This document shows, in pieces, positions 1-64,000 of a stretch of 64,000 bases of DNA (position 1 is its first letter; each line of letters opens with the position of its first letter). The DNA comes from Tomitella gaofuii (GTDB lineage: Bacteria; Actinomycetota; Actinomycetes; Mycobacteriales; Mycobacteriaceae). A program made the translations under genes and the position numbers. The notes beneath the pieces are model-generated. The model saw only the letters and a program-made list of their open reading frames with translations. It had not been told where the DNA came from and ran no database searches. The stretch lies in assembly GCF_014126825.1 (NCBI RefSeq), contig NZ_CP059900.1, positions 3,858,954-3,922,953 on the forward strand, written 5' to 3'.

Positions 1-1
1 C

Positions 2-763
2 GACGTCGCCGACGCCGAGGCGCGCCTGGCCCTGGGCGAGCGTGCCGTCGCCGCCGACCTGGCCCGGCGGACCTGGGCCGCGGCGCAGGCCGACGGCCAC
101 GGTGCATGGATGGTGCGCCAGGCCCCGCTGCTGATCCGGCAGGCCCGGCTCGCCGGAGACGACGACCTGGTCGACGTCATCGCGGCCGGCACCGCCGCGC
201 TCATGCCCGGATTCGACGCGCCCGCCCTGCGCGGGCCCGGCACGCTCGTCGCCGCCGTTGCGGCACGCGATCCGGTCGGCGCCGAGCGGGCGGCCGCCGA
301 GTTCCAGTCGACGGGCGACCAGCTGGGCGAGCTCGCAGCGCTCGAGGAGGCCGCGTGCCTCGCCGCCACGCACGACGACGCCGCCACCCTCGCCCGCACC
401 GAGCGGGCCGCGGCGCTGGCCGTCCGGATCGGGTCCGTCGCCACCGGGCACAGGCTCCACATGCGTCTGCGGAAGCACGGCGTGGAGTTCGAAGGGGCCG
501 GCGGCTCCTGGGCGGGGCGGCCGGGAACGGACGATCCTGGGCGTGCCGCGGGAGCGCCCGCAGCACCGGGGACCGGCAGCCTCACCCGCGCCGAGAACCG
601 CGTCTCCCGGCTGGTGGCGCAGGGCATGACCAGCCCCCAGATCGCCGAACGGCTCGGCATCTCACCGCGCACCGTCCAGACGCACATCTCGCATGTGCTC
701 ACCAAGCTGGGGCTCAGTACCCGCGCCGAGATCGCCGCGCTCATCTCCAGCGAGCGGCGCTGA
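2..763 (+). CDS. LuxR-family transcriptional regulator, C-terminal part (5' truncated by window edge)
   Basis: The reading frame is open from base 2, so the start lies outside the window. The last ~60 residues form a LuxR-type helix-turn-helix: LTRAENRVSRLVAQG, then QIAERLGISPRTVQTHI and LTKLGLSTRAEIAAL. The visible upstream ~190 residues are Ala-rich and helical (RRTWAAAQADGHGAWMVRQ), as in the repeat or sensor part of large LuxR/LAL regulators, but no ATPase motif is in view. It probably binds DNA through the C-terminal domain; its ligand and targets cannot be told. It converges with the fprB-like gene, with only 27 bp between the two stop codons. Confidence 0.85.
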   Translation, partial: DVADAEARLALGERAVAADLARRTWAAAQADGHGAWMVRQAPLLIRQARLAGDDDLVDVIAAGTAALMPGFDAPALRGPGTLVAAVAARDPVGAERAAAEFQSTGDQLGELAALEEAACLAATHDDAATLARTERAAALAVRIGSVATGHRLHMRLRKHGVEFEGAGGSWAGRPGTDDPGRAAGAPAAPGTGSLTRAENRVSRLVAQGMTSPQIAERLGISPRTVQTHISHVLTKLGLSTRAEIAALISSERR

Positions 764-790
764 AGCCGGTGGCCGGCCCGCGCCGCCGCC

Positions 791-2605
791 TCACCGCCGG
801 AGGAGCCGCCGGAAGCCAGCCCGCCCGAGCCCGTGCCGCCGGCCTTCCCTGCCCGGCACCGCGGCCGAGAGCGACGCCACCGCGGAGGCTTCCGCCGGAT
901 CGACGATCTTGCTGCGCACGCGGCCTTCGCCGGCCCCACGGGTCCGCTCGGCGGCGTCGATGGCCTGCCAGCCGTCGCGGTCGATGACGTCGGGTCGGCG
1001 GCTGCGCACCACGGCGTCGAACCGCGCCGCGTCCATCCGCGGCCGGGGCAACCGCCCGGCGTTGTAGTCGTCCACGAGGCGCCCCACGGTTTCACGGGCG
1101 CACGACTTGTTGGTGCCGATGAACCCGCTGGGCCCGCGCTTCGCCCACCCCGTCACGTAGGTGCCGGGAACCGCGTCCGGCCGCGCGCCGGGGCCGGCGC
1201 CCGCGGTGCCGCCGGCGGGCACGTCGCCCGGCGGGGAGGTGAGCACCCGCCCCTCGTCGTTGGGGATCGTCCCGGTGGCGTCGTCGAACGGCACGCCGGG
1301 CACCGGAGTGCCGCGGTAGCCGATGGACGTCAGCACCAGCCCCGCCGCCAACGTGGTCGACTCGCCTGTCGGCTCCACGCGGTCGGTGTCGTCCCGGAAT
1401 CTGTTGCGCGCGAACTCGATTCCACAGACGCGCCCGCCGTCGCCCGCGAGGATGCGGTCCGGCGAGAGCAGATACCGCATCGAGATGCGCCGGCGCGCAC
1501 CGGCCGCCGCCAACCCCAGATTGTCCAGCAGTGCCAGTTTGTGCCGTACCGCGTGCGACAGCGTGTCGTCGTCCAACCCGGACCTGGTGGCGGCGTCGAG
1601 CGCACGGTCGTCGTGGCCGTCGGGCTCGGCCGGGCCCACGGCCACGTCGACGCCCGGCGTGCGGATGAGGCCGGCGAACTCCGGCACGGTGAACGCCGAC
1701 TGTCCCGCACCGCGTCGGCCCACGATCACGACCTCTTCGATCCCGCTGCCGCGCAAGGCCTCCAGCGCTGCATCCGAGATGTCGGTGGCCGCGAGCGCGT
1801 CGGGGTCCGCGGTGAGGATGCGTGCCACGTCGAGGGCCACGTTGCCGTTGCCGATGATGACCGCGCGTCGCCCGCTGAGGTCGTAGGCGTCGTCGGCGTG
1901 ATCGGGGTCGCCGTTGTACCAGGCGACGAAGTCGGTGGCGGATGCGACGCCGGGCAGGTCCTCTCCCGGCACGCCCAACCGTCGATCCGACGACGCCCCC
2001 ACCGCGTAGATCACCGCGTGGTGCGACTGCAGCAGCTCGTCGTGGGTCACGTCCTCGCCGACCGACACCCCCAGGTAGTAGCGGAACCCGTCCTGCGCGG
2101 AGATCGCGTCGAACAGGCCCGTCACCCGCTTGGTGTTCTGGTGGTCGGGGGCGACGCCGCGGCGCACCAGGCCGTGCGGCACCGGCAGCCGGTCGAACAC
2201 GTCCACCTGGACGCCCGGCTGGGTGAGCAGCTCGTCGGCCGCGTACATCGCCGACGGGCCGGAGCCGACGATCGCCACCCGCAGCGGGCCGTCGCCCCGC
2301 TGCACTGCCGACGCGGCGGGCATCACCGGCGCCAGCACCGGCCGCTCCCGCTGCTCCCGGTAGAAGTCGGCGTTGATCTGCGTGAACATCCGCTCGTCGT
2401 CGCCCAGCTTCGACTCCGGAACGATCGCGTCCACGGGGCAGGCGCTGACGCAGGCCCCGCAGTCGACGCACGCCTGCGGGTCGATGTGCAGCATCTCCGC
2501 TGTGAGGAAGTCCGGCTCGTCGGGAGTCGGGTGGATGCAGTTGACCGGGCAGGCGTACACGCACGACGCGTCGCTGCAACAGGGCTGCGTGATCACATGA
2601 GGCAC
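791..2605 (-). CDS. fprB: Ferredoxin / ferredoxin-NADP reductase fusion, FprB-like
   Basis: A 604-residue fusion. Residues 1-~65 are a ferredoxin: CCSDASCVYACPVNC near the start and CVDCGACVSACPVDA around residues 46-60 supply the cysteines for a 7Fe-type cluster pair. From about residue 105 follows an adrenodoxin-reductase-like flavoprotein with an FAD loop (GSGPSAMYAADELL) and an NADP loop (GNGNVALDVARIL). It would move electrons between NADPH and iron-sulfur or cytochrome partners in the cytoplasm. The start is GTG. It follows the AurF-like gene by 69 bp on the same strand, as fprB (Rv0886) follows Rv0885 in M. tuberculosis, so the reductase may feed the diiron oxygenase; that link is inference. 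Confidence 0.92.
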   Translation of the reverse strand: MPHVITQPCCSDASCVYACPVNCIHPTPDEPDFLTAEMLHIDPQACVDCGACVSACPVDAIVPESKLGDDERMFTQINADFYREQRERPVLAPVMPAASAVQRGDGPLRVAIVGSGPSAMYAADELLTQPGVQVDVFDRLPVPHGLVRRGVAPDHQNTKRVTGLFDAISAQDGFRYYLGVSVGEDVTHDELLQSHHAVIYAVGASSDRRLGVPGEDLPGVASATDFVAWYNGDPDHADDAYDLSGRRAVIIGNGNVALDVARILTADPDALAATDISDAALEALRGSGIEEVVIVGRRGAGQSAFTVPEFAGLIRTPGVDVAVGPAEPDGHDDRALDAATRSGLDDDTLSHAVRHKLALLDNLGLAAAGARRRISMRYLLSPDRILAGDGGRVCGIEFARNRFRDDTDRVEPTGESTTLAAGLVLTSIGYRGTPVPGVPFDDATGTIPNDEGRVLTSPPGDVPAGGTAGAGPGARPDAVPGTYVTGWAKRGPSGFIGTNKSCARETVGRLVDDYNAGRLPRPRMDAARFDAVVRSRRPDVIDRDGWQAIDAAERTRGAGEGRVRSKIVDPAEASAVASLSAAVPGREGRRHGLGRAGFRRLLRR

Positions 2606-2674
2606 GGCGATCGTTCCGTTCCGGCCAGGGTCGCTACGCTGCTCCGGCCATGGGATGAGGGTGGGCGGGCCCGC

Positions 2675-3706
2675 TCAGCGGTGCGGCTCGCTGCGGAAAC
2701 GGGAAGCGCGGCCATCGATCCGGCAGGCCTTCCACAGCAGCTTCGACGCCGGGTTCATCAGACCCGCGTTGCGGGCGAGCATGCGCACATCGCCGAAGTA
2801 GCCGGACAACTCGGCGCGCGCCGCATCGCTGTCCCAGAACAGCTCCTTGCGCACCGACTTCGGCACGTCGAAGGTATCCCAGAACTCCTTGGGCGGCACC
2901 ACGATCGCATCGCACAGGATCCGCATGATCACCGGCATGGCCAGCGACGCGGCGAACCTGCGGGCGCGGGACAGGCGCGGCGCGCGGCGCTCGATGAACT
3001 CGTGCGCGAAGGAGATGTGCCGGGCCTCCTCGGCCACGTGGATCGACATCACGGACTTCATCACCGGGTGGATGTCGCCGTCCTCGCGCAGGATCCGCTT
3101 CTGCAGGTGGTCGATGGGCTCCTCGCCGGCGAGCACGCCCATGAAGAAGATCAGCGGCAGCGCCGAGCCCGCCAGCGGCAGCAGCTGGCCGACGCCGCGG
3201 AGCAGTCGGTTCATGCCCGGGACGTCCATCCCGATGCGGTTGACCATCTCCTGGAACATCAGCGTGTGATTGCACTCCTCGATGCATTCGTGGGTGCAGT
3301 ACCGCGCCTCCGCCGAGCCGTTGGGCTGCACGAAAACGTACTGGACCATGCCGCGGATGAGGATGTTCTCGAACTGCAGGCCCACCTTGGCCACGTTCGC
3401 CTGCCGCCACATGCCGATGGCGATCTGCTTCTCCTTCGGCTGCGCCAGGTACCACGGGTGGCTGCCGATCGGGTCCGTCTCGCGCTGCAGGATCCAGCGC
3501 TCGTCGCCCGGGACGACGGCGAACTCCGGCGAATCCCAGTCGATGTCCCGATACGGCTGGAAGTTCTTGTTGACCGATCCCTCCGAGAGCAGACGCAGGC
3601 GCTCATCGTAGGCGGCGTCCTGGGCGGCCACCGCATCGCCGGCGGCGTGCTCGAGAAGTGCGTGCTCGGCCGCGGCGTCGGTGCGCGAATCTGCCGTGAT
3701 GGTCAT
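2675..3706 (-). CDS. AurF-like diiron oxygenase (Rv0885-type)
   Basis: 343 residues. Two carboxylate/histidine clusters typical of four-helix-bundle diiron enzymes are visible: EECNHTLMFQEM near the middle and EEARHISFAHEF about 70 residues later, which match the p-aminobenzoate N-oxygenase (AurF) family. The substrate is unknown. The ATG has a strong GGGAGG ribosome-binding site 9-14 nt upstream. It is the first gene of a likely two-gene unit with the fprB-like reductase, a plausible electron donor. An 11-bp perfect palindrome lies just upstream and may be its operator. Confidence 0.85.
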   Translation of the reverse strand: MTITADSRTDAAAEHALLEHAAGDAVAAQDAAYDERLRLLSEGSVNKNFQPYRDIDWDSPEFAVVPGDERWILQRETDPIGSHPWYLAQPKEKQIAIGMWRQANVAKVGLQFENILIRGMVQYVFVQPNGSAEARYCTHECIEECNHTLMFQEMVNRIGMDVPGMNRLLRGVGQLLPLAGSALPLIFFMGVLAGEEPIDHLQKRILREDGDIHPVMKSVMSIHVAEEARHISFAHEFIERRAPRLSRARRFAASLAMPVIMRILCDAIVVPPKEFWDTFDVPKSVRKELFWDSDAARAELSGYFGDVRMLARNAGLMNPASKLLWKACRIDGRASRFRSEPHR

Positions 3707-3753
3707 GGTGGTGCCTCCCGCTCCGTCATGGGTGACGATGGTGTTGCAGTGTC

Positions 3754-3764
3754 GTTACTGTAAC
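3754..3764. promoter_or_regulatory. Candidate operator, GTTACTGTAAC
   Basis: A perfect palindrome with one central base, 48 bp upstream of the AurF-like start codon, in a locally AT-richer stretch. The form suits a small dimeric repressor. No regulator gene lies next to it. Confidence 0.35.
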
Positions 3765-3861
3765 CAGGAGTTCTACCAATGCGCAATGGCACGGTGGGGG
3801 CGGCCGACGCCGCCGGTGCCAGGTTTCGTCGTCGTGCCGGCCCCCACCGACTGTCGGAGCG

Positions 3862-3921
3862 CCCCCGCCCGCCGCGCGCCGATCGGCACGACACGCCGGG
3901 TCGGCGCGCGGCGGGCGGGGG
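3862..3921 (-). terminator. Long hairpin downstream of fadA2
   Basis: Two perfectly complementary 21-nt arms (3862-3882 and 3901-3921) are separated by 18 nt and begin 42 nt after the fadA2 stop. There is no U-tract, which is common for actinobacterial terminators. Confidence 0.7.
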
Positions 3922-3963
3922 ATCGGCGCGCCGCGGGCGGAGAGCCCTCGCAGACGGGCGGGG

Positions 3964-5547
3964 TCAGCCCTCCAGGATCATCGTCACGCCCTGGCCGCCG
4001 GCCGCGCAGATGGAGATGAGGCCGCGGGCGGGCCGCTCGTCCTGCCGGGACTTCTCGGCGAGCATCTTCGCCAGCGTCGCGACGATGCGCGCACCGGTGG
4101 CCGCGAACGGGTGCCCCGCCGCCAGCGACGAGCCGTTGACGTTGAGCTTCGACCGGTCGAGTGCGCCGAACGCTCCCGCCAGCCCCAGCCGCTGCGTGCA
4201 GTACTCCTCGGACTCCCAGGCGGCGAGGGTGCACAGCACCTGCGACGCGAACGCCTCGTGGATCTCGAAGAAGTCGAAGTCGTCGAGGGTGAGCCCGTTG
4301 CGCTCGAGCAGCCGCGGCACCGCGTAGGTGGGCGCCATGAGCAGTCCGTCGGGCGTGCGGCCGTCGTGGCCGTGCACGAAATCGACCGCGGCGGTCTCGG
4401 AGTCGACGATGTAGGCCAGCGGCTCGAGCCCCCGCTCCGCGGCCCAGTCCTCGCTGGCCAGCAGGGCGGTGGACGCGCCGTCGGTCAGGGGCGTCGAGTT
4501 GCCGGCGGTCATCGTCGCTTCGTCGGCGTGCGGGCCCTTGGCACCGAAGACCGGCGTGAGCTTGGCCAGCTTCTCCACGCTCGAGTCGGGCCGCAGGTTG
4601 TCGTCGCGGGTCAATCCCAGGAACGGGGTGACCAGGTCGTCGAAGAATCCGCGGTCGTAGGCCGCCGCCATGCGCTGGTGGCTCTGCGCTGCCAGCTCGT
4701 CCTGCGCCTCGCGGGTGATGCCGAACTCGCGGGCGGTGATGGCCTGGTGGTCGCCCATCGACAGGCCGGTGCGCGGCTCGCCGTTGCGCGGGATCTCCAG
4801 GCTCAGCATCCCGGGACGCGCGCTGCCCAGCAGCTTGATGCGGTCGGTCATGGACTTGGCCCTGTTGAGCTCCAGCAGGAACTCGCGCAGGTCGTCGCCC
4901 ACGCCGATGGGCGCGTCGGAGGTGGTGTCCGTGCCGCCGCCGACGCCGGCCTCGATGCGGCCGGCCGCAATGGCGTCGCCCACCGCGATGAGCGCCTGGA
5001 GGCCGGTGCCGCACGCCTGCTGCAGGTCGAACGCCGGGGTGTAGGGGCTCAGGTGGCTGCCCAGCACGGATTCGCGGATCAGGTTGAAGTCGCGGCTGTG
5101 CTTGAGCACCGCGCCGCCCGCGACCATGCCCAGGCGCTCGCCCTGCAGGTTGTAGCGGCTGACCAGCCCCTCGAGCGCCGCGGTGAACATGTCCTGGTTG
5201 GACGCGTGCGCATACTTGCGGTCCGAGCGGGCGAACGGGATGCGGTTGCCGCCCAGGACCGCCACCCGGCGCGGCGCGCCTCCGCCGGAACGGCCCGGTC
5301 CGGACTTCGCCGCGGACTCGGCCTTCGCGGAGGTTCCGGATGCCTGATGCTTCGGGGCCGCCCCGGCGGCAGGCTTCGCGCCGGCCGGCGCGGCAGCGGC
5401 TTTGGCGGCGGCCTTGGCGGCGGGCTTGGCCTTGGCTGGCGCAGGCTTGGCCGCTGCGGGCCTGGCGGGACCGGGCTTCCTGCCCGTGGACGGGCCGCCC
5501 TTGCCGGGGGCAGACTGGGCGGGGGTGGAGTCGGGATTCGTAGGCAC
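3964..5547 (-). CDS. fadA2: Acetyl-CoA acetyltransferase FadA2 with Ala/Lys/Pro-rich N-terminal extension
   Basis: A 527-residue thiolase of the FadA2 (Rv0243) type. The core starts near residue 95 (RRVAVLGGNRIPFARS) and holds the nucleophile region QQACGTGLQA, the catalytic His in FFEIHEAFAS and the second Cys in CAAGGQG. It joins or cleaves acyl-CoA at the 3-keto position. I chose the GTG at 5547 because CTGGGAG precedes it by a few bases; the longer frame to 5760 has no such support. Against the ~440-residue M. tuberculosis protein as I remember it, about 90 extra residues at the front are almost all Ala, Lys and Pro (AKPAPAKAKPAAKAAAKAA). It is divergent from fabG4-htdX. Confidence 0.93.
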   Translation of the reverse strand: MPTNPDSTPAQSAPGKGGPSTGRKPGPARPAAAKPAPAKAKPAAKAAAKAAAAPAGAKPAAGAAPKHQASGTSAKAESAAKSGPGRSGGGAPRRVAVLGGNRIPFARSDRKYAHASNQDMFTAALEGLVSRYNLQGERLGMVAGGAVLKHSRDFNLIRESVLGSHLSPYTPAFDLQQACGTGLQALIAVGDAIAAGRIEAGVGGGTDTTSDAPIGVGDDLREFLLELNRAKSMTDRIKLLGSARPGMLSLEIPRNGEPRTGLSMGDHQAITAREFGITREAQDELAAQSHQRMAAAYDRGFFDDLVTPFLGLTRDDNLRPDSSVEKLAKLTPVFGAKGPHADEATMTAGNSTPLTDGASTALLASEDWAAERGLEPLAYIVDSETAAVDFVHGHDGRTPDGLLMAPTYAVPRLLERNGLTLDDFDFFEIHEAFASQVLCTLAAWESEEYCTQRLGLAGAFGALDRSKLNVNGSSLAAGHPFAATGARIVATLAKMLAEKSRQDERPARGLISICAAGGQGVTMILEG

Positions 5548-5595
5548 GCGGTTCTCCCAGCGGTCGGAAAGATGTTGTCGTTCTCTATGACGTAT

Positions 5596-5613
5596 TCTTA
5601 CCCAAGAGTAAGA
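5596..5613. promoter_or_regulatory. Candidate TetR-type operator between fadA2 and fabG4
   Basis: TCTTAC-CCAAGA-GTAAGA: perfect 6-bp arms with a 6-bp spacer, 49 bp upstream of the fadA2 start. Read on the minus strand it is TTACTnnnnGGTAAG, which nearly equals the site upstream of the TetR gene at 8711-8725. Confidence 0.5.
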
Positions 5614-5772
5614 TGCTGTCGACACCGAGGCTCTGCCCGCCGGGTCCGGGAACGGGGCCGAGCGGCGCGCCTCACCGCCGGGGCGGGCATGCCCTGCACG
5701 GCGTACATGAACACAGGACCACCGGGCCCGCGGCGCACCGTCCGGGCGGCCGGCCGACATAGAAGGTGACTC

Positions 5773-7101
5773 GTGGCAAACACTGACCTGTACTCCACTC
5801 TGGTGAACTCCGGTCCCGGATCATTCCTGGCGGACAAGGTGGGGCTCCCGCAGCCGGAGGCCCTCCGCCGCTACCAGAAGGGTAAGCCCGCGCTGCCCGG
5901 GCCGGTGAAGATCGGCGGGGCCGGGCGCCTCGCGGACCCGCTGCGCGCGCTGCTCGGCGACTACGACCTGGCGCAGGACGCGCAGAAGTACGGCGCCCTC
6001 GTCTTCGACGCCACGGGTATCACTTCCGTCACCGAGCTGTCCCAGCTGTTCGAGTTCTTCCAGCCGGAGATGCGTCGCCTGCTGCCGTGCGCCCGCGTCG
6101 TCGTCGTCGGCACCACGCCGGAGCTCACCTCGGGTGACGAGCACATCGCGCAGCGCGCCCTCGAGGGCTTCACCCGGTCGGTGGCCAAGGAGCTGCGCCG
6201 CGGCGCCACCTGCCAGCTCGTCTACACCTCCCCCCAGGCCAAGGCCGCGCACTCCGGGCTCGAGTCCACCCTGCGCTTCCTGCTGTCCGGCAAGTCCGCG
6301 TACGTCGACGGCCAGGTCATCCGCGTCAACGACACCGACGCCGCCGCCCCGGCCGACTGGGACGCTCCCCTGGCGGGCACCGTCGCCGTGGTCACCGGCG
6401 CGGCGCGCGGCATCGGGGCCACCATCGCCGAGGTGCTCGCGCGCGACGGCGCACACGTGATCTGCGCGGACATCCCCGCCGCGGGCGAGGGCCTGTCCAC
6501 GACCGCCAACAAGGTCGGCGGCACGGCCCTCGCGGTCGACGTCACCGCGGACGACGCCGCCGACACGATCGCCGAGGCCGTCACGAAGCAGGGCGGAAAG
6601 CTCGACATCCTCGTCAACAATGCCGGGATCACCCGCGACAAGCTGCTGGCCAACATGGACGCCGCCCGCTGGAACGCGGTGCTGAACGTCAACCTGCTCG
6701 CCCCGCAGAAGCTCACCGAGAAGCTCGTGGACCTCGGCGTGCTGGGCACCGGCGGCCGCGTCGTGGACGTCTCGTCCATCGCGGGCATCGCGGGCAACCG
6801 CGGCCAGACCAACTACGGCACCTCCAAGGCCGGCGTCATCGGCCTGGTCGACACGCACTCCGACGCATACGCCGGGCAGGGCATCACCATCAACGCCGTG
6901 GCCCCCGGCTTCATCGAAACCGACATGACCGCGGCCATCCCGTTCGCCACCCGCGAGGTGGGCCGCCGGATGAACGCCATGCAGCAGGGCGGGCAGACCG
7001 TCGACGTCGCCGAGGCCGTCGCCTACTTCGCCAGCCCCGCCTCCGCCGCGGTGACCGGCAACGTGGTGCGCGTGTGCGGCCAGAGCCTGCTGGGGGCGTG
7101 A
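5773..7101 (+). CDS. fabG4: 3-oxoacyl-reductase FabG4 (long-chain SDR)
   Basis: 442 residues, the length of the high-molecular-weight FabG4 (Rv0242c) rather than a ~250-residue FabG. An N-terminal flavodoxin-like half ([26 protein letters not shown]) precedes a complete short-chain dehydrogenase half: cofactor loop [24 protein letters not shown], catalytic Ser in [12 protein letters not shown] and the Tyr/Lys pair in NYGTSKAG. It should reduce 3-oxoacyl-CoA or -ACP with NAD(P)H. GTG start with AAGG 6-9 nt upstream. htdX follows after 3 bp, so the two are co-transcribed; together with fadA2 they give thiolase, reductase and dehydratase steps of fatty-acid elongation or degradation. Confidence 0.95.
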
Positions 7102-7104
7102 GCC

Positions 7105-7992
7105 GTGGCCACCACTGAGCGTCTGGGCGGGCAGCCCGGCATGCTGGCCTCGTACGGCAAGGCGGCGCTGGGCATGCTGCCGTTGCCCGGCGGCGGGCAC
7201 GGCGCGCTGCCCCAGCGCACCTACGAGCTGGCCGGCTACCGCGTGGACCCCGACCACCTGGCCGCCTACGCGCGGGTGTGCGGACTGCGGCTGACCGACA
7301 CCCTGCCGCTCACCTACGGGTTCGTGCTCACGTTCCCCTCGGTGATGAAGCTGATGACGGCGCGGGACTTCCCGCTGCCGGCGGTCGGCATGGTGCATGT
7401 GGGCAACAGAATCGAGCAGCTGCGCCCGGTGTCGGTGTCCGAGCCGCTGGACCTGCGCGTCCACGCCGAGGGACTGGGCCCGCACCGCAAGGGCACCCAG
7501 GTGCAGCTGGTCAGCGAGATTAGCGCGGGCGGCGCCCCGGCGTGGCGGCAGACCAGCACGTTCCTCAAGGTCGGCGGCGGCTCCGGCGCAGGGTCCGGCG
7601 GCGACTCGTCCCGGCGCCCCGCGCAGCATGACGCCGAGCCGGAGGCCCCGGGCACGCCCACCACCACGCTGCACGCGGACCAGAAGACCATCAGCCGCTA
7701 CGCCGCCGTGTCCGGCGACCGCAACCCCATCCACGTCTCGTCGCTGGGAGCCAAGGCCTTCGGGTTCCCGCGCACCATCGCGCACGGCATGTGGAGCGCG
7801 GCCGCGGCCCTCGGCGCGCTGGAGGGCCGCATTCCGGAGCACGCGGTGTACGACGTGCGCTTCGGCAAGCCGATGGTGTTGCCGGCCCGGGCCGCGGAGT
7901 ACGTGCAGCGGACCGGTGAGGGCTGGGAGCTGGCGCTGCGTCACCCGAAGAAGCAGTACCCGTTCCTCACCGCCCCCCTCGGCGAAGGCTGA
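7105..7992 (+). CDS. htdX: 3-hydroxyacyl-thioester dehydratase HtdX (MaoC fold)
   Basis: 295 residues, double-hotdog MaoC type. The C-terminal half has the hydratase-2 motif: YAAVSGDRNPIHVS followed by AKAFGFPRTIAHGMW, with the Asp and His catalytic pair. A Gly/Ser-rich linker (about residues 153-180) joins the halves. It should hydrate or dehydrate 2-enoyl/3-hydroxyacyl thioesters made by FabG4. GTG start 3 bp after the fabG4 stop implies translational coupling. Order fadA2-fabG4-htdX matches Rv0243-Rv0242c-Rv0241c. Confidence 0.93.
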   Translation: MATTERLGGQPGMLASYGKAALGMLPLPGGGHGALPQRTYELAGYRVDPDHLAAYARVCGLRLTDTLPLTYGFVLTFPSVMKLMTARDFPLPAVGMVHVGNRIEQLRPVSVSEPLDLRVHAEGLGPHRKGTQVQLVSEISAGGAPAWRQTSTFLKVGGGSGAGSGGDSSRRPAQHDAEPEAPGTPTTTLHADQKTISRYAAVSGDRNPIHVSSLGAKAFGFPRTIAHGMWSAAAALGALEGRIPEHAVYDVRFGKPMVLPARAAEYVQRTGEGWELALRHPKKQYPFLTAPLGEG

Positions 7993-8008
7993 CGAGGCAC
8001 GGCCGGCC

Positions 8009-8067
8009 CGCTACGCAGAGCGCCCCGCCGCCGTGCACTGCACGGGGGCGGGGCGCTCTGCGTAGCG
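8009..8067. terminator. Bidirectional terminator hairpin between htdX and tetR
   Basis: Perfect 21-bp inverted repeat (8009-8029 with 8047-8067). The 17-nt loop contains a further 7-bp palindrome. It lies between two convergent stop codons and can serve both. Confidence 0.75.
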
Positions 8068-8072
8068 GCGTC

Positions 8073-8669
8073 CTACTCCTTCTTCCTGCCCGCCAGGCCG
8101 CGCCATGCCAGCCCGGTGACGATCGCGATCGCATTCTCCACGTCGATGTCCGACTCGACCAGGCGGTTGGCCACCGCCTCGCCCGCGCCGACGAGGGCCA
8201 CGGCCATGAGCTCGAACTCGGCGTCGTCGTGCTCCTCGGTGGTACCGGCCTTGAGCAGGCCCGCCGTCAGCTCCACCAGCTTGGCGCGGTTCGCGTTGAT
8301 CTCGTCGGCGAAGGTCCCCGACGACGCCGCCTCGCGCACCATCACCCGCCAGGCGTTGCGGTGCTCGCCGACGAACTCCAGCACCGCGCGCAGCGTGAAC
8401 TCGAGCGTCTCGCGCGGGCCCTCCGCGGGCTCGGCCCGCTCGGCGATGGCGGCGATGAACCGCTTGCTCTCGCGGTCCAGGCACGCTTCGAACAGCTCCT
8501 CCTTGGAGCCGTAGTACAGGTACAGCATCGGCTTGGAGATCTGCGCGTCCTTGGCGATCGCGTCCATGGACGTGCCGTAGTAGCCGTGCTCCGCCAGCAC
8601 CGCGATGGCCGAGTCCAGCATCTGCTGCTCACGCACGGCCCGCGGCAGTCGTTTCGCTCGCGTGCCCAT
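8073..8669 (-). CDS. TetR-family repressor (Rv0238-like position)
   Basis: 198 residues. The N-terminal helix-turn-helix is clear: LDSAIAVLAEHGYYGTSMDAI then AQISKPMLYLYYGSKEELF. The C-terminal two-thirds is a ligand-binding helical bundle. I prefer the ATG at 8669 because GAGGAG sits just before it; a GTG at 8693 would add 8 residues. It stands between htdX and lpqI, where M. tuberculosis has Rv0238. A site nearly identical to the one upstream of fadA2 lies 42 bp before its start, so it probably represses itself and the fadA2/fabG4/htdX genes; the ligand could be an acyl-CoA. Confidence 0.9.
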   Translation of the reverse strand: MGTRAKRLPRAVREQQMLDSAIAVLAEHGYYGTSMDAIAKDAQISKPMLYLYYGSKEELFEACLDRESKRFIAAIAERAEPAEGPRETLEFTLRAVLEFVGEHRNAWRVMVREAASSGTFADEINANRAKLVELTAGLLKAGTTEEHDDAEFELMAVALVGAGEAVANRLVESDIDVENAIAIVTGLAWRGLAGRKKE

Positions 8670-8710
8670 CCCGCTCCTCACCACATCCGTCACAAAGGCC
8701 CCGATTCAAC

Positions 8711-8725
8711 TTACTTCACGGTAGG
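8711..8725. promoter_or_regulatory. Candidate autoregulatory TetR operator
   Basis: TTACTTCACGGTAGG. With the preceding C it reads CTTAC-N6-GTAGG, against CTTAC-N6-GTAAG at 5597-5612. Confidence 0.5.
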
Positions 8726-8770
8726 AATCGGCACGGCGCTTTCCCGGCCATCGGGAACCCGCGGCCGCCG

Positions 8771-10015
8771 TCACCCGCACGCGAGAATCCCCTTCATCTT
8801 CGCAATGCGCACCACCGAGTCGTCCACGCGGTCGATCGGCAGCGCGCCCGAATCCACCTCCTGCTCCAGCCTGTCGAGCACCGCGGGCACCTGGTCCGTG
8901 GTGAGCCACAGGGCGACGTCGGCGCCGGCCCCCAGCGCGGCGGCCACGGCGTCCGGCACCGAGTACGTGTCGCTGATGGCGCCCATACCGGACAGGTCGT
9001 CGGTGAAGATCACCCCGTCGAACGGCGGCGCACCGTATCCGGTGCCGTCGCGCAGCAGCGCCATCGCCGCGGGGCTGAGGCTGGCGGGGACGCCGTCGGT
9101 GAGCCCGGGCACGTCCAGGTGTCCCACCATGACGCCCACGTCGGGCTGCTCGGCGATGAGCTGCCGGAACGGCTCCAGGTCACTGTTCTGAAGCTGCGCC
9201 AGCGGGGGCACCGACACGGCGCCGTTGTGCGAGTCGCCGCTGGACGACCCGTGCCCGGGGAAGTGCTTGATCACCGGGTGCACCCCGGCGTCGCGCAGCC
9301 CGCGCGCCACCGCGCCCGCGTAGACGGCGACGGTCTGCGGGTCGTCGCTGTAGGAGCGGTCGCCGATGACGGCGTCGTCAGGCTGGGCGCTGACGTCCGC
9401 GTCGGGCGCGAAGTCGACGGTGATGCCGAGCGCGCGCAGCTTCCTGCCCCGCTCGAGCGCCATCCGGTACGCTTCGTCGACGCTCATCGTGCGCGCCACC
9501 TCGCGCGCCGAGGGCGCGGGCCCGATGAGGTCGGCGACCCGCGAGACGCGTCCGCCCTCCTCGTCGATCGTGATCATCGGCGGCGGCGCGGCGATGTCCG
9601 CGTCGTGCACGGCGGCGACGCCCCCGCCGGTGAGCATCGACGGGTCGGTCCAGCTGCCCACGAACACGCCGCCCACCTGCTCGGAGGTGACGACGTCGAG
9701 CGCGTCCTGCGTGCCGGTGACGCCCACCACCAGCATCTGCGCCAGCTTCTGCCGGGTGCTCAGCGAGGCGAGAAGGTCGGAACCGTCGCACGCGTACGGG
9801 GCGCCGGCGGCCGGCGTCGCGGCGCCCCCGGCGGCGGTGGTGGCGCTCTGCGGCTGCGCGGACGGGCCGGTCTGCGACGTGCCGGTCGCCGCAGAGACGG
9901 CGGCCCCGTCGCCCGCACCACCGGAGCCGCAGGCCGCCGCGGTCACCGCGAACACCGCGACGAGCGCGGCGATGCCAGATCGCCGCACTCCCCCGCGCCT
10001 GTCACCGAACACCAT
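8771..10015 (-). CDS. lpqI: Lipoprotein beta-N-acetylglucosaminidase, LpqI/NagZ-like
   Basis: 414 residues. A signal peptide ends in a lipobox, VTAAAC, with Cys29 as the probable lipid anchor, followed by a Ser/Ala/Thr-rich linker. The rest is a glycoside hydrolase family 3 domain: KHFPGHGSSSGDSH is the NagZ signature loop with the catalytic Asp-His pair, and the nucleophile Asp lies in VIFTDDLSGMGA. It should remove N-acetylglucosamine from muropeptides at the outer face of the membrane. ATG at 10015 has AAGGAG 7 nt upstream. It neighbours aftD as lpqI (Rv0237) does in M. tuberculosis. A much longer frame upstream is antisense to other genes and is not used. Confidence 0.92.
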   Translation of the reverse strand: MVFGDRRGGVRRSGIAALVAVFAVTAAACGSGGAGDGAAVSAATGTSQTGPSAQPQSATTAAGGAATPAAGAPYACDGSDLLASLSTRQKLAQMLVVGVTGTQDALDVVTSEQVGGVFVGSWTDPSMLTGGGVAAVHDADIAAPPPMITIDEEGGRVSRVADLIGPAPSAREVARTMSVDEAYRMALERGRKLRALGITVDFAPDADVSAQPDDAVIGDRSYSDDPQTVAVYAGAVARGLRDAGVHPVIKHFPGHGSSSGDSHNGAVSVPPLAQLQNSDLEPFRQLIAEQPDVGVMVGHLDVPGLTDGVPASLSPAAMALLRDGTGYGAPPFDGVIFTDDLSGMGAISDTYSVPDAVAAALGAGADVALWLTTDQVPAVLDRLEQEVDSGALPIDRVDDSVVRIAKMKGILACG

Positions 10016-10174
10016 TACCGTGTCTCCTTCACGTACCGCCACGTACCGTCGTGCCCCACGGCTCCGAGCACCGTACCGCGAACCGGAGAAACCCCCCGTC
10101 GTCCGCGGCGCCGGTAGTAGGTTCGTCGATGAACACACCGCAACCATTTCGACCGAAAGCGCAGGTGACAGCAA

Positions 10175-10651
10175 ATGTCCACCGAACCGGCCGATCTCAT
10201 CGTAATCGCGTACGACGGCACCGAGAACGCCCGGCGCGCCATCCGGTACGCGGGCCGGTTCCTCGCCGCCGAACGCGCGATCCTGGTGACGGTGTGGGAG
10301 CCGATGGTGCGGCAGGCGGCGCGGATGTCGGGGCTGTCCGGGATGATGCAGCCGGACTGGCTGCCCGACGACGACACCGAGGACATCGCGCACGTCGAGG
10401 CGCGGGAGGTGGCCGAGGAGGGGCTGCAATTGGCCGCCGAGGCCGGCCTCACAGCGGAGGCCCGGTGCATCGAATCCGGCACCACCGTGTGGACCACCAT
10501 CGTGGAGATCGCCGACGAGCTCGACGCGGACGTCATCGTCACCGGCACCCGCGGCACCACTGGCCTGCGCTCGCTCATCCACTCCAGCACGGCCGACCAG
10601 GTGCTGCGCCACAGCCACCGGCCGGTGATGATCGTCCCCCCGGGCAAGTGA
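10175..10651 (+). CDS. Universal stress protein (UspA family)
   Basis: 158 residues, a single Usp domain. It opens with a beta strand and Asp (LIVIAYDGTENARRAI) and ends with the ATP-loop pattern VIVTGTRGTTGLRSLIHSST and a final strand VMIVPPG. Such proteins bind ATP in the cytoplasm and accumulate under stress or starvation; a specific role cannot be read. AGGTGA precedes the ATG. The next gene begins 6 bp after the stop, so they share a transcript. No Usp lies at this position in the M. tuberculosis block as I remember it. Confidence 0.9.
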   Translation: MSTEPADLIVIAYDGTENARRAIRYAGRFLAAERAILVTVWEPMVRQAARMSGLSGMMQPDWLPDDDTEDIAHVEAREVAEEGLQLAAEAGLTAEARCIESGTTVWTTIVEIADELDADVIVTGTRGTTGLRSLIHSSTADQVLRHSHRPVMIVPPGK

Positions 10652-10657
10652 GCGGGC

Positions 10658-11842
10658 TTGCGCAGCGCCGGCGATAGCCCCGGCGGCGGGGTGGACTCCG
10701 GCCGCTCCGGCATCGCGGCGGGCTTCCTGCTCTCCGGCCCGGGCGGGACGGTGTCGGCCGCCGGCCGCGCCCGCGCGTTCGACGACGCCCGCGCCGCTGC
10801 GGCGGCGCTCCGTTCGGGCGCCGCCGCCATGGTGGTGGGCGCGCTGCCGTTCGACCCCGAGACCCCCGCCGCGCTCACCGTCCCCGAGTCCATCACCCGG
10901 TCGTCCGGCACGTGGGTGCCGCATCCCGACGCGCCGCGGCTGATCCCCGACGCCCTCGGCGTGCGCGTGACCGGGTACGTGCCCAGCGCCGAGGAGCACC
11001 TGGCACGCATCGGACGCCTGCTGCACCGCGTCGATAACGGCGAGCTGGACAAGGTCGTCGCCGCCCGCGCAGTGCTGCTGGAGGCCGACGGCCCCATCTC
11101 GCGCACCGCGCTGCTCGCCCGCCTGGTGGCCGGCGACCCCGCGGGCAACGGGTTCACCGTCGACCTGACCCCCGCCGGAGGACGCTACGCCGGGCGGGCG
11201 CTGGTCGGCGCCAGCCCGGAGACCCTCGTGCGGCGGCGCGGGCGGCGTGTCGAGTGCCGCCCGCTGGCGGGCACGGCCGCGCGGACGCGCGGAACAGCGC
11301 TGGCAGACGGTGCGCCGCAAGCCTGCGGCCCCGACGGCGACCCGGCCGCACGCGCGCTGCTGGACTCCGGGAAGAACCTGCGCGAGCACGCCTTCGTCGT
11401 CGACTGGATCCGCGGCGCCCTGGCGCCGCTGTGCAGCGAGCTCACCGTGCCGCCCACGCCGACGCTGCACTCGACGCCGCACCTGTGGCACCTGGGCACC
11501 GAGATCTCCGGCACCCTCGCCGACCCGTCCACCAGCGCCCTGGACCTGGCGCTGGCTCTGCATCCCACCCCCGCGGTGTGCGGGACGCCCACCGACCGCG
11601 CGCTGGCCGCGATCCGCGAGACCGAGGAACCCCGCGGCTTCTACGCGGGGGCGGCGGGCTGGTGCGACTCCGACGGCGACGGTGAATGGGTGGTGGCGAT
11701 CCGCTGCGCCGAACTCGCGCCGGACCGGCGCAGCGCGCTGGCGCACGCGGGCGGCGGGATCGTGACCGGGTCGCGGGCCGACGACGAACTGGCCGAGACC
11801 GACGCCAAGCTGCGCACGCTCCGCCGGGCGTTGGGAGCGTGA
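10658..11842 (+). CDS. Isochorismate synthase (EntC/DhbC/MenF family)
   Basis: 394 residues of the chorismate-using fold. Visible: ELDKVVAARAV with the general-base Lys, LVGASPETLVRRRG, ECRPLAGTAART, LHSTPHLWHLGTEISG, HPTPAVCGTP, FYAGAAGWCD and the metal-site end AGGGIVTGSRADDELAETDAK. It converts chorismate to isochorismate for menaquinone or a siderophore; no partner genes of either pathway are in the window. A TTG start 6 bp after the usp stop gives the longest frame; a GTG about 11 codons later is an alternative. Confidence 0.88.
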   Translation: MRSAGDSPGGGVDSGRSGIAAGFLLSGPGGTVSAAGRARAFDDARAAAAALRSGAAAMVVGALPFDPETPAALTVPESITRSSGTWVPHPDAPRLIPDALGVRVTGYVPSAEEHLARIGRLLHRVDNGELDKVVAARAVLLEADGPISRTALLARLVAGDPAGNGFTVDLTPAGGRYAGRALVGASPETLVRRRGRRVECRPLAGTAARTRGTALADGAPQACGPDGDPAARALLDSGKNLREHAFVVDWIRGALAPLCSELTVPPTPTLHSTPHLWHLGTEISGTLADPSTSALDLALALHPTPAVCGTPTDRALAAIRETEEPRGFYAGAAGWCDSDGDGEWVVAIRCAELAPDRRSALAHAGGGIVTGSRADDELAETDAKLRTLRRALGA

Positions 11843-11857
11843 CGCCCGTCCGGGTGA

Positions 11858-11863
11858 TAACTT
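11858..11863 (+). promoter_or_regulatory. -10 box before the DUF2613 gene
   Basis: TAACTT, 27 nt before the ATG. Unlike the leaderless genes, a leader with a GAGGAG site follows. Confidence 0.35.
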
Positions 11864-11890
11864 TGGGACCAACGATCCCGAGGAGCCTTC

Positions 11891-12052
11891 ATGAAGTTCA
11901 CTGTGCCCGCAGTCGTCAGCGCGGTCATCGGCGTGGCGGTCGCTCTCGCGGTGGTCATCCCCGTGACCTCGGCCATCGAGGGCACTTCGCGTCCCGACAC
12001 CGCCGCATCGGCCAACCCGTCGGACGCCCAGGTCCAGTACGGCACCCGCTGA
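11891..12052 (+). CDS. Small secreted or membrane protein, DUF2613 (Rv0236A-like)
   Basis: 53 residues: MKFTVPAVVSAVIGVAVALA, then a Thr/Ser/Ala tail ending QVQYGTR. One N-terminal hydrophobic helix with no charges could be an uncleaved anchor or a signal peptide. GAGGAG lies 6 nt upstream of the ATG. The same micro-gene directly precedes aftD in mycobacteria (Rv0236A), which supports a real gene despite its size. Its function is not known; the location suggests an accessory to AftD. Confidence 0.85.
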   Translation: MKFTVPAVVSAVIGVAVALAVVIPVTSAIEGTSRPDTAASANPSDAQVQYGTR

Positions 12053-12203
12053 CCCGGGCGTCCTGAGCATCACCTTCCCGCGCGGGCGCCGCCCGCGCCC
12101 CGGTCCCCCGTCCCCTGCCGAGGATCCACCGTGCACGGAGGACGGCGTCGTCGTCGCCCCGGTCCCCCGCCGGTGGCTGCTGATCGTATCGGCGGTTCTC
12201 CTG

Positions 12204-15200
12204 GTGGCGGCGCTGTGCCAGTCTCCGGGCCGCATCGTCGCGGACACCAAGCTGGACCTCACCGCGAATCCGCTCGGTTTCCTGGCGCGCGCGGCACACC
12301 AGTGGTCGTCGATCGCCCCGCTCGGCCAGGTGCAGAACCAGGCCTACGGCTATTTCTTCCCGCACGGCGCGTTCTTCGCGCTCGGCGACCTGGCGCACAT
12401 CCCCCCGTGGGTGACGCAGCGCCTGTGGTGGGGGCTGCTGCTCGCCGTGGGCTTCTGGGGCGTGGTCCGGGTCGCCGAGGCGCTGGGCATCGGCAGCCGG
12501 ACGTCCCGCATGGTCGCGGCCGCGGCGTTCGTGTTCGCACCCCGCGTGCTCACCACCATCGGCCCGATCTCCTCGGAAACGCTGCCGGTGATGCTGGCGC
12601 CCTGGGTGCTGCTGCCGGTGATCCGGGCGCTCGACGGCGGGGATCCGGGCGGGACGGGCGACAGGGGCGGCCTCGGCGCTGCCGGGGCGCGGCCCGCGTC
12701 GATGCGCATGCTCGCCGCCCGGTCGGCGGCGGCGGTGGCGCTGATGGGCGCCGTCAACGCCGTGGCCACGGGCTTCGCCTGCCTCATCGCCGGGCTGTGG
12801 TGGGCCGCGCACCGGCCCGACGCCCGTTGGCGCCGCTTCACCGCCTGGTGGGTGCCCATGCTGGCGCTCGCCTGCCTGTGGTGGCTCGTGCCGCTGTGGC
12901 TGCTGGGACAGGTGAGCCCGCCGTTCCTCGACTTCATCGAATCCTCCTCCACCACCACCCGGTTCGCGTCACTGCCCGAGGTGCTCCGCGGCACCAGCTC
13001 GTGGACCCCCTTCATCTCCCCGTCCACCGCCACCGGGGTGCCGCTGGTCAGCGAGCCGATACTCGTGCTGGCCACCGGCCTGCTCGCCGCCGCCGGACTC
13101 GCGGGGCTGGCGATGCGGCGCATGCCCGCGCGCGGGCGCCTGCTGCTGATCCTGCTGGTGGGCCTGGCGGGGATGACCATCGGCTACGACGGGGCGCTGG
13201 GCTCCGCGGTGGCGGACCAGGTGCGCGCGTTCCTCGACGGCGCCGGCGCGCCGCTGCGCAACGTGCACAAGCTCGAACCGCTGCTGCGCCTGCCGCTGGT
13301 GCTGGGGCTGGCGCATCTGCTGGGTCGGGTGCCACTGCCCGGGGCGGTGCCGTGGCGCCGGGCCCGCAGCGCGCTGGCGCACCCCGAACACGAGCCGATG
13401 ACGGCGGTGACCGCACTGGTGGCGGCCGCACTGATGCTGGCCTCCAGCCCGGCCTGGCTGGGCGACCTGGCACCGCCGGGCGGCTACTCCGCGATCCCCG
13501 ACCACTGGCAGCAGGCGGCCGACTGGCTCACCGACCACGCGGATTCCACCGACGCCACCGCCGCGGGCATGCACCGCGCACTGGTGGTGCCGGGCGCGCC
13601 GTTCGCCATCCAGGAGTGGGGCATGACGCGCGACGAGCCGCTGCAGCCGCTGGCGGAGACGCCGTGGGCGGTGCGCGACGCCATCCCGCTCACCCCGCCG
13701 GGCGCGATCCGCGCGCTCGACGCGATCCAGCGTCAACTCGCCGACGGACGGCCGTCCGACACACTCGCCCCCACGCTACGGCGCATGGGCATCGGATACC
13801 TCGTGGTGCGCAACGACCTGGACCCCGAGCTGGCGCGGGCGCCGCGGCCGCTCGTCGTGCACGCCGCGATCGACGGCTCGCCCGGGTTGACCCGGGTCGC
13901 GGCCTTCGGCGAGCCGCCGCTGCCGTCGACGCGGCAGGTCCCGGCCCGGACGGACCCCGGTGGCCTGGACGCGGGACGCGGGGACGGCGCGGTACCGGCG
14001 GACGACGAGGTCACCGAGTTCCAGGATGCGGGCCTGCGCCAGGACTATCCCGCCATCGAGATCTACCGGGTCGGCGCCGACCCGGTCACCGTCGCGCCGT
14101 ACACCGTGGGGCTCGACGAGGTCCCGGTGGTGGCCGGGGGGCCGGAGGTGCTGGCGCGCCCACGCGCCTTTCCGGCGGGCACCGTCCCCACGGGCCCGGC
14201 TCCCACTGATGCTGCGGACACACGCCCCGTCCCCGTCGTGCTCTACGCCGACGCGCGTGCCGCCGGTCTCGACCCGTCCGCCGTGGCCGTCACCGACACG
14301 CCCACCGCGCGCGAGCAGGACTACGGGCGGGTCACCGGCGGCACGTCGGGCATCCGCGCCGCCACCGACCCGCGCCGCACCCCCAACGCGGCGCCCGACT
14401 ATCCCGTCCCCGGCGCCGGGCTGGTCGAGGGCCGCTGGGTGGGCGCCACCGTCACCGCGTCCGGCTCGGCGGCCGACGCCACGCAGCTGGGCGGGGTGAA
14501 CCCGTCGAGCGGCACGGCGGCCGCGTTCGACGGCGACCCGACGACGAGTTGGGTCAGCGGCGGGGCGGACAGCGCCGTGGGGCAGTGGCTGCGGCTGGAC
14601 CTGGACGCCCCGATCCGCTCGGGGACCCTCACCGTGCGCACCGACCGGATGGCGGTGGGCCCGCCCGTCACGGGGATCGAGGTGCAGACGGCCCGCGGCA
14701 CCATGGGCGCGGCGGTGCCGGAGCCGGGCGCCGAGGTGACGGTGCCGATCCCGCCGGGCACCACGCGGTGGATCCGGATCGAGGCGGTGCGCACCGCGGA
14801 CGGTACGGCCGGTCGCCAGTTCGGCCTGTCCGAGGTGTCTCTGACCACGCCCGACGGCCCCCTCGACGTGCACCGCGAGGTGGTGCTGCCGCCACCGCCG
14901 CCCCGCGCCCGGGTGACGCAGTGGAGCCTGGGCCAGGAGTTCCCGGGGCGCCGCCAATGCGCCGCCGCCGGCGGGCGGGTGCTCTGCGACACCACCCTCG
15001 GCGGCGCGGCCGAATCGCCGGGCGTGTTCACCCGCACCATCGACGCCCCGGCGGACACCCCGCTGGGTGCGGAGCTCACCGTGCGGGGACGGCCAGGGCA
15101 GGACCTCGACGCGCTGCTCACCCCGCCCGGCGGCGTGCGCGCCGAGGCCGATTCGGACATCGTCGACCCGCGCGGAAACGCGCACGCCGCCGTCGACGGC

Positions 15201-16670
15201 GACCCCGCCACCAGCTGGTACGCCGCGGACTCCGCCGCCCGCCACGCCACCTCGTCGCCCACCATCACCCTGCGCCTTCCCCGCGAAAGCGAGGTGGCGA
15301 GCCTGCGCGTGACCCCGCCGGCGCCCGCGCCCGGCGGACGGGACGGGCAGTCGATACCGGCCCGGCCCACCACCGTCACCGTCGACCTGGGCACCGGCCC
15401 CCAGCAGCGGACGGTGCCCGCCGACGGGATCATCGCGCTCACGCCCGCCCGCACCGACACCGTGACGGTGTCGGTGACCGACTGGCAGGAGGTCCCCGTG
15501 GACGGGGCGTTCGGGCGCCGGAAGGACCAGGCCCCCGGCATCGCCGAGCTCGCCGTCTTCGCCGGCCCGCACGGCACCGACCGCATCGGCACTGTTCCCG
15601 ACCCTGACGCGCCCGTCACCGTCGGCTGCGGCGACGGCCCCGTCGTCACGCTGAACGGGCACGCGATCCGCACGTCCGTCACCGCGACGACGAGGGCGCT
15701 GCGGGACGGCGCGCCGGTCACCGCGACCGTGTGCGGCGGCGCGACCCTGCAGCCCGCCGTGGGCCCGGACCGGCTGACGGTGCAGCCCGGCGGGGCGTTC
15801 ACGGTGTCCACCGTGACGCTCACGCCGCAGCCCACGGGAGGACCGACGGCCTCCGGCGGGGCCGCGGCATCGGCCCCGCAGCCCGCACACGTCGCAACCT
15901 GGGGCGACGATCACCGTGTGATGCGCGTGCCCGCGTCCGACGAGGACCGACTGCTGGTGGTGCCGGAATCGACCAACCCGGGCTGGGTGGCCGAGGACGC
16001 GTCCGGCACGGAGCTGCAGCCGATCGTCGTCGACGGATGGCAGCAGGGGTGGATCGTGCCCGCGGGCGCCGCGACCAGCGTCACGCTGACCTTTCCCAGC
16101 GACCACTGGTACCGGCTGGGTCTGTTCGGCGGGCTCGCGCTGCTGCCGCTGCTCTTCCTCGCCGCCGCGGTCCCGGCCCGGCGCCGTGAACGCACGGCGT
16201 TCGGCGCGGCGACCCGCACATGGTCGTCTACCACCGCCGGGGCGGCGGGCGTGCTGGCGGCGGGGTTCGCCGTGTCCGGGGCGGCCGGGGTGGCGGTGAC
16301 GGCGGCGGGCCTCGCGGCCTCCGCCGCGGGACCCCTGTGGGCACGGCGGATCCGGGCCGGCGGCGGGCGCGGTGGTGTCGCGGCCCGGTGCGCCCGGGTG
16401 TTCGCGACGGGGCGCGCGTGGCCGGTGGTCGCCGGAGCGGGCCTCATGCTCTCCGTCGGCGTGCTGGCGACGGGGCCGTGGCTCTCGGGGATGCCCTATC
16501 AGGGGCACTCGCCGTGGGCTCAGGTCTTCGCGCTGATCGGCGTGGCGGCGGCCGGGGTGTCCGCGGTGCCCGTCTCCGGGCGGGTGCGCGCAGGGGCCCG
16601 GCGCATGGTGTCCCGGCGCGCCTCCCAGCGCACCAGGGCGCGGCGCGCCGGCTCCTCCACCAAGGCGTAG
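12204..16670 (+). CDS. aftD: Alpha-(1->3)-arabinofuranosyltransferase AftD
   Basis: 1488 residues from the first ordinary start codon (GTG 12204). It is a giant GT-C membrane enzyme with many helices in the first ~400 residues, a large outer domain and helices near the C-terminus. Matches to M. tuberculosis AftD (from memory) include DTKLDLTANPLGFLARA, VTQRLWWGLLLAVGFWG, SPPFLDFIESS and PLRNVHK. Two discoidin-like segments (AAFDGDPTTSWVS; AAVDGDPATSWYA) probably bind glycan. It should add arabinofuranose to arabinogalactan/lipoarabinomannan from decaprenyl-phosphoarabinose. Homology clearly begins earlier, at APVPRRWLLIVSAVLL (from ~12156), yet that frame has no ATG, GTG or TTG before 12204, so the true start is unclear (see findings). 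The last 151 bp overlap the acyltransferase gene on the other strand. Confidence 0.93.
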   Translation: MAALCQSPGRIVADTKLDLTANPLGFLARAAHQWSSIAPLGQVQNQAYGYFFPHGAFFALGDLAHIPPWVTQRLWWGLLLAVGFWGVVRVAEALGIGSRTSRMVAAAAFVFAPRVLTTIGPISSETLPVMLAPWVLLPVIRALDGGDPGGTGDRGGLGAAGARPASMRMLAARSAAAVALMGAVNAVATGFACLIAGLWWAAHRPDARWRRFTAWWVPMLALACLWWLVPLWLLGQVSPPFLDFIESSSTTTRFASLPEVLRGTSSWTPFISPSTATGVPLVSEPILVLATGLLAAAGLAGLAMRRMPARGRLLLILLVGLAGMTIGYDGALGSAVADQVRAFLDGAGAPLRNVHKLEPLLRLPLVLGLAHLLGRVPLPGAVPWRRARSALAHPEHEPMTAVTALVAAALMLASSPAWLGDLAPPGGYSAIPDHWQQAADWLTDHADSTDATAAGMHRALVVPGAPFAIQEWGMTRDEPLQPLAETPWAVRDAIPLTPPGAIRALDAIQRQLADGRPSDTLAPTLRRMGIGYLVVRNDLDPELARAPRPLVVHAAIDGSPGLTRVAAFGEPPLPSTRQVPARTDPGGLDAGRGDGAVPADDEVTEFQDAGLRQDYPAIEIYRVGADPVTVAPYTVGLDEVPVVAGGPEVLARPRAFPAGTVPTGPAPTDAADTRPVPVVLYADARAAGLDPSAVAVTDTPTAREQDYGRVTGGTSGIRAATDPRRTPNAAPDYPVPGAGLVEGRWVGATVTASGSAADATQLGGVNPSSGTAAAFDGDPTTSWVSGGADSAVGQWLRLDLDAPIRSGTLTVRTDRMAVGPPVTGIEVQTARGTMGAAVPEPGAEVTVPIPPGTTRWIRIEAVRTADGTAGRQFGLSEVSLTTPDGPLDVHREVVLPPPPPRARVTQWSLGQEFPGRRQCAAAGGRVLCDTTLGGAAESPGVFTRTIDAPADTPLGAELTVRGRPGQDLDALLTPPGGVRAEADSDIVDPRGNAHAAVDGDPATSWYAADSAARHATSSPTITLRLPRESEVASLRVTPPAPAPGGRDGQSIPARPTTVTVDLGTGPQQRTVPADGIIALTPARTDTVTVSVTDWQEVPVDGAFGRRKDQAPGIAELAVFAGPHGTDRIGTVPDPDAPVTVGCGDGPVVTLNGHAIRTSVTATTRALRDGAPVTATVCGGATLQPAVGPDRLTVQPGGAFTVSTVTLTPQPTGGPTASGGAAASAPQPAHVATWGDDHRVMRVPASDEDRLLVVPESTNPGWVAEDASGTELQPIVVDGWQQGWIVPAGAATSVTLTFPSDHWYRLGLFGGLALLPLLFLAAAVPARRRERTAFGAATRTWSSTTAGAAGVLAAGFAVSGAAGVAVTAAGLAASAAGPLWARRIRAGGGRGGVAARCARVFATGRAWPVVAGAGLMLSVGVLATGPWLSGMPYQGHSPWAQVFALIGVAAAGVSAVPVSGRVRAGARRMVSRRASQRTRARRAGSSTKA

Positions 16671-17827
16671 GACGCCGCCGAGACGAGGATGCTGAGCACC
16701 AGCGTCGCGACCCACACGAACAGCATGTGCCCACCGAACATCGGCAGGCCGAAGGCGGGGAACACCATGGCCAGGACGGCGACGTGCCACAGGAACAGCG
16801 CGTACGACCAGCGTCCCAGGGCCAGCGCCACGGGGCTCGACAGCCACCGGTGCGCGCCGCGGTCGCGCCCGCCGCCGGGCGCCGCGAGCGTCAACGGCGC
16901 CAGCAGCGCGAATCCGATGACCGCGCCGAGCCCGATCTTGCACGCGTACTGCCAGGGCGCGGGCTCCACCAGGCCCGGCGGCCCCGCCAGGTCGGTGCAC
17001 GCCAGCGCGTAGGCGGCGAGGGCCACGCCCAGCATCGGCACGGGCCGCGCGAGGAGCCGGCGCAGCCGCCCGGGTCGCTGCGCGGCCGATGCCGGCATCA
17101 TCGCCGCCGCGGCCAGTTCCGCCAGCACCATCCCCGCAGCGAACCAGGCGGCATGCCCCTGCAGCCACGTGTCCGTGTTGACCCCGTCCGGGACCGGAAG
17201 ATCGACGTACCCCCAGAACAGCCCCGCCACGCCCACCGCGGCGAGAAGGGGCACGCGCAGCCGGGTCCGCCCGCCCCGCAGGCGGACCATCAGCCAGGCC
17301 ACCAGCGGCAGCACCAGGTAGAACGTCATCTCCACCGACAGGCTCCACAGCTGCGTGAGCCCCGCCGTCAACGCGTACGGCACGTACACCTGCGTGAGCG
17401 TGAGGTTGGCGAACCAGGTGGAGACGGACGCCGTGGCGGAACCCGTCCCGCCGCCGACAGGCAACAGCCACAGCACCGCGACGACGAGCACCAGGTAGGC
17501 GGGCATGATGCGCACCAGCCGCGACCGGTAGTAGCGGGCCGTCGGGGGCCGCGGACGCAATCCGCGTGCGGCCTGGGCGTGCGGGCGCCACAGGAGGAAG
17601 CCGGAGAGCGCGAAGAACAGCGCCACCGCCAGGTCGAGCCGCCCGAAGACACGGCCCGCCACCGAATCCACCGCGTTGCCCGTCTGGAATGCGACGTGGG
17701 TGGTCATGACACCGACCGCGGCGAGCGCGCGCATCCCCTCCAGCGCGGGGATGAACCCGCCGCGGGCGGCCCCGCCGCGCGCCGCCGTTCCCGCCGCGCC
17801 CGTCCCGGCGCCCGCCCTCGCAGTCAT
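16520..17827 (-). CDS. Membrane acyltransferase 3 family protein (Rv0228-like)
   Basis: 435 residues with about ten hydrophobic helices. The family start is visible: FIPALEGMRALAAVGVMTTH with the catalytic His, followed by LFFALSGFLL, YYRSRLVRIMPAYL and LWSLSVEMTFYLVLPL. Such proteins O-acylate extracellular or lipid-linked sugars. I chose the ATG at 17827 since the longer frame runs through the intergenic region. The C-terminus is basic and overlaps the 3' end of aftD. Rv0228 is the like gene next to Rv0227c in M. tuberculosis. Confidence 0.9.
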   Translation of the reverse strand: MTARAGAGTGAAGTAARGGAARGGFIPALEGMRALAAVGVMTTHVAFQTGNAVDSVAGRVFGRLDLAVALFFALSGFLLWRPHAQAARGLRPRPPTARYYRSRLVRIMPAYLVLVVAVLWLLPVGGGTGSATASVSTWFANLTLTQVYVPYALTAGLTQLWSLSVEMTFYLVLPLVAWLMVRLRGGRTRLRVPLLAAVGVAGLFWGYVDLPVPDGVNTDTWLQGHAAWFAAGMVLAELAAAAMMPASAAQRPGRLRRLLARPVPMLGVALAAYALACTDLAGPPGLVEPAPWQYACKIGLGAVIGFALLAPLTLAAPGGGRDRGAHRWLSSPVALALGRWSYALFLWHVAVLAMVFPAFGLPMFGGHMLFVWVATLVLSILVSAASYALVEEPARRALVRWEARRDTMRRAPARTRPETGTADTPAAATPISAKT

Positions 17828-18123
17828 CGCGCTCCAGTATGCCGCTCCGCGGTTCCCCGGGCCGGTCCGGCGACCCGGGGACTTCACCGGACGGACCGGC
17901 GGACGCCGCCGTGCTGTTAGTCTCACGTCCAACGTGTACTCATCCCGCGCAGCGCGTGCGCGGCGCGCCGTGTCGGGTTGCGCGCCGCGCCCGGTGCCAG
18001 GAGACACAATGTGAGGGGCCGCAAGGTGCGGGGCCAGAGCGTGAGGACACGACACCGGGCCCGCGCGGCACCAGGCCCAACGACGACAACCCGCCCGGGC
18101 CGGGCGGGACACGAGGAGCGGGG

Positions 18124-19224
18124 ATGGCGAAGAAAAGGCTCGGCAGTGCGGGGATCGTCGCCTGCATTCTGATCGGCCTCGGCGTGTTCCTGGTGGTGGT
18201 GGCCATCATGCTGCCCACCTACACCAAGAGCAAGGCGCTCAAGACGCCGCTCGACCTGCACGTGGAGACGGTCGCCACCGGCAAGGGCGCGGTGCTCGAC
18301 GCGTCGTCCCTGGTGGCGGGCGCGCCCGAGGTGGCGCACGACGTACCGCTCAAGGCCGTCCGCAACGTCACCGTGCAGGACCCGTCCAACGCGGACATCA
18401 TCACCGTGCAGGCGGGCCAGCGGCTGCTGCGCACGGACAAGCCGGCCCCCAAGTCCGACGCGCCCACCGCCCGGGACCCGCGCCTGATCAACGCGACCGT
18501 CGACAAGGTCACGCTGGACCGCGTCACCTCCATGCCCATCAACAACCCGGAGAGCCCCAACGGCGTCTGGACGGACGCGGGCGGGCAGATGGACCCGGTC
18601 CCCCGCGAGGGACTGCAGTACAAGTTCCCGTTCGACGTGGAGAAGAAGTCGTACCCGTACTTCGACCTGACCTCGCGCACCACGCACCCGATCGACTTCG
18701 CCGGCGAGGAGGAGATCGACGGGATGACGGTCTACCACTTCACCCAGGACATCGCACCGGTCGACCTCAGCAAGACCGTGGGCGGCACCTCGGACAAGCT
18801 GACGATCCCGGCGGAGGCGCTGGGCGTCACCGGCGAGGGCGACGTCGAGGTGCACCGCTTCTACACCAACCAGCGCGACCTGTGGGTGGACCCGGTGACC
18901 GGCGTCATCGTCAAGGGCCGCGAGGTGATCAACCAGTACTTCGCCCGCAGCGCCGACGACGACGCCCGCATCACGGCGCTGTCGATCAGCCCCCAGACCG
19001 GGCTGACCTTCGACCAGAACACCATCGACTACCAGCTGCAGCAGGCACGTGACGGTCAGGACAAGATCGAGCTCGTGACCTTCACGATCCCGCTGATCGC
19101 CGGCATCGTCGGCGCGCTCGTCCTGCTGGCCGGCCTGATTCTGGGATTCCTCAAGACGGGCCGGTCCGGCCGACGCGACGACGACCGGCACGAGCCGCCC
19201 ACCGAGCAGATCCCGACCTACTGA
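18124..19224 (+). CDS. DUF3068 membrane-anchored protein (Rv0227c-like)
   Basis: 366 residues. A helix at residues ~9-30 (IVACILIGLGVFLVVVAIML) and one near 325-348 (TFTIPLIAGIVGALVLLAGL) bracket a large extracytoplasmic beta-rich domain (KFPFDVEKKSYPYFDLTSR; VHRFYTNQRDLWVDPVTGV). This is the DUF3068 / PorA-family layout conserved in mycolate-containing bacteria; its activity is not established. GAGGAG precedes the ATG. It is divergent from the acyltransferase. The 3' end overlaps the flippase gene by 74 bp. Confidence 0.9.
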   Translation: MAKKRLGSAGIVACILIGLGVFLVVVAIMLPTYTKSKALKTPLDLHVETVATGKGAVLDASSLVAGAPEVAHDVPLKAVRNVTVQDPSNADIITVQAGQRLLRTDKPAPKSDAPTARDPRLINATVDKVTLDRVTSMPINNPESPNGVWTDAGGQMDPVPREGLQYKFPFDVEKKSYPYFDLTSRTTHPIDFAGEEEIDGMTVYHFTQDIAPVDLSKTVGGTSDKLTIPAEALGVTGEGDVEVHRFYTNQRDLWVDPVTGVIVKGREVINQYFARSADDDARITALSISPQTGLTFDQNTIDYQLQQARDGQDKIELVTFTIPLIAGIVGALVLLAGLILGFLKTGRSGRRDDDRHEPPTEQIPTY

Positions 19225-20575
19225 CGGTGCGGGCCTCGCCCTCCGGGGGCCGCAGCGACAACAGCACCGCCACCGTGACCGCCGCGGTCGTGCCCAGCGC
19301 ACACGCCGCGGCAGTCACGGCCATCCGCGTCACCGACGACGCGGCCGCCAGCGCCGCGCCCTCCACCGCCAGCCCCGCCCAGGCGAGCACCGCCAGACGC
19401 GTCGCGTCACGGGCGATCGCCGACAGCAACGCCCCCTGCAGCACCGCGAACGCGGCGCCAACGAGCGCGAACAGCCACACCAGCCCCACCACCGGCCGGT
19501 ACTGCTCCCCCACCAGCACCGGAACCAACGGTGCCGCCGCGGCAGCGCAAGCCACCACCGCCACTCCCAGGCCTGCGAGCACGGCCAGCGTGACGCGCAC
19601 CGCCCGCAGCGAATGCTCGGGGCGCGCCATCCGCGGGTAGAGCACCACCCCCACCGCGGCGGGCAGCCAGAACGCGGCCTTGGTGGCCACCGCCCCCATC
19701 GCGTACACGCCCGCGTCGGTCTCGGACAGCACCACGCGGGCCATCATCAAGTCGATGGACGTGAGCAGCATGAGCACCAGCTGCACCTGCGACGCGCGCA
19801 GCACCGACGCCGTCGCCCCGACCGTCGGGGAAGCGTTCTCCACACCGTCCGCCCCGGCGTCCGACGCTGGCCGCCCGTTGCGGGCCGGGCCGTCGCGGGC
19901 GACGACCGCGCGTGCCAGGACCACCGCCGCGGCCGTCCCCGCAGTGCCGGCCGCCAGCGCCGCCGTGGCCCCCGCGCCCGCGAGCAGCACGACGGCCGCC
20001 GGCAGCACCTTGCCCACGCCCGCGGCGCCGAGCACCACACCCAGCGCCGGGAAACGCTCGTGCCCCTGGAGCGTGCCCTGCTCGCCGGCGAGCAGCACCA
20101 GCATCGGGGCCATCGCCATCGCCGCGGCGGCCGCCGGCACCGGCGTGTCGAGCAGCGCGGCGGGCAGTGGCGTCGCCACCGCCGCGAGCACCGTGACGAC
20201 CGCGGCGGTGCGATAGGTCAGCGCGCGCCCTGCCGCCGTGCCCGCCCGTGCTGTGCCCCGCTGCCCTGTGCCCCGCTGCCCTGTGCCCCGCTGCGCTATC
20301 TGGCGCGCGATGACCGCCTGCAACGCCAGTGCCGGAACCGCGAGCACCACCTGCGCCGTCACCAGGCTGGCGAACATCCCGTAGCCCGCGGGCATCAGCA
20401 GGCGCCCCGCCACCAGATAGAGCACGTAGGTCAATCCGTTGGCGGCCATGGCGCCCGCGGTCACCCACGTCATGCCGGCGATCGCGCCGTGGCCCGCGGC
20501 GCCCTCCCCCCGCGGCCGCCTGGCGCGGAGAGGGGACAACCACCCGTCCACCAGGGTCCGCCGGTTCGCCGTCAC
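19151..20575 (-). CDS. Oligosaccharide flippase-like membrane protein (MOP superfamily)
   Basis: About 474 residues with 12-14 hydrophobic helices and Wzx-like spacing: ATWVTAGAM-type first helix (GMTWVTAGAMAANGLTYV), AGYGMFASLVTAQVVLAVPALA, and LVPVLVGEQYRPVVGLVWLF, the usual late-helix signature of polysaccharide exporters. It probably flips a lipid-linked glycan. The GTG at 20575 has GGGAG upstream; an ATG at 20629 overlaps the first base pairs of the divergent gene and would be an alternative. A 15-bp repeat encodes QRGTG units near residue 105. Confidence 0.75.
   Translation of the reverse strand: MTANRRTLVDGWLSPLRARRPRGEGAAGHGAIAGMTWVTAGAMAANGLTYVLYLVAGRLLMPAGYGMFASLVTAQVVLAVPALALQAVIARQIAQRGTGQRGTGQRGTARAGTAAGRALTYRTAAVVTVLAAVATPLPAALLDTPVPAAAAAMAMAPMLVLLAGEQGTLQGHERFPALGVVLGAAGVGKVLPAAVVLLAGAGATAALAAGTAGTAAAVVLARAVVARDGPARNGRPASDAGADGVENASPTVGATASVLRASQVQLVLMLLTSIDLMMARVVLSETDAGVYAMGAVATKAAFWLPAAVGVVLYPRMARPEHSLRAVRVTLAVLAGLGVAVVACAAAAAPLVPVLVGEQYRPVVGLVWLFALVGAAFAVLQGALLSAIARDATRLAVLAWAGLAVEGAALAAASSVTRMAVTAAACALGTTAAVTVAVLLSLRPPEGEARTVSRSGSARWAARAGRRRVGRTGPS
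20251..20295. repeat. Three tandem 15-bp units in the flippase gene
   Basis: CTGTGCCCCGCTGCC repeated three times (the last with one change). It encodes repeated Gln-Arg-Gly-Thr-Gly in a cytoplasmic or outer loop, so copy number could vary in frame. Confidence 0.8.
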
Positions 20576-20614
20576 GCTCCCATGCTCCCAGGCGGGCCCC
20601 GCGGCGTCCGCCAG

Positions 20615-20620
20615 TAGTCT
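20615..20620 (+). promoter_or_regulatory. -10 box of a leaderless gene
   Basis: TAGTCT, 7 nt before the ATG at 20628; no ribosome-binding site. Confidence 0.5.
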
Positions 20621-20627
20621 CTCGGTC

Positions 20628-22534
20628 ATGCGCGCGCAGGCTCCGAAGACCGGCCCCAGCACGGGCGCCGCCCGCCGCCCGCGTCGCGCTGCGCGGGCGG
20701 CGCTGTGGCCGACCGCGCTGGCCCTCTGGCCGCTCGCGCTGGCGGTGCTCGTCGCCGGGCCGCTGCTGGGCCGCGGATACCTCCTGCTGCGCGACGCCGT
20801 GAGCACCCCCCGCTCGTTCCTCACCGACGCCGCGCTGGGCGTGTCCGACGCGGCACCTCGTGCAGTGCCGCAGGACGTCGTCGTGGCCGCCCTGTCGTCG
20901 GTCGTCGACGGCGGCATCGTCGTCAAGGCCGTATTGGTGCTGGCGTTGTGGGCCGCCGGCACGGGGGCGTCGGCGATGGTCGGCGCCCTGGTGCCCGCGC
21001 GCGGGCCCGGCCTGCGCGCGGCCGGCCTGGCCGGACAATGCACCGCGTCCACCCTGGCCGTGTGGAACCCGTACGTGGCCGAGCGCCTCCTGCAGGGGCA
21101 CTGGAGCCTGCTCACCGGCTACGCCGCGCTGCCGTGGCTGGTGTGGGCGGGGGTGCGGATGCGCCGCGCCCCGGCGGTGGGGATCGGCGCCACGCTGCTC
21201 GCCCTGGCGCTCGCGGGCCTCACCCCCACCGGCGCGGTGCTGGGCGTCATCGTCGCCGTGGTCGTCGCGGGCATGCCCGGCGGGTGGCGGCGGGCCGCCC
21301 GCGTCGCCGTCGCCGTCGCCGGCTTCGCCGCGGTGGCGGCACCGTGGCTCATCACGGCGGCGGTGGCCGGGCCCGGCACCACGTCCGATCCGGCCGGAGT
21401 CGGCGCATTCGCGGCACGCGCCGAGCCGTACCTGGCCACGATCGGCAGCCTCGCCGGGCTCGGCGGCATCTGGAACGCACAAGCAGTGCCGCCGTCGCGC
21501 ACCGGCGCGGGCGCGTTGCTCGGCACGCTGGCGCTCCTCGCGCTGGTCGCATGCGGCGTGCGCGGAGTGTGGCGGCGGCGCGCGCACCCGGTGATCGCGG
21601 CGGTCGCAGTGCTGGCGGTGCTGGCGGTGGCGCTGCCGGCGCTCTCGGCGACCGCGCCGGGCTCGCAGTCGCACGCTGGGCGGTGGACACCGTGCCGGGC
21701 GCGGGCCTGTTCCGCGACGCGCAAAAGTGGGTGGCGCTCGCCATGCCCGGCTACGCGCTCACCGCAGCATTGGGTGTGCGCGCGCTCGCGCGGCTGCCGC
21801 GGCGCCTGCCGGGACTCCGCGCACGCGTCGCACAGAATCGGCGCGGGAGCCGGCGCGCGGACGTGCTGTCGGCGCTCGGATCTGCGGGAGCGTGTGCGGG
21901 CGCCGCAGCCGTCTCGAGCGCGGTGCTCATCGCGGCGCTGCCGTCGCTGGCGTGGGGGGTCGGCGGCGCGCTGCGGCCCGTGCACTATCCGCCAGGCTGG
22001 GACGCGGTGCGGACGATCGTCGACGCGCCGCCCGACGACGGCGCGATGATGACCCTCCCCGCCGGGTCCTTCCGCGCGTTCCCGTGGACCCACGGCCCCG
22101 TGCTGGACCCGGCACCCCGCTACTTCCGGACCGACGTGCTCGTCACGGGCGACCTGCTCGTCGGTGACACCACGGTGGGCGGCGAGGGAGCCCGGGCACG
22201 CGCCGCCGAGCAGGCCCTGCTCGGCGGCGCGGCCCCCGCGGCGCTCGCCGAGGAGGGCGTGCGGTGGGTGCTGGTGCAGCACGGCACACCCGGCGAGTCG
22301 GGGGACAGCGCCGCCACCCTCATCCGCGCCGAGCTCGTCTACGCGGACCCGGACGTGAGCCTCTACCGGATCCCGGGGCCCGTGCCGGATCGGGGTGCCA
22401 CCGCCGCGCAGCGCGGATGGGCGTGGGCCGGGCACGCGCTGTGGTTGGCCGCCGCGGCCACGGGGGCCGCGTTGCTGTGGGGTGCTGAACTGCGGAGGCG
22501 CGGGCGCGGGCGGCGATCCCGACGACGAGTTTGA
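20628..22534 (+). CDS. Large multi-pass membrane protein (Rv0226c-like), frameshifted
   Basis: The first ~343 codons (20628-21660) encode many hydrophobic helices (LALAVLVAGPLLGRGYLLL; ERLLQGHWSLLTGYAALPWL; GLGGIWN). The natural continuation, VARWAVDTVPGAGLFRDAQKW onward to the stop at 22534, is in another frame. One more G in the GGG at 21659-21661 would give ATAPGLAVARWAV and a 635-residue protein. Helix pattern and position (between a DUF3068 gene and a GT4 gene) fit Rv0226c, probably a GT-C-like or glycan-handling membrane protein; activity unknown. Leaderless start at 20628. The frameshift is either real decay or a base missed in sequencing. Confidence 0.75.
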
Positions 22535-22576
22535 TCGCCCCGTGACGCTGCCGACTCATCAGCGCACGAACGCGTC

Positions 22577-23854
22577 CTACTGTTCGGCCGCCGCTCCCAC
22601 GAGTCCGCTGACCCGGCCTCCGCCCGCCGCCTCCTCGAGGACCTTCAGAAACGCCGCGCCCGACCGTTCCCAGGCGAACTCCTGCACCCGGATGCGCGCC
22701 TTCTCACCCAGGTCGACGCGCAGGTTGGCGTCCCTCAGCAGCTCGGACACCGCGACGACGAGCTCCTCGCGGTCGTCGACGAGCAGCCCTGTCGCACCGT
22801 CGAGCACCGAATCGGTGAGCCCGCGCGATCCGCGGTAACCCACTGTGGGGACCGCGTGCTGGGCCGCCTCCACGACGGCCAGCCCCCAGCCCTCCTTACG
22901 GGACGGCATCACGTGCACCCATGACTGCGCCAGCAGCCGATGCTTGTGCTCCTCGGAGACGTGTCCGTGGAAGGTGACGGCGTCGGCCACACCCAGCTCG
23001 CGGGCGTGCCGGTGCAGCGGCTCCGACCACCAGCCGTCGCCGATCACGTCGAGCCGCACGTCCGGCATCAGAGGCCGCAGACGCGCCACCGCGTACATCG
23101 CGTCCTCGATCTGCTTGTGCGGCACCAGACGTGACAACACGACCAGGCCGGGGTGCGCCGTGCGGGTCGCGGAGCCGCCCGGGGCCACTGCGGCGGGCAC
23201 CTGGTCGAGGCCCGCCCGCACCACGGCCACTCTGTCGCCGTCGACGCCGAGGGACTCCAGCTCCTCCGCGGACGGCAGTGACACCGTCAGGTACTGGCTG
23301 CGCCGATACAGCCGCGGCGAGACCACCGACTCGAGCCACCAGCCCAGGCGGCCCAGGGCGCGTCCGGCCACCGGCCACTGCTCACGGTGGCAATGGTGGA
23401 CGAGCACCGCCACCGGTGCGCCCGCCACGAGCGCGGCGAAGAAGGGGATCCCGTTCTGGGTGTCCACGACGACGTCGGGCCGCAGTCCGCGCAGCGGGCC
23501 GACCCCGATGCGCCCCAGCGCGATCGCCGCGAGCGCCCGCGGATACACCGTGATCCGGCCGCCGCCGCGGCTGACGCCGACACTGCCCAGCCGGCCCCGC
23601 GCGGGCGCCCCCGCGTACCCGGCGGTGCGCAGTGTCACGCGCACTCCGCGCCGCGCGAGCTGCTCGCCGATTTGTTCGAGATACCGCTCGCTGCCGCCGC
23701 CCTGCGGGTGTCCGGAATCACGCCAGCACAACAGCAGGACCTCGCGGACCCGGCCGGGCCCCTCGGGCCGCGCAGTCGGGCCGTCGGCGCCGGTCACGGC
23801 ACCAACGGCCGCCGCCCCTGGCGCAGGGTTTCCACCGGTCTCTCGCACGGACAC
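22577..23854 (-). CDS. GT4 glycosyltransferase (Rv0225-like)
   Basis: 425 residues, GT-B fold. The acceptor half starts VLLLCWRDSGHPQGGGSERYLEQ, with the Gly-rich loop. The donor half shows LVVLSRLVPHKQIEDAM, VIGDGWW, FHGHVSEEHKHRLLAQSWVHV and the retaining EX7E region (SRKEGWGLAVVEAAQ). It should add a sugar from an NDP-sugar on the cytoplasmic face. The GTG at 23854 is preceded by TATCCT and six bases, so the mRNA is probably leaderless. It converges with the Rv0226c-like gene, as Rv0225 and Rv0226c do in M. tuberculosis. Confidence 0.92.
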   Translation of the reverse strand: MSVRETGGNPAPGAAAVGAVTGADGPTARPEGPGRVREVLLLCWRDSGHPQGGGSERYLEQIGEQLARRGVRVTLRTAGYAGAPARGRLGSVGVSRGGGRITVYPRALAAIALGRIGVGPLRGLRPDVVVDTQNGIPFFAALVAGAPVAVLVHHCHREQWPVAGRALGRLGWWLESVVSPRLYRRSQYLTVSLPSAEELESLGVDGDRVAVVRAGLDQVPAAVAPGGSATRTAHPGLVVLSRLVPHKQIEDAMYAVARLRPLMPDVRLDVIGDGWWSEPLHRHARELGVADAVTFHGHVSEEHKHRLLAQSWVHVMPSRKEGWGLAVVEAAQHAVPTVGYRGSRGLTDSVLDGATGLLVDDREELVVAVSELLRDANLRVDLGEKARIRVQEFAWERSGAAFLKVLEEAAGGGRVSGLVGAAAEQ

Positions 23855-23860
23855 GCATGC

Positions 23861-23866
23861 AGGATA
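23861..23866 (-). promoter_or_regulatory. -10 box of the GT4 gene (leaderless)
   Basis: TATCCT on the minus strand, 6 nt before the GTG start. Confidence 0.55.
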
Positions 23867-23921
23867 ACGGCTGTCCCGGCGCCGGGCCACGAGGCGCGGG
23901 CGCTGCCGCCGGGACAGCCTG

Positions 23922-24650
23922 TCACCCGAAGAGTTCGGCCAGGCTGCCGACGCTGCCGGTGTCGAGGCTGCCGAGCAGCTGGCCGACCACGCCGAACTCG
24001 TAGTTGACGGCCCGCAGGTAGACGGTCGCGTGCACGCTCGGATCCGTGGTGCCGGCCCCGTTCTCGCCGTCGTCAGCCCCCGTGCCGCTTCCCGGCACTG
24101 TGCCGCCGCTGATGCAGGTGCCCAGGGCCGTGTAGGCGCCGTCGCCGAGCGCGTACTCGACCGTGTTCTGCGCGCCCGGATCCACACGTGTCGCCGCATC
24201 GGGATCGACCGGGGACACCTTGCTGGCTGTGTCGTCGTCGGCGAGCGGGTCGTCCTCTGCCGCCTGCGTGTTTGCGAGCGCCGCAGCGGGTGCGGCGCCG
24301 TCGCCCGCGCCCGCGTCGCCCGCGCCGGTATCGCCCGCGCCGGTATCGCCCTCGGCCTGCTGCTTGCGCTCGATGAACCCCTGGACGATCTCCTTGACCT
24401 TCGAGTCCAGCTCGCCCACGTACACGTACGGGCCGTAGCAGGTGGTGTTCACCGGGCCGGCCGGTGGTGCGAACGTCACGGCGGTGTCCGCACCGGACGC
24501 GGCCGCCGTCAGCTCCGCGGTGTCCAGACGCATCTGCACATCCGGGAGCTTCTCCGCGATCGACGCGGACGCGATGCCCGGGCCCGCCGCAAGCACCGTC
24601 GCCACCGCCGCTCCCACAGCACCGACACTGGCAGCACGTCGCAACCTCAT
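23922..24650 (-). CDS. Secreted protein, family member A
   Basis: 242 residues, no known domain recognised. Signal peptide MRLRRAASVGAVGAAVATVL...GIASA with an Ala-x-Ala cleavage site near residue 29. Then TAELTAAASGADTAVTFAPP, first motif CYGPYVYVGE, an acidic GDTGAGDTGAGDAGAG linker, second motif GDGAYTALGTC, and a C-terminal GSLDTGSVGSLAELFG. The two cysteines probably form a disulfide outside the cell. It shares this plan with genes B-E nearby. GAGGAG lies 9 nt before the ATG. The downstream GT4 gene begins 67 bp after the stop. Confidence 0.85.
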   Translation of the reverse strand: MRLRRAASVGAVGAAVATVLAAGPGIASASIAEKLPDVQMRLDTAELTAAASGADTAVTFAPPAGPVNTTCYGPYVYVGELDSKVKEIVQGFIERKQQAEGDTGAGDTGAGDAGAGDGAAPAAALANTQAAEDDPLADDDTASKVSPVDPDAATRVDPGAQNTVEYALGDGAYTALGTCISGGTVPGSGTGADDGENGAGTTDPSVHATVYLRAVNYEFGVVGQLLGSLDTGSVGSLAELFG

Positions 24651-24788
24651 CCGTTCGGACTCCTCACCGCGGGCGTCCGCCCGCACCACAGCTTCATCGA
24701 CCTGTCGAACGCTATGAACCGGGCCGATAGGACGACAAGCCCGACTGTGACAGTTCACCTGTTCGGAGTTCAGCGGTCACGACATGGC

Positions 24789-24821
24789 GGCGGCCCGGCC
24801 GATGATCTCGGCCGGGCCGCC
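24789..24821 (-). terminator. Terminator hairpin after gene B
   Basis: Perfect 14-bp stem (24789-24802 with 24808-24821), 5-nt loop, 21 nt after the gene B stop. Confidence 0.75.
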
Positions 24822-24842
24822 TCGGGCGCAATCGCGCCGTCA

Positions 24843-25946
24843 CTAGCTGCCGCTGAGGCTCCCGAACACGGTTCCGAGACTCCCACCGCCGGTGGTGTCG
24901 CCGCCGCCACCACCGGGTCCAGTGCCGTCATCGCCGTCGCCCGTGTCCGCAGCGGCACTGAGGGCACCCTGATCCGCCCCGCCCGCTGCCACCGTGTACT
25001 CGATCGAGGCCACCGTTCCGGTCCCGTCCTTCACGTAGAAGTGATGCACACCGGCCTCCAGCGCCGACGGAAGCGTGCACACGAAGGTCAGTTCGCCGTC
25101 AGCGTCGGCATGCACATCGTCGAGCGTGCAGAACGGCGTAGAGCCGCTTCCCCCGTTGTATGGACCACCGGGCACCAACCCTGTGAATTGGACCATCACA
25201 GTCGCGCCGGGCTTGAATTCCGTCACCTGATTGGCCGCACCGGAATCGAAGGCCGGCGCGTTGATGTACGTCCAGTAGGCCTTCTGATCGGTGAAGGAGT
25301 CGGGGCTCTCCAGGTCGCCGGTCGCGCACGATGCCATCGCCAGATACGTATGGTCGGGATTCAGCTCGTACCCGAAGGCATTGTGGTCCGAGGTGCGCTC
25401 CATAAAGCTCGACGCCTCAGCCTCGCCGAAAGGATTTCCGCTGTCCTGGCCGAGCACCTCGCCCACCGAGAGGAGAGGCCCCAGCATCGCCGCCGCGCCG
25501 AACTGTGCGAGCTCCTCCCTCGAAGGGCCGAAGTCCTCCCGATACGCCGCATCCACGTACTGATCGATCAAGGCCTGGTTGGCTGCGACGAACCCCTTCG
25601 GGATAGCGAACATGTCCGCGTTGTCCAGCCCCCACTCGATCTGCCCGACGACGGAGTCAGGCAGACCGCCTTCACCCGCCGCCTGAGCCACGGTCGCATC
25701 GGACACCTGCGGCCCCGTGCAGTGCCGGTCGCCGCCGACGTTGTCGGGGGCGAATGTGACGGTAGTGATGCCGTCCGCCTGTGTCGCAGTCAGCTCGGGG
25801 GCATTGACCTGCACCGCAAACCCGCCGGCCCCTGCATCACCACCGCTTGCAGGCGCGTCGTCTGCTGCGGCAATCCCAGGCACGGCAAGTGCCATGGCCA
25901 TCGCGCCGACGGTCGCCGTCACTCCGGCCCTCGTGATGATCCTCAT
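24843..25946 (-). CDS. Secreted protein, family member B, with Ig-like C-terminal domain
   Basis: 367 residues. Signal peptide MRIITRAGVTATVGAMAMALA...GIAAA. The shared family start follows: APELTATQADGITTVTFAP, CTGPQV, later LNPDHTYLAMASC. A second domain (about residues 235-325) resembles a bacterial Ig-like fold with two cysteines: FKPGATVMVQFTGL, TPFCTLDD, GELTFVCTLPSALEAGVHHF. The same domain ends gene C. The tail is Gly/Asp-rich and ends GSLGTVFGSLSGS. GAGGAGG lies 8 nt before the ATG at 25946. Base composition looks less GC-rich than the flanking genes. Function unknown; probably envelope-associated or shed. Confidence 0.85.
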   Translation of the reverse strand: MRIITRAGVTATVGAMAMALAVPGIAAADDAPASGGDAGAGGFAVQVNAPELTATQADGITTVTFAPDNVGGDRHCTGPQVSDATVAQAAGEGGLPDSVVGQIEWGLDNADMFAIPKGFVAANQALIDQYVDAAYREDFGPSREELAQFGAAAMLGPLLSVGEVLGQDSGNPFGEAEASSFMERTSDHNAFGYELNPDHTYLAMASCATGDLESPDSFTDQKAYWTYINAPAFDSGAANQVTEFKPGATVMVQFTGLVPGGPYNGGSGSTPFCTLDDVHADADGELTFVCTLPSALEAGVHHFYVKDGTGTVASIEYTVAAGGADQGALSAAADTGDGDDGTGPGGGGGDTTGGGSLGTVFGSLSGS

Positions 25947-26114
25947 CCCGGTTCCTCCTCGATCGATCCGGTCCCACAGCGCGGTGCGGCAGATCATCCG
26001 AAGCTACGGCAATTGATGGGCATTGCATATCCTGCATTCACCCGTCAGCCATGCGAATGACAGCGCTTCTGAGACCTCCGGCCATTGGCTCCTCCATCTC
26101 GCGTCGCCGCCCAC

Positions 26115-26120
26115 TACCCT
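26115..26120 (+). promoter_or_regulatory. -10 box of the methyltransferase gene (leaderless)
   Basis: TACCCT, 6 nt before the GTG at 26127. Confidence 0.5.
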
Positions 26121-26126
26121 CGACCC

Positions 26127-26924
26127 GTGCCCCGCTTCCCCCTGCGCACACGCGCTTCCGCCGCCACCACACTTTTCGCCCGCCGTGCCACGTTGCGGCG
26201 CTCTGTACGCCTGCTCGGCGCGTTCCGCTTCGAGCAGTCCGACCCCGACAGCTTCTACGTCCCCCTCGCGCAGGACTCCGTCGAGATGATCGACGACCTG
26301 TACCGCGGCGCCACCGGACGCGGCATCGACGGCCATACGGTCGTCGACGTCGGCGGCGGGCCCGGGTACTTCGCCGACGCCTTCCGCGCAGCCGGCGCCC
26401 GCTATGTGCCCGTCGAACCCGACCCGTCGGAGATGCACGCGCGCGACATCGACCTGACAGGGGTGGCCATCCGCGGCTCGGGCACCGCCCTGCCGCTACG
26501 CGACGGCGCCGTCGACGTCTGCTTCTCCTCCAACGTCGCCGAACACGTGGCGCAGCCCTGGCGGATGGCCGACGAGATGCTCCGCGTGACCAAGCCCGGA
26601 GGCATCGTCGTGCTGTCCTACACCCTCTGGTGGGGGCCGTTCGGCGGCCACGAAACGGGGATGTGGCACTACGTGCTCGGCGGAGAGGGCGCGGCACGGC
26701 GCTACCGCCGGCGCCACGGGCACGAGCCCAAGAACCGCTTCGGCGCCTCGCTGTTCGCCGTGCACTGCCGCGACGGTCTCGCGTGGGCCCGCTCCGCGCC
26801 GTCGGGCGAACTGCTCGCCGCATTCCCCCGCTACCACCCCCGCTGGGCCTGGTGGCTCGTACGTGTACCGATTCTGCGCGAACTGCTCGTGAGCAACCTC
26901 GTACTGGTACTACGAAAGCACTGA
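26127..26924 (+). CDS. SAM-dependent methyltransferase (Rv0224c-like)
   Basis: 265 residues, class I fold. The SAM loop is VVDVGGGPGYFADAFRAAG, followed by the acidic strand VPVEPDPSEMHARD, CFSSNVAEHV and MLRVTKPGGIVVLSYT. The substrate is unknown; the place next to a GT4 gene suggests a sugar or lipid. I chose the GTG at 26127 because TACCCT stands six bases before it and no ribosome-binding site is present. A decayed copy of this gene lies 1.9 kb downstream. Confidence 0.9.
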   Translation: MPRFPLRTRASAATTLFARRATLRRSVRLLGAFRFEQSDPDSFYVPLAQDSVEMIDDLYRGATGRGIDGHTVVDVGGGPGYFADAFRAAGARYVPVEPDPSEMHARDIDLTGVAIRGSGTALPLRDGAVDVCFSSNVAEHVAQPWRMADEMLRVTKPGGIVVLSYTLWWGPFGGHETGMWHYVLGGEGAARRYRRRHGHEPKNRFGASLFAVHCRDGLAWARSAPSGELLAAFPRYHPRWAWWLVRVPILRELLVSNLVLVLRKH

Positions 26925-27034
26925 CCGGGTCCGCAGTATGTCAATCAATTGATCGACAGTACTCATTGCGGCTGGCCCAATCCGATCGAACGCATTAGTC
27001 TCCTCCTGGATTCACTCAACGGATGGAGATCGGA

Positions 27035-28021
27035 ATGCGTTTGACCCGCGTTGCCGAGCGGGCTCTGCCGCTCGCCGCCGCTACAATGTGCGGCCTCGCG
27101 ATCGCACTGCCCGCCACAGCCGCAGCGGCACCCGGAGGCGTCGAGGGCGGTGGCCCCGCTTCCGGCGGGGACGGAGTTGAGGAGCCGTCCGAGCCCGGTA
27201 CCAACATCGAGGAAATACTGAGCAACCTCACCTTTGCGGCAGTGGCGGACTCGGCGATGCTGACGGTGGAGACCACAGGGACCATTACGCGGGTCCACGT
27301 CGGCGCACCGATCGACAGCGATCCGACGGACAACCTCGGCCCATTCTGCTTCACGCCTCAGGTGTACTCCGGCCTACCCACGATTGATGCGGACGATGCG
27401 ATGCGGGTGGCGAACGCTTATTTCGGTCAGACCAGAAACCCCGCCGATACATTACTGGACAATGCCGATGAACTGGCGTATCCGTCCCGTATCACTCCCG
27501 ATCTCGGACGGTTGATATCGTATTCTCAGAATGCCAACCTGGGCATGCTGCCCTCCGGGACCTACACCGCTGCAGTCTTCTGCATCGAGGACAGAACTGC
27601 CCCCGGAGACTACACAGCCACGGCGTATACGCGAACGTTCGACGTCGTCGACCTGTCCGCAGCCTACGTCCCCGGCACACAGGTCGTCGTGACAGTGTCC
27701 GGCCTGAAGCCCGACCGGGAATACTCGGTGGCCGGGCACTCCACCGTGTTCTGCGAGAGCACCGCGACATCGGACAGCACCGGAACCCTCAGCTTCTCGT
27801 GCACGCTCCCTGAGGATCTCGAGCCCGGAATCCACCATTTCACCGTCGACGAACTCGACGGCACCGAAGCCGCCTCGATCGAGTTCGCAGTGGACCCCGA
27901 GGGCACGAACACCTCAGGCGCGATCGACGGAATAGCCGACGCCGAATCGGCCCCACCTGCGTCGCCCGGCCCGTTCGCGTCACTGGATGTCTTCGGTAGC
28001 CTCGGAATCACCGGCAGCTGA
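27035..28021 (+). CDS. Secreted protein, family member C, with Ig-like C-terminal domain
   Basis: 328 residues. Signal peptide MRLTRVAERALPLAAATMCG...ATAAAA. The family features are LTVETTGTITRVHV, FCFTPQVYSG and SGTYTAAVFC. The second domain parallels gene B: YVPGTQVVVTVSGL, STVFCESTA, TLSFSCTLPEDLEPGIHHF. The end is SLDVFGSLGITGS. The ATG at 27035 has GGAG six bases before it, and its MRL start matches gene A; the ATG at 27023 is less likely. Several stretches (27400-27540) are visibly AT-richer than neighbouring genes. Function unknown. Confidence 0.85.
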   Translation: MRLTRVAERALPLAAATMCGLAIALPATAAAAPGGVEGGGPASGGDGVEEPSEPGTNIEEILSNLTFAAVADSAMLTVETTGTITRVHVGAPIDSDPTDNLGPFCFTPQVYSGLPTIDADDAMRVANAYFGQTRNPADTLLDNADELAYPSRITPDLGRLISYSQNANLGMLPSGTYTAAVFCIEDRTAPGDYTATAYTRTFDVVDLSAAYVPGTQVVVTVSGLKPDREYSVAGHSTVFCESTATSDSTGTLSFSCTLPEDLEPGIHHFTVDELDGTEAASIEFAVDPEGTNTSGAIDGIADAESAPPASPGPFASLDVFGSLGITGS

Positions 28022-28032
28022 ACACCCACGGT

Positions 28033-28061
28033 GGCGGCCCGGATCCACATACCGGGCCGCC
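28033..28061 (+). terminator. Terminator hairpin after gene C
   Basis: GGCGGCCCGG and CCGGGCCGCC, 10 bp, 9-nt loop, 11 nt after the stop. Confidence 0.65.
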
Positions 28062-28065
28062 GCCG

Positions 28066-28437
28066 TTCGCCGACGTCTTCGGCACGGTCGGGGCCTGATA
28101 CGTGCCCGTCGAGCCGGACCCGCCGGAGATGCACGCGCCGGACATCGACCTGGCCGGGGTGGCGATCCACGGCTCGGGCACTGCCATACCGGCACGCAAC
28201 GGCGCGGCGCGGCGCTACCGCCGGATCCATAGGCACGAACCCAAGAACCGCTTCGGCACCTCACTGTTCGCCGTGCACTGCCGCGACGGGCTCGCGTGGG
28301 CCCGCTCCGCGCCGTAGGGCTAACTGCTCGCCGCATTCCCCCGCTACCACCCCCGCTGGGCCTGGCGGCTCGTACACGTACCGATTCTGCGCGAACTGCT
28401 CGTGAGCAACCTCGTACTGGTACTACGAAAGCACTGA
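28066..28437 (+). pseudogene. Decayed, internally deleted copy of the methyltransferase gene
   Basis: Aligns to bases ~26370-26924 of the intact gene. The first part keeps VPVEPDPPEMHAPDIDL. After AACGGC it jumps to GCGGCGCGG, which equals loss of 26508-26690 (183 bp, in frame). The rest keeps HEPKNRFG and LFAVHCRDGLAWARSAP. Then TCG-GGC-GAA has become TAG-GGC-TAA, giving two stops. The N-terminal half and SAM loop are missing. The last 88 bp are nearly identical to the intact gene, so the duplication is not old. Confidence 0.9.
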
Positions 28438-28454
28438 CCGGATCCGCATGGCGC

Positions 28455-28490
28455 CGTCCCGGGGCGGTTGCGCGGAACCGCCCCGGGACG
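28455..28490 (-). terminator. Terminator hairpin after gene D
   Basis: Perfect 15-bp stem (28455-28469 with 28476-28490), 6-nt loop, directly after the gene D stop at 28496. Confidence 0.75.
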
Positions 28491-28495
28491 GGCCG

Positions 28496-29118
28496 TCACA
28501 GCCCGCCGACGACGGCGTTGAAGTCGGCGACCGCCTGCTCCACCGGGGCGAGGAGCGCCGCGACGTCGACGACGGCATACAGGTTGAGCGCATCGGCGAA
28601 GTCGTAGAGCGACCCGATGCCGATCGTCTGCGCGCCGGCACCCGGATCGTCGATCACGCGCACCCAGCCGGTCGCAGTGCCGACGCCCGACGCCGCGTCC
28701 GACCAGCACGCCCCGACCGCCGTGTACTGCCCGCCGCCCAACGCGTAGGGGGCGTCGTGCGTGGTGCCAGGGCGCAACACGTACAGGTGCGCCGGAATGG
28801 GCCCGCCGTCGGGAGATACCACTACGCCGAGCTGCGTCAGGTCCGTCCCGCCGGACTCCAGGTACTGCTGCACCCTGGCATGGTGCACCTCGCCGGTGAA
28901 CACGACCGGTCCCATGCAGACCGTGCTGGGCCGCCAGGCGGGGCGTGGAAGGCGACGGCCGTGACCGCGCCCGCCGGGGCCGCGGTGAGCGCAGGCCCAT
29001 TCAGCACCGTGTTCACGCTTCTGGGCGCCGCCGATGCCGCCGCCGGCACCGCCACCGCCCATGCCGCGGCACCGACCGCGGCCACTGCCGCCGCCCTGGT
29101 GGTCCTTCTCGTGGTCAT
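28496..29118 (-). CDS. Secreted protein, family member D (frameshifted)
   Basis: Starts MTTRRTTRAAAVAAVGAAAW with a signal peptide ending AASAAP, then NGPALTAAPAGAVTAVAFHAP. After PPGGP the frame is lost; the rest of the family pattern (VCMGPVVFTGEVHH, then LGGGQYTAVGACWSDAA) continues in a second frame to the stop at 28496. One extra base in the GGG at 28928-28930 would give GGPSTVCMGP and an unbroken protein of about 207 residues. GGAG precedes the ATG at 29118. Two family cysteines are kept. Either a young pseudogene or a missed base. Confidence 0.75.
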
Positions 29119-29281
29119 CGTTCTCCACTCCTCTCCGGCCACCCGCGCGCACCGGTGCGGGACAGTCCCCGATTCGCGCGGCAGGCGGCGCGAGCATGTG
29201 ACGCGCACCGTAGGAATCGGCGCTCACAGAGCGCTCACAGATGGAGAAGTCCCTGTTCAGCACGCGCCTCTAGCCAGAGTC

Positions 29282-29295
29282 TGTAACACGTTCTA
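29282..29295. promoter_or_regulatory. KstR-like operator upstream of the aldehyde dehydrogenase
   Basis: TGTAACACGTTCTA fits every fixed position of the KstR consensus TnnAACnnGTTnnA. It overlaps a TACCCT -10 candidate (29294-29299), so binding would block transcription. I recall Rv0223c as a KstR target in mycobacteria; not verified here. Confidence 0.6.
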
Positions 29296-29366
29296 CCCTG
29301 TGTGACAGGGCTCTCCCCGACCCGCGAGTCCGGGGCCGCATCGCACTGCAGACACAAGGAGATCGG

Positions 29367-30821
29367 ATGACCGACTACGACACCCTGTTCATCGGCGGAA
29401 AGTGGGTGGCACCGCGCGGCCCGGAGCGCATCGACGTCACCTCGCCCGCCACGCTCGAGCACGTGGGCAGCGTGCCCGTCGCCGGCAACGCCGACATCGA
29501 CGCCGCTGTCGCCGCGGCCCGCGCCGTGGTCGACAACGGCACGTGGGGCCGCACCTCGCCCACCGAGCGCGCCGCGATCCTCACCAAGGCCGCCGAGCTG
29601 ATCACCGAGCGCAAGGACGCACTGATCGCTCTCACGTCGTCGGAAATGGGCGCCACGCATGCCGGCGTCGACATGATGCATATCACCCCGTCGCTGGCCA
29701 CGCTCAGTGCGTATGCGGCGCTGGCGGAGTCGTTCCCCTGGGAGGAAACGCGCCACGGGATGTTCGGCGAGTCCCGCGTGATCCGCGAGCCGGTCGGCGT
29801 CGTCGCCGCCGTCACCGCGTGGAACGTGCCGATCTTCCTCGCCGTCAACAAGTTGGCGCCCGCGATCATGGCCGGCTGCGCGGTGGTGCTCAAGCCGGCG
29901 CCGGACGCGCCGCTGTCCACCAACGCCATCGCCGAGATCTTCGCCGACGCCGGCCTGCCCGAGGGCGTGCTCTCCGTCGTGCAGGGCGGCGCCACGACCG
30001 GCGAGTACCTGGTCAACCACCCGGACGTGGACAAGGTGACCTTCACCGGCTCCACCGCCGTGGGACGCAAGATCGGGCAGTCCGCCGCCGACCAGCTCAA
30101 GCGCTGCTCGCTGGAGCTCGGCGGCAAGTCGGCCGCGATCGTCCTCGAGGACGCCGACCTGGCCGCGTCGGCGCCCATGCTGGCGATGAGCGGGCTGATG
30201 AACTCCGGGCAGGCGTGTGTGGCGCAGACCCGCATCCTGGCCCCGCGCTCGCGGTACGACGAGGTGGTCGAAGCGCTCAAGGGGATCGTCGAGGCGATGA
30301 TGAAGGTGGGCGACCCCACCGACCCGGCCACGCAGATCGGGCCCGTGATCAATGAGGCCCAGCGCGACAAGATCGAGGGCTACATCGCCAAGGGCAAGGA
30401 GGAGGGCGCCCGCGTGGTGCTCGGCGGGGAGCGCCCAGAGGGCCTCGGCGACGGGTACTACGTGGCGCCCACGATCTTCGCCGACGTCGACAACACGATG
30501 ACGATCGCCCGCGAGGAGATCTTCGGGCCCGTCCTGTCGGTGATCCCCTACGACACCGAGGACGACGCCGTGGCCATCGCCAACGACTCCGACTACGGCC
30601 TGGCCGGCTCGGTGTGGACCGCCGACGTAGAGCACGGCCTGCAGGTGGCGCGCAAGATCCGCACCGGCACCTACGGCATCAACTGGTACGCCTTCGACCC
30701 GGGCTCGCCGTTCGGCGGGTACAAGAGCTCCGGCATCGGCCGCGAGTGCGGGCCCGAGGGCATCGACGCGTTCTGCGAGATCAAGTCGGTGCTCATGCCC
30801 GCCGGGTACACCAGCTCCTGA
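29367..30821 (+). CDS. Aldehyde dehydrogenase (Rv0223c-like)
   Basis: 484 residues, a full ALDH. Visible: AAVTAWNVPIFLAVNKLAPA, the NAD-site FTGSTAVGRKIG, catalytic Glu in LELGGKSAAIV, catalytic Cys in NSGQACVAQTR and EEIFGPVLSVIPY. It oxidises an aldehyde to the acid with NAD(P). AAGGAG precedes the ATG. The KstR-like site upstream suggests a job in sterol or side-chain breakdown; the substrate is inference. A 12-bp terminator hairpin begins 3 nt after the stop. Confidence 0.94.
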   Translation: MTDYDTLFIGGKWVAPRGPERIDVTSPATLEHVGSVPVAGNADIDAAVAAARAVVDNGTWGRTSPTERAAILTKAAELITERKDALIALTSSEMGATHAGVDMMHITPSLATLSAYAALAESFPWEETRHGMFGESRVIREPVGVVAAVTAWNVPIFLAVNKLAPAIMAGCAVVLKPAPDAPLSTNAIAEIFADAGLPEGVLSVVQGGATTGEYLVNHPDVDKVTFTGSTAVGRKIGQSAADQLKRCSLELGGKSAAIVLEDADLAASAPMLAMSGLMNSGQACVAQTRILAPRSRYDEVVEALKGIVEAMMKVGDPTDPATQIGPVINEAQRDKIEGYIAKGKEEGARVVLGGERPEGLGDGYYVAPTIFADVDNTMTIAREEIFGPVLSVIPYDTEDDAVAIANDSDYGLAGSVWTADVEHGLQVARKIRTGTYGINWYAFDPGSPFGGYKSSGIGRECGPEGIDAFCEIKSVLMPAGYTSS

Positions 30822-30824
30822 TCC

Positions 30825-30855
30825 GTGCGAGCGGCGCTCTACACGCCGCTCGCAC
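30825..30855 (+). terminator. Terminator hairpin after the aldehyde dehydrogenase
   Basis: GTGCGAGCGGCG and its exact complement, 12 bp, 7-nt loop. Confidence 0.75.
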
Positions 30856-30862
30856 GCCGACC

Positions 30863-30911
30863 GTATGCGGAAACCGCCGGAGTTCTGCATGATCCGGCGG
30901 TTTCCGCATAC
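30863..30911. repeat. Palindromic repeat, family 1, copy 1
   Basis: Perfect 18-bp arms (GTATGCGGAAACCGCCGG) around a 13-nt loop, between convergent genes. The left arm is identical to that of copy 2 at 32008. Confidence 0.85.
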
Positions 30912-30947
30912 GTACGCCCGGCCGGCGAGCGCGAGGGCGCCGGCGGG

Positions 30948-31943
30948 TCACCAGGCGGCACCGGCCCGCGCGAACATGCTGTCGACGTAGCCCAGCAGCG
31001 TCGCCTGCATGGCCAGCAGATGCTTGTCCACGCGCAGCACATCCCACCCGATGTCGCGGTACTCCGCATACCGCGCGATATCCGATGAGTGCTTGTCCTC
31101 AGAGCGCCGGTGCCAGTCGCCGTCGTACTCGATGCCCGCCTTCCACTGCGGCCAGGCGAGATCGATGTGGGCGTGCAGCTGGCCGTACTCGTTGAGGACC
31201 GGAAACTGCGTGCACGGCCGGGGGTATCCGCGCCTGTGGAGCAGCAGCCGCAGGCGCGTCTCGGGTGGCGAGGCCGCACCGCTATCGACCAGGGGCAGGA
31301 CCGCGCGCAGCCTGTCGCCGCCCGCCGCCCGTGGATGGGCCCCTGCCACGTCCAGGATCGCGGCGGGGTCGATGCGGGTGGCGTTGCACAAGGCGTCGAG
31401 CATGATCAGCCGACGCGTGAAGTCCTCGTCGGAGCCCGGATCCCAGCGTCCGGTCGCCGAAGCCGGGTGCCGCGCCAGGTCGAACCCGGTGCGCGCCGGC
31501 GTCGTCACGCGCATGCCCCGCACAACAGCGACCTCACGCTCGGGCAGATCGGCGGTCCACACCGTGACCCCCGGTGTGCGGCGAGTGCTGCCGGAACGCG
31601 GCCGGATGAGGACCGGCGGCTCCGGATCGAAGTACTCGTAGTCTTCCCACTCGTGCTCGCGATAGCGGTAGGGCCCCGCGGTCGGCGCCGGGCGCTCCCG
31701 TCGCCGGCGATCGTCGAGGTACTTGGCACCGAGCACCGCGGCGGCCGACCGCCCGCCGAGCACGCTCCGGCCTCGGCCGTACAGCCATGCGGCCTCGGCC
31801 ATGATGCGCGCTGTCTTCTGCGTGCCCGGCTCGGCGTACACCCCGCGGAGCAACCGAACCTGGTGCTCACGCAGCCGCCGATCGCTCAACCCGCTCCCGG
31901 CCCGCGTGCGGACCCTCCCCCTGCTCTCCCCCACTCGCCCCAT
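30948..31943 (-). CDS. DUF559-type protein with Vsr/PD-(D/E)xK-like nuclease fold
   Basis: 331 residues from the ATG at 31943; no clear ribosome-binding site, so the start is uncertain. The N-terminal part (LREHQVRLLRGVYAEPGTQK; AWLYGRGRSVLGGRSAAAVL) resembles AbiEi-like winged-helix starts. The C-terminal ~110 residues look like a DUF559/very-short-patch-repair fold: LHAHIDLAWPQWKAGIEYDG, then WHRRSEDKHSSDIARYAEY and DVLRVDKHLL. The Asp and Glu-Tyr-Asp could bind metal. Such genes are common and scattered in actinobacteria without known roles. It is bracketed by two copies of palindrome family 1. Confidence 0.75.
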   Translation of the reverse strand: MGRVGESRGRVRTRAGSGLSDRRLREHQVRLLRGVYAEPGTQKTARIMAEAAWLYGRGRSVLGGRSAAAVLGAKYLDDRRRRERPAPTAGPYRYREHEWEDYEYFDPEPPVLIRPRSGSTRRTPGVTVWTADLPEREVAVVRGMRVTTPARTGFDLARHPASATGRWDPGSDEDFTRRLIMLDALCNATRIDPAAILDVAGAHPRAAGGDRLRAVLPLVDSGAASPPETRLRLLLHRRGYPRPCTQFPVLNEYGQLHAHIDLAWPQWKAGIEYDGDWHRRSEDKHSSDIARYAEYRDIGWDVLRVDKHLLAMQATLLGYVDSMFARAGAAW

Positions 31944-32007
31944 GCTGCCGGACCGTCCGTCCGCCGCCCGCGGCCGCCCCGCCCTTTGGCATCCCGACTC
32001 CGCCACC

Positions 32008-32056
32008 GTATGCGGAAACCGCCGGGATCGGGCCGGATCCGGAGTTTTCCGCATAC
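32008..32056. repeat. Palindromic repeat, family 1, copy 2
   Basis: Left arm identical to copy 1; right arm CCGGAGTTTTCCGCATAC differs at three places. The loop is again 13 nt. It lies upstream of the DUF559 gene and downstream of gene E. Confidence 0.85.
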
Positions 32057-32088
32057 GGATCCGCACAGTAGTCCGGTCCTACGCAGAA

Positions 32089-32125
32089 AACTCTGCCCCG
32101 CACCTTGCGGTCGCGGGGCAGAGTT
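32089..32125 (-). terminator. Terminator hairpin after gene E
   Basis: AACTCTGCCCCGC and its exact complement, 13 bp, 11-nt loop, 17 nt after the gene E stop. Confidence 0.7.
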
Positions 32126-32142
32126 GCGGCTGAGCGACCCGG

Positions 32143-32817
32143 TCAGCTGCCGGTGCCGGCGCCCAGCAGCCCGGTGAGCAGGCCGTCGGAGCTCAGGGCG
32201 GAGAGGGCGTCACCGGACTTGAGCAGCAGGCTGCCGAAGTCGAGCGCCGGGGAGATGCTGCCGATTCCGTTGGGCACGATCAGCGGGCGGACGGTGATGT
32301 CGTCGGTAACGAGGCCGAGGACAGTTCCGAGAACACTTTGCCCGCTGAATACCGCCCCGAAGATGTCGCCGATCTGGGCCAGCGTCGGATTCGCGCACGC
32401 GCCGACCAGGATGTAGACGCCGTCGTTCACGTCGGTCCAGTTCGTGGTCGACGGGTTGGGAAACGCCCTGTACTCGCCGACCACGGGGATGTCGACCGCG
32501 TTGTGCGATGCGATCTCGCCGTACTGCACGTCCTGACCGCCGTTGACGAGCATGTCCGCGATGGCCCCGTAGTCACCGGCCTGATACGCGACGAGGGCCT
32601 TCAGAGCCGTCTCACCGCTGACGAGCACCGGCAGGCACACCGCCAGACCCGCATTCTCATCCGTCGTCGTCACCGTGACGTCGTTGCCGTCCTGCTCGAC
32701 GGCGATCGTCGGCGCGTCCGCCATCGCCACCGCGGGCGCGGCCAGCGCGGCCCCTCCCGCCATCGTCGCGGCCGCGACCACGCCGATCCCGAGCTTCTTG
32801 ACCCTTCCGAACCCCAT
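32143..32817 (-). CDS. Secreted protein, family member E
   Basis: 224 residues. Signal peptide MGFGRVKKLGIGVVAAATMA...AVAMA. Family features: PTIAVEQDGNDVTVTTTDE, VCLPVLVSGE and NDGVYILVGAC. It lacks the Ig-like second domain of B and C and ends SSDGLLTGLLGAGTGS. AGGGGA precedes the ATG. Two cysteines in the mature chain. Function unknown. It stands between an enoyl-CoA hydratase gene and the DUF559 gene, all on the minus strand, with its own terminator. Confidence 0.85.
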   Translation of the reverse strand: MGFGRVKKLGIGVVAAATMAGGAALAAPAVAMADAPTIAVEQDGNDVTVTTTDENAGLAVCLPVLVSGETALKALVAYQAGDYGAIADMLVNGGQDVQYGEIASHNAVDIPVVGEYRAFPNPSTTNWTDVNDGVYILVGACANPTLAQIGDIFGAVFSGQSVLGTVLGLVTDDITVRPLIVPNGIGSISPALDFGSLLLKSGDALSALSSDGLLTGLLGAGTGS

Positions 32818-32951
32818 GCCGTCCCCTTGCCGTCGGACTGCCCCGAGCCCCCGACCGGCCGCGTTGCAGTGATCCCAGTTACTTCTTCGCGGATATCATC
32901 GCCCATGAAATCCGTTTCGGCAACCGGGTCGGGCGCCCCGAACGACGCGGG

Positions 32952-33770
32952 TCAGCCCTGGAACTTGGGCGAGCGCTTCTCGAGGAACGCGGCGACGCCT
33001 TCGCGCCCCTCGGGGGAACCGGCGCTGACGCCGATGGCGGTCGCCTCGGCGAACAGCTGGGAGCGCAGGTCACGCTGCTCGCCGTCGCGCACCAGCTTTT
33101 TGAGCCGGCCGAACGACGCCGTCGGCCCGCCTGCCAGCTGGGCGGCGAGGCGCGACGCCTCACCGACCACCTCGTCGTCGTCCACGACCCGGCTGACCAC
33201 GCCCATCGACAGCGCGTCGGTGGCGCGCAGGACGGATCCGGTCATCGCCAGGTCCATGAAGCGGACGCGGCCCATGGTGCGCGGCAGCGTCCAGCTCATA
33301 CCGCCGTCCGGGGTGAGCCCCACGGCCAGGTAGGCGGGGCGGAGCTTGGCGGAACGGCCGCACACCACCACGTCGCCTATGCCCGCCAGGCTCATGCCCG
33401 CGCCGCCGACGCCTCCGTGCAGGCCGATGACGACCGGCACGTCGAGCTCTGCGAGCACGGCCACCGACTCGTGCAGCCGGGTGGCGAGCGCGTCGAGGAA
33501 CGGCCCCGGCTCCTCGGCCGCCCCGAACTCCTCGAGGTCGCCGCCGACGCAGAAGTGCTTGCCCGCCCCGAGGAGCAGCACGGCGCCGGTCTCGTCGTCC
33601 ACCTGGCGCACCGCCTCGGCCAGCGCGTCGGCCAGCGGGAAGTCGATGGCGTTGCCGTTGCCGGGCCGGTTGAGGGTGATGGCGAGGACTCGCCCTTCGC
33701 GCTCGACCAGCACAGGCGGCGCGGGGGTCGGCGCCTCGGACCGGTCGGCGGTGTCGGTGCTGTCTGCCAT
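32952..33770 (-). CDS. Enoyl-CoA hydratase/isomerase (EchA1-like)
   Basis: 272 residues of the crotonase fold. Oxyanion-hole segments are visible: LLLGAGKHFCVGGDLEEF and GLHGGVGGAGMSLAGIGDVVV. The region usually carrying the second catalytic Glu reads VGLTPDGGMSWTLPRTMG, with Asp, as in PaaG-like members. It probably hydrates or isomerises 2-enoyl-CoA. The position beside the aldehyde dehydrogenase matches Rv0222 (echA1). The ribosome-binding site is weak. Confidence 0.9.
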   Translation of the reverse strand: MADSTDTADRSEAPTPAPPVLVEREGRVLAITLNRPGNGNAIDFPLADALAEAVRQVDDETGAVLLLGAGKHFCVGGDLEEFGAAEEPGPFLDALATRLHESVAVLAELDVPVVIGLHGGVGGAGMSLAGIGDVVVCGRSAKLRPAYLAVGLTPDGGMSWTLPRTMGRVRFMDLAMTGSVLRATDALSMGVVSRVVDDDEVVGEASRLAAQLAGGPTASFGRLKKLVRDGEQRDLRSQLFAEATAIGVSAGSPEGREGVAAFLEKRSPKFQG

Positions 33771-33930
33771 CGTCTGCGGCCTTTCACTCGGGTGTCGGGA
33801 CTGTCCGTACTCGCCGCGACGCGCGCCGCGGGATGCCGTCGTCCCCAGTGCAGCATTTCATCCCCCTGACGGCGAACCGCCATCCCGGCCGGGAATAGCG
33901 CCGTCGCTCACATGTTGCACCGGACAGCAG

Positions 33931-33950
33931 GTAGTTGCGTAATCAACTAC
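33931..33950. promoter_or_regulatory. Candidate MarR-type operator upstream of pirin
   Basis: GTAGTTG-CGTAAT-CAACTAC, perfect 7-bp arms. The form is common for MarR-family regulators. No such regulator is in the window. Confidence 0.45.
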
Positions 33951-33996
33951 ATTGGAGTCAGGCGCACGCGCCGGACCGCGACCCGAGGAGACCCCC

Positions 33997-34989
33997 ATGC
34001 CCGCCATCACCGTCGACGACCCGTTGACCCTGCCCCGCATCCGCGAGATCCCCGACGGCGCGCCCGGCCCCGGCAACACCCCGCGCCCGGTACTGGGCGT
34101 GGCCACCGCGCCCCAGGGCCACGAGGGGGAAGGGTTCCCCGTGAGGCGCGCGTTCGCCGGCGTGGACCAGCGCTTCCTGGACCCGTTCATCCACATGGAC
34201 CAGATGGGCGAGGTCAACTACGCGCCCGGCGAGCCCAAGGGCACCGACTGGCATCCGCACCGCGGCTTCGAGACCGTCACCTACATGATCGACGGCGTCT
34301 TCGAGCACCAGGATTCCAACGGCGGGGGCGGCACGATCACCAACGGCGACACCCAGTGGATGACCGCGGGCGGCGGCATCCTGCACATCGAGCGCCCGCC
34401 GGAGCACCTGGTGCTCTCCGGCGGCCTGTTCCACGGCGTGCAGCTGTGGGTGAACCTTCCGCGCGACAACAAGCGCGCGCACCCGCGCTACCAGGACATC
34501 GGCTCCGAGCACGTCACGCTCCTGTCCACGCCCGACGGCGGCGCGCTGCTGCGCGTGATCGCCGGCGACCTGGACGGACACGCGGGCCCCGGCAGCACCT
34601 ACACGCCCATCACGCTCATCCACGCGACCGTCGCGCCGGGCGCCGAGGTGCGGCTGCCGTGGGACAAGCGCTTCAACGCGCTGGCCTACGTGCTGGCCGG
34701 CGACGGCTCGGCGGGCTCGGACCGAGCGGGCGGCGGCAGCCATCCCGTCACCACCGGGCAGCTCGCAGTGTTCGGCGAGGGCGACCACCTCACGCTGCGC
34801 GCCGACGACACGCAGGATTCGCGCACCGAGGCGCTCGAGGTGTTCATCCTGGGCGGCGCGCCCATCCGGGAGCCCATCGCGGTGTACGGGCCGTTCGTCA
34901 TGAACACCAAGGCCGAGGTGCTCGAGGCGTTCGAGGACTTCCAGGCCGGCCGGCTCGGCTCGATCCCCGCCTCCTACGAGCGGCGCTGA
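33997..34989 (+). CDS. Pirin family protein
   Basis: 330 residues, bicupin. Metal ligands of the N-terminal cupin are visible: HPHRGFETVTYMIDG, then EHQDSNGG and the Glu in GGGILHIE. The C-terminal cupin includes IREPIAVYGPFVMNT, typical of the family. Bacterial pirins are iron-binding proteins; some are quercetinases or modulators of metabolic enzymes, and this one cannot be placed. GAGGAG lies 6 nt before the ATG. The operator-like palindrome upstream suggests inducible expression. Confidence 0.9.
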   Translation: MPAITVDDPLTLPRIREIPDGAPGPGNTPRPVLGVATAPQGHEGEGFPVRRAFAGVDQRFLDPFIHMDQMGEVNYAPGEPKGTDWHPHRGFETVTYMIDGVFEHQDSNGGGGTITNGDTQWMTAGGGILHIERPPEHLVLSGGLFHGVQLWVNLPRDNKRAHPRYQDIGSEHVTLLSTPDGGALLRVIAGDLDGHAGPGSTYTPITLIHATVAPGAEVRLPWDKRFNALAYVLAGDGSAGSDRAGGGSHPVTTGQLAVFGEGDHLTLRADDTQDSRTEALEVFILGGAPIREPIAVYGPFVMNTKAEVLEAFEDFQAGRLGSIPASYERR

Positions 34990-35011
34990 CCGGCGCGGCC
35001 CATACGACGAA

Positions 35012-35051
35012 GGCCGGCCCCGGGCGGATGCGATTCCGTCCGGGGCCGGCC
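35012..35051. terminator. Bidirectional terminator between pirin and pckG
   Basis: GGCCGGCCCCGG pairs with CCGGGGCCGGCC, and CGGA/TCCG extends the stem inward past a mismatch. It lies between convergent stops. Confidence 0.75.
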
Positions 35052-35068
35052 CTCGTGGTCTGCGGGGC

Positions 35069-36898
35069 TCAGCCCAGCCGCTGCTTGAGCGCCTCCAGCT
35101 CGTCACGCACCGACGAGGGCACGTCGCCGAGCTTGTCGAACCACTCCTCGATCAGCGGGATCTCGCTCTTCCACTCGTCCACGTCCACCTTGAGCGACGC
35201 GTCGACGTCGCCCATGTCCGCATCGAGCCCGTCCAGGTGGAGCTGCTCGGCGGTGGGCACGTAGCCGATGGCGGTCTTCTCGGCGTCGGCCTTGCCCTCG
35301 ATGCGCTCGATGATCCACTTGAGCACGCGCGAGTTCTCGCCGAACCCGGGCCACAGGAACCGCTTGTCGTCGCCGCGGCGGAACCAGTTGACGTAGAAGA
35401 TCTCCGGCAGCTTGGCCGCGTCGGCCTGCTTGCCCACGTTCACCCAGTGCGCCAGGTAGTCGTTGGCGCTGTAGCCGATGAACGGCAGCATCGCCATCGG
35501 GTCGCGACGCACGTTGCCGACCTTGCCCTCGGCGGCGGCGGTCTGCTCGGACGAGAGCGTGGCGCCCATGAAGGTGCCGTGCTGCCAGTCGAACGACTGC
35601 GTCACCAGCGGCACGGTGTCCTTGCGGCGGCCGCCGAACAGGATCGCGGAGATCGGCACGCCCTGCGGGTCGTCCCACTCGGGCGCGAGGATCGGGCACT
35701 GCGACATGGGCGTGCAGTACCGCGAGTTCGGGTGGGCCGCCTTCTCGCCCGACTCCGGCGTCCAGTCGTTGCCGTGCCAGTCGGTGAGGTGCGCGGGCTT
35801 GTCGCCGCCGATGCCCTCCCACCAGATGTCGCCGTCATCCGTGCGCGCGACGTTGGTGTAGATGGTGTTGCCGCCCTCGACCGTCTTCATGGCGTTGGGG
35901 TTGGACGCCATGCTGGTGCCCGGCGCGACGCCGAAGAACCCGGCCTCCGGGTTGACCGCGTACAGCCGCCCGTCCTCGCCGAAGCGCAGCCAGGCGATGT
36001 CGTCGCCCAGGGTCTCCGCGCGCCAGCCGGGGATGGTGGGCTCGATCATCGCCAGGTTGGTCTTGCCGCAGGCGCTGGGGAACGCGGCCACCACGTAGTA
36101 GGCCTTGTTCTCCGGGGAGATGAGCTTGAGGATGAGCATGTGCTCGGCCAGCCAGCCCTCGTCGTGGGCCATGGCCGAGGCGATGCGCAGCGCGTAGCAC
36201 TTCTTGCCCAGCAGCGCGTTGCCGCCGTAGCCGGAGCCGTAGCTCCAGATCTCACGGGACTCCGGGAAGTGCGTGATGTACTTGGTCTCGTTGCACGGCC
36301 AGGGCACGTCGGCCTGGCCGGACTCCAGCGGCGCACCCACCGAGTGCAGGCCCTTGACGTACTCGCCGTCGGTGCCGATCTTCTCCAGCGCGGCCGTGCC
36401 CATGCGGGTCATGATGCGCATGGACACCACCACGTACGGCGAGTCCGTGATCTCGATGCCCAGCTTCGGCTTGTCCGCGCCGAGCGGGCCCATGCAGAAC
36501 GGCACGACGTACATGGTGCGCCCGCGCATGCTGCCCGCGTAGAGGCCGCGCATCAACGTGCGCATCTCCTCCGGATCCATCCAGTTGTTCGTGGGGCCGG
36601 CGCCCTCCTCCGTCTGCGTGCAGATGAAGGTGCGGGACTCCACCCGGGCGACGTCGGCGGGGTCCGACAGCGCGAGGAAGGAGTTGGGCTTCTTCTCGTC
36701 ATTCAGCTTGGTGAACGTCCCGGCGTCGACCAGCTGCGCGGTGAGGCGCTCCCACTCCTCGTCGGAGCCGTCGGCGAAGACGACCCGGTCCGGCTGCGTG
36801 AGCTCGGCAACCTCGGTCACCCAGGCGAGCATCTCGGCGTGCCGGGTGGGCGGGTTGTCGTCCGCTGAGTTCAAACCTGGAATCGTCGCTGCGGTCAT
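35069..36898 (-). CDS. pckG: Phosphoenolpyruvate carboxykinase (GTP)
   Basis: 609 residues, the usual size for the GTP-dependent form. The kinase loop is [12 protein letters not shown]; also visible are [18 protein letters not shown] and [18 protein letters not shown]. It converts oxaloacetate and GTP to phosphoenolpyruvate, CO2 and GDP, the entry to gluconeogenesis when lipids are the carbon source. GGAGAGG precedes the ATG. Its place near trmB and mmpL3 is as pckA (Rv0211) in M. tuberculosis. Confidence 0.96.
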
Positions 36899-37237
36899 CA
36901 GCCTCTCCTGGAGTGGGGCCGGAGCTTCGCCCGCGCCCGCCGGGTACGCCGAGGCCGGGAGTCCCGGCCGGTCGGTGCAATTCAGGTGGCGCGAACTCGG
37001 CTGCGCCCCGTCGGTTGGGGTGCTACCCGAATGCTCGTCTGCCGCGTGCCACCGCCCCCTCCCCAGGGGCCGCCGGCACGTGGCCCGAGGGACACGGGCG
37101 CCGGGAGTCCTGACACGAGGTTAACGCCGTTCGCAAATATTCTCCGAATCGGGTCCCGCACCGAACCCCGGCCGGGCGGAACCGGCCGCCGGCGGCGCGC
37201 GTCGCCGCAGGTCGGCCGCCCCGCCTCCGCACTGCGG
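36899..37237. other. Intergenic region upstream of pckG
   Basis: 339 bp without a credible gene. It holds the pckG leader and probably its promoter; the only AT-rich stretch is around 37120-37150 (GTTAACGCCGTTCGCAAATATTC). I see no convincing paired -35/-10 or riboswitch. Short open frames here are chance effects of high GC. Confidence 0.5.
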
Positions 37238-38146
37238 CTACGGGCGGTCCCAGTCGGCGAGCACGCGGGTGAGGATCTCCTCCGCGACGCCCATCCCACC
37301 CAGGTGGCTCTCGCCGTGCAGCACGGTCATGTCCGCCTGCGGCAGCATCCGCACGCAGTGCTCGCCGTGGGTCTCCGGCACGATGTGGTCGGCGTCGCCG
37401 TGGTACCAGTGCACCGGCTTGTCCACGTCGGCCAGGCGGAAGTCCCATTCCTTGGAGAACAGCATGATGTCCGAGAACGGCGCCGAGAACTGCTTGCGGC
37501 TGCCGTTGAGCAGGTCGTCGATGAACATCGCCTTGAACTCCGGGCGCGCCAGCAGGTTGCGGTCGCCCTCCGGCGAGAGGAACCCGTAGGCGTCGATGAT
37601 CTGCGAGGCGAACGGCTTGACCACGCGCACCAGCGAGGTCAGCGCCATGCCGATGGGCACGCGGCCCAGCGAGACCAGCGGCGCCACCATCGCGCCGAAC
37701 CCGACGAGCCCGCCGTCCACCGCGTCCTCGCCGCGCGTGGGCGCCACGCCGCCGAGCACCGCGCACGAGCGGACCCGGTCCGGCAGGTACCGCGCCGCGG
37801 CCAGCGTGTACGGCCCGCCCCCGGACAGGCCCACCACGGACATCTCTTCCAGGCCCAGGTTGTCGGCGACGACGGCCAGGTCATCGGTGAACTCGTGGAA
37901 CGACTTGTACACGTGCGCCGTGGACGAGCCGATGCCCGGGCGGTCGATGCCGATGATGCGGATGTTCTCCCGCTCCGCGAACTCGCGCGCCTCCACGGGA
38001 ACCTGCCGGCGGCTGCCCGGCGTGCCGTGCAGCCACACCACGGGCGGCGCATGGGGCACGCCGAACTCCGAGAAGCTCAGCACGCGGTCGCGCTCCGGCC
38101 CCACAAGGACTTTGCCCTCGATCCGGGGGCTGGTGATATCCGTCAT
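37238..38146 (-). CDS. Alpha/beta-hydrolase
   Basis: 302 residues. The catalytic triad is visible: nucleophile Ser in VVGLSGGGPYTLAAARYL, Asp in WYHGDADHIVPETHG and His in VLHGESHLGGMG. The oxyanion segment is VVWLHGTPGSRRQ. Family members include esterases, peptidases and epoxide hydrolases; the substrate is unknown. The ATG at 38146 is preceded by CATCAT and six bases and has no ribosome-binding site, consistent with a leaderless mRNA. Confidence 0.88.
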   Translation of the reverse strand: MTDITSPRIEGKVLVGPERDRVLSFSEFGVPHAPPVVWLHGTPGSRRQVPVEAREFAERENIRIIGIDRPGIGSSTAHVYKSFHEFTDDLAVVADNLGLEEMSVVGLSGGGPYTLAAARYLPDRVRSCAVLGGVAPTRGEDAVDGGLVGFGAMVAPLVSLGRVPIGMALTSLVRVVKPFASQIIDAYGFLSPEGDRNLLARPEFKAMFIDDLLNGSRKQFSAPFSDIMLFSKEWDFRLADVDKPVHWYHGDADHIVPETHGEHCVRMLPQADMTVLHGESHLGGMGVAEEILTRVLADWDRP

Positions 38147-38152
38147 GCATAC

Positions 38153-38158
38153 ATGATG
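38153..38158 (-). promoter_or_regulatory. -10 box of the hydrolase gene (leaderless)
   Basis: CATCAT on the minus strand, 6 nt before the ATG. Confidence 0.35.
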
Positions 38159-38247
38159 CCGCGCGCGTGTATGCCCACGCAGCCCGGGACCCGCCGCCGC
38201 GGGCGGCCGCCCGCCGCCGGAGCCCATCCCTGTTCCGGGACGCCCGC

Positions 38248-38607
38248 TCACCCCGAGACGCGCCGCCAATGCCACGTCCCGTCCGGATCCTGCCGGTCCT
38301 GCCACGACACGGCGTGCCCCTCGCCGTCGAAAACGGTCTCGTAGTCGGTGTGGCCGTCACCGTCCAGGTCGTAGGAGACGGTGATCTGCTCGCCGTCGTG
38401 GACGATCATCGTCTCCAGCACGCCGTCGCCGTCCATGTCCACCGCGGTGATGGTGTCGAACGGCAGGGGCTCGTGCTCCAGCACGTCCCCTTCCGGCCCG
38501 CCCTGCGCCGCGGGCCACGTCGAGATCCCGTCGGCGTCGGAATGCGCGGCCGGGAACTCCCCGCCGCCGTCCATTCCGTCCTCGGGCAGATCATTGCCCA
38601 GCCACAT
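38248..38607 (-). CDS. Small acidic protein with DxDGD repeats (DUF6802-like)
   Basis: 119 residues, no signal peptide. Two calcium-loop-like repeats are visible: TAVDMDGDGVLETMIVHD and SYDLDGDGHTDYETVFD, followed by a Trp-rich end (VSWQDRQDPDGTWHW). The repeats resemble the EF-hand/FG-GAP type loops of DUF6802 proteins in mycobacteria and relatives. GAGGAG lies 7 nt before the ATG. It follows the Rv0210-like gene on the same strand by 49 bp and may be co-transcribed. Function unknown. Confidence 0.75.
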   Translation of the reverse strand: MWLGNDLPEDGMDGGGEFPAAHSDADGISTWPAAQGGPEGDVLEHEPLPFDTITAVDMDGDGVLETMIVHDGEQITVSYDLDGDGHTDYETVFDGEGHAVSWQDRQDPDGTWHWRRVSG

Positions 38608-38656
38608 CCCGTGCTCCTCTCCCCTGGATCCCTCGGTTTCCCCGGATCCCCTGGCT

Positions 38657-40024
38657 TCACCGGCTCCCCCGGCGCGCCGTGCCCCTCGTTTGCCCGGCTG
38701 CCACGGTACTGCCCCGGCCCGCGCCCTGCGCGGGTTCATCCACAGGCGCCGGGAGCCGGCCGCGCACCCGGGCCAGGCGGCCGTCGATGTCCGCCAGCCG
38801 CTCGTCCACCTCGCGCGTCTCGCGCGCGTGCGCCTCGCCCGCCGTGCGCGCCGCCGCCGACTCGGCGTCCAGGACCCGGTGCGCGATGTGCTGTTCCCAG
38901 CCCGCCCGGAACTCCGCGATCGCCTCGTTGGCCCACTGCCGCGCCCGTGCCCGCGCGCCCAGGTGCGCGCGGGCACGCACGATCCACCAGGCGACGAGCC
39001 CGCCCAGCACCAGCGTCACCGGCCAGGCGAGCGCCGCCCACGGCCCGTCGGCCACCAGTCCGCCCGTCAGTGGACCCGCCGTCACGAGCCGACCGACACC
39101 CAGCCCGCCCGACGCGCCCATGAGGATCATCAGCCGGTCCTCCGTGGCACGGCGGCGATGCCCGGGCGGCGCGGGCAGCGCCGGCAGGGGCGCCGCCGCA
39201 GACCCCGGGAGGGCGGCGGCGGAGCCGGGAACGGCGGCGGCGATGCGCTGCTCGACCAGGCCCGCGAACTCGTCGCCCATCGCCGCCAGCCGGCGCTCCA
39301 GCACCGACGGGTAACGGCCCACCTGTCCCCGATCCGCCAGGTCCAATTCTTCGCGCACGTCCGCGGCGGCCTTGCGGCTGCGGGCGGCGATCTCGTGCCC
39401 GAGCTCCACCCGCGCACGCGAGAGCCCCGTGCGCAGGGCCGCCATCCGTGCGGGAAGACCCTCCGTCGTCCGCAGCTCCGCCCTGCGCGCGGCCCACACA
39501 CGCCGGTGCCCGCGCAGCACCGACGATTCCCGGCGCGCCGCCGCCCCGGCGCGCTCCGCGATGCGGTGGCGGCGTGCGCGCTCCGCCGCGGCCCGGTCGG
39601 CGCTGAGCTCGGCGCCCGCGTCGCCGGCCGCCGCCGCGCGCTGCGCCCCTGCCAGCACCGCGCGCACCTCATCGTCCGACGCGGCCGCGGAGACGATCGG
39701 GCACTGTGCGTATCCGGGGGCGAACTCGGCCAGCAGCGCGCGGTGCCGGCGCACGGCCTCGTCCGGGTCCGCGCCCGCTCCCACACCGGTCGGCGGGCCC
39801 GCCAGCACGAACACCACCGCAGAGTGGGACGCCGCCGCCCGGTCCACCAGATCCAGTTCGTCGACGCCGAGGGGCACCCGTCCGGGCAGCACGATCGCCA
39901 CCGCCCCGCCTCCGCCGCCGACCGGGGCCATCCCGCGGGCGACGGCGGACACCCACTCCGGCACGGGCGTGCCCGGCACCGCGACGACGTGTACTCCGCA
40001 CACCGGGGAGTTCTGCTCACCCAT
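38657..40024 (-). CDS. Coiled-coil membrane protein (Rv0210-like)
   Basis: 455 residues from the ATG at 40024. The first ~150 residues resemble a P-loop-like or Rossmann domain without a clear Walker motif (VVAVPGTPVPEWVSAVARG). The middle is long and helical (AERARRHRIAERAGAAARRE), then two hydrophobic segments near residues 320-365 (LMILMGASGGLGVGRLV; LAWPVTLVLGGLVAWWIV) and a C-terminal coiled coil. The layout recalls dynamin-like membrane GTPases, but no G motif is complete. The start overlaps the end of the upstream gene by 8 bp, so the two form one operon, as Rv0209-Rv0210 do. Confidence 0.8.
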   Translation of the reverse strand: MGEQNSPVCGVHVVAVPGTPVPEWVSAVARGMAPVGGGGGAVAIVLPGRVPLGVDELDLVDRAAASHSAVVFVLAGPPTGVGAGADPDEAVRRHRALLAEFAPGYAQCPIVSAAASDDEVRAVLAGAQRAAAAGDAGAELSADRAAAERARRHRIAERAGAAARRESSVLRGHRRVWAARRAELRTTEGLPARMAALRTGLSRARVELGHEIAARSRKAAADVREELDLADRGQVGRYPSVLERRLAAMGDEFAGLVEQRIAAAVPGSAAALPGSAAAPLPALPAPPGHRRRATEDRLMILMGASGGLGVGRLVTAGPLTGGLVADGPWAALAWPVTLVLGGLVAWWIVRARAHLGARARARQWANEAIAEFRAGWEQHIAHRVLDAESAAARTAGEAHARETREVDERLADIDGRLARVRGRLPAPVDEPAQGAGRGSTVAAGQTRGTARRGSR

Positions 40025-40889
40025 CGGCGAGGTCCTCGACGCAGGCGCCGAGCGCCACGGCACGGTCGGTGAACCGGCGGCACCACTCCGCGGCCCGGGC
40101 ACGCTCGCCGGGCTCCGTGGACACGGCCGCCACAGCGCGCCACTGCGCGGCCTCCCGCAACGCCGCCCGTGGGCCGTCGACCCCCCGGGCCCAATCGCCC
40201 GCACCCGCCGCCCGCATGCTCCGGGCGGCGGCCGAACGCAGGTAGCGTTCGGCCGCCTCGCGATCCGGCCCCTCGATCGCGGCACGCAGGAAACGCGAGC
40301 GGTGGGCGTCCGCGCGCGACACGAGAATCCGGCCGACGCCGGCGGACAAGCAGTCGGCCAGTTCGTCGATTCCCGTCGGCGTCGCTCCCGGCGGCAGCGA
40401 GACGGCCAGCACGGCTTGCGCCCCGGCAGCACCGCATGCCAGGCCATCGGCCTCCGACGGGGTGTCACCGCTTGCCCGGGAGTCACCGCCTGCCCGGTCA
40501 CCGCCTGCCCGGGAGTCACCCTCTTGGTCGGCGCGCGCCCGCACGAGCACCACGGGGACGCCACGGCTGTGCTGAATCCCGACCGCGCGCAGGTCGGCCG
40601 GCGCGGGCGCGCCCAACACCATGTGCACCGCGATGTCGACGGGCACGGCAGACCCGCCCGAGGGTTCGACCGCGCGGCCGACTGCGACCTCCCCCTGCTG
40701 CTCCGCAGATTCGGCCTCCCAGGGATCGTTGCAGGCCGGAAGCTCGCCGATGGTGAGCGGGCCGCGCCCTGCCATCCGTTGCGCCAGCGCGTCGACCAGC
40801 GTGCTCCGACCGACGCCCGCCCGGCCGCCCACACCGATGCACACCGGTGGGGGCGCCTCCCGCCCCGCACCCGCAGATCCGTCCCCCAC
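40017..40889 (-). CDS. P-loop protein (Rv0209-like)
   Basis: 290 residues. A Walker A loop is visible near the start: CIGVGGRAGVGRSTLVDALAQ. Later segments such as VPVVLVRARADQE and GVGRILVSRADAHR suggest a small GTPase- or ATPase-like fold, but I cannot assign the remaining nucleotide motifs. GTG start with GGGGGA upstream. A short tandem repeat encodes SRAGGDRAGGDSRASGD. It lies between trmB and the Rv0210-like partner, as in M. tuberculosis. Function unknown; the pair probably acts together at the membrane. Confidence 0.78.
   Translation of the reverse strand: MGDGSAGAGREAPPPVCIGVGGRAGVGRSTLVDALAQRMAGRGPLTIGELPACNDPWEAESAEQQGEVAVGRAVEPSGGSAVPVDIAVHMVLGAPAPADLRAVGIQHSRGVPVVLVRARADQEGDSRAGGDRAGGDSRASGDTPSEADGLACGAAGAQAVLAVSLPPGATPTGIDELADCLSAGVGRILVSRADAHRSRFLRAAIEGPDREAAERYLRSAAARSMRAAGAGDWARGVDGPRAALREAAQWRAVAAVSTEPGERARAAEWCRRFTDRAVALGACVEDLADG
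40465..40519. repeat. Short tandem repeat in the Rv0209-like gene
   Basis: Units TCACCGCYTGCCCGG(GAG) of 18, 15 and 18 bp in a row; all lengths keep the frame. Confidence 0.75.
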
Positions 40890-41043
40890 TGTGATCCCCC
40901 GTCCCCCGTTCCGGCCGGGCCCCGGACCCGGCTTCGGTGCAGCGGCGTGTCCCCCGACACGACCTGCGGCGCAGGATACCCTCCACCGTCCCGGCGGCCG
41001 GGCCGGGATGCAGCGGCTGCGGCGGATACGGGACCATGGTGCG

Positions 41044-41886
41044 GTGGAAACCCCCCAGGACCCGACGCACAGCGCCGTCCCCGGCGCCGATCATGCCGAC
41101 GACCCCGGCACCGAGGCCGACCGCACCGGCGCCCCCGTCGCGCCGCTGTGGCAGCCCACGGGCGAGGACACCGACGGCGCCGTCGGCGTGGAACGCGACC
41201 AGTTCGGCCGCTCGCGCCTGCACCCGCGGGTGACGAGCTTCCGCACGCGCCGCGGCACGCTCACCGACGCGCAGCTGCGCACGTGGGATGAGACGTGGTC
41301 GACGCTGGGACGCGACGTCCGCGACGAGATCATCGACACCGGGGAATGGTTCGGCCGCTCGGCGCCCGTCGTCCTGGAGATCGGCTGCGGCACGGGCACC
41401 TCCACCGCGGAGATGGCGCTGGCCGAACCCGAGGTGGACGTGCTGGCCGTCGAGGTCTACCGGCCGGGTCTCGCACAGCTGCTGCACCGGATCAAACGCG
41501 AGGGGATCACCAACGTCCGGCTGCTGCGCGGCGACGGCGTCGATGTGATGGAGAACATGATCGCTCCCGCCTCCCTCACCGGGGTGCGGGTGTTCTTTCC
41601 GGATCCGTGGCCCAAGAAGCGACACCACAAGCGCAGGCTGCTGCAGCCCGCCACGTTCTCGCTGATCGCCTCCCGTCTGCGTCCCGGCGGCGTGCTGCAC
41701 GTGGCCACCGACCACGCCGATTACGCCGAATGGATCACGGAAGCGGGCGCCACCGAGCCGATGCTGCGTACTCTCGACTCGACTGCCCCTATCAGCCTGG
41801 AGCGCCCCGTCACAAAATTCGAGGGCAAGGGTCTCCGTGCGGGCAGCACTATTACCGAAATGATCTGGAGACGAGTCGACTCATGA
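41044..41886 (+). CDS. trmB: tRNA (guanine-N7)-methyltransferase TrmB
   Basis: 280 residues. SAM loop VLEIGCGTGTSTAEMAL, and the TrmB signature VRVFFPDPWPKKRHHKRRL followed by VTKFEGKGLRAGSTI at the end. It methylates G46 of tRNA. I chose the GTG at 41044 because GACCAT lies six bases before it and this suits the leaderless pattern of the window; an ATG at 41008 would add 12 residues. The stop overlaps the next start (ATGA), so the two genes are coupled. It diverges from the Rv0209-like gene. Confidence 0.93.
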   Translation: METPQDPTHSAVPGADHADDPGTEADRTGAPVAPLWQPTGEDTDGAVGVERDQFGRSRLHPRVTSFRTRRGTLTDAQLRTWDETWSTLGRDVRDEIIDTGEWFGRSAPVVLEIGCGTGTSTAEMALAEPEVDVLAVEVYRPGLAQLLHRIKREGITNVRLLRGDGVDVMENMIAPASLTGVRVFFPDPWPKKRHHKRRLLQPATFSLIASRLRPGGVLHVATDHADYAEWITEAGATEPMLRTLDSTAPISLERPVTKFEGKGLRAGSTITEMIWRRVDS

Positions 41887-42569
41887 CCGACCACCACGCA
41901 ACCATTCCGGGCCGGCGGCTCCTGCTGGTGTGGGACGCGCCCAACCTCGACATGGGGCTCGGCGCGATCCTCGGCGGACGTCCCACCTCCGCGCACCGTC
42001 CGCGCTTCGACGCGCTGGGCAGGTGGCTGCTGGGTCGCGCCGAGGAGATCGCCGAACTGGAGGCCGAAGCCGTCGAGGAGTCCGGCGCCGCTCCCCCGGC
42101 GGAGGACGATCCGATCGTCGCCGAGGCCACCGTGTTCACCAACATCGCGGCCGGTTCGGCGGACGTCGTGCGCCCGTGGGTGGAAGCGCTGCGCAACGTG
42201 GGCTTCGCCGTGTTCGCCAAGCCCAAGACCTCGGAGCACAGCGACGTCGATTCCGACATGCTCGACCACATCGCGCTGCGCCGCTCCACCATGGGCCTGG
42301 CCGGTGTCGTCGTCGCCTCCGCGGACGGGCAGGCCTTCCGCGAGCCGATGGAACTGCTGGTCGACGCCGGCGTTCCGGTGCAGGTGATCGGGTTCCACGA
42401 GCACGCCAGCTGGGCGGTCGCGTCCCCCAAGCTCGAGTTCGTCGACCTCGAAGAGATCCCCGGAGTCTTCCGCGAGCCGCTGCCGCGCATCAGCCTGGAG
42501 AACCTGCCGGCCGGCGGTGCGTGGCTGCAGCCGTTCCGGCCCCTCACCTCGCTGCTCGAGGGCAGGTGA
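41883..42569 (+). CDS. NYN/PIN-like nuclease-domain protein (Rv0207c-like)
   Basis: 228 residues. The NYN fold shows LLLVWDAPNLDMGL near the start, then EHSDVDSDMLDHIALRR and GVVVASADGQAFREPM, which place conserved Asp residues around a metal site as in Mut7-C/LabA-like RNases. Target RNA unknown. ATG overlaps the trmB stop by 4 bp, and mmpL3 follows 64 bp later, as in the Rv0208c-Rv0207c-Rv0206c set. Confidence 0.88.
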   Translation: MTDHHATIPGRRLLLVWDAPNLDMGLGAILGGRPTSAHRPRFDALGRWLLGRAEEIAELEAEAVEESGAAPPAEDDPIVAEATVFTNIAAGSADVVRPWVEALRNVGFAVFAKPKTSEHSDVDSDMLDHIALRRSTMGLAGVVVASADGQAFREPMELLVDAGVPVQVIGFHEHASWAVASPKLEFVDLEEIPGVFREPLPRISLENLPAGGAWLQPFRPLTSLLEGR

Positions 42570-42633
42570 GCACCGGCGGACCGATGCCGCAGGCATCCGT
42601 ACCGATTTCCGAGATCTTCCGGAGGAGCTAGCG

Positions 42634-45600
42634 TTGTTCAGCAGTTGGGGGCGGTTGGCCTACCGCCATCGTCGTCTCGTGCTGGTGGCGACGACGATCC
42701 TGTTGCTCGTCGGCGGCGTCTTCGGGCTGGGGCTCACCGGGCAGCTCAGCCAGAGCGGATACGACGACCCTGGCTCGGAGTCGACGCAGGCCGCGCTGCT
42801 GTCGGACGAGACCTTCGGCCGCGACCACATGTCCGACGTGATCGTGCTGTACACCGCGCCCGACGGCCTCACCGTCGACGATCCTGCGTTCGCCGCCAAG
42901 GTCGAGGACAGCCTCAACCGGATCAAGGCCGAGTTCCCCGACCAGATCGGCGGGATCACCAGTTACTGGACGGAGTCGTTCGGCAAGGCACTGCTGTCCA
43001 CCAAGGACAAGCGGCACGCGTTCGCCAGCGTGCAGCTGACCGGTTCCACCGACACCCAGACGCTCGAGCAATACCACGACATCAAGGGCAGTTTCGCGCT
43101 GCCCGGCATCAAGGTGGAGGTCTCGGGGCTGCAGCCCATCGGCGACGCCATCGGCGTCGGCACCAACAACGACACCAAGCGTGCCGAGCTGATCGCGCTG
43201 CCCGCGGTCGCCGTGCTGCTGTTCTTCGTGTTCGGCGGCGTCGTCGCCGCGCTGCTGCCCGTCATCGTCGGCGTGCTCACCATCGCCGGTGCCACCGGGG
43301 CGCTGTGGGTGCTCACGCATTTCATGGACGTCAACACGTTCGCCCAACCCGTCGTCACGCTCATCGGGCTGGGGCTGGCGATCGACTACGCATTGTTCAT
43401 CGTCAGCAGATTCCGCGAGGAACTGGCCGAGGGGTACGACGTGGGCGCCGCGGTGCGGCGCAGCGTCGCCACGGCGGGGCGCACCGTGGTGTTCTCGGCG
43501 ACGATGCTCGTGGTGGCGTTCACCGGCCTGCTCATGTTCCCGCAGGGATTCCTCAAGTCGGTGGCCTTCGGCGGGCTGTTCGCCATCGCCATCGCCGCGT
43601 TCACCTCGCTGACGGTGCTGCCCGCACTGCTGGGCCTCCTCGGCCGGCGCATCGATTCGCTCAGCCTGCCGTTCCTCAACAAGCCGAAGACCAACGAGCA
43701 GATCGAGGCCGGGTTCTGGGGCAAACTCACCGACTGGGTCGGCAAGCACCCCGGCTGGGTGGCCACCCCCATCGTCATCGTGATGCTGCTGCTGATCGTG
43801 CCGTTCAAGAACGTCGCGTTCGGCGGCCTCAGCGAGAAGTACCTGCCCCCGGACAATCCCACCCGGGTGGCGCAGGAGCACTTCGACGAGCTGTTCCCCA
43901 CCTTCCGCACCAACCCGGTCGACGTGGTGATCACCGGCGCGTCCGATTCGCAGGTCGTCGACATCGCCACCGCCGCCAACCAGATCGACGGGTTCACCGG
44001 GCCGTTCAAGGTGGACAAGTCCGCCGACGGCGTCACGGTGCTCTCCGCCGGCCTGGTGGACCCGGACCGGCCGGGCAACACCATCACCGAGCTCCGCGAG
44101 ATCCCCGAGCCCCCGGGCGTCGACGTGCTCGTGGGCGGCGTGCCCGCCATGACGGTGGACACCATCGACGCCCTCGTCGACATGCTGCCGTGGATGATCC
44201 TGTTCCTCGTCGTCACGACGACGATATTGATGTTCCTCGCCTTCGGCTCGCTGGTGTTGCCGATCAAGGCCGTCCTCATGAGCGCGCTCGGCCTGGGCTC
44301 TACGCTAGGCATCCTCACGTGGATCTTCATCGACGGCAACGGCGCGTCGCTGCTCAACTTCACGCCCGGCCCGCTCATGCCGGCGGTAGTGGTGCTGCTG
44401 TTGGCGATCATCTTCGGCCTGTCCACCGACTACGAGGTGTTCCTGATATCGCGGATGGTCGAGGCGCGGGAGCGGGGCGCCACCACCAGAGAGGCCATCC
44501 GGATCGGCACCGCCCACACCGGCCGCATCATCACCGCGGCCGCGCTGATCCTCATCGTCGTCACCGGCGCCTTCGGCTTCTCCGAGATCGTGATGATGAA
44601 GTACATCGCGTACGGCATGATCTCGGCGCTCATCCTCGACGCCACTGTGATCCGCATGCTGCTGGTCCCCGCGGTGATGACGATGCTGGGCGACGACTGC
44701 TGGTGGGCCCCGCAGTGGATGAAGCGCATCCAGCAGCGCATCGGCCTCGGCGAGATCCACCTGCCCGACGAGCGCCCCACGCACATCGCCACGGGGGTGG
44801 CCGCCGCGGGCGCCGGTTCCGCGGCCGGCGCGGCCCGTGCCGTCCCCGTCCGGGTCGGCGCCGGTGCACAGCACCATGCAGGCGCCGCCACGACGGTGGG
44901 CGCAGCCCTGGCGGACACGCCGCCCGACGCGACCACGGTGATTCCACGGATCACCACGGAACAGACGCCCGCGTTCGCCGCCGAACAGGACGAGGCGCCG
45001 ACCGTGCAGCGGCCGCAGGCGCGCCCCGCGTCGCCCGCAGCGCCCCCGCGGGCAGAGGCACCACAGGCAGGCGCACCACGGACAGGGGCACCACGGACAG
45101 AGGCACCACGGGCAGGGGCACGAACGGCGGGCGATACGGCGCCCGGCGACCGGAGCCGCGCCGTTCCGCCCCGTCCGCGGAGTCCCGGACCCCCCAGGCG
45201 ACGCGCCCGACAAGCCGCCCGCGCGTCGGCCCGCTCGAGGCCCGTCCGGCTCCGGCGACACGCCTTCCCGGCCCGGAAGAGGACCGCCCGGCGCCCCGCC
45301 CCGGCCCAGCCGCCGAGCACAGCCCCCCCGCGGACCCCCCCGGCACCGGCGGCCCCTGCACGGACCCCGGATTCCGCGCCGGCCGCGCCTCCCGCGCACC
45401 GGTCCGGCGCCGAGCCGCCCCGGCGCAGCACGCCGGAACCCGCGGTGGGTTCGGACGCCCCCCGCCCCCGGTACCCGTGGGAGGAGCGCCCCACCGCGCC
45501 GCGCATGCGTGCGGGCGGAGGCGGGTCCGGCACTGGAACGCCCCGTGAGCGGCCCGGCGCGCATTCGGCACCCGAAGACGCTGCACAGGAAGCGGAATCC

Positions 45601-45711
45601 GTGCGGCACGGGCAGGATGAATCCGACGAGGCCACCGGCGGCCGGCACCTGCGTCCCGACGCTTCCGGCCAGGTCACCGTGGAGGAACTGCTGCGGCGCC
45701 ACCGGAAGTAG
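42634..45711 (+). CDS. mmpL3: Trehalose monomycolate exporter MmpL3
   Basis: 1025 residues, RND superfamily. Twelve helices with two periplasmic loops; the proton-relay Asp-Tyr pairs are at about D251/Y252 (GLGLAIDYALFIVSRF) and D599/Y600 (FGLSTDYEVFLISRM). It exports trehalose monomycolate for the outer membrane and is essential in mycobacteria. The start is TTG with GGAGGAG six bases upstream, not an ATG. After residue ~730 comes a ~300-residue Pro/Ala-rich cytoplasmic tail with a 15-bp tandem repeat, an unusually Arg-rich stretch (~residues 850-890), and a conserved-looking end VTVEELLRRHRK. Confidence 0.96.
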   Translation: MFSSWGRLAYRHRRLVLVATTILLLVGGVFGLGLTGQLSQSGYDDPGSESTQAALLSDETFGRDHMSDVIVLYTAPDGLTVDDPAFAAKVEDSLNRIKAEFPDQIGGITSYWTESFGKALLSTKDKRHAFASVQLTGSTDTQTLEQYHDIKGSFALPGIKVEVSGLQPIGDAIGVGTNNDTKRAELIALPAVAVLLFFVFGGVVAALLPVIVGVLTIAGATGALWVLTHFMDVNTFAQPVVTLIGLGLAIDYALFIVSRFREELAEGYDVGAAVRRSVATAGRTVVFSATMLVVAFTGLLMFPQGFLKSVAFGGLFAIAIAAFTSLTVLPALLGLLGRRIDSLSLPFLNKPKTNEQIEAGFWGKLTDWVGKHPGWVATPIVIVMLLLIVPFKNVAFGGLSEKYLPPDNPTRVAQEHFDELFPTFRTNPVDVVITGASDSQVVDIATAANQIDGFTGPFKVDKSADGVTVLSAGLVDPDRPGNTITELREIPEPPGVDVLVGGVPAMTVDTIDALVDMLPWMILFLVVTTTILMFLAFGSLVLPIKAVLMSALGLGSTLGILTWIFIDGNGASLLNFTPGPLMPAVVVLLLAIIFGLSTDYEVFLISRMVEARERGATTREAIRIGTAHTGRIITAAALILIVVTGAFGFSEIVMMKYIAYGMISALILDATVIRMLLVPAVMTMLGDDCWWAPQWMKRIQQRIGLGEIHLPDERPTHIATGVAAAGAGSAAGAARAVPVRVGAGAQHHAGAATTVGAALADTPPDATTVIPRITTEQTPAFAAEQDEAPTVQRPQARPASPAAPPRAEAPQAGAPRTGAPRTEAPRAGARTAGDTAPGDRSRAVPPRPRSPGPPRRRARQAARASARSRPVRLRRHAFPARKRTARRPAPAQPPSTAPPRTPPAPAAPARTPDSAPAAPPAHRSGAEPPRRSTPEPAVGSDAPRPRYPWEERPTAPRMRAGGGGSGTGTPRERPGAHSAPEDAAQEAESVRHGQDESDEATGGRHLRPDASGQVTVEELLRRHRK
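45057..45121. repeat. Tandem 15-bp repeat in the mmpL3 tail
   Basis: Four units close to GGCACCACGGACAGG plus a partial one. It encodes APQAG/APRTG/APRTE/APRAG, in frame. Confidence 0.8.
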
Positions 45712-45800
45712 CCGCGGCCGGAGTACGCCGGTCCCTACCGTGGCACACGTCGCAGGACCGGCCGCCGGTGGTGGCCGCCACCGGCGGCACCCCCGGGCGA

Positions 45801-45806
45801 TACGGT
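45801..45806 (+). promoter_or_regulatory. -10 box of adenylate cyclase 1 (leaderless)
   Basis: TACGGT, 6 nt before the GTG at 45813. Confidence 0.5.
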
Positions 45807-45812
45807 GGGTCC

Positions 45813-47447
45813 GTGGCCTCCTTCCGCGACATCCTCGCCCGCGGTGTCAAGAACCGTTGGATGCTCTACATCGCGAGCATGGCCGCAGCGAACGTTTTCG
45901 CGGGTGTGGTCGCCGCGGTGCTGTTGCTCTGGGTGCTGCCGATCCCGCGGGACGTGCTCAATCTCAATCGTGGCGACGTGATCTTCTACACCGCCCTCAC
46001 CTACCTCGTGGCCGGCGCCGTGATCAGCATCGGCACCGCCGTGGTGCTGCTGGGCCCGGTGACGCGATGGCGCAAGCGCGGAGGCCCGCCCACCACCGCT
46101 GAGCAGTCCGCCGTCATGCTTCTACCGCTGCGCCAGGCCCTGGTGCACACGGTCGTGTGGCTGATCGGAGCCGTCGCCTTCATCGCCTACAACTACTCGG
46201 ACACGCCGAACCTCGCCATCACCGGCGGCATCGTGCTGGCTCTGGTCTCGGTGGGCACGTTCGGCGCCAGCTACATGCTCGGCGAGCGCATTCTGCGCCC
46301 CGTCGCGGCGCGCGCCCTGTCCGACGCCGAGTACGCCCCGCTGTACGCGCCGCCGATCAGCATGCGCCTGCTGCTCACGTGGGGACTGGGCACGCTGGTT
46401 CCCACCATCGGGCTGCTCACGCTCGCCATCGGCCAGCTCACCGGCTGGGTGGACGCGAGCAGCACCACCTTCGCCGGCGCCGTCATCGCGATGTGCATCC
46501 TCACGGGACTCACCTCGCTGGTGCTCACGCTGCTCGCCAGTGCGCACCTGTCCGATCCGGTGCGGCAACTGCGGGCCGCGCTGCTCGACGTGCGCAACGA
46601 CGTGCGCGACGCCCGCGTCAACGTCTACGACGGCAGTGAGCTGGGCATGCTGCAGGTCGGCTTCAACCGGATGGTGACCGCAGTGGACGAACGGCGCAGG
46701 CTGCGCACGCTGTTCGGCAAGCACGTCGGCGACGACGTCGCGCGGCTCGCGCTGGAGAACGGCACCGAGCTCGGCGGGGAGACCCGCTTCGTGGCCGTGC
46801 TGTTCGTCGACATGATCGCCTCCACCCGCATGGCGGCGGCCCGCCCGCCCACCGAGGTCGTCGACGTGCTCAACCGCTTCTTCGAGGTCATCGTGGAGGT
46901 GGTGCACCGGCAGGGCGGCTTCATCAACAAGTTCATCGGCGACGAGGTGTTCGCCGTGTTCGGTGCGCCGCTGGAGATGCCCGACCCGTGCACGGCGACG
47001 CTGCGGGCGGCGCGCCGGATGCGCGCCGAGCTGGTGGAACGCACCGGCGTCGACGCGGGCATCGGCGTCTCTGCGGGCGTGTGCGTGGCCGGCAACGTGG
47101 GCGCCGCCGAACGGCTCGAATACACGGTGATCGGCGACGCCGTCAACGAGGCGGCGCGGCTCACCGAACTGGCGAAGATCCACCCGTCACGGGTATTCGC
47201 CTCGCAGCGCACCGTCACCGCGGCCTGCGCCGAGGAACGGGCGCACTGGACTGCGGGCCGCAGCCTGGTGCTGCGTGGCCGCAGGATGCCGACCGAGATC
47301 GCATACCCGGCGGACTCGGGCGCGGCCGCGGGCGGAGCCGCCGACGCGTGCGGATCCGCCGCGGCCGCCGGCCGATCCGCAGACACCGACGACCAGGGGC
47401 CCGCCACCGCGCCCCAATACCGGCCGCGCCCGGGCGAAACCGGTTGA
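45813..47447 (+). CDS. Class III adenylate cyclase with HAMP domain (1)
   Basis: 544 residues. Six hydrophobic helices fill the first ~250 residues; a HAMP region follows (SDPVRQLRAALLDVRN to YDGSELGMLQVGFNRM), then the cyclase domain. Catalytic parts are complete: metal Asp in VLFVDMIASTRMA, substrate Lys and second Asp in INKFIGDEVFAVFG, and transition-state Asn/Arg in VIGDAVNEAARL. This is the membrane/HAMP type of mycobacteria (Rv1318c-Rv1320c, Rv3645). It should make cAMP in response to a membrane cue. Start chosen by TACGGT six bases before the GTG. The tail past residue ~500 is low complexity. Confidence 0.93.
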   Translation: MASFRDILARGVKNRWMLYIASMAAANVFAGVVAAVLLLWVLPIPRDVLNLNRGDVIFYTALTYLVAGAVISIGTAVVLLGPVTRWRKRGGPPTTAEQSAVMLLPLRQALVHTVVWLIGAVAFIAYNYSDTPNLAITGGIVLALVSVGTFGASYMLGERILRPVAARALSDAEYAPLYAPPISMRLLLTWGLGTLVPTIGLLTLAIGQLTGWVDASSTTFAGAVIAMCILTGLTSLVLTLLASAHLSDPVRQLRAALLDVRNDVRDARVNVYDGSELGMLQVGFNRMVTAVDERRRLRTLFGKHVGDDVARLALENGTELGGETRFVAVLFVDMIASTRMAAARPPTEVVDVLNRFFEVIVEVVHRQGGFINKFIGDEVFAVFGAPLEMPDPCTATLRAARRMRAELVERTGVDAGIGVSAGVCVAGNVGAAERLEYTVIGDAVNEAARLTELAKIHPSRVFASQRTVTAACAEERAHWTAGRSLVLRGRRMPTEIAYPADSGAAAGGAADACGSAAAAGRSADTDDQGPATAPQYRPRPGETG

Positions 47448-47560
47448 GCCGCGACGGCGCCGGTGGCGGACCTGGACACGACCCCCACCCGCCCGGTGCG
47501 GGGCAGGGGCCGAGGCCACGCCGGTGCCACCTGCGACACGGACATTGCACGGTGGGCAGA

Positions 47561-47566
47561 TAGGCT
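47561..47566 (+). promoter_or_regulatory. -10 box of the YbhN-like gene (leaderless)
   Basis: TAGGCT, 6 nt before the ATG at 47573 and 3 nt before the ATG at 47570. Confidence 0.5.
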
Positions 47567-47572
47567 GGGATG

Positions 47573-48891
47573 ATGCCCGCCCGCGACTCTGCTGCGCCCG
47601 CACCCCGGCAGCGCCCCCGGTTCTGGTGGGTACGGTGGGTGCTCGGCGTCGGGCTCGTCGCGTTGCTCACCGCGGAGGGCTTCTACCTGTGGCCGTCGCT
47701 GAACAATTCCTGGCACGCGCTCAGCGAGATCCACTGGGGCTGGGTGGCCGCATGCATCCTGGCCCAGGCCGCGTCGATGAGCAGCTTCGGGCGCGTGCAG
47801 AAGGTGCTGCTGGGCGCCGCGGGCGTGAAGATCAGCCAGCTCAAGTCGCTGGCCGTGATCTACGCGAGCACCGCGATGAGCCTCACCCTGCCCGCCGGCC
47901 AGGTGTTCTCCACCGCGTTCACGTACCGACGCACCCGCCGCTGGGGCGCCAGCCCGGTGGTGGCGTCGTGGCAGGTGGCGATGTCCGGCGTGCTCGCCGC
48001 CGCCGGCCTCACCGTTCTGGGGGTGGGCGGTGCGCTGTTCGTCGGCACGGCGGTCAACCCGTTCACCGCCGTGTTCAGCGTGGTCGGCCTGTTCGCGCTG
48101 GCCTACGCGGGCCGGTATGTGGCCAACCACCCGGATTCGCTCGAAGACCTCGGCCGGTGGGCGCTGCGCTGGTTCAACTGGGCGCGCAGCAAACCCCGCG
48201 AGACCGGGATCGACCGCTGGCGCGGCATCATCGAGCAGCTCAAGTACGTCCAGCTGGGCGCCAAGGACGGCGCGGTCGCCTTCGGCTGGTCGTTCTACAA
48301 CTGGGTCGCAGACATCGCCTGCCTGGGGTTCGCGTGCTGGGCGGTGGGTGCGGATCCCAGCATCTCGTCGCTGGCCATCGCGTACGCGGCCGCCAAGGCC
48401 GTGGGGGCGATCCCCGGCATGCCCGGCGGGCTGGTGTTCGTCGAGGGCACCCTGATCGCCGCGCTCACCGCCGGCGGGCTCACGGGCGGCGAGGCGGTGG
48501 CCTCCGTACTCGTCTACCGCATCGTCAGCTTCATCCTGGTCGCGATCGTCGGATGGATCATCTTCCTCGTCCTGTTCCGCAGCCAGGACCACGAGGACCT
48601 CGCCGCCGACCGTGACCTGCGCGAACGCGAACTGGCCGCGCTCGAAGACGAACGATCCGGCCCCCACGGCGCTGCCGCGGCCGCGCAGGACGCCGACGAC
48701 CCGCCCCGCGACGCCCCGCCGTGTGACCCACCGCGCCGTGACTCCCCGCCCCGTGACACCCCGCCCGTGACACCGCCGCGCGCGCAGACCCTGACGCTCA
48801 GATGCCGCCCGAGCGCCCCAGGCCCGCGCCGCCACCGGCCGAGCGCCCGCCGTACGACCGCCACCATCCCAGCGCGCGGTTGCGCGACTGA
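47573..48891 (+). CDS. YbhN/UPF0104 (lysyl-PG synthase TM-domain) membrane protein, frameshifted near its end
   Basis: About 340 residues of clear family sequence with eight or so helices: RVQKVLLGAAGVKISQL, STAMSLTLPAGQVFSTAF and the hallmark GAIPGMPGGLVFVEGTLIAAL. Such proteins resemble the flippase half of MprF; the ligand is unknown. In the given frame no stop occurs until 51466, far into the opposite-strand genes. Adding one C to the CCC at 48764-48766, where a 15-bp repeat unit is one base short, gives PPRDTAARADPDAQMPPERP and a stop at 48891, 25 bp before the convergent ligase stop. The corrected protein has about 439 residues. Confidence 0.82.
48710..48768. repeat. 15-bp tandem repeat in the YbhN-like tail; last unit 14 bp
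   Basis: Units start with GAC: 48710, 48725, 48740, 48755. They encode Asp-x-Pro-Pro-Arg-like repeats. The fourth lacks one C, which shifts the frame. Confidence 0.8.
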
Positions 48892-48916
48892 CTCTGCTGG
48901 TCGTGGGCGGCGCGCG

Positions 48917-50938
48917 TCACCCCTTCTTGTGCGCCGCGTACCAGTCGATGAGATCCGGCTCGTCCACCGCGGTGCGGTCGACGGCGGTGGACGGATCGGC
49001 TCCCAGCAGCAGCCGCTTCACCGGCACCTCGAGCTTCTTGCCAGTGCGCGTGTGCGGCACGCCGGGGGCCGCGATGACCTCGTCGGGCACGTGCCGCGGC
49101 GACGCCTTGTCGCGCACCGCCGCCTTGATCCGGCCGGCGAGGGCGTCGTCGAGTTCGGCGCCGTCGCGCAGCACCACGAACAGCGGCATCCAGTATCCGC
49201 CGCCCGGCTGCTCCACGCCCAGAACCATCGCCTCGGCCACCTCGGGGATCGACTCGACGGCCTGGTAGATGTCGGCGCTGCCCATGCGGATGCCGTTGCG
49301 GTTCAGCGTGGAATCGGAGCGCCCGTGGATCTCCACGCTGCCCCGGTCGGTGACGGTCACCCAGTCGCCGTGCCGCCACACGCCGGGGTAGGTGTCGAAG
49401 TACGCATCGTGGTAACGCGCGCCGTCCGGGTCGTTCCAGAACCGCACGGGCATCGACGGCATCGGGCGGGTCACCACCAGCTCGCCGACCTCGCCGACCA
49501 CCGGCTCGCCCGCCGGGTCGAACGCGGCGAGCGCGACGCCGAGCAGGCGGCAGGACAACTCGCCTGCCCACACCGGCACGTTCGGCGCGGCGCCGACGAA
49601 GGCGGTGACGACGTCCGTGCCGCCGCTGATCGAGTTGATCTGCACCCGCGCGCCCACCTCGTCGCGCAGCCACTCCGCGGAGGATGCGGGCAGCGTCGCC
49701 CCCGTCACGCCCACCATGCGCAGCGCGGACAGGTCGTGCTCGGCGGCGGGGCGCGCGCCCGCCTTGATGCACGCGAGCACGTAACCGGGGCTGGTGCCCA
49801 GGAAGGTCACCGCGTTCTCGGCCGCCATCCGCCACAGCCCGTCCGGACCGGGATGCGCCGGGCTGCCGTCGTAGGTGACGATGGTGGCGCCCGCGAGCAA
49901 GCCCGCCACCTGGAAGTTCCACATCATCCAGCTGGGCGAGGTGAACCAGAAGAACGTCTCGCCGGGTCCCAGGTCCGAGTGCAGCACGCCCGCCTTGAGG
50001 TGCTCGAGCACCACCCCGCCGTGCCCGTGCACGATCCCCTTGGGCAGTCCGGTGGTGCCCGAGGAGAACACGACCCACAGCGGATGGTCGAACGCCACCC
50101 GCTCGGTGACCAGCGCGTGCTCACCCGCGGTGGCGGCGGCCCAGCCCACGACCCTGTCTCCGCCGGGGGCCAGCGAGGACACCGCGTCCTGCTCGTCGCC
50201 GCCGGAACGCGCCACCAGCACCGTCAGCGTCAGGCCGGGCAGGCCCGCACGCAGCTCGTCCACTGCGGCGCGCTGGTCACGCGGCTTGCCGCCGTAGTCG
50301 TAGCCGTCGGCGGTGATGAGCACCGTCGGCTCCAGCTGGCCCAGCCGGTCCACCGCTGCGGGCGCCGAATAGTCCTGGCCGCACGCGCCCCAGACTGCGC
50401 CGACGCTCGCGGCGGCGAGGAACGCGATCACCGTCTCGGAGATGTTCGGCAGGTACCCGACGACGCGGTCGCCGGGGCGCACACCGACCTCGCGGAGCGT
50501 GTGCGCCAGCGCGGCCGTCCGCGACCGCAGCTCCGCCCAGGTGACCGCGCGTGCGGCGCGCCCCTCCCCCAGGTCGACGATCGCGGGACGGCCCGCGGCG
50601 TCCTGCGCGGCACCGTGCCGGAACACCTGGTCGACGTAATTGATGCGCGCATCCGGGAACCACACCGCCCCCGGCATGCGGTCCTCGGCCAGCGCGGGCC
50701 CCGGGTCGGTGTCGGAGACGACGTCGAAGTAGTCCCACACGGCCTGCCAGAACGCGCCCAGGTTCTCCGTGGACCACTGCCACAGCCGGTCGTAGTCGGA
50801 GGCGTCGGTGGGCACGCCGGGGCTGTCCGGATTCGCCTGCCGGACCAGATCCGCGAACTCGACCATCGCGCTGACCGCCACCGTGTCCGCGTCCGGTTCC
50901 CAGAGCATCGCCGCCGCGCTCTCGCTCGCCTTCGTCAC
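48917..50938 (-). CDS. Acetoacetyl-CoA synthetase
   Basis: 673 residues, adenylate-forming family. ATP loop VFSSGTTGLPKGIVHGHGG; substrate region MMWNFQVAGLLAG; A-core DWVTVTDRGSVEIHGRSDSTLNRNG; catalytic Lys in PHTRTGKKLEVPVKR. Length and the GRSDSTLNRNG form fit acetoacetate-CoA ligase better than acetyl-CoA synthetase. It activates acetoacetate with ATP and CoA. GTG start with GAGGG upstream. It follows the lldD-like gene by 33 bp on the same strand, so both may be used for small organic acids. Confidence 0.92.
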   Translation of the reverse strand: MTKASESAAAMLWEPDADTVAVSAMVEFADLVRQANPDSPGVPTDASDYDRLWQWSTENLGAFWQAVWDYFDVVSDTDPGPALAEDRMPGAVWFPDARINYVDQVFRHGAAQDAAGRPAIVDLGEGRAARAVTWAELRSRTAALAHTLREVGVRPGDRVVGYLPNISETVIAFLAAASVGAVWGACGQDYSAPAAVDRLGQLEPTVLITADGYDYGGKPRDQRAAVDELRAGLPGLTLTVLVARSGGDEQDAVSSLAPGGDRVVGWAAATAGEHALVTERVAFDHPLWVVFSSGTTGLPKGIVHGHGGVVLEHLKAGVLHSDLGPGETFFWFTSPSWMMWNFQVAGLLAGATIVTYDGSPAHPGPDGLWRMAAENAVTFLGTSPGYVLACIKAGARPAAEHDLSALRMVGVTGATLPASSAEWLRDEVGARVQINSISGGTDVVTAFVGAAPNVPVWAGELSCRLLGVALAAFDPAGEPVVGEVGELVVTRPMPSMPVRFWNDPDGARYHDAYFDTYPGVWRHGDWVTVTDRGSVEIHGRSDSTLNRNGIRMGSADIYQAVESIPEVAEAMVLGVEQPGGGYWMPLFVVLRDGAELDDALAGRIKAAVRDKASPRHVPDEVIAAPGVPHTRTGKKLEVPVKRLLLGADPSTAVDRTAVDEPDLIDWYAAHKKG

Positions 50939-50971
50939 TATCGCCGCCCTCGCTTCGCTGTGGTCCGGGTC

Positions 50972-52303
50972 TCAGGAAAGGCTATCGCGCGCGATCTCCC
51001 CCACCGACGTGAGCCCGGCCAACCCCAAGGTCAGGTCGAACTCGGCGATGATGTTCGCCACCGCGTCGCGCGCGCCGTCGCGGCCGCCGAGCGCCAGACC
51101 GTACAGGTGCGGGCGGCCGACGGTCACCGCGTCGGCGCCCAGGGCGAGCGCCTTGAACACGTCGGCGCCGCCGCGCACCCCGCTGTCCAGCAGCACGGCC
51201 GCCCGACCGTCGACCACCGGGGCGATCGCCTCGAGCGCGTCGAGCGACCCGATCGCCCCGTCCACCTGACGGCCCCCGTGGTTGGACACGATGATGCCGT
51301 CGAGACCCTCGTCCACCGCCCGGCGCGCGTCGTCCGGATGCAGGACGCCCTTGAGCAGCACCGGAAGCCGGGTGCGGCCGCGCAGCGTGGCGATGTCCTC
51401 CCAGCTCAACGACGGTCGCGAGTAGATGTCGAGGAACGTCTCCACCGCGGCCCGCGGCTCCGGTGAGCGCAGGTTGGCCGCCAGCGCGCCCGGGTAGCGG
51501 CGGCTCATCGCGATCAGCGACCGCACGGCGCCCCACGTCACCTCGACGTCGGGCTTGTTCCCGGCCGCCGCGCGCACCCGGTCCTTGACGATGCGCACGA
51601 ACCGCGGGTCCGAGGTGTACTGCGCGATGCCCTCACCACGCGCGAACGGCAGCGACCCGATGTTGAGGTCCTGCGGCCGCCAGCCCAGCATCGTCGTATC
51701 CAGGGTGACCACGAGCGCGTCGGCGCCGCTGCGCTCGGCCCGGCCGATGAGGCTGTCCACCAGCTGCTCGTCGGTGCTCCAGTACAGCTGGAACCAGTGC
51801 GGGGCGCCCCCGGGGCCCGCCGCCCGGTCCATCGCCGCGGCCGCGTCCTCCATCGGCGCGCAGCCCTGGTTGGAGAAGATGTAGGGCACGCCCAGCTCGG
51901 CCGCCGCCTCCGCGATCGCCACGTCCGCCTCAGGGTGCACCAGCTCGGCGGCGCCCACCGGGGCGAACAGCACCGGGGCCGGGATGCGGCGCCCGAACAG
52001 CTCCACCGAGAGGTCGCGGCGCGAGACGTCCCGCAGCATGCGCGGCACGATCCGATGCCGGTCGAACGCCGCACGGTTGGCGTCCATGGTGGTGCCCGCA
52101 CCCGCGCCGCCCGCCACGTATGCCCAGGCCCGGCGCGACATCCTGCGCCGGGCCGCCTTCTCCAGGGCGGCGAAGTCGGTGGGGATCGCGGGGCGCCGGC
52201 CCAGCACCCCGTCCCGGTAGATGCGGTTCTGGCGCGCCCGGCCCGGGCCGGGCTCGGGGGATGCTGGTGCGGGGGATGCGGGCTCGGAGGATGCGACTGT
52301 CAT
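50972..52303 (-). CDS. FMN-dependent alpha-hydroxy-acid oxidase/dehydrogenase (LldD/lactate monooxygenase-like)
   Basis: 443 residues, TIM barrel. Active-site base and substrate Arg lie in IIVSNHGGRQVDGA; FMN segments include AWAYVAGGAGAGTT, LFAPVGAAELVHPEAD and LLDSGVRGGADVFKALALGA. It oxidises a 2-hydroxy acid such as lactate; oxidase, dehydrogenase and monooxygenase cannot be separated by eye. I chose the ATG at 52303 because TATCCT lies seven bases before it; the longer frame overlaps the divergent gene. Confidence 0.9.
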   Translation of the reverse strand: MTVASSEPASPAPASPEPGPGRARQNRIYRDGVLGRRPAIPTDFAALEKAARRRMSRRAWAYVAGGAGAGTTMDANRAAFDRHRIVPRMLRDVSRRDLSVELFGRRIPAPVLFAPVGAAELVHPEADVAIAEAAAELGVPYIFSNQGCAPMEDAAAAMDRAAGPGGAPHWFQLYWSTDEQLVDSLIGRAERSGADALVVTLDTTMLGWRPQDLNIGSLPFARGEGIAQYTSDPRFVRIVKDRVRAAAGNKPDVEVTWGAVRSLIAMSRRYPGALAANLRSPEPRAAVETFLDIYSRPSLSWEDIATLRGRTRLPVLLKGVLHPDDARRAVDEGLDGIIVSNHGGRQVDGAIGSLDALEAIAPVVDGRAAVLLDSGVRGGADVFKALALGADAVTVGRPHLYGLALGGRDGARDAVANIIAEFDLTLGLAGLTSVGEIARDSLS

Positions 52304-52310
52304 GCCCCGC

Positions 52311-52316
52311 AGGATA
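52311..52316 (-). promoter_or_regulatory. -10 box of the lldD-like gene (leaderless)
   Basis: TATCCT on the minus strand, 7 nt before the ATG. The divergent SEC-C gene starts only 21 bp away from the lldD-like start, so both promoters overlap. Confidence 0.55.
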
Positions 52317-52324
52317 ATGGCCCG

Positions 52325-52750
52325 ATGAGCGATTTCCGGCCCGACGGCGCACTCCGCCCGGACGCGCCCTGCCCCTGCGGATTCGGCCCCGCCTACCCCG
52401 AGTGCTGCGGACGGTTCCACGCAGCGGAAGGGGCCGCCGCCCCCACCGCCGAGGCCCTCATGCGGTCGCGGTACACGGCGTTCGCCGCCGGTGACGCCGC
52501 CTACCTGCTGCGCACCTGGCATCCGGACACCCGGCCGCGGTCGCTCACGCTCGACCCGGACGTGCAGTGGACTCGGCTGACCATCGTCGCCACCACCGGC
52601 GGCGGGCTGCTGGAGCAGACGGGCACCGTGGAATTCGTGGCCCAGTACCGCACCCGCGGGCCCGACGGGTCCCTCCACCGCGGACGGCAGCACGAGGACA
52701 GCCGGTTCGTCCGGATCGACGGCGCGTGGGTGTATCAGGGCACGGCGTAG
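52325..52750 (+). CDS. YchJ-like SEC-C motif protein (UPF0225)
   Basis: 141 residues. Zinc-binding SEC-C motif at the N-terminus: CPCGFGPAYPECCGRFH. The rest is an NTF2-like fold with the family start TAEALMRSRYTAFAAGDAAYLLRTWH and FVAQYRTRG. Function of the family is not established. The start codon lies 22 bp from that of the divergent oxidase gene. Confidence 0.9.
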   Translation: MSDFRPDGALRPDAPCPCGFGPAYPECCGRFHAAEGAAAPTAEALMRSRYTAFAAGDAAYLLRTWHPDTRPRSLTLDPDVQWTRLTIVATTGGGLLEQTGTVEFVAQYRTRGPDGSLHRGRQHEDSRFVRIDGAWVYQGTA

Positions 52751-52786
52751 GGAGACTCTTGCCCCGAGCTCCCCATTCTCCGCAGC

Positions 52787-52841
52787 TACTCAGCAGTACG
52801 GGCACATTCGGAGCCCCCGGATGTACCCGTACTGCTGAGTA
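52787..52841. repeat. Palindromic repeat, family 2, copy 1 (between convergent genes)
   Basis: 21-bp arms TACTCAGCAGTACGGGCACA... and complement with one mismatch, 13-nt loop. It can end both the SEC-C and cyclopropane-synthase transcripts. Copy 2 is at 58793. Confidence 0.85.
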
Positions 52842-52874
52842 ACCTCACAGGAAGTCACGCGCCGAGGTACCCGG

Positions 52875-54215
52875 TCAGCCGTACATCCACCCGCGCGTGC
52901 GCGGCATGCCGCTCTCGCCGCCCGGGCCCGGACGCACCGCCAGAGTCTGGTTGAGCCCCAGCCGGTGCGGATACTCGAAGCCGATGGCGCTGGCCGCAAG
53001 GTACATCAGCCAGGTGCGCGCGCGCTCGGCCCCGACCAGCGCCACCGCCCGATCCCACTGCGCGGTCAGGTTCGCCACCCAGGCGCGCAGCGTCAGCGCG
53101 TAGTGCTCGCGCAGCGATTCCACGTCGCGCACCTCGAAACCGCCCCGCTCCAGCGCGTCGACGGTGGCGCTGAGCGGCAGGATCTCGCCGTCGGGGAACA
53201 CGTAGCGGTCGATGAAGGTGCGCGCGGCCCTGTGCCCCGAGGACATCACCCGCGCCCCGCCCTGCACGCGCGCCCGCGCCGAGTGGCCCGGCGGCAGCGG
53301 CCGCACCGAGGAGATCTGATGGTTGAGCAGCCGGCCGCCGTCGCACAGCAGTCCGTACAGGTCGTCCGCATACACCCGCAGGTGCTCGAGCCCCACGTGC
53401 TCGGCCATCCCGATGGAGCAGATCGCGTCGAACGGCCCGTCGCGGACCTCGCGGTAATCCTGCAGGCGGATCTCCACCAGGTCCTCGACGCCGGCCTCGG
53501 CGACCCGCCGGCGCGCCAGGTCCACCTGCTCGCGGCTCACTGTCACACCCACCGCCCGCGCGCCATGCTCGCGCGCGGCGTGGATGGCCATGGTGCCCCA
53601 GCCGCAGCCCACGTCGAGCAGCCGCATCCCGGGCCGCAGCCCCAGCTTGCGGCTGATGTGCTCGCACTTGGCCCACTGGGCGTCGTCGACGGAGCCGCAC
53701 CCTTCGGCCCAGTACCCGCACGAATACACCATGGTCGGCCCCAGGAGCAGCCGATAGAACTCATTGCCGATGTCGTAGTGCGAGGAGACGGTGACGGCGT
53801 CGCGATGCGCACTGTGCCGGCCGCCCGTGCGCCTGCGCAGCTCCGTCGCGGGCGGCCGCGGCGGCGGCCCGATGACGCCGTGGCGGATCATGCGCGCGAC
53901 GCCCCTGCGGATCGAGCGCGCGTCGACGCCGCGCACTCCGTGGCTGGAGACCCTCTCGATGATCTGCGGCATGTCCAGCAGGTCGAAGACGCTGCCCTGC
54001 ACCTGCAGGTCTCCGGAGACATAGGCGCGCGCCAGGCCCAGCTCGTCCGGCGAGTAGAGGATGCGGCGCAGCGCGCGGCGATTTCGGAACACCACGCGGA
54101 CCGGGGCGTCCGCCGGTCCCGCTTCGGAGCCGTCCCAGGCCGCCAGCCGCAGCGGCAGCGGCGCCTTGAGCACGTCCTCGAACGTCGCCAGGATGCCCGT
54201 CGCTACCGAACCCAC
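52875..54215 (-). CDS. Cyclopropane-fatty-acyl-phospholipid synthase-like methyltransferase (UfaA1-like)
   Basis: 446 residues. An N-terminal lipid-binding domain (YSPDELGLARAYVSGDLQVQG) precedes the SAM methyltransferase: SSHYDIGNEFYRLLLGPTMVYSCGYW, LLDVGCGWGTMAIHAA and SIGMAEHVG. This is the CFA/UfaA1 (Rv0447c) form, which transfers a methyl to a double bond of phospholipid acyl chains to make a cyclopropane or methyl branch (tuberculostearate pathway). GTG start with CACAAT seven bases upstream, so it may be leaderless. Confidence 0.92.
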   Translation of the reverse strand: MGSVATGILATFEDVLKAPLPLRLAAWDGSEAGPADAPVRVVFRNRRALRRILYSPDELGLARAYVSGDLQVQGSVFDLLDMPQIIERVSSHGVRGVDARSIRRGVARMIRHGVIGPPPRPPATELRRRTGGRHSAHRDAVTVSSHYDIGNEFYRLLLGPTMVYSCGYWAEGCGSVDDAQWAKCEHISRKLGLRPGMRLLDVGCGWGTMAIHAAREHGARAVGVTVSREQVDLARRRVAEAGVEDLVEIRLQDYREVRDGPFDAICSIGMAEHVGLEHLRVYADDLYGLLCDGGRLLNHQISSVRPLPPGHSARARVQGGARVMSSGHRAARTFIDRYVFPDGEILPLSATVDALERGGFEVRDVESLREHYALTLRAWVANLTAQWDRAVALVGAERARTWLMYLAASAIGFEYPHRLGLNQTLAVRPGPGGESGMPRTRGWMYG

Positions 54216-54222
54216 AGAGACG

Positions 54223-54228
54223 ATTGTG
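54223..54228 (-). promoter_or_regulatory. -10-like box of the cyclopropane-synthase gene
   Basis: CACAAT on the minus strand, 7 nt before the GTG start. Confidence 0.35.
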
Positions 54229-54300
54229 CTCCGGCGGAGCGCCGTTCGGAGCGGTTCCGGGAAGTCGGGGCATTGTGCTGGAGCAACACGGAACGGTTGA

Positions 54301-54516
54301 CTTCACACCGACGAGACCGTCACGGCAATCTCCGTCGGCAGATGCGATTCGTTGGCACTCACCGCCGACGGCGCCGTGGCCGGGTGGGGTCTCAACAGTT
54401 CGGCGCAGATCGGCCCGACGTTGAGCGTGCCGCCGGAACTGTCGGGCGGGAACGACGGTGGGATGCCCGGGGTCGGCAGCCTCAGCGATGCGCTGGGAGA
54501 CCTGCCCCGAAGCTGA
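54301..54516 (+). pseudogene. Orphan RCC1-repeat fragment
   Basis: A 71-codon open stretch after an in-frame TGA (54298). It reads TDETVTAISVGRCDSLALTA, then DGAVAGWGLNSSAQIGP, a full RCC1 beta-propeller blade, then a Gly-rich end GVGSLSDALGDLPRS. It has no ATG, and one blade cannot make a propeller, so it is probably a remnant of a larger gene. It fills most of the 381-bp gap between the cyclopropane synthase and the next gene. Confidence 0.6.
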
Positions 54517-54583
54517 CGCGACACTTCCGCACTCCCCCACCGGGCCGTGGGGAAGCGTAAAGGTCGACAACCACACCCTTCGC

Positions 54584-54589
54584 TACTGT
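54584..54589 (+). promoter_or_regulatory. -10 box (leaderless)
   Basis: TACTGT, 7 nt before the ATG at 54597. Confidence 0.5.
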
Positions 54590-54596
54590 AGATCGC

Positions 54597-55046
54597 ATGT
54601 ACAAGATCATGCTGGCGCTGCACCTGGTGTTCGCCATCTTCGCCATCGGCCCGCTGATCCACGCGACCACGACCGCCTCGCGCGGGCTGCGCACCGGCGA
54701 CGCCGGCGCCGTCGCCACGTCGTCCAAGTCCACGCGGATCTACTCGTACGCGTCGTTCCTGGCGGTGATCTTCGGTTTCGGGCTCATGTCGTCGAAGTAC
54801 CCCTGGAACGATCAGACGGTGGCGTCGTTCTCCGAGCCGTGGATCTGGATCTCGCTGATCCTGTGGTTCGTCGCCATCGTCGTCGCGCTCATCGTGGTGG
54901 TGCCCGCGCTCGACTCGGCGGTCGAGAAGCTCAAGGCCGGCGAATCCGCGTCGGCGCTGATCGGCAAGGTCGCCGGATCCGGCGGAGCGATCGCGCTGCT
55001 GTTCCTGGCGACGGTGTTCCTCATGGTCTACAAGCCGGGGGCCTGA
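54597..55046 (+). CDS. DUF2269-like integral membrane protein
   Basis: 149 residues, four helices. The start MYKIMLALHLVFAIFAIGPL has the family His; further helices are YASFLAVIFGFGLM, WIWISLILWFVAIVVALIVV and SGGAIALLFLATVFLMV. Function unknown. Leaderless start by TACTGT seven bases upstream. It converges with the maleylpyruvate-isomerase-like gene. Confidence 0.8.
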   Translation: MYKIMLALHLVFAIFAIGPLIHATTTASRGLRTGDAGAVATSSKSTRIYSYASFLAVIFGFGLMSSKYPWNDQTVASFSEPWIWISLILWFVAIVVALIVVVPALDSAVEKLKAGESASALIGKVAGSGGAIALLFLATVFLMVYKPGA

Positions 55047-55069
55047 GCCGGGATTTTCGGCAGGGTCGC

Positions 55070-55705
55070 TCAGTACGGCCAGCTCGGCACCGCGGGCAGA
55101 CCCTCGCTGGTGGGGCGCCCGATCAGCCAGGCGAGCAGTTCCGCCTCCGGCAGGTCGGGCGCCTCGCCGTCCCATCCGGTGCCGCGCAGCGCGGGCAGCT
55201 CGGTGGCCAGGGTGCGCGTGACGAACGCGGCCGGCCAGTCCGCGGGGGCGTACCCCAGGCCCAGGTCCACATGGTGGATCTCCAGCTCACGCCACCGCAG
55301 CACCGGGATCATCCGCGCTGGCACCGTGTGCTTCCAGCGGATGTCCGTGTCCAGCGATGCGGCGTCGATGCTCCCCATCGCCCGGGCCGCCCGCACACCG
55401 GAGAATTGCAGGTCCGCCCGCAGCAGCTCCACCGGCCGGTCTGCGCCCTCCTCGATCGCCGCCGCCCGCGCCTCCGGCCCGCCCGGGTACATCTCCGGCG
55501 CCGGTGCGCCGTCGATGACGCCGCGCGCGAACCGCCACATCGCGTCCGCATTGCGCGCCAGGTGCGTCACCACGTGCCCCCGCGTCCACCCCGGAAGCCG
55601 CGACGCCTCCCGCGCCTGCTGCTCGGTCATGCCGGCGAGTGTGGCCCGCAGCCGCTCCCCCGACGCGCGCACCTCGTCGACCAGTTCGTCGAAGTCGTCG
55701 CCCAT
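55070..55705 (-). CDS. Maleylpyruvate isomerase/DinB-like mycothiol-dependent protein
   Basis: 211 residues. The four-helix DinB-like start is clear: SRLPGWTRGHVVTHLARNADAMWRF with a metal His, and RWRELEIHHVDLGLG with two more. The C-terminal part fits the mycothiol-dependent maleylpyruvate isomerase family. It may isomerise or conjugate small electrophiles with mycothiol. TAGCCT lies six bases before the ATG (leaderless). A partial copy of its 5' end exists at 56843-56898. Confidence 0.88.
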   Translation of the reverse strand: MGDDFDELVDEVRASGERLRATLAGMTEQQAREASRLPGWTRGHVVTHLARNADAMWRFARGVIDGAPAPEMYPGGPEARAAAIEEGADRPVELLRADLQFSGVRAARAMGSIDAASLDTDIRWKHTVPARMIPVLRWRELEIHHVDLGLGYAPADWPAAFVTRTLATELPALRGTGWDGEAPDLPEAELLAWLIGRPTSEGLPAVPSWPY

Positions 55706-55723
55706 GCACCGAGGCTATCGCCG
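55668..55723. repeat. Duplicated 5' end of the isomerase-like gene, copy 1
   Basis: Shares CGCACCTCGTCGACC, equal spacing of 21 bp, and ATGCACCGAGGCTATCGCCG with 56843-56898. It covers the promoter and first 12 codons. Confidence 0.85.
55712..55717 (-). promoter_or_regulatory. -10 box of the isomerase-like gene (leaderless)
   Basis: TAGCCT on the minus strand, 6 nt before the ATG. The same box is preserved in the duplicate at 56887-56892. Confidence 0.55.
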
Positions 55724-55775
55724 GGCGGCGCGTCTTCCGCGGAACCGCCGTCATCGTGAAGCCGTGCCGCGTAAT

Positions 55776-55818
55776 CTGCGCAGTTTCGCCGCAGAATCAC
55801 TGCAGTCTCGCGTAGCCT
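55776..55818 (+). promoter_or_regulatory. Promoter with CTGCGCAG/CTGCAG repeats before the antitoxin gene
   Basis: CTGCGCAG at 55776, CGCAG at 55790 and CTGCAG at 55800 precede TAGCCT (55813-55818), which is 7 nt before the ATG. The repeats could be the antitoxin's operator. Confidence 0.4.
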
Positions 55819-55825
55819 GGGAGAT

Positions 55826-56308
55826 ATGGAAACCGCATACGAAAGGGGCACGGCGACGACGCGGAAGCGTCGCGCGGCAGCCCCCGATGGCGCGGCCAAG
55901 ACCAGAATGAAGCCGGGGCAGGCCACCGGGGGCAAGTTCAAGATCACGTCGGCGTCGCCATCCCGCGCGAAGAAAGGCCGCTCTGGTCTTCGCGGCGAGG
56001 CTCAGCGAATTGCGGCAGTCCTGCCGGCAGACGTCATCGCCGATGCGGTGGGGGTCAGTACACGCACGGTGCACGCCTGGGTCACGGGCGGCACGACGCC
56101 GACGGGTGTGCGTGCGCGGCGCCTGGCTGAGCTCAGCGCTGTCAACGAACGCATCGGCCGTGTCCTCAACGAGGACTACATCCCCGTATGGTTGATCAAG
56201 CCGAATGCAGCACTTGACGAGCAGACTCCGGTGGAAGCCATCGCGGCAGGCGAATCCCGGGAAGTGCTGCGGCTGATCAGCAGCCTCGAATCGCCCGGCG
56301 CCGCATAA
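55826..56308 (+). CDS. Antitoxin of Xre/MbcA/ParS family
   Basis: 160 residues. A basic N-terminal ~50 residues (Lys/Arg/Ala-rich) leads into a helix-turn-helix: ADVIADAVGVSTRTVHAWVTG. The C-terminal part is a toxin-binding DUF2384 domain: NERIGRVLNEDYIPVWLIKP and TPVEAIAAGESREVLRLI. It should neutralise the RES toxin encoded 6 bp downstream and repress the operon. ATG with TAGCCT seven bases upstream and GGGAG close by. Confidence 0.88.
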   Translation: METAYERGTATTRKRRAAAPDGAAKTRMKPGQATGGKFKITSASPSRAKKGRSGLRGEAQRIAAVLPADVIADAVGVSTRTVHAWVTGGTTPTGVRARRLAELSAVNERIGRVLNEDYIPVWLIKPNAALDEQTPVEAIAAGESREVLRLISSLESPGAA

Positions 56309-56314
56309 CTGCCG

Positions 56315-56839
56315 GTGCGCTTCGACGTTGAAGCCACCACCGTCTCCGGCGCATGGTGGCGCCACATCCCCGGCTGCGGACGCCCCTCTTACCGTCCGCA
56401 GCCGCCGTCGGACAACCGGTGGCAGCGCGGCACCGTGGTCGACGCGCTCTATCTTTCGGGTGACCGGGATGGCATGTGGGCCGAGTGGTATCGGCACCTC
56501 GCCGAGCTCGGAATACCGCCGGCCGAGACGCTGCCGAGGGACGTATGGGAGTACAACGTCGCCACGCTCACTGTCGCCGACCTGTCCACAGAGGAACGTC
56601 TCGACGGGGTCGACCTCCCGCCGCCGTCCCCAGACCGGAAGGAGTGGCGGCGGTTTCAGCGCGTCGGTGAAAAACTGCACGCACAAGGGTTCTCCGGGCT
56701 GGTCACGATCAGCGCCGCTCGCCGGCAAAGCCTCGTCTTGGCCGTATTCCTCGGATCCGGGCTCCCCGCGGGGTTGACGGCGGTGCAGCATACGCGCGTC
56801 GACGCCGTCCCGCCCCCGCCGCGCGGAATGGTCACCTGA
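56315..56839 (+). CDS. RES-domain toxin (NAD+-degrading, MbcT-like)
   Basis: 174 residues. RES features: WWRHIPGCGRPSYRP, the conserved Arg in NRWQRGTVVDALYLS, the Glu-bearing helix DRDGMWAEWYRHL, and the Ser near SAARRQSLVLAVF. RES toxins cleave NAD+ (hydrolysis or phosphorolysis) and stop growth. GTG start 6 bp after the antitoxin stop. Order antitoxin-toxin is the usual one. The gene ends three bp before the truncated duplicate of the isomerase-like gene. Confidence 0.82.
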   Translation: MRFDVEATTVSGAWWRHIPGCGRPSYRPQPPSDNRWQRGTVVDALYLSGDRDGMWAEWYRHLAELGIPPAETLPRDVWEYNVATLTVADLSTEERLDGVDLPPPSPDRKEWRRFQRVGEKLHAQGFSGLVTISAARRQSLVLAVFLGSGLPAGLTAVQHTRVDAVPPPPRGMVT

Positions 56840-56842
56840 CGG

Positions 56843-56880
56843 CGCACCTCGTCGACCGGCATCCGGTAATCGGCATCCAT
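56843..56880 (-). pseudogene. Truncated duplicate of the isomerase-like gene 5' end
   Basis: On the minus strand it encodes MDADYRMPVDEVRR, against MGDDFDELVDEVRA in the intact gene, then similarity stops. The matching upstream promoter (to 56898) is kept. Confidence 0.75.
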
Positions 56881-56898
56881 GCACCGAGGCTATCGCCG
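56843..56898. repeat. Duplicated 5' end of the isomerase-like gene, copy 2
   Basis: See 55668-55723. The two copies are in the same orientation, 1175 bp apart, with the toxin-antitoxin genes between them. Confidence 0.85.
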
Positions 56899-57082
56899 CG
56901 CGGTACGTTCTTCGGTGCCCGCGCGCCCCGGATCACCGAAAAACGCACCGCACGATGCTGAACTGGCCGCGCCCGGGTGTCGCCTCTTCCGCTCCACAGG
57001 CGAACTCGATACGTTTCAATGGCCGGGCGGACACCCGCCCAATTCACCGCATGCAGGGCCCGCCCGACCCCGAGGAGCGCAG

Positions 57083-58744
57083 ATGACCCAAGACGCCGAC
57101 GTGATCGTGGTGGGGGCCGGGTTGGCCGGCCTGGTCGCCACCTACGAGCTCACCCGCGCGGGCAAGCGGGTGCTGGTCGTGGACCAGGAGAACGAGGCGA
57201 ACCTGGGCGGCCAGGCGTTCTGGTCGCTCGGCGGGATCTTCCTGGTCAACAGTCCCGAGCAGCGGCGCATGGGCATCAAGGACTCCTACGACCTGGCGCT
57301 GCAGGACTGGAGCGGCTCGGCCGGGTTCGACCGCGACGACCAGGACCGCTGGCCGCGGCAGTGGGCCCAGGCCTACGTGCAGTTCGCGGCGGGAGAGAAA
57401 CGCGCCTACATGCACGACCTGGGCATGCGGTTCATGCCCACGGTCGGTTGGGCGGAGCGTGGGCGCGGCACCGCCCTGGACCACGGCAACTCGGTGCCCC
57501 GCTTCCACATCTCGTGGGGCACCGGCCCCGAGGTGGTGCGCATCTTCGCCGAGCCCGTGATGGCGGCGGCCAAGCGGGGGCTGGTCTCCTTCCGGCACCG
57601 GCACCAGGTGGACGAGGTGATCACCTCGGACGGCGCCGCGGTGGGCGTGCGCGGCACCGTCCTGGCCCCGTCCACCGAATCGCGGGGCGTCAAGTCCAAC
57701 CGGGACCGGGCCGGGGAGTTCGAACTGCGGGCGCAGGCGGTGGTGGTGACCTCCGGCGGCATCGGCGGCAACCAGGAGCTGGTGCGCAAGAACTGGCCCG
57801 TCGACCGGCTTGGGCGCATGCCGCAGAACATGATCTGCGGGGTCCCCGCGCACGTCGACGGCCGCATGCTGGAGATCACCGAGAACGCGGGCGGCCACAT
57901 CGTCAACCGCGACCGCATGTGGCACTACACCGAGGGCATCGTCAACTGGGACCCCGTCTGGCCGGACCACGGCATCCGCATCATCCCCGGGCCGTCGTCA
58001 CTGTGGCTCGACGCCGAGGGCAAACGCCTGCCGACGCCGCTGTTCCCCGGGTTCGACACGCTCGGCACTCTCAAGCACATCCTGGGCACGGGGCACGACC
58101 ACACGTGGTTCATCCTCACGCAGTCGATCATCGAGAAGGAATTCGCGCTCTCGGGCTCCGAGCAGAACCCCGACATGACCGGCAAGGACCTCAAGCTGCT
58201 GCTGGGGCGCGTGGGCAAGGGCGCCCCGGGCCCGGTGGACAGCTTCATGCGTTACGGCGAGGACTTCGTGGTGCGTGACGACCTGCGCGCGCTCGTCGAC
58301 GGCATGAACGCCATCGGCTCGGGCCCCACGCTCGACTACGCACAGGTGGAGCGCGAGGTGCTGGCCCGCGACCGCGAGCTCGACAACACCTACTCCAAGG
58401 ACCTGCAGCTCATGGCCGTGCGCAACGCACGAAGTTACCTGGCGGACAAGGTCACGCGGGTGGCCCGGCCGCACAAGCTGCTCGACCCGGCGCACGGCCC
58501 GCTGATCGCGGTGCGGCTGCACCTGCTCACCCGCAAGACGTTGGGCGGCCTCGAGACCAACCTGGATTCGCAGGTCATGCGGTCCGACGGCACAGCTTTC
58601 GACGGGCTCTACGCGGCCGGGGAGGTCGCCGGGTTCGGCGGCGGCGGGATGCACGGGTACAACGCGCTGGAGGGGACGTTCCTGGGCGGGTGCATCTTCT
58701 CCGGCCGGGCCGCGGGGCGGGCGCTGGCGCGCGACTTGGGATAG
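57083..58744 (+). CDS. FAD-binding dehydrogenase (Rv0785-like, KstD-related)
   Basis: 553 residues. N-terminal FAD loop DVIVVGAGLAGLVATYELTRAG and ATG-loop VVVTSGGIGGNQELV; C-terminal FAD contact GLYAAGEVAGFGGGGMHGYNALEG. This is the fumarate-reductase/3-ketosteroid-dehydrogenase superfamily, in the subgroup of Rv0785 as I remember it; the substrate is unknown. GAGGAG lies 5 nt before the ATG. The 184 bp upstream to the duplicated repeat show no gene. Confidence 0.88.
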   Translation: MTQDADVIVVGAGLAGLVATYELTRAGKRVLVVDQENEANLGGQAFWSLGGIFLVNSPEQRRMGIKDSYDLALQDWSGSAGFDRDDQDRWPRQWAQAYVQFAAGEKRAYMHDLGMRFMPTVGWAERGRGTALDHGNSVPRFHISWGTGPEVVRIFAEPVMAAAKRGLVSFRHRHQVDEVITSDGAAVGVRGTVLAPSTESRGVKSNRDRAGEFELRAQAVVVTSGGIGGNQELVRKNWPVDRLGRMPQNMICGVPAHVDGRMLEITENAGGHIVNRDRMWHYTEGIVNWDPVWPDHGIRIIPGPSSLWLDAEGKRLPTPLFPGFDTLGTLKHILGTGHDHTWFILTQSIIEKEFALSGSEQNPDMTGKDLKLLLGRVGKGAPGPVDSFMRYGEDFVVRDDLRALVDGMNAIGSGPTLDYAQVEREVLARDRELDNTYSKDLQLMAVRNARSYLADKVTRVARPHKLLDPAHGPLIAVRLHLLTRKTLGGLETNLDSQVMRSDGTAFDGLYAAGEVAGFGGGGMHGYNALEGTFLGGCIFSGRAAGRALARDLG

Positions 58745-58792
58745 CGGCCGAACGCGCCGAGGAATCCGCCTGAACGCCGACCACAGCGGCGG

Positions 58793-58849
58793 CTACTCAG
58801 CAGTAGGGGTACGGCCGCGCCGCGGATCCGTACCCGTACTGCTGAGTAG
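58793..58849. repeat. Palindromic repeat, family 2, copy 2 (between convergent genes)
   Basis: 22-bp arms with one mismatch, 13-nt loop; the right arm core ACCCGTACTGCTGAGTA is identical to that of copy 1. It can end both flanking transcripts. Confidence 0.85.
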
Positions 58850-58870
58850 GCGCGGAAACGGGCGGGGCCC

Positions 58871-60280
58871 TCACTCCCCTGGCAGCCAGGCCCCGTGCAG
58901 CCCCGCCGGCACCCGGTGCGGCAGCCGCACCCGGGCGCGCGGGCCCGCGGCCGGCTCCTCGCCGTCGAACACGTGGAACCAGCTGGTCCGGTCACTGCGA
59001 TCGGTGACGATGCAGCCCCAGTAGTGCGCCCCATCGTCGGCGGGCAGGTGCACGGGTTCGCCGAACGACAGCGCAGCGTCGCCCCACGTGACGCCCGCAC
59101 CCGTGTCGAGGTCGTACCACCGGAGCAGGTCCGCGTCGCCGCCGACGAGGTCCGATCCGTCGCTCTCGCCCACCGTCGCCACCTGACGGTGGGGACGCCC
59201 GATGAGGCGGTCGTCGATGCGCGGGAACTCCATGGTCCCGCCGGCCACCTCGGTGCGCGTCATCCGCCCCGTCGCCGGGTCCAGCACCGCCCGCACCAGG
59301 GCGCTGGCGGCCGGTTCCTGCGCTCCGACCACGATCCCCGGGTGGTCCCACTGGACGTAGTCAAGCACCACCGTGCCGTCACCGGCGTCGTAGGCGTTCG
59401 CGGTGTGCCACATCCAGAACGCCTCGTCGGCGCACCAGCGCACCGGCGAGCCGTCGCGGGGGATGAGCGCGATCCGCGCCCCCGCCTCCGGATGCCACTG
59501 CAGCACCGACCCGCCCGCCATGGCCGCGGAGATGTCGAACACCAGCGGGCATACCGGCACCACCAGATACGTCGCGGTGAGCGCCATGTCGTGGATCATC
59601 ACGGGTGCGTCGAGGCCGTCCACCGTCGTCACCGGTCGCGTGGGCACGCCGTCCCGTCCGATGGCCGTCCACGTGAGGTACGGCGCCTCGAGCGAGTAGC
59701 AGAACGAGAACATCTCCCCCGTCGCCGGATCCACCTTGGGGTGCGCGGTGAGCCCGGCCGGCACGGCGCCGTCGAAGGTCTCCTTGCACACCGTGCGCAG
59801 GTCTGCCGGGTCGAGGCGGAACGGCGGGGCCGATTCGGCGAGAGCCAGCAGCCGCCCGCCGTGCCGGACGACGTTGATGTCCGGCAGGTCGCGGTCGCTG
59901 TAGGCCAGGTCGTCGCCGACCAGCTCCGGGCCCGGCCGGTAGGGCGTCATGATCCCCGGCCACAGTGCACGCCCCGCCGCCTCCTCCGCGACCAGCGCCG
60001 GGGTGCGGACGAAGGCGTTGCGGTACCGCGCGCGTCCGCCGTCGAGCTCGATGCGGTGCACCATGGCGTCGCCGTCGATCGGGTACAAGTACGACCCGAT
60101 GGGGTCGAAGCGCATGTTGGGGCCGTTGCGCAGGTAGCTGCCGCGCAGCGTGGTGGGCAGCTCGCCCTGCACCTCGAGCTCCACGGCGTCGATCTCGGCG
60201 CGCTGCGGCTCGAAAACCCCCCGCAGGTGCGGGTTCGTGGCCGGGTCCACCGGGGCGGGCAACTCGTCGAATGCGGTCAT
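58871..60280 (-). CDS. Carotenoid cleavage oxygenase (RPE65 family)
   Basis: 469 residues, seven-bladed propeller type. The four iron-binding His are visible in AGLTAHPKVDP, VMIHDMALTATY, FWMWHTANAYDAG and PAGLHGAWLPG; the family start is LRGSYLRNGPNMRFDP. It splits a carotenoid or stilbene-like double bond with O2. No carotenoid synthesis genes are in the window. GAGGAG lies 6 nt before the ATG. Divergent from the F420-type oxidoreductase. Confidence 0.93.
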   Translation of the reverse strand: MTAFDELPAPVDPATNPHLRGVFEPQRAEIDAVELEVQGELPTTLRGSYLRNGPNMRFDPIGSYLYPIDGDAMVHRIELDGGRARYRNAFVRTPALVAEEAAGRALWPGIMTPYRPGPELVGDDLAYSDRDLPDINVVRHGGRLLALAESAPPFRLDPADLRTVCKETFDGAVPAGLTAHPKVDPATGEMFSFCYSLEAPYLTWTAIGRDGVPTRPVTTVDGLDAPVMIHDMALTATYLVVPVCPLVFDISAAMAGGSVLQWHPEAGARIALIPRDGSPVRWCADEAFWMWHTANAYDAGDGTVVLDYVQWDHPGIVVGAQEPAASALVRAVLDPATGRMTRTEVAGGTMEFPRIDDRLIGRPHRQVATVGESDGSDLVGGDADLLRWYDLDTGAGVTWGDAALSFGEPVHLPADDGAHYWGCIVTDRSDRTSWFHVFDGEEPAAGPRARVRLPHRVPAGLHGAWLPGE

Positions 60281-60407
60281 CGTCTCTCCTCGAAAGGTGC
60301 CGTCCGGCGACGTCGGCTCCGATTATGCGCGCGCAACGGCGCCGTCATGCGGGTTCCGGCGATTCCGCGGCGGGCATTTGTCCCACTGATCACATACCGC
60401 GCACCCA

Positions 60408-60431
60408 CTGGACACCAGTCCGGCCTAGCAT
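60408..60431 (+). promoter_or_regulatory. Operator-like palindrome and -10 box before the LLM oxidoreductase
   Basis: CTGGAC-ACCA-GTCCGG (one mismatch between arms) followed by TAGCAT at 60426. It resembles a TetR-type site placed over the promoter. Confidence 0.4.
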
Positions 60432-60482
60432 GGCGCGACGGACCGGATATCCGATGACCCCCCACGACCCCGGGAGCAGCGC

Positions 60483-61358
60483 GTGCGATTCACCTTTGCC
60501 GATGCCATGACGGACCCTCAGTACTACGTGCCCTTGGCGCAGGCCGCCGAGGACGCGGGCTACCACTCGTTCGCCGTGGCGGACAGCATCTGCTACCCCG
60601 AGGTCTCCGACTCCACCTACCCGTACACCCCGGACGGCAGCCGCGAGTTCCTGGAGAACAAGCCGTTCATCGAGGCGTTCATCCTCATCACGGCGATGGC
60701 GCAGGCCACCGAGCGGATCCGCTTCGTCCCGTTCGTGCTCAAGCTGCCGGTGCGTCCGCCCGTGCTCGTCGCCAAGCAGGCCGCGTCCATCGCCGCGCTC
60801 TACGACAACCGCTTGAGCCTGGGCGTGGGTCTGAGCCCCTGGCCGGAGGACTTCGACGTGATGGGGGTGCCGTTCCCCAAGCGCGGCAAGCGGATGAACG
60901 AGGCCATGCAGATCATCCGCGGGCTGACCTCCGGCGGGTACTTCGAGCACCACGGCGAGATCTACGACCTGCAGTCGATCAAGATCAACCCGGTGCCCAC
61001 CAAGCCGGTCCCCATGCTGGTCGGCGGCCACAGCGACGCCGCGCTGCGCCGGGCCGTCCGCCTGGGTGACGGATGGATGCACGCCGGCGGCAAGACCGAC
61101 GAGCTCGACGAGATCCTCACCCGCCTGGCCGCGGTGCGCAAGGCGGAGGGCAAGGAGGACGATCCGTTCGAGATCCACGTGGCGTCCATCGACGCGTTCT
61201 CCGTGGACGGGGTCAAGCGTCTCGAAGACAAGGGCGTGACCGATGTGACGGTCGGGTTCCGCATGCCGTACCAGATGGAGCAGGACACCCAGCCGCTGGA
61301 GGAGAAGATCACCGCGCTACGGAAGTTCTCCGACAAGGTCATCGCCCGGTGCGGCTGA
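60483..61358 (+). CDS. LLM-class (F420-dependent-type) oxidoreductase
   Basis: 291 residues, luciferase-like TIM barrel: MRFTFADAMTDPQYYVPLAQ, NRLSLGVGLSPWPEDFDVMG, PVPMLVGGHSDAALRRAVR and GDGWMHAGGK. In actinobacteria these usually use F420, but flavin cannot be excluded. Substrate unknown. GTG start with GGGAG 6 nt upstream. It may share a regulator with the divergent carotenoid oxygenase through the palindrome between them. Confidence 0.88.
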   Translation: MRFTFADAMTDPQYYVPLAQAAEDAGYHSFAVADSICYPEVSDSTYPYTPDGSREFLENKPFIEAFILITAMAQATERIRFVPFVLKLPVRPPVLVAKQAASIAALYDNRLSLGVGLSPWPEDFDVMGVPFPKRGKRMNEAMQIIRGLTSGGYFEHHGEIYDLQSIKINPVPTKPVPMLVGGHSDAALRRAVRLGDGWMHAGGKTDELDEILTRLAAVRKAEGKEDDPFEIHVASIDAFSVDGVKRLEDKGVTDVTVGFRMPYQMEQDTQPLEEKITALRKFSDKVIARCG

Positions 61359-61428
61359 TCCCCCGCCCGGTGGGGCCGACGTGAACGATCCCACCGGTCA
61401 CGGCGTGGCGGCCGACGCACGCAACCGT

Positions 61429-61434
61429 TAGCTT
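61429..61434 (+). promoter_or_regulatory. -10 box of adenylate cyclase 2 (leaderless)
   Basis: TAGCTT, 6 nt before the ATG at 61441. Confidence 0.55.
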
Positions 61435-61440
61435 GGGTGT

Positions 61441-62985
61441 ATGCAAATGCAAGCATTGCAGGTCCGCGAGCTGGTGCGCCGGCCGGTCCTGGCCTACGCG
61501 GCCAAGCTCATGCTTGCACACCTCATCGGCGGCGTCGTGGTGTTCCTCCTGGTGCTGGAGGTGCTGCCGCTGCCCACCGGTGTCACCCCACTGCGCCTCG
61601 ACCGCGCCAACGCCGTCGTCTTCTTCATCTTCATGCCCATCGCGGCGGTGATGCTCCTCGGTGGCGGGCTCATCGCGGGCCGGCCCATCCTGGCGTGGAC
61701 GGCCCGCGGCGGGCCGCCCACGCCGCGCGAACGGCGCGCCACCCTGCGACAGCCGATGCGCCAACTGGCCGTGCAGGTGGCCACCTGGGCCGTCGGCCTC
61801 GTCGTCTTCCTGGCCACCAACCTCCAGGGCGGCACGCAGCTGGTCACACTGGTGACCGTCACGATCACGATGGGCGCCACCACGGCGTGCGCCATCGCCT
61901 ACGTGATGGGCGAGCGGGAACTGCGCGGGCTGGTCGCCCTGGCCGCTGCATCCGACCCGGGCGCGACCTGGCGGACGTCCGGCGTCAAGACCCGCGTGAT
62001 GGTGATCTGGGCTCTCAGCTCCGCGATGCCGGTGTTCGGCATCGTACTGCTCGCATTCCCCGATGCCGTCGGCCTGAGCGACCGGCAGACGGGCTCCATC
62101 GGCTCGGCGGTGTTCGCGTTGGGGGTCCTCGCCATCGCGGTCGGCGGCGTGGGCATGCTCTACGTCGTGCGCTCCATCGCCGATCCGGTCCGGCAGGTCA
62201 GCGATGCGATGCGCGAGGTCGAGAACGGGTCCACCCATGCGCGGGTGAGCGTGTACGACGGCTCGGAGATCGGCAAGCTGCAGGCCGGCTTCAACCGCAT
62301 GGTGGCCGGGCTGGCCGAGCGCGAACTGGTGCGCGACCTGCTGAACAAGCATGTCGGCGAGGACGTCGCACGGCACGCCGTGGAGCAGGGCACCGCACTG
62401 GGCGGCGAGATCGACGACGTGGCCGTGTTGTTCACCGACATCATCGGCTCCACCGGGCTGGCCACCGTCCACCACCCCGACGAGGTCGTCGGCATGCTCA
62501 ACGAGTTCTTCCGCGTGGCCGTCGACGTGGTGGACCGCAACGGCGGGTTCATCAACAAGTTCGAGGGCGACGCGGCGCTCGCGATCTTCGGCACCCCCGA
62601 GCACCTGGGCGACCCGGCCGGGGCGGCCCTGCGCGCCGCCCGCGAGCTGCGCACCGAGATCATGCGGCTCGGCATCGCCGACGCGGGCATCGGCGTGTCC
62701 TCCGGCCCCGTCGTGGCCGGGTACGTGGGGGCGTCGAACCGCTACGAGTACACGGTGATCGGCGACCCGGTCAACGAAGCGGCCCGGCTCACCGACCTGG
62801 CGAAGAAGCGCCCGGGCCGGGTGCTCGCGTCGCAGCGCACCATCGACGCCGCGGGCCCGTCGGAACAGTCGCACTGGCGCCTGCGCGAACGGGTGCTCCT
62901 GCGCGGGCGCGGGGCCCGCACCCGGCTGGCGACGCCGCGGCGCTCGTCGTACCCGCCGGACCTCGTCGGGCTGCAGGTGCGGTAG
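61441..62985 (+). CDS. Class III adenylate cyclase with HAMP domain (2)
   Basis: 514 residues, the same plan as the cyclase at 45813: six helices, HAMP (ADPVRQVSDAMREVEN to YDGSEIGKLQAGFNRM), cyclase domain. Catalytic residues are complete: Asp in VLFTDIIGSTGLA, Lys and Asp in INKFEGDAALAIFG, Asn/Arg in VIGDPVNEAARL. The two proteins are clear paralogs. Differences in the outer loops suggest different signals. Leaderless start. Confidence 0.93.
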   Translation: MQMQALQVRELVRRPVLAYAAKLMLAHLIGGVVVFLLVLEVLPLPTGVTPLRLDRANAVVFFIFMPIAAVMLLGGGLIAGRPILAWTARGGPPTPRERRATLRQPMRQLAVQVATWAVGLVVFLATNLQGGTQLVTLVTVTITMGATTACAIAYVMGERELRGLVALAAASDPGATWRTSGVKTRVMVIWALSSAMPVFGIVLLAFPDAVGLSDRQTGSIGSAVFALGVLAIAVGGVGMLYVVRSIADPVRQVSDAMREVENGSTHARVSVYDGSEIGKLQAGFNRMVAGLAERELVRDLLNKHVGEDVARHAVEQGTALGGEIDDVAVLFTDIIGSTGLATVHHPDEVVGMLNEFFRVAVDVVDRNGGFINKFEGDAALAIFGTPEHLGDPAGAALRAARELRTEIMRLGIADAGIGVSSGPVVAGYVGASNRYEYTVIGDPVNEAARLTDLAKKRPGRVLASQRTIDAAGPSEQSHWRLRERVLLRGRGARTRLATPRRSSYPPDLVGLQVR

Positions 62986-62993
62986 CCGCCGAG

Positions 62994-63164
62994 TCAGCCA
63001 CCGCGCGTGAACAGCCCACGCACGCCGCGGACCATGCGGCGGAGGAAGCGCTGTATCGCCTCGGTCTGCCGACGGTTGCGCTCGGCGATCATCTGCTCCT
63101 CCGCAAGCATCGCGTGCTGCGTCTCCTTGCTGTGCCCCGGGGCCCACTTGGGCCCGCCGCCCAT
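62994..63164 (-). CDS. Small basic hypothetical protein
   Basis: 56 residues from the ATG at 63164: MGGGPKWAPGHSKETQHAML, then a charged amphipathic helix (EEQMIAERNRRQTEAIQRFL) and a basic end. A weak GAGGG lies upstream. It is not a shadow of a known gene, since the flanking genes do not overlap it. I do not recognise the family. Confidence 0.5.
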   Translation of the reverse strand: MGGGPKWAPGHSKETQHAMLAEEQMIAERNRRQTEAIQRFLRRMVRGVRGLFTRGG

Positions 63165-63342
63165 CACCACTGCCCTCGCCCCTTTCTCAACCGTCCCCCT
63201 CAACCGTCGCAGACTCCGTCACCGTACCGCCCGCATCGCATCGCACCGTGCGTCCGCAGTGGCGTTCGTCACTACGGGATTACATCGCCGTCCTCTCCGG
63301 TTAGCCTTGTTGAAACGTCAATCATTGCGGAGGAAACAAACC

Positions 63343-63894
63343 ATGACGACATCCGTTCGCGACGCGGGACTGACCGCCGGCACCTGGAACCTCGACCCCG
63401 TCCACTCCAGCATCGGATTCAGTGTGCGGCACATGATGGTAAGCAAGGTGCGCGGGAACTTCGACGAGTTCACCGGCCAGATCACCATCAGCGACGAGGG
63501 CGAGGCCACCGTGGTGGCCGACATCAACGTCGGCTCCATCAACACCGGCAACGACCAGCGCGACGCGCACGTGCGCTCGGCCGACTACTTCGAGGTCGAG
63601 ACCCACCCCGTCGCCACCTTCCGCTCCACCGGCATCCGCGCCAAGGGCGACGCGCACGTGCTCACCGGCGAGTTCACGCTCCGTGGCGTCACCAAGCCCA
63701 TCGAGATGGACCTGGAGCTCACCGGCGTCAACCCGGGCACCGGCGACGGCCCCATCGCAGGTTTCGAGGCGTCGACCGTCCTCAACCGCAAGGACTTCGG
63801 CATCACGCTCGACATGCCGCTCGACGGCGGCGGCGCGGCCGTGGGCGACAAGATCACCATCAGCATCGACGCCCAGGCCCGGCTGGCCGCCTGA
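63343..63894 (+). CDS. YceI-like lipid-binding protein
   Basis: 183 residues, lipocalin-like beta barrel. Family motifs: WNLDPVHSSIGFSVRHMMVSK, RDAHVRSADYFEVETHPVATF and GVTKPIEMDLEL. No signal peptide, as in other actinobacterial cytoplasmic YceI proteins, which bind polyisoprenoids or amphiphiles. GGAGGAA lies 7 nt before the ATG; TAGCCT at 63302 may be the -10. Confidence 0.93.
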   Translation: MTTSVRDAGLTAGTWNLDPVHSSIGFSVRHMMVSKVRGNFDEFTGQITISDEGEATVVADINVGSINTGNDQRDAHVRSADYFEVETHPVATFRSTGIRAKGDAHVLTGEFTLRGVTKPIEMDLELTGVNPGTGDGPIAGFEASTVLNRKDFGITLDMPLDGGGAAVGDKITISIDAQARLAA

Positions 63895-63906
63895 CCGGCC
63901 CCGACC

Positions 63907-63937
63907 GTCGGGGGCTCCCATCCCCTCGGCCCCCGAC
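63907..63937 (+). terminator. Hairpin after yceI
   Basis: GTCGGGGGC and its exact complement, 9 bp, 13-nt loop. Confidence 0.55.
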
Positions 63938-63939
63938 CC

Positions 63940-63982
63940 CGCCTGCGCGCGGCCCCGGCACCCCGGCGGCCGCGCGCAGGCG
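63940..63982. terminator. Second, stronger hairpin after yceI
   Basis: Perfect 15-bp stem (63940-63954 with 63968-63982), 13-nt loop. Confidence 0.65.
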
Positions 63983-64000
63983 TCTGACGAGCACCCCGCC

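Follow-up and report, generated by a model that had tools for sequence, protein, structure and literature searches.

Short C-terminal modules such as the LPXTG and PEP-CTERM sorting signals are carried at the end of otherwise unrelated exported proteins. In Corynebacterium glutamicum, the available excerpt of PMC5310785 describes O-mycoloylated PorH, PorB, and ProtX, with NFSS at the end of PorH and PorB and with the modified residues at Ser56 of PorH and the penultimate Ser of ProtX. In the excerpt of PMC11066868, which reports no strict consensus for the mycoloylome, the mycoloylated positions are described as flexible and surrounded by Ser and other small residues, and no consensus for mycoloylation is reported in the excerpt of PMC5310785 either. 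PorA and PorH lack Sec or Tat signals (PMC11927696, in excerpt), and tmaT, mmpA, and mtrP form one conserved trehalose-mycolate transport locus (PMC8698533 and PMC7775120, in excerpt). Here we compare with these systems a locus holding five genes, A to E, of which three (A, B, and C) encode tails that may signal placement in the waxy outer membrane.

Gene content and history of the locus

The genes lie in a window of 64,000 nt, the whole stretch of DNA analyzed, from a soil-type actinobacterium of the genus Tomitella, with the following features.

22577..23911, minus strand: group-1 glycosyltransferase, left border of A and B
23922..24650, minus strand: gene A, with an export-type start, two-Cys domain, Gly/Asp-rich stretch, and C-terminal tail
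23925-23966, minus strand: tail of A at the C terminus, ...GSVGSLAELFG
24785..24826, minus strand: strong hairpin 3' of B, z -6.6, no T run
24843..25946, minus strand: gene B, with an export-type start, two-Cys domain, Ig-like domain, and tail
24846-24890, minus strand: tail of B at the C terminus, ...GGGSLGTVFGSLSGS
about 24942-25241, minus strand: Ig-like second domain of B
26085..26924, plus strand: methyltransferase, assigned as the mtrP (Rv0224c-type) orthologue by its domain and the order of genes
27035..28021, plus strand: gene C, two-Cys domain with Cys105 and Cys183, C-terminal end ...ASLDVFGSLGITGS
27410-27478, plus strand: variable loop of C, residues 126-148
27647-27910, plus strand: Ig-like domain of C, residues about 205-292
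28066..28448, plus strand: partial methyltransferase copy between C and D, with an internal deletion
28450..28495, minus strand: strong hairpin 3' of D, z -5.8, no T run
28496..29118, minus strand: gene D, frame-broken here, no GSL..FGS tail
29367..30821, plus strand: aldehyde dehydrogenase, right border of C, the partial copy, and D
32004..32060, minus strand: strong hairpin 3' of E, z -4.5
32143..32817, minus strand: gene E, two-Cys domain, end ...GLLTGLLGAGTGS

The neighborhood also contains AftD and an Acyl_transf_3 protein, which, along with the nearby mtrP assigned by order, we counted as a link between the family and the mycomembrane. Of 80 named loci, 7 have an E-type gene at this position, so gene E looks old and apparently predates the other members here. 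A to D are missing from the locus of T. biformata (G002), a member of the same genus; A and B, and then C, the partial methyltransferase copy, and D, look to have been added, in an order of gains that we infer. An earlier note had described all five genes as inserted into a conserved block, which fits A to D but not the old position of E. A mobile element was considered and set aside, as the window holds no tRNA and no match was found to plasmids (for gene C and relative L055) or phages (for gene B and relative L062). A defence role was likewise set aside, as PADLOC matched none of A, B, C, and E, nor the C-terminal piece of D.

Gene D as drawn spans 623 bases, with its N-terminal and C-terminal parts in different frames. 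Its orthologue is intact in G004 (L012, 11831-12451, plus strand), and the two DNAs differ by one base in length just before the first Cys; the break may reflect a pseudogene or a sequencing error. The five secreted reading frames proposed earlier therefore stand for A, B, C, and E, which are real open reading frames with export-type N termini (signal peptides judged by eye), but not for D, which is not one frame. Overlooked in the earlier note was the partial methyltransferase copy, in which 28066-28205 matches 26370-26509 at 83% and 28201-28448 matches 26688-26935 at 94%; it is found in G004 too.

B and C have the Ig-like domain in common (41.9% across 93 aa) and, as had been remarked, are less GC-rich, with GC3 values of 0.79 and 0.76 against 0.85-0.98 in ten other measured segments. 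The suggestion that most of the genes have their own terminator was not borne out: a T-run terminator scan gave a single site, where shuffled sequences averaged 3.0, and that site follows none of A to E. Among the four genes covered by hairpin folding (A, B, D, and E), the hairpin after A is weak (z -2.1), and the one 3' of E (32004-32060) resembles 30858-30916 in sequence.

A family of two-Cys proteins

Judged by motifs and profiles, A to E are one family of two-Cys proteins with predicted export. All five have a first Cys close to a Pro and, further on, Y-x5-C; the fuller G-x-Y-x5-C, earlier ascribed to every member, is kept in A, C, D, and E but fails in B, which has H-T-Y-x5-C instead. Profile comparisons of B, C, E, and relatives against the A/B/D group, made on hand-cut mature parts, scored 31.8-52.4; for the three of these pairs that were column-shuffled 60 times, the highest shuffled scores were 17.2-18.7. 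In the own genome, a profile of the A/B/D orthologues alone (A1) gave C no better E values than 5.8 and 7.05, and gene E was absent from its match list; C and E are thus linked in by way of the wider family. D was judged through its two pieces and the intact G004 orthologue. On this basis each of the five combines an export-type start and the paired motifs with a mature-domain profile match to the A/B/D or the E/F group.

The family is matched in 71 of 401 Mycobacteriaceae genomes and by these matches is spread over several genera rather than being a local invention, and its proposed diversification by duplication is supported. Matches in G102, G324, G013, and G198 were discarded by eye as signal-peptide-type, and a search of genome contigs with gene B gave no match. 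Searches of Pfam, NCBIfam, and PDB returned no convincing match for the family; no member matched a Pfam or NCBIfam entry above its curated cut-off, so that none was placed in an unrelated known family, and the two-Cys head had no Pfam match. Among the open-licence papers listed, screened by title and abstract start, none described the family or its tail. The family is thus undescribed in the libraries searched, in agreement with what the earlier note had supposed.

In a 45-row alignment (45 of 71 rows kept), the best conserved columns are the two Cys (0.96 and 1.0), Tyr (0.98), and Gly (0.98), as well as Pro; alignment A14 used 43 of 45 references. The best polar columns are Ser (0.82, in a G-S toward the C terminus), Asn (0.76), and Asp (0.73), and the 25 best columns of the head in these 45 rows include no His, Glu, Lys, Arg, or Met. 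This pattern suggests a scaffold rather than an enzyme, and the near-invariance of both Cys supports the disulfide-type scaffold proposed earlier, with a disulfide and a beta fold predicted for the head. Both an enzyme and a copper protein were rejected on these columns, which, with no His or Met among the 25 best, lack the conserved His/Cys/His/Met ligand set of a cupredoxin. Weak, below-cut-off matches were seen to neocarzinostatin-type chromoproteins (NF040680 to gene C, E 0.099), cupredoxins (rusticyanin to relative L062, E 0.012; blue copper chain 6kol, E 0.86), and fibronectin type III (monobodies, matching the Ig-like domain of C at E 0.04 or weaker); the head has no His or Met among its 25 best columns. 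PsbO (E 0.051) has a similar C...G-x-Y-x5-C, but the first Cys aligns to another PsbO Cys, and the match was left as chance.

The C-terminal tail

A, B, and C finish in a Gly/Ser/Leu-rich segment that reads as a separable tail, GSLxx(L/I/M)FGS. That exported proteins which do not match the two-Cys family carry it as well is the more surprising part of these data. With a pattern designed after the family's tails had been seen, the own genome gave seven matches and the backward control none. Six of the seven are in open reading frames with export-type starts, 8-15 codons before the stop. Leaving A and B aside, four of five are in exported non-family proteins, 11-15 codons before the stop (p about 9e-8, assuming 4000 genes). 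G188, a Rhodococcus-genus genome, has 19 of its 25 matches in the last 23 codons and an exact ...FGS carboxyl end in 15 of 16 counted open reading frames; the other six of the 25 matches were internal (L243, L261, and L262), in frames of 8 (L244) and 18 residues (L255), or at the end of a protein judged by eye to be PurL-like (L254).

When the last 20 residues were removed from 31 distinct tail-bearing open reading frames drawn from L201-L262, only A and B matched the family HMMs at E 1. Those outside the family include, in g4 genomes, an HtaA protein and a VWA protein and, in G188, Big_3_5 Ig-repeat proteins. Of a 30-locus set, 12 loci come from g4, with convincing tails in L225, L226, L227, L228, L231, and L235 and an ambiguous one in L233. 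The 17 loci L208-L224 (g19, g15, and g3) gave no accepted tail, L215 being rejected because it passes the length and distance rule without an export-type start, and in L237 (g9) the match is internal.

End position was checked in the own genome, G188, and the 30 loci, and the values for g21, g10, and g23 apart from G188 are counts against the backward control. Tail matches against backward controls number 56 to 1 in g21, 117 to 11 in g23, 30 to 2 in g1, and 81 to 2 in g10, and these four also hold most of the strong two-Cys family matches. The excess is moderate in g9 (42 to 13), g2 (7 to 0), and g4 (19 to 6), slight in g27 and g6, and absent from g3, g22 (which contains Nocardia jejuensis), g29, and g30. 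By motif count, the tail is found on 8 of the 16 ends of A/B/D type and on only 7 of the 61 of E/F type; D and E have none, and that of A stops at LFG with no Ser after it. LPXTG is absent from A to E, the sole LPATA, in C, falling within the signal peptide, so none resembles an LPXTG sortase substrate. The tails are Ser/Gly-rich, the composition described for mycoloylation sites in the excerpt of PMC11066868.

Proposed function and comparison with known systems

The best explanation as a whole, to which we give slightly less than an even chance, is that these are surface proteins with a variable head and a mycomembrane-sorting tail, possibly O-mycoloylated. A to E would be Sec-type exported proteins of mycolic-acid bacteria, each head a disulfide-held beta module with two near-invariant Cys and a tyrosine-corner-like G-x-Y-x5-C. 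This head would serve in surface recognition, its variation arising from duplication, gained domains, replaced alleles, and a changeable loop between the cysteines. The tail, carried by A, B, and C and by some relatives, would be a separable envelope-sorting module, as its end position, empty backward control, and presence on exported proteins outside the family suggest, and would direct the protein to the mycomembrane or hold it there. The NFSS ends and modified serines of PorH, PorB, and ProtX lead toward tail mycoloylation, and the tail serines might be modified by a Cmt1/MytC-type enzyme. Mycomembrane location, acylation, and a recognition role are putative attributes of A to E. A bolder version, in which the tail is a new sorting signal of rhodococcal-type bacteria that marks exported proteins of many folds for O-mycoloylation and mycomembrane display, with part of the two-Cys family as one cargo class for variable recognition at a mycolate-transport locus, we regard as rather unlikely.

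B, C, and E diverge fast. For gene B, the Blastn alignment with G004 is broken across 24907-25952 and its 3' end and neighbors align; of the 22 amino-acid changes in gene C, 13 are concentrated in a single segment of 23 residues that lies between the cysteines (permutation p 2e-4). We counted the break, the divergence, and the loop changes in favor of head diversification. Relaxed constraint with recombination, instead of selection for variable recognition, could nonetheless explain the divergence, and we rate this as not quite an even bet: dN/dS is below 1 throughout, gene D is broken, and codons 149-320 of gene C do not differ at all between G000 and G004, although their neighbors do, a signature of recombination. 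The clustered changes in C and the constraint on gene A (dN/dS 0.17-0.22) argue the other way.

The best explanation is weakened by the presence of the tail in a minority of E/F-type members, by its inconstancy in D, E, and A, by the lack of enrichment in g3, g22, g29, and g30, by dN/dS below 1, and by the lack of a strict mycoloylation consensus in the excerpt of PMC11066868. The tail might instead anchor the protein as a short hydrophobic or beta insertion with no acylation, or bind another envelope protein. The exact ...FGS end in G188 recalls terminal-residue signals, and the excerpt of PMC12021427 describes C. glutamicum PS2 as held by a C-terminal hydrophobic segment, with a terminal F, P, or K suggested to be important; as the tail is short and Gly/Ser-rich with no clear helix, we consider this improbable. 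That A to E are freely secreted, the tail being a low-complexity end that persists through common ancestry or composition and plays no part in sorting, would suit the widely varying C-terminal ends of the E/F clade and the several mycolic-acid genera with no enrichment, but the tail is end-placed on proteins outside the family with different Pfam domains, and the backward control is near zero in enriched genera, which makes this reading distinctly unlikely.

If the tail does sort proteins to the mycomembrane, a strict end motif on many Rhodococcus-type exported proteins would offer a directly testable signal and a way of predicting part of the surface proteome. The two-Cys family, present in several genera with signs of rapid variation, could be a class of adhesins or phage-facing proteins. 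Among known proteins, those with Big_3_5 Ig repeats are similar in that one of them, L252 of G188, bears the tail and in that B and C have an Ig-like second domain; the two-Cys head, with no Pfam match, sets the family apart. Like LPXTG and PEP-CTERM signals, the tail is a short end module on unrelated exported proteins, but A to E lack LPXTG, and in the tails read by eye no membrane helix with a basic end after it was seen. O-mycoloylated PorH, PorB, and ProtX likewise come from mycolic-acid bacteria and have Ser-rich ends, with Phe then Ser in the NFSS of PorH and PorB (PMC5310785, in excerpt); they are small porins, whereas the proteins described here have exported two-Cys heads and, in some members, a longer GSLxxLFGS tail.

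Relationship among the five two-cysteine proteins

The five genes for exported two-cysteine proteins, A to E, lie among the following features of the window (positions 3858954-3922953 of the source genome).

23922-24650, minus strand: A
24843-25946, minus strand: B
26085-26924, plus strand: methyltransferase
27035-28021, plus strand: C
28496-29118, minus strand: D
29367-30821, plus strand: aldehyde dehydrogenase (ALDH)
30858-30916 and 32004-32060: pair of strong palindromes, 83% alike over 58 bases, flanking the next gene
30948-32066: DUF559/AbiEi-like gene
32143-32817, minus strand: E

The earlier note had drawn all five as genes of a single family. A, B, C, and E are indeed open frames; D as drawn is not, its N- and C-terminal parts lying in different frames, and a DNA alignment with the intact copy of G004, one of two further genomes (G003 and G004) that share the locus, places a 1-base length difference immediately before the first cysteine. 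A, the B proteins of G003 and G004, and the D protein of G004 are joined by blastp (E-values 1e-5 to 1e-11), which also links B and C through the Ig-like domain that they had been said to share. In profile–profile comparison against the A/B/D group, window B scored 52.4, the Rhodococcus and g10 (close to Prescottella) relatives that form group F 44.0, the first domain of C 41.5, and E 31.8, and E scored 52.6 against group F. The best of 60 column-shuffled controls reached 18.7 for C, 18.0 for E, 17.2 for F, and 20.5 for E versus F; the controls cover these four pairs. Direct profile–profile matches were absent between window B and the first domain of C, E, or F, and between C and E or F, and these members are therefore joined via the A/B/D group. 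A mature-only HMM detects C at an E-value of 3.7e-7 (best single stretch, 6.6e-6), and the narrower A1 profile lists C only at 5.8 and 7.05 and does not list E. The scores against the A/B/D group (31.8–52.4, versus shuffled bests of 17.2–18.7 where run) bear out the proposed kinship, and A to E almost certainly form one family.

The searches placed no member in an unrelated known family: no Pfam or NCBIfam model rose above cut-off for A, B, C, the D piece, or E, for ten relatives or D/B orthologues, or for the 43 members of alignment A14. Searches of the PDB gave no match with A4, best E-values of 0.087 (A3) and 0.051 (A14), and a monobody at 0.04 for the Ig-like domain of C. After an 80% identity filter (45 of 71 rows retained), the best-conserved columns of the head are the two cysteines (1.0 and 0.96), a tyrosine (0.98), a glycine (0.98), and a proline (0.96), and the best polar columns are Ser (0.82), Asn (0.76), and Asp (0.73). 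From these sequences, we infer a disulfide-held β fold, Ig- or cupredoxin-like; a role in variable recognition is a tentative suggestion.

Across the 401 Mycobacteriaceae genomes, profile A8 found the family in 71, from 10 of 31 genera (E-value 1e-3, some matches weak), and profile A5 in 39 (0.01, many weak); misses are likely in such counts because few candidates per genome were scored. Among 249 genomes drawn from the order, the source genome (4.35 Mb, one contig) was the sole match. Tandem copies occur, and one 544-residue protein of a g10 genome (L186, 6705-8336) carries four tandem two-cysteine domains.

Gene neighborhood and history of the locus

AftD, an Acyl_transf_3 protein that we take to be TmaT, a PorA-family (DUF3068-type) protein, a group 1 glycosyltransferase, and the methyltransferase, presumably MtrP (Rv0224c), lie in the neighborhood, the two assignments following domain and gene order. 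Between C and D, the methyltransferase gene recurs as a partial copy that lacks an internal segment and aligns in two blocks (83% and 94% identity); G004 carries this remnant too. Two reports (PMC8698533, PMC7775120) describe a conserved trehalose mycolate acetylation and transport locus that contains tmaT, mmpA, and mtrP, with aftD and PEPCK also within that run of genes. The searches assigned no gene of the window as mmpA.

G004 has the whole set, from A and B through the methyltransferase, C, the partial copy, D, and ALDH to E, in the order of the window; in G003 the set comprises A, B, the methyltransferase, ALDH, and E and lacks C, the partial copy, and D. The source genome belongs to the genus Tomitella together with G002, which is T. 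biformata AHU 1821 (its methyltransferase site shares coordinates with the contig named for L079, and 3765 bases agree at 100%). In T. biformata, the glycosyltransferase directly adjoins the methyltransferase, no A–D-type gene was found, and two E-type genes follow ALDH. Eight family matches fell in 7 of 80 named loci around the methyltransferase (Speluncibacter, T. biformata with two, Rhodococcus sp. RD6.2, R. jostii, R. maanshanensis, Prescottella defluvii, and R. marinonascens), the rest having none at an E-value of 0.05; this is a lower bound because the loci reach at most 10 kb per side, some less. The family gene of all seven loci follows ALDH on the minus strand, and precedes ECH or PEPCK where those were seen, which makes E look like the long-standing member of the locus. 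A and B were apparently gained by the lineage shared by the source genome, G003, and G004, and C, with the partial copy and D, by that shared by the source genome and G004, though genes may instead have been lost elsewhere. The direct methyltransferase copies flanking C would fit duplication or single-crossover gain.

The DUF559/AbiEi-like gene, whose protein weakly matches AbiEi antitoxin, MTES_1575, and DUF559 nuclease models, is kept at the same place in G003 and G004, which have similar palindromes. The palindromes probably form hairpins behind the ALDH and E genes and may be copies of one element.

Nei–Gojobori dN/dS across three genomes was 0.07–0.22 for flanking genes, 0.17–0.22 for A, 0.35 for the C-terminal part of D, 0.66 for C, 0.38–0.95 for E, and, from poor alignments, 0.54–0.70 for B. 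Within C, residues 126–148, between the cysteines, account for 13 of the 22 amino-acid changes (permutation p = 2e-4), and codons 149–320, including the Ig-like domain, have zero changes, synonymous included. Against G004, the blastn alignment of B is broken over 24907-25952 and picks up again at the 3′ end, tail included. On that tail side the break has a sharp edge, and its other edge, upstream of the start codon, is diffuse; the Ig-like domain is present in window B and absent from B of G003 and G004.

The C-terminal tail

The tail, GSLxx(L/V/M/I)FG(S), closes A, B, C, and some relatives; a motif count finds it in 8 of 16 distinct A/B/D-type ends and 7 of 61 E/F-type ends. The DNA pattern has seven matches in the source genome (backward-read pattern, 0), six of them 8–15 codons before the stop of ORFs with export-type starts (four of five without A and B). 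Besides A and B, these six comprise two mutually 50% identical proteins without a Pfam match, a glycine-rich protein (ALK_LTK_GRD), and one without match. Three tail-bearing exported proteins outside the window (L201, L203, L205) open their mature N terminus with GSL-rich repeats.

Over 221 genomes, matches versus backward controls were 56 to 1 in g21 (nearest R. maanshanensis), 117 to 11 in Rhodococcus (g23), 30 to 2 in Tomitella, and 81 to 2 in g10; 42 to 13 in g9 and 19 to 6 in g4; and 25 to 26 in g3, 22 to 15 in g22 (with Nocardia jejuensis) and in g29, and 17 to 14 in g30. Outside Mycobacteriaceae, genomes of the order-wide draw had at most five matches each (table read by eye). None of the 17 loci L208–L224, from g19, g15 (Antrihabitans), and g3, carries a convincing tail. 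In the Rhodococcus genome G188, 19 of 25 matches lie within the last 23 codons, over 16 ORFs, 15 with an exact FGS end; most signal peptides are unseen because many ORFs are truncated where the locus stops. Several of these proteins resemble Ig-repeat proteins (Big_3_5 in L252), and g4 genomes have the tail on an HtaA and a VWA protein. With the last 20 residues removed, family HMMs at an E-value of 1 match only A and B among 31 tail ORFs. The tail is thus very probably a separable end module. Large proteins of G188 form a series (L238–L242, L245–L260), several of them Ig-repeat-like and adjoining each other, which we read as an adhesin-like surface repertoire.

Proposed export and likeness to mycoloylated proteins

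Each protein would be exported as a folded head plus flexible linker; the tail, in those members that have it, would sort the protein to the mycomembrane, and such a sorting role is, on balance, probable. Mycoloylation of the tail, suggested by likeness to mycoloylated proteins, may occur but is less likely than not. According to PMC5310785, PorH and PorB of Corynebacterium glutamicum end in NFSS, and mycolate is carried by Ser56 of PorH and the penultimate serine of ProtX; mapped sites lie among serine and small residues with no strict consensus, according to PMC11066868. The likeness extends to PorB, described in the former source as serine-rich at both ends: the tail proteins L203 and L205 also begin their mature part with GSLGSL.
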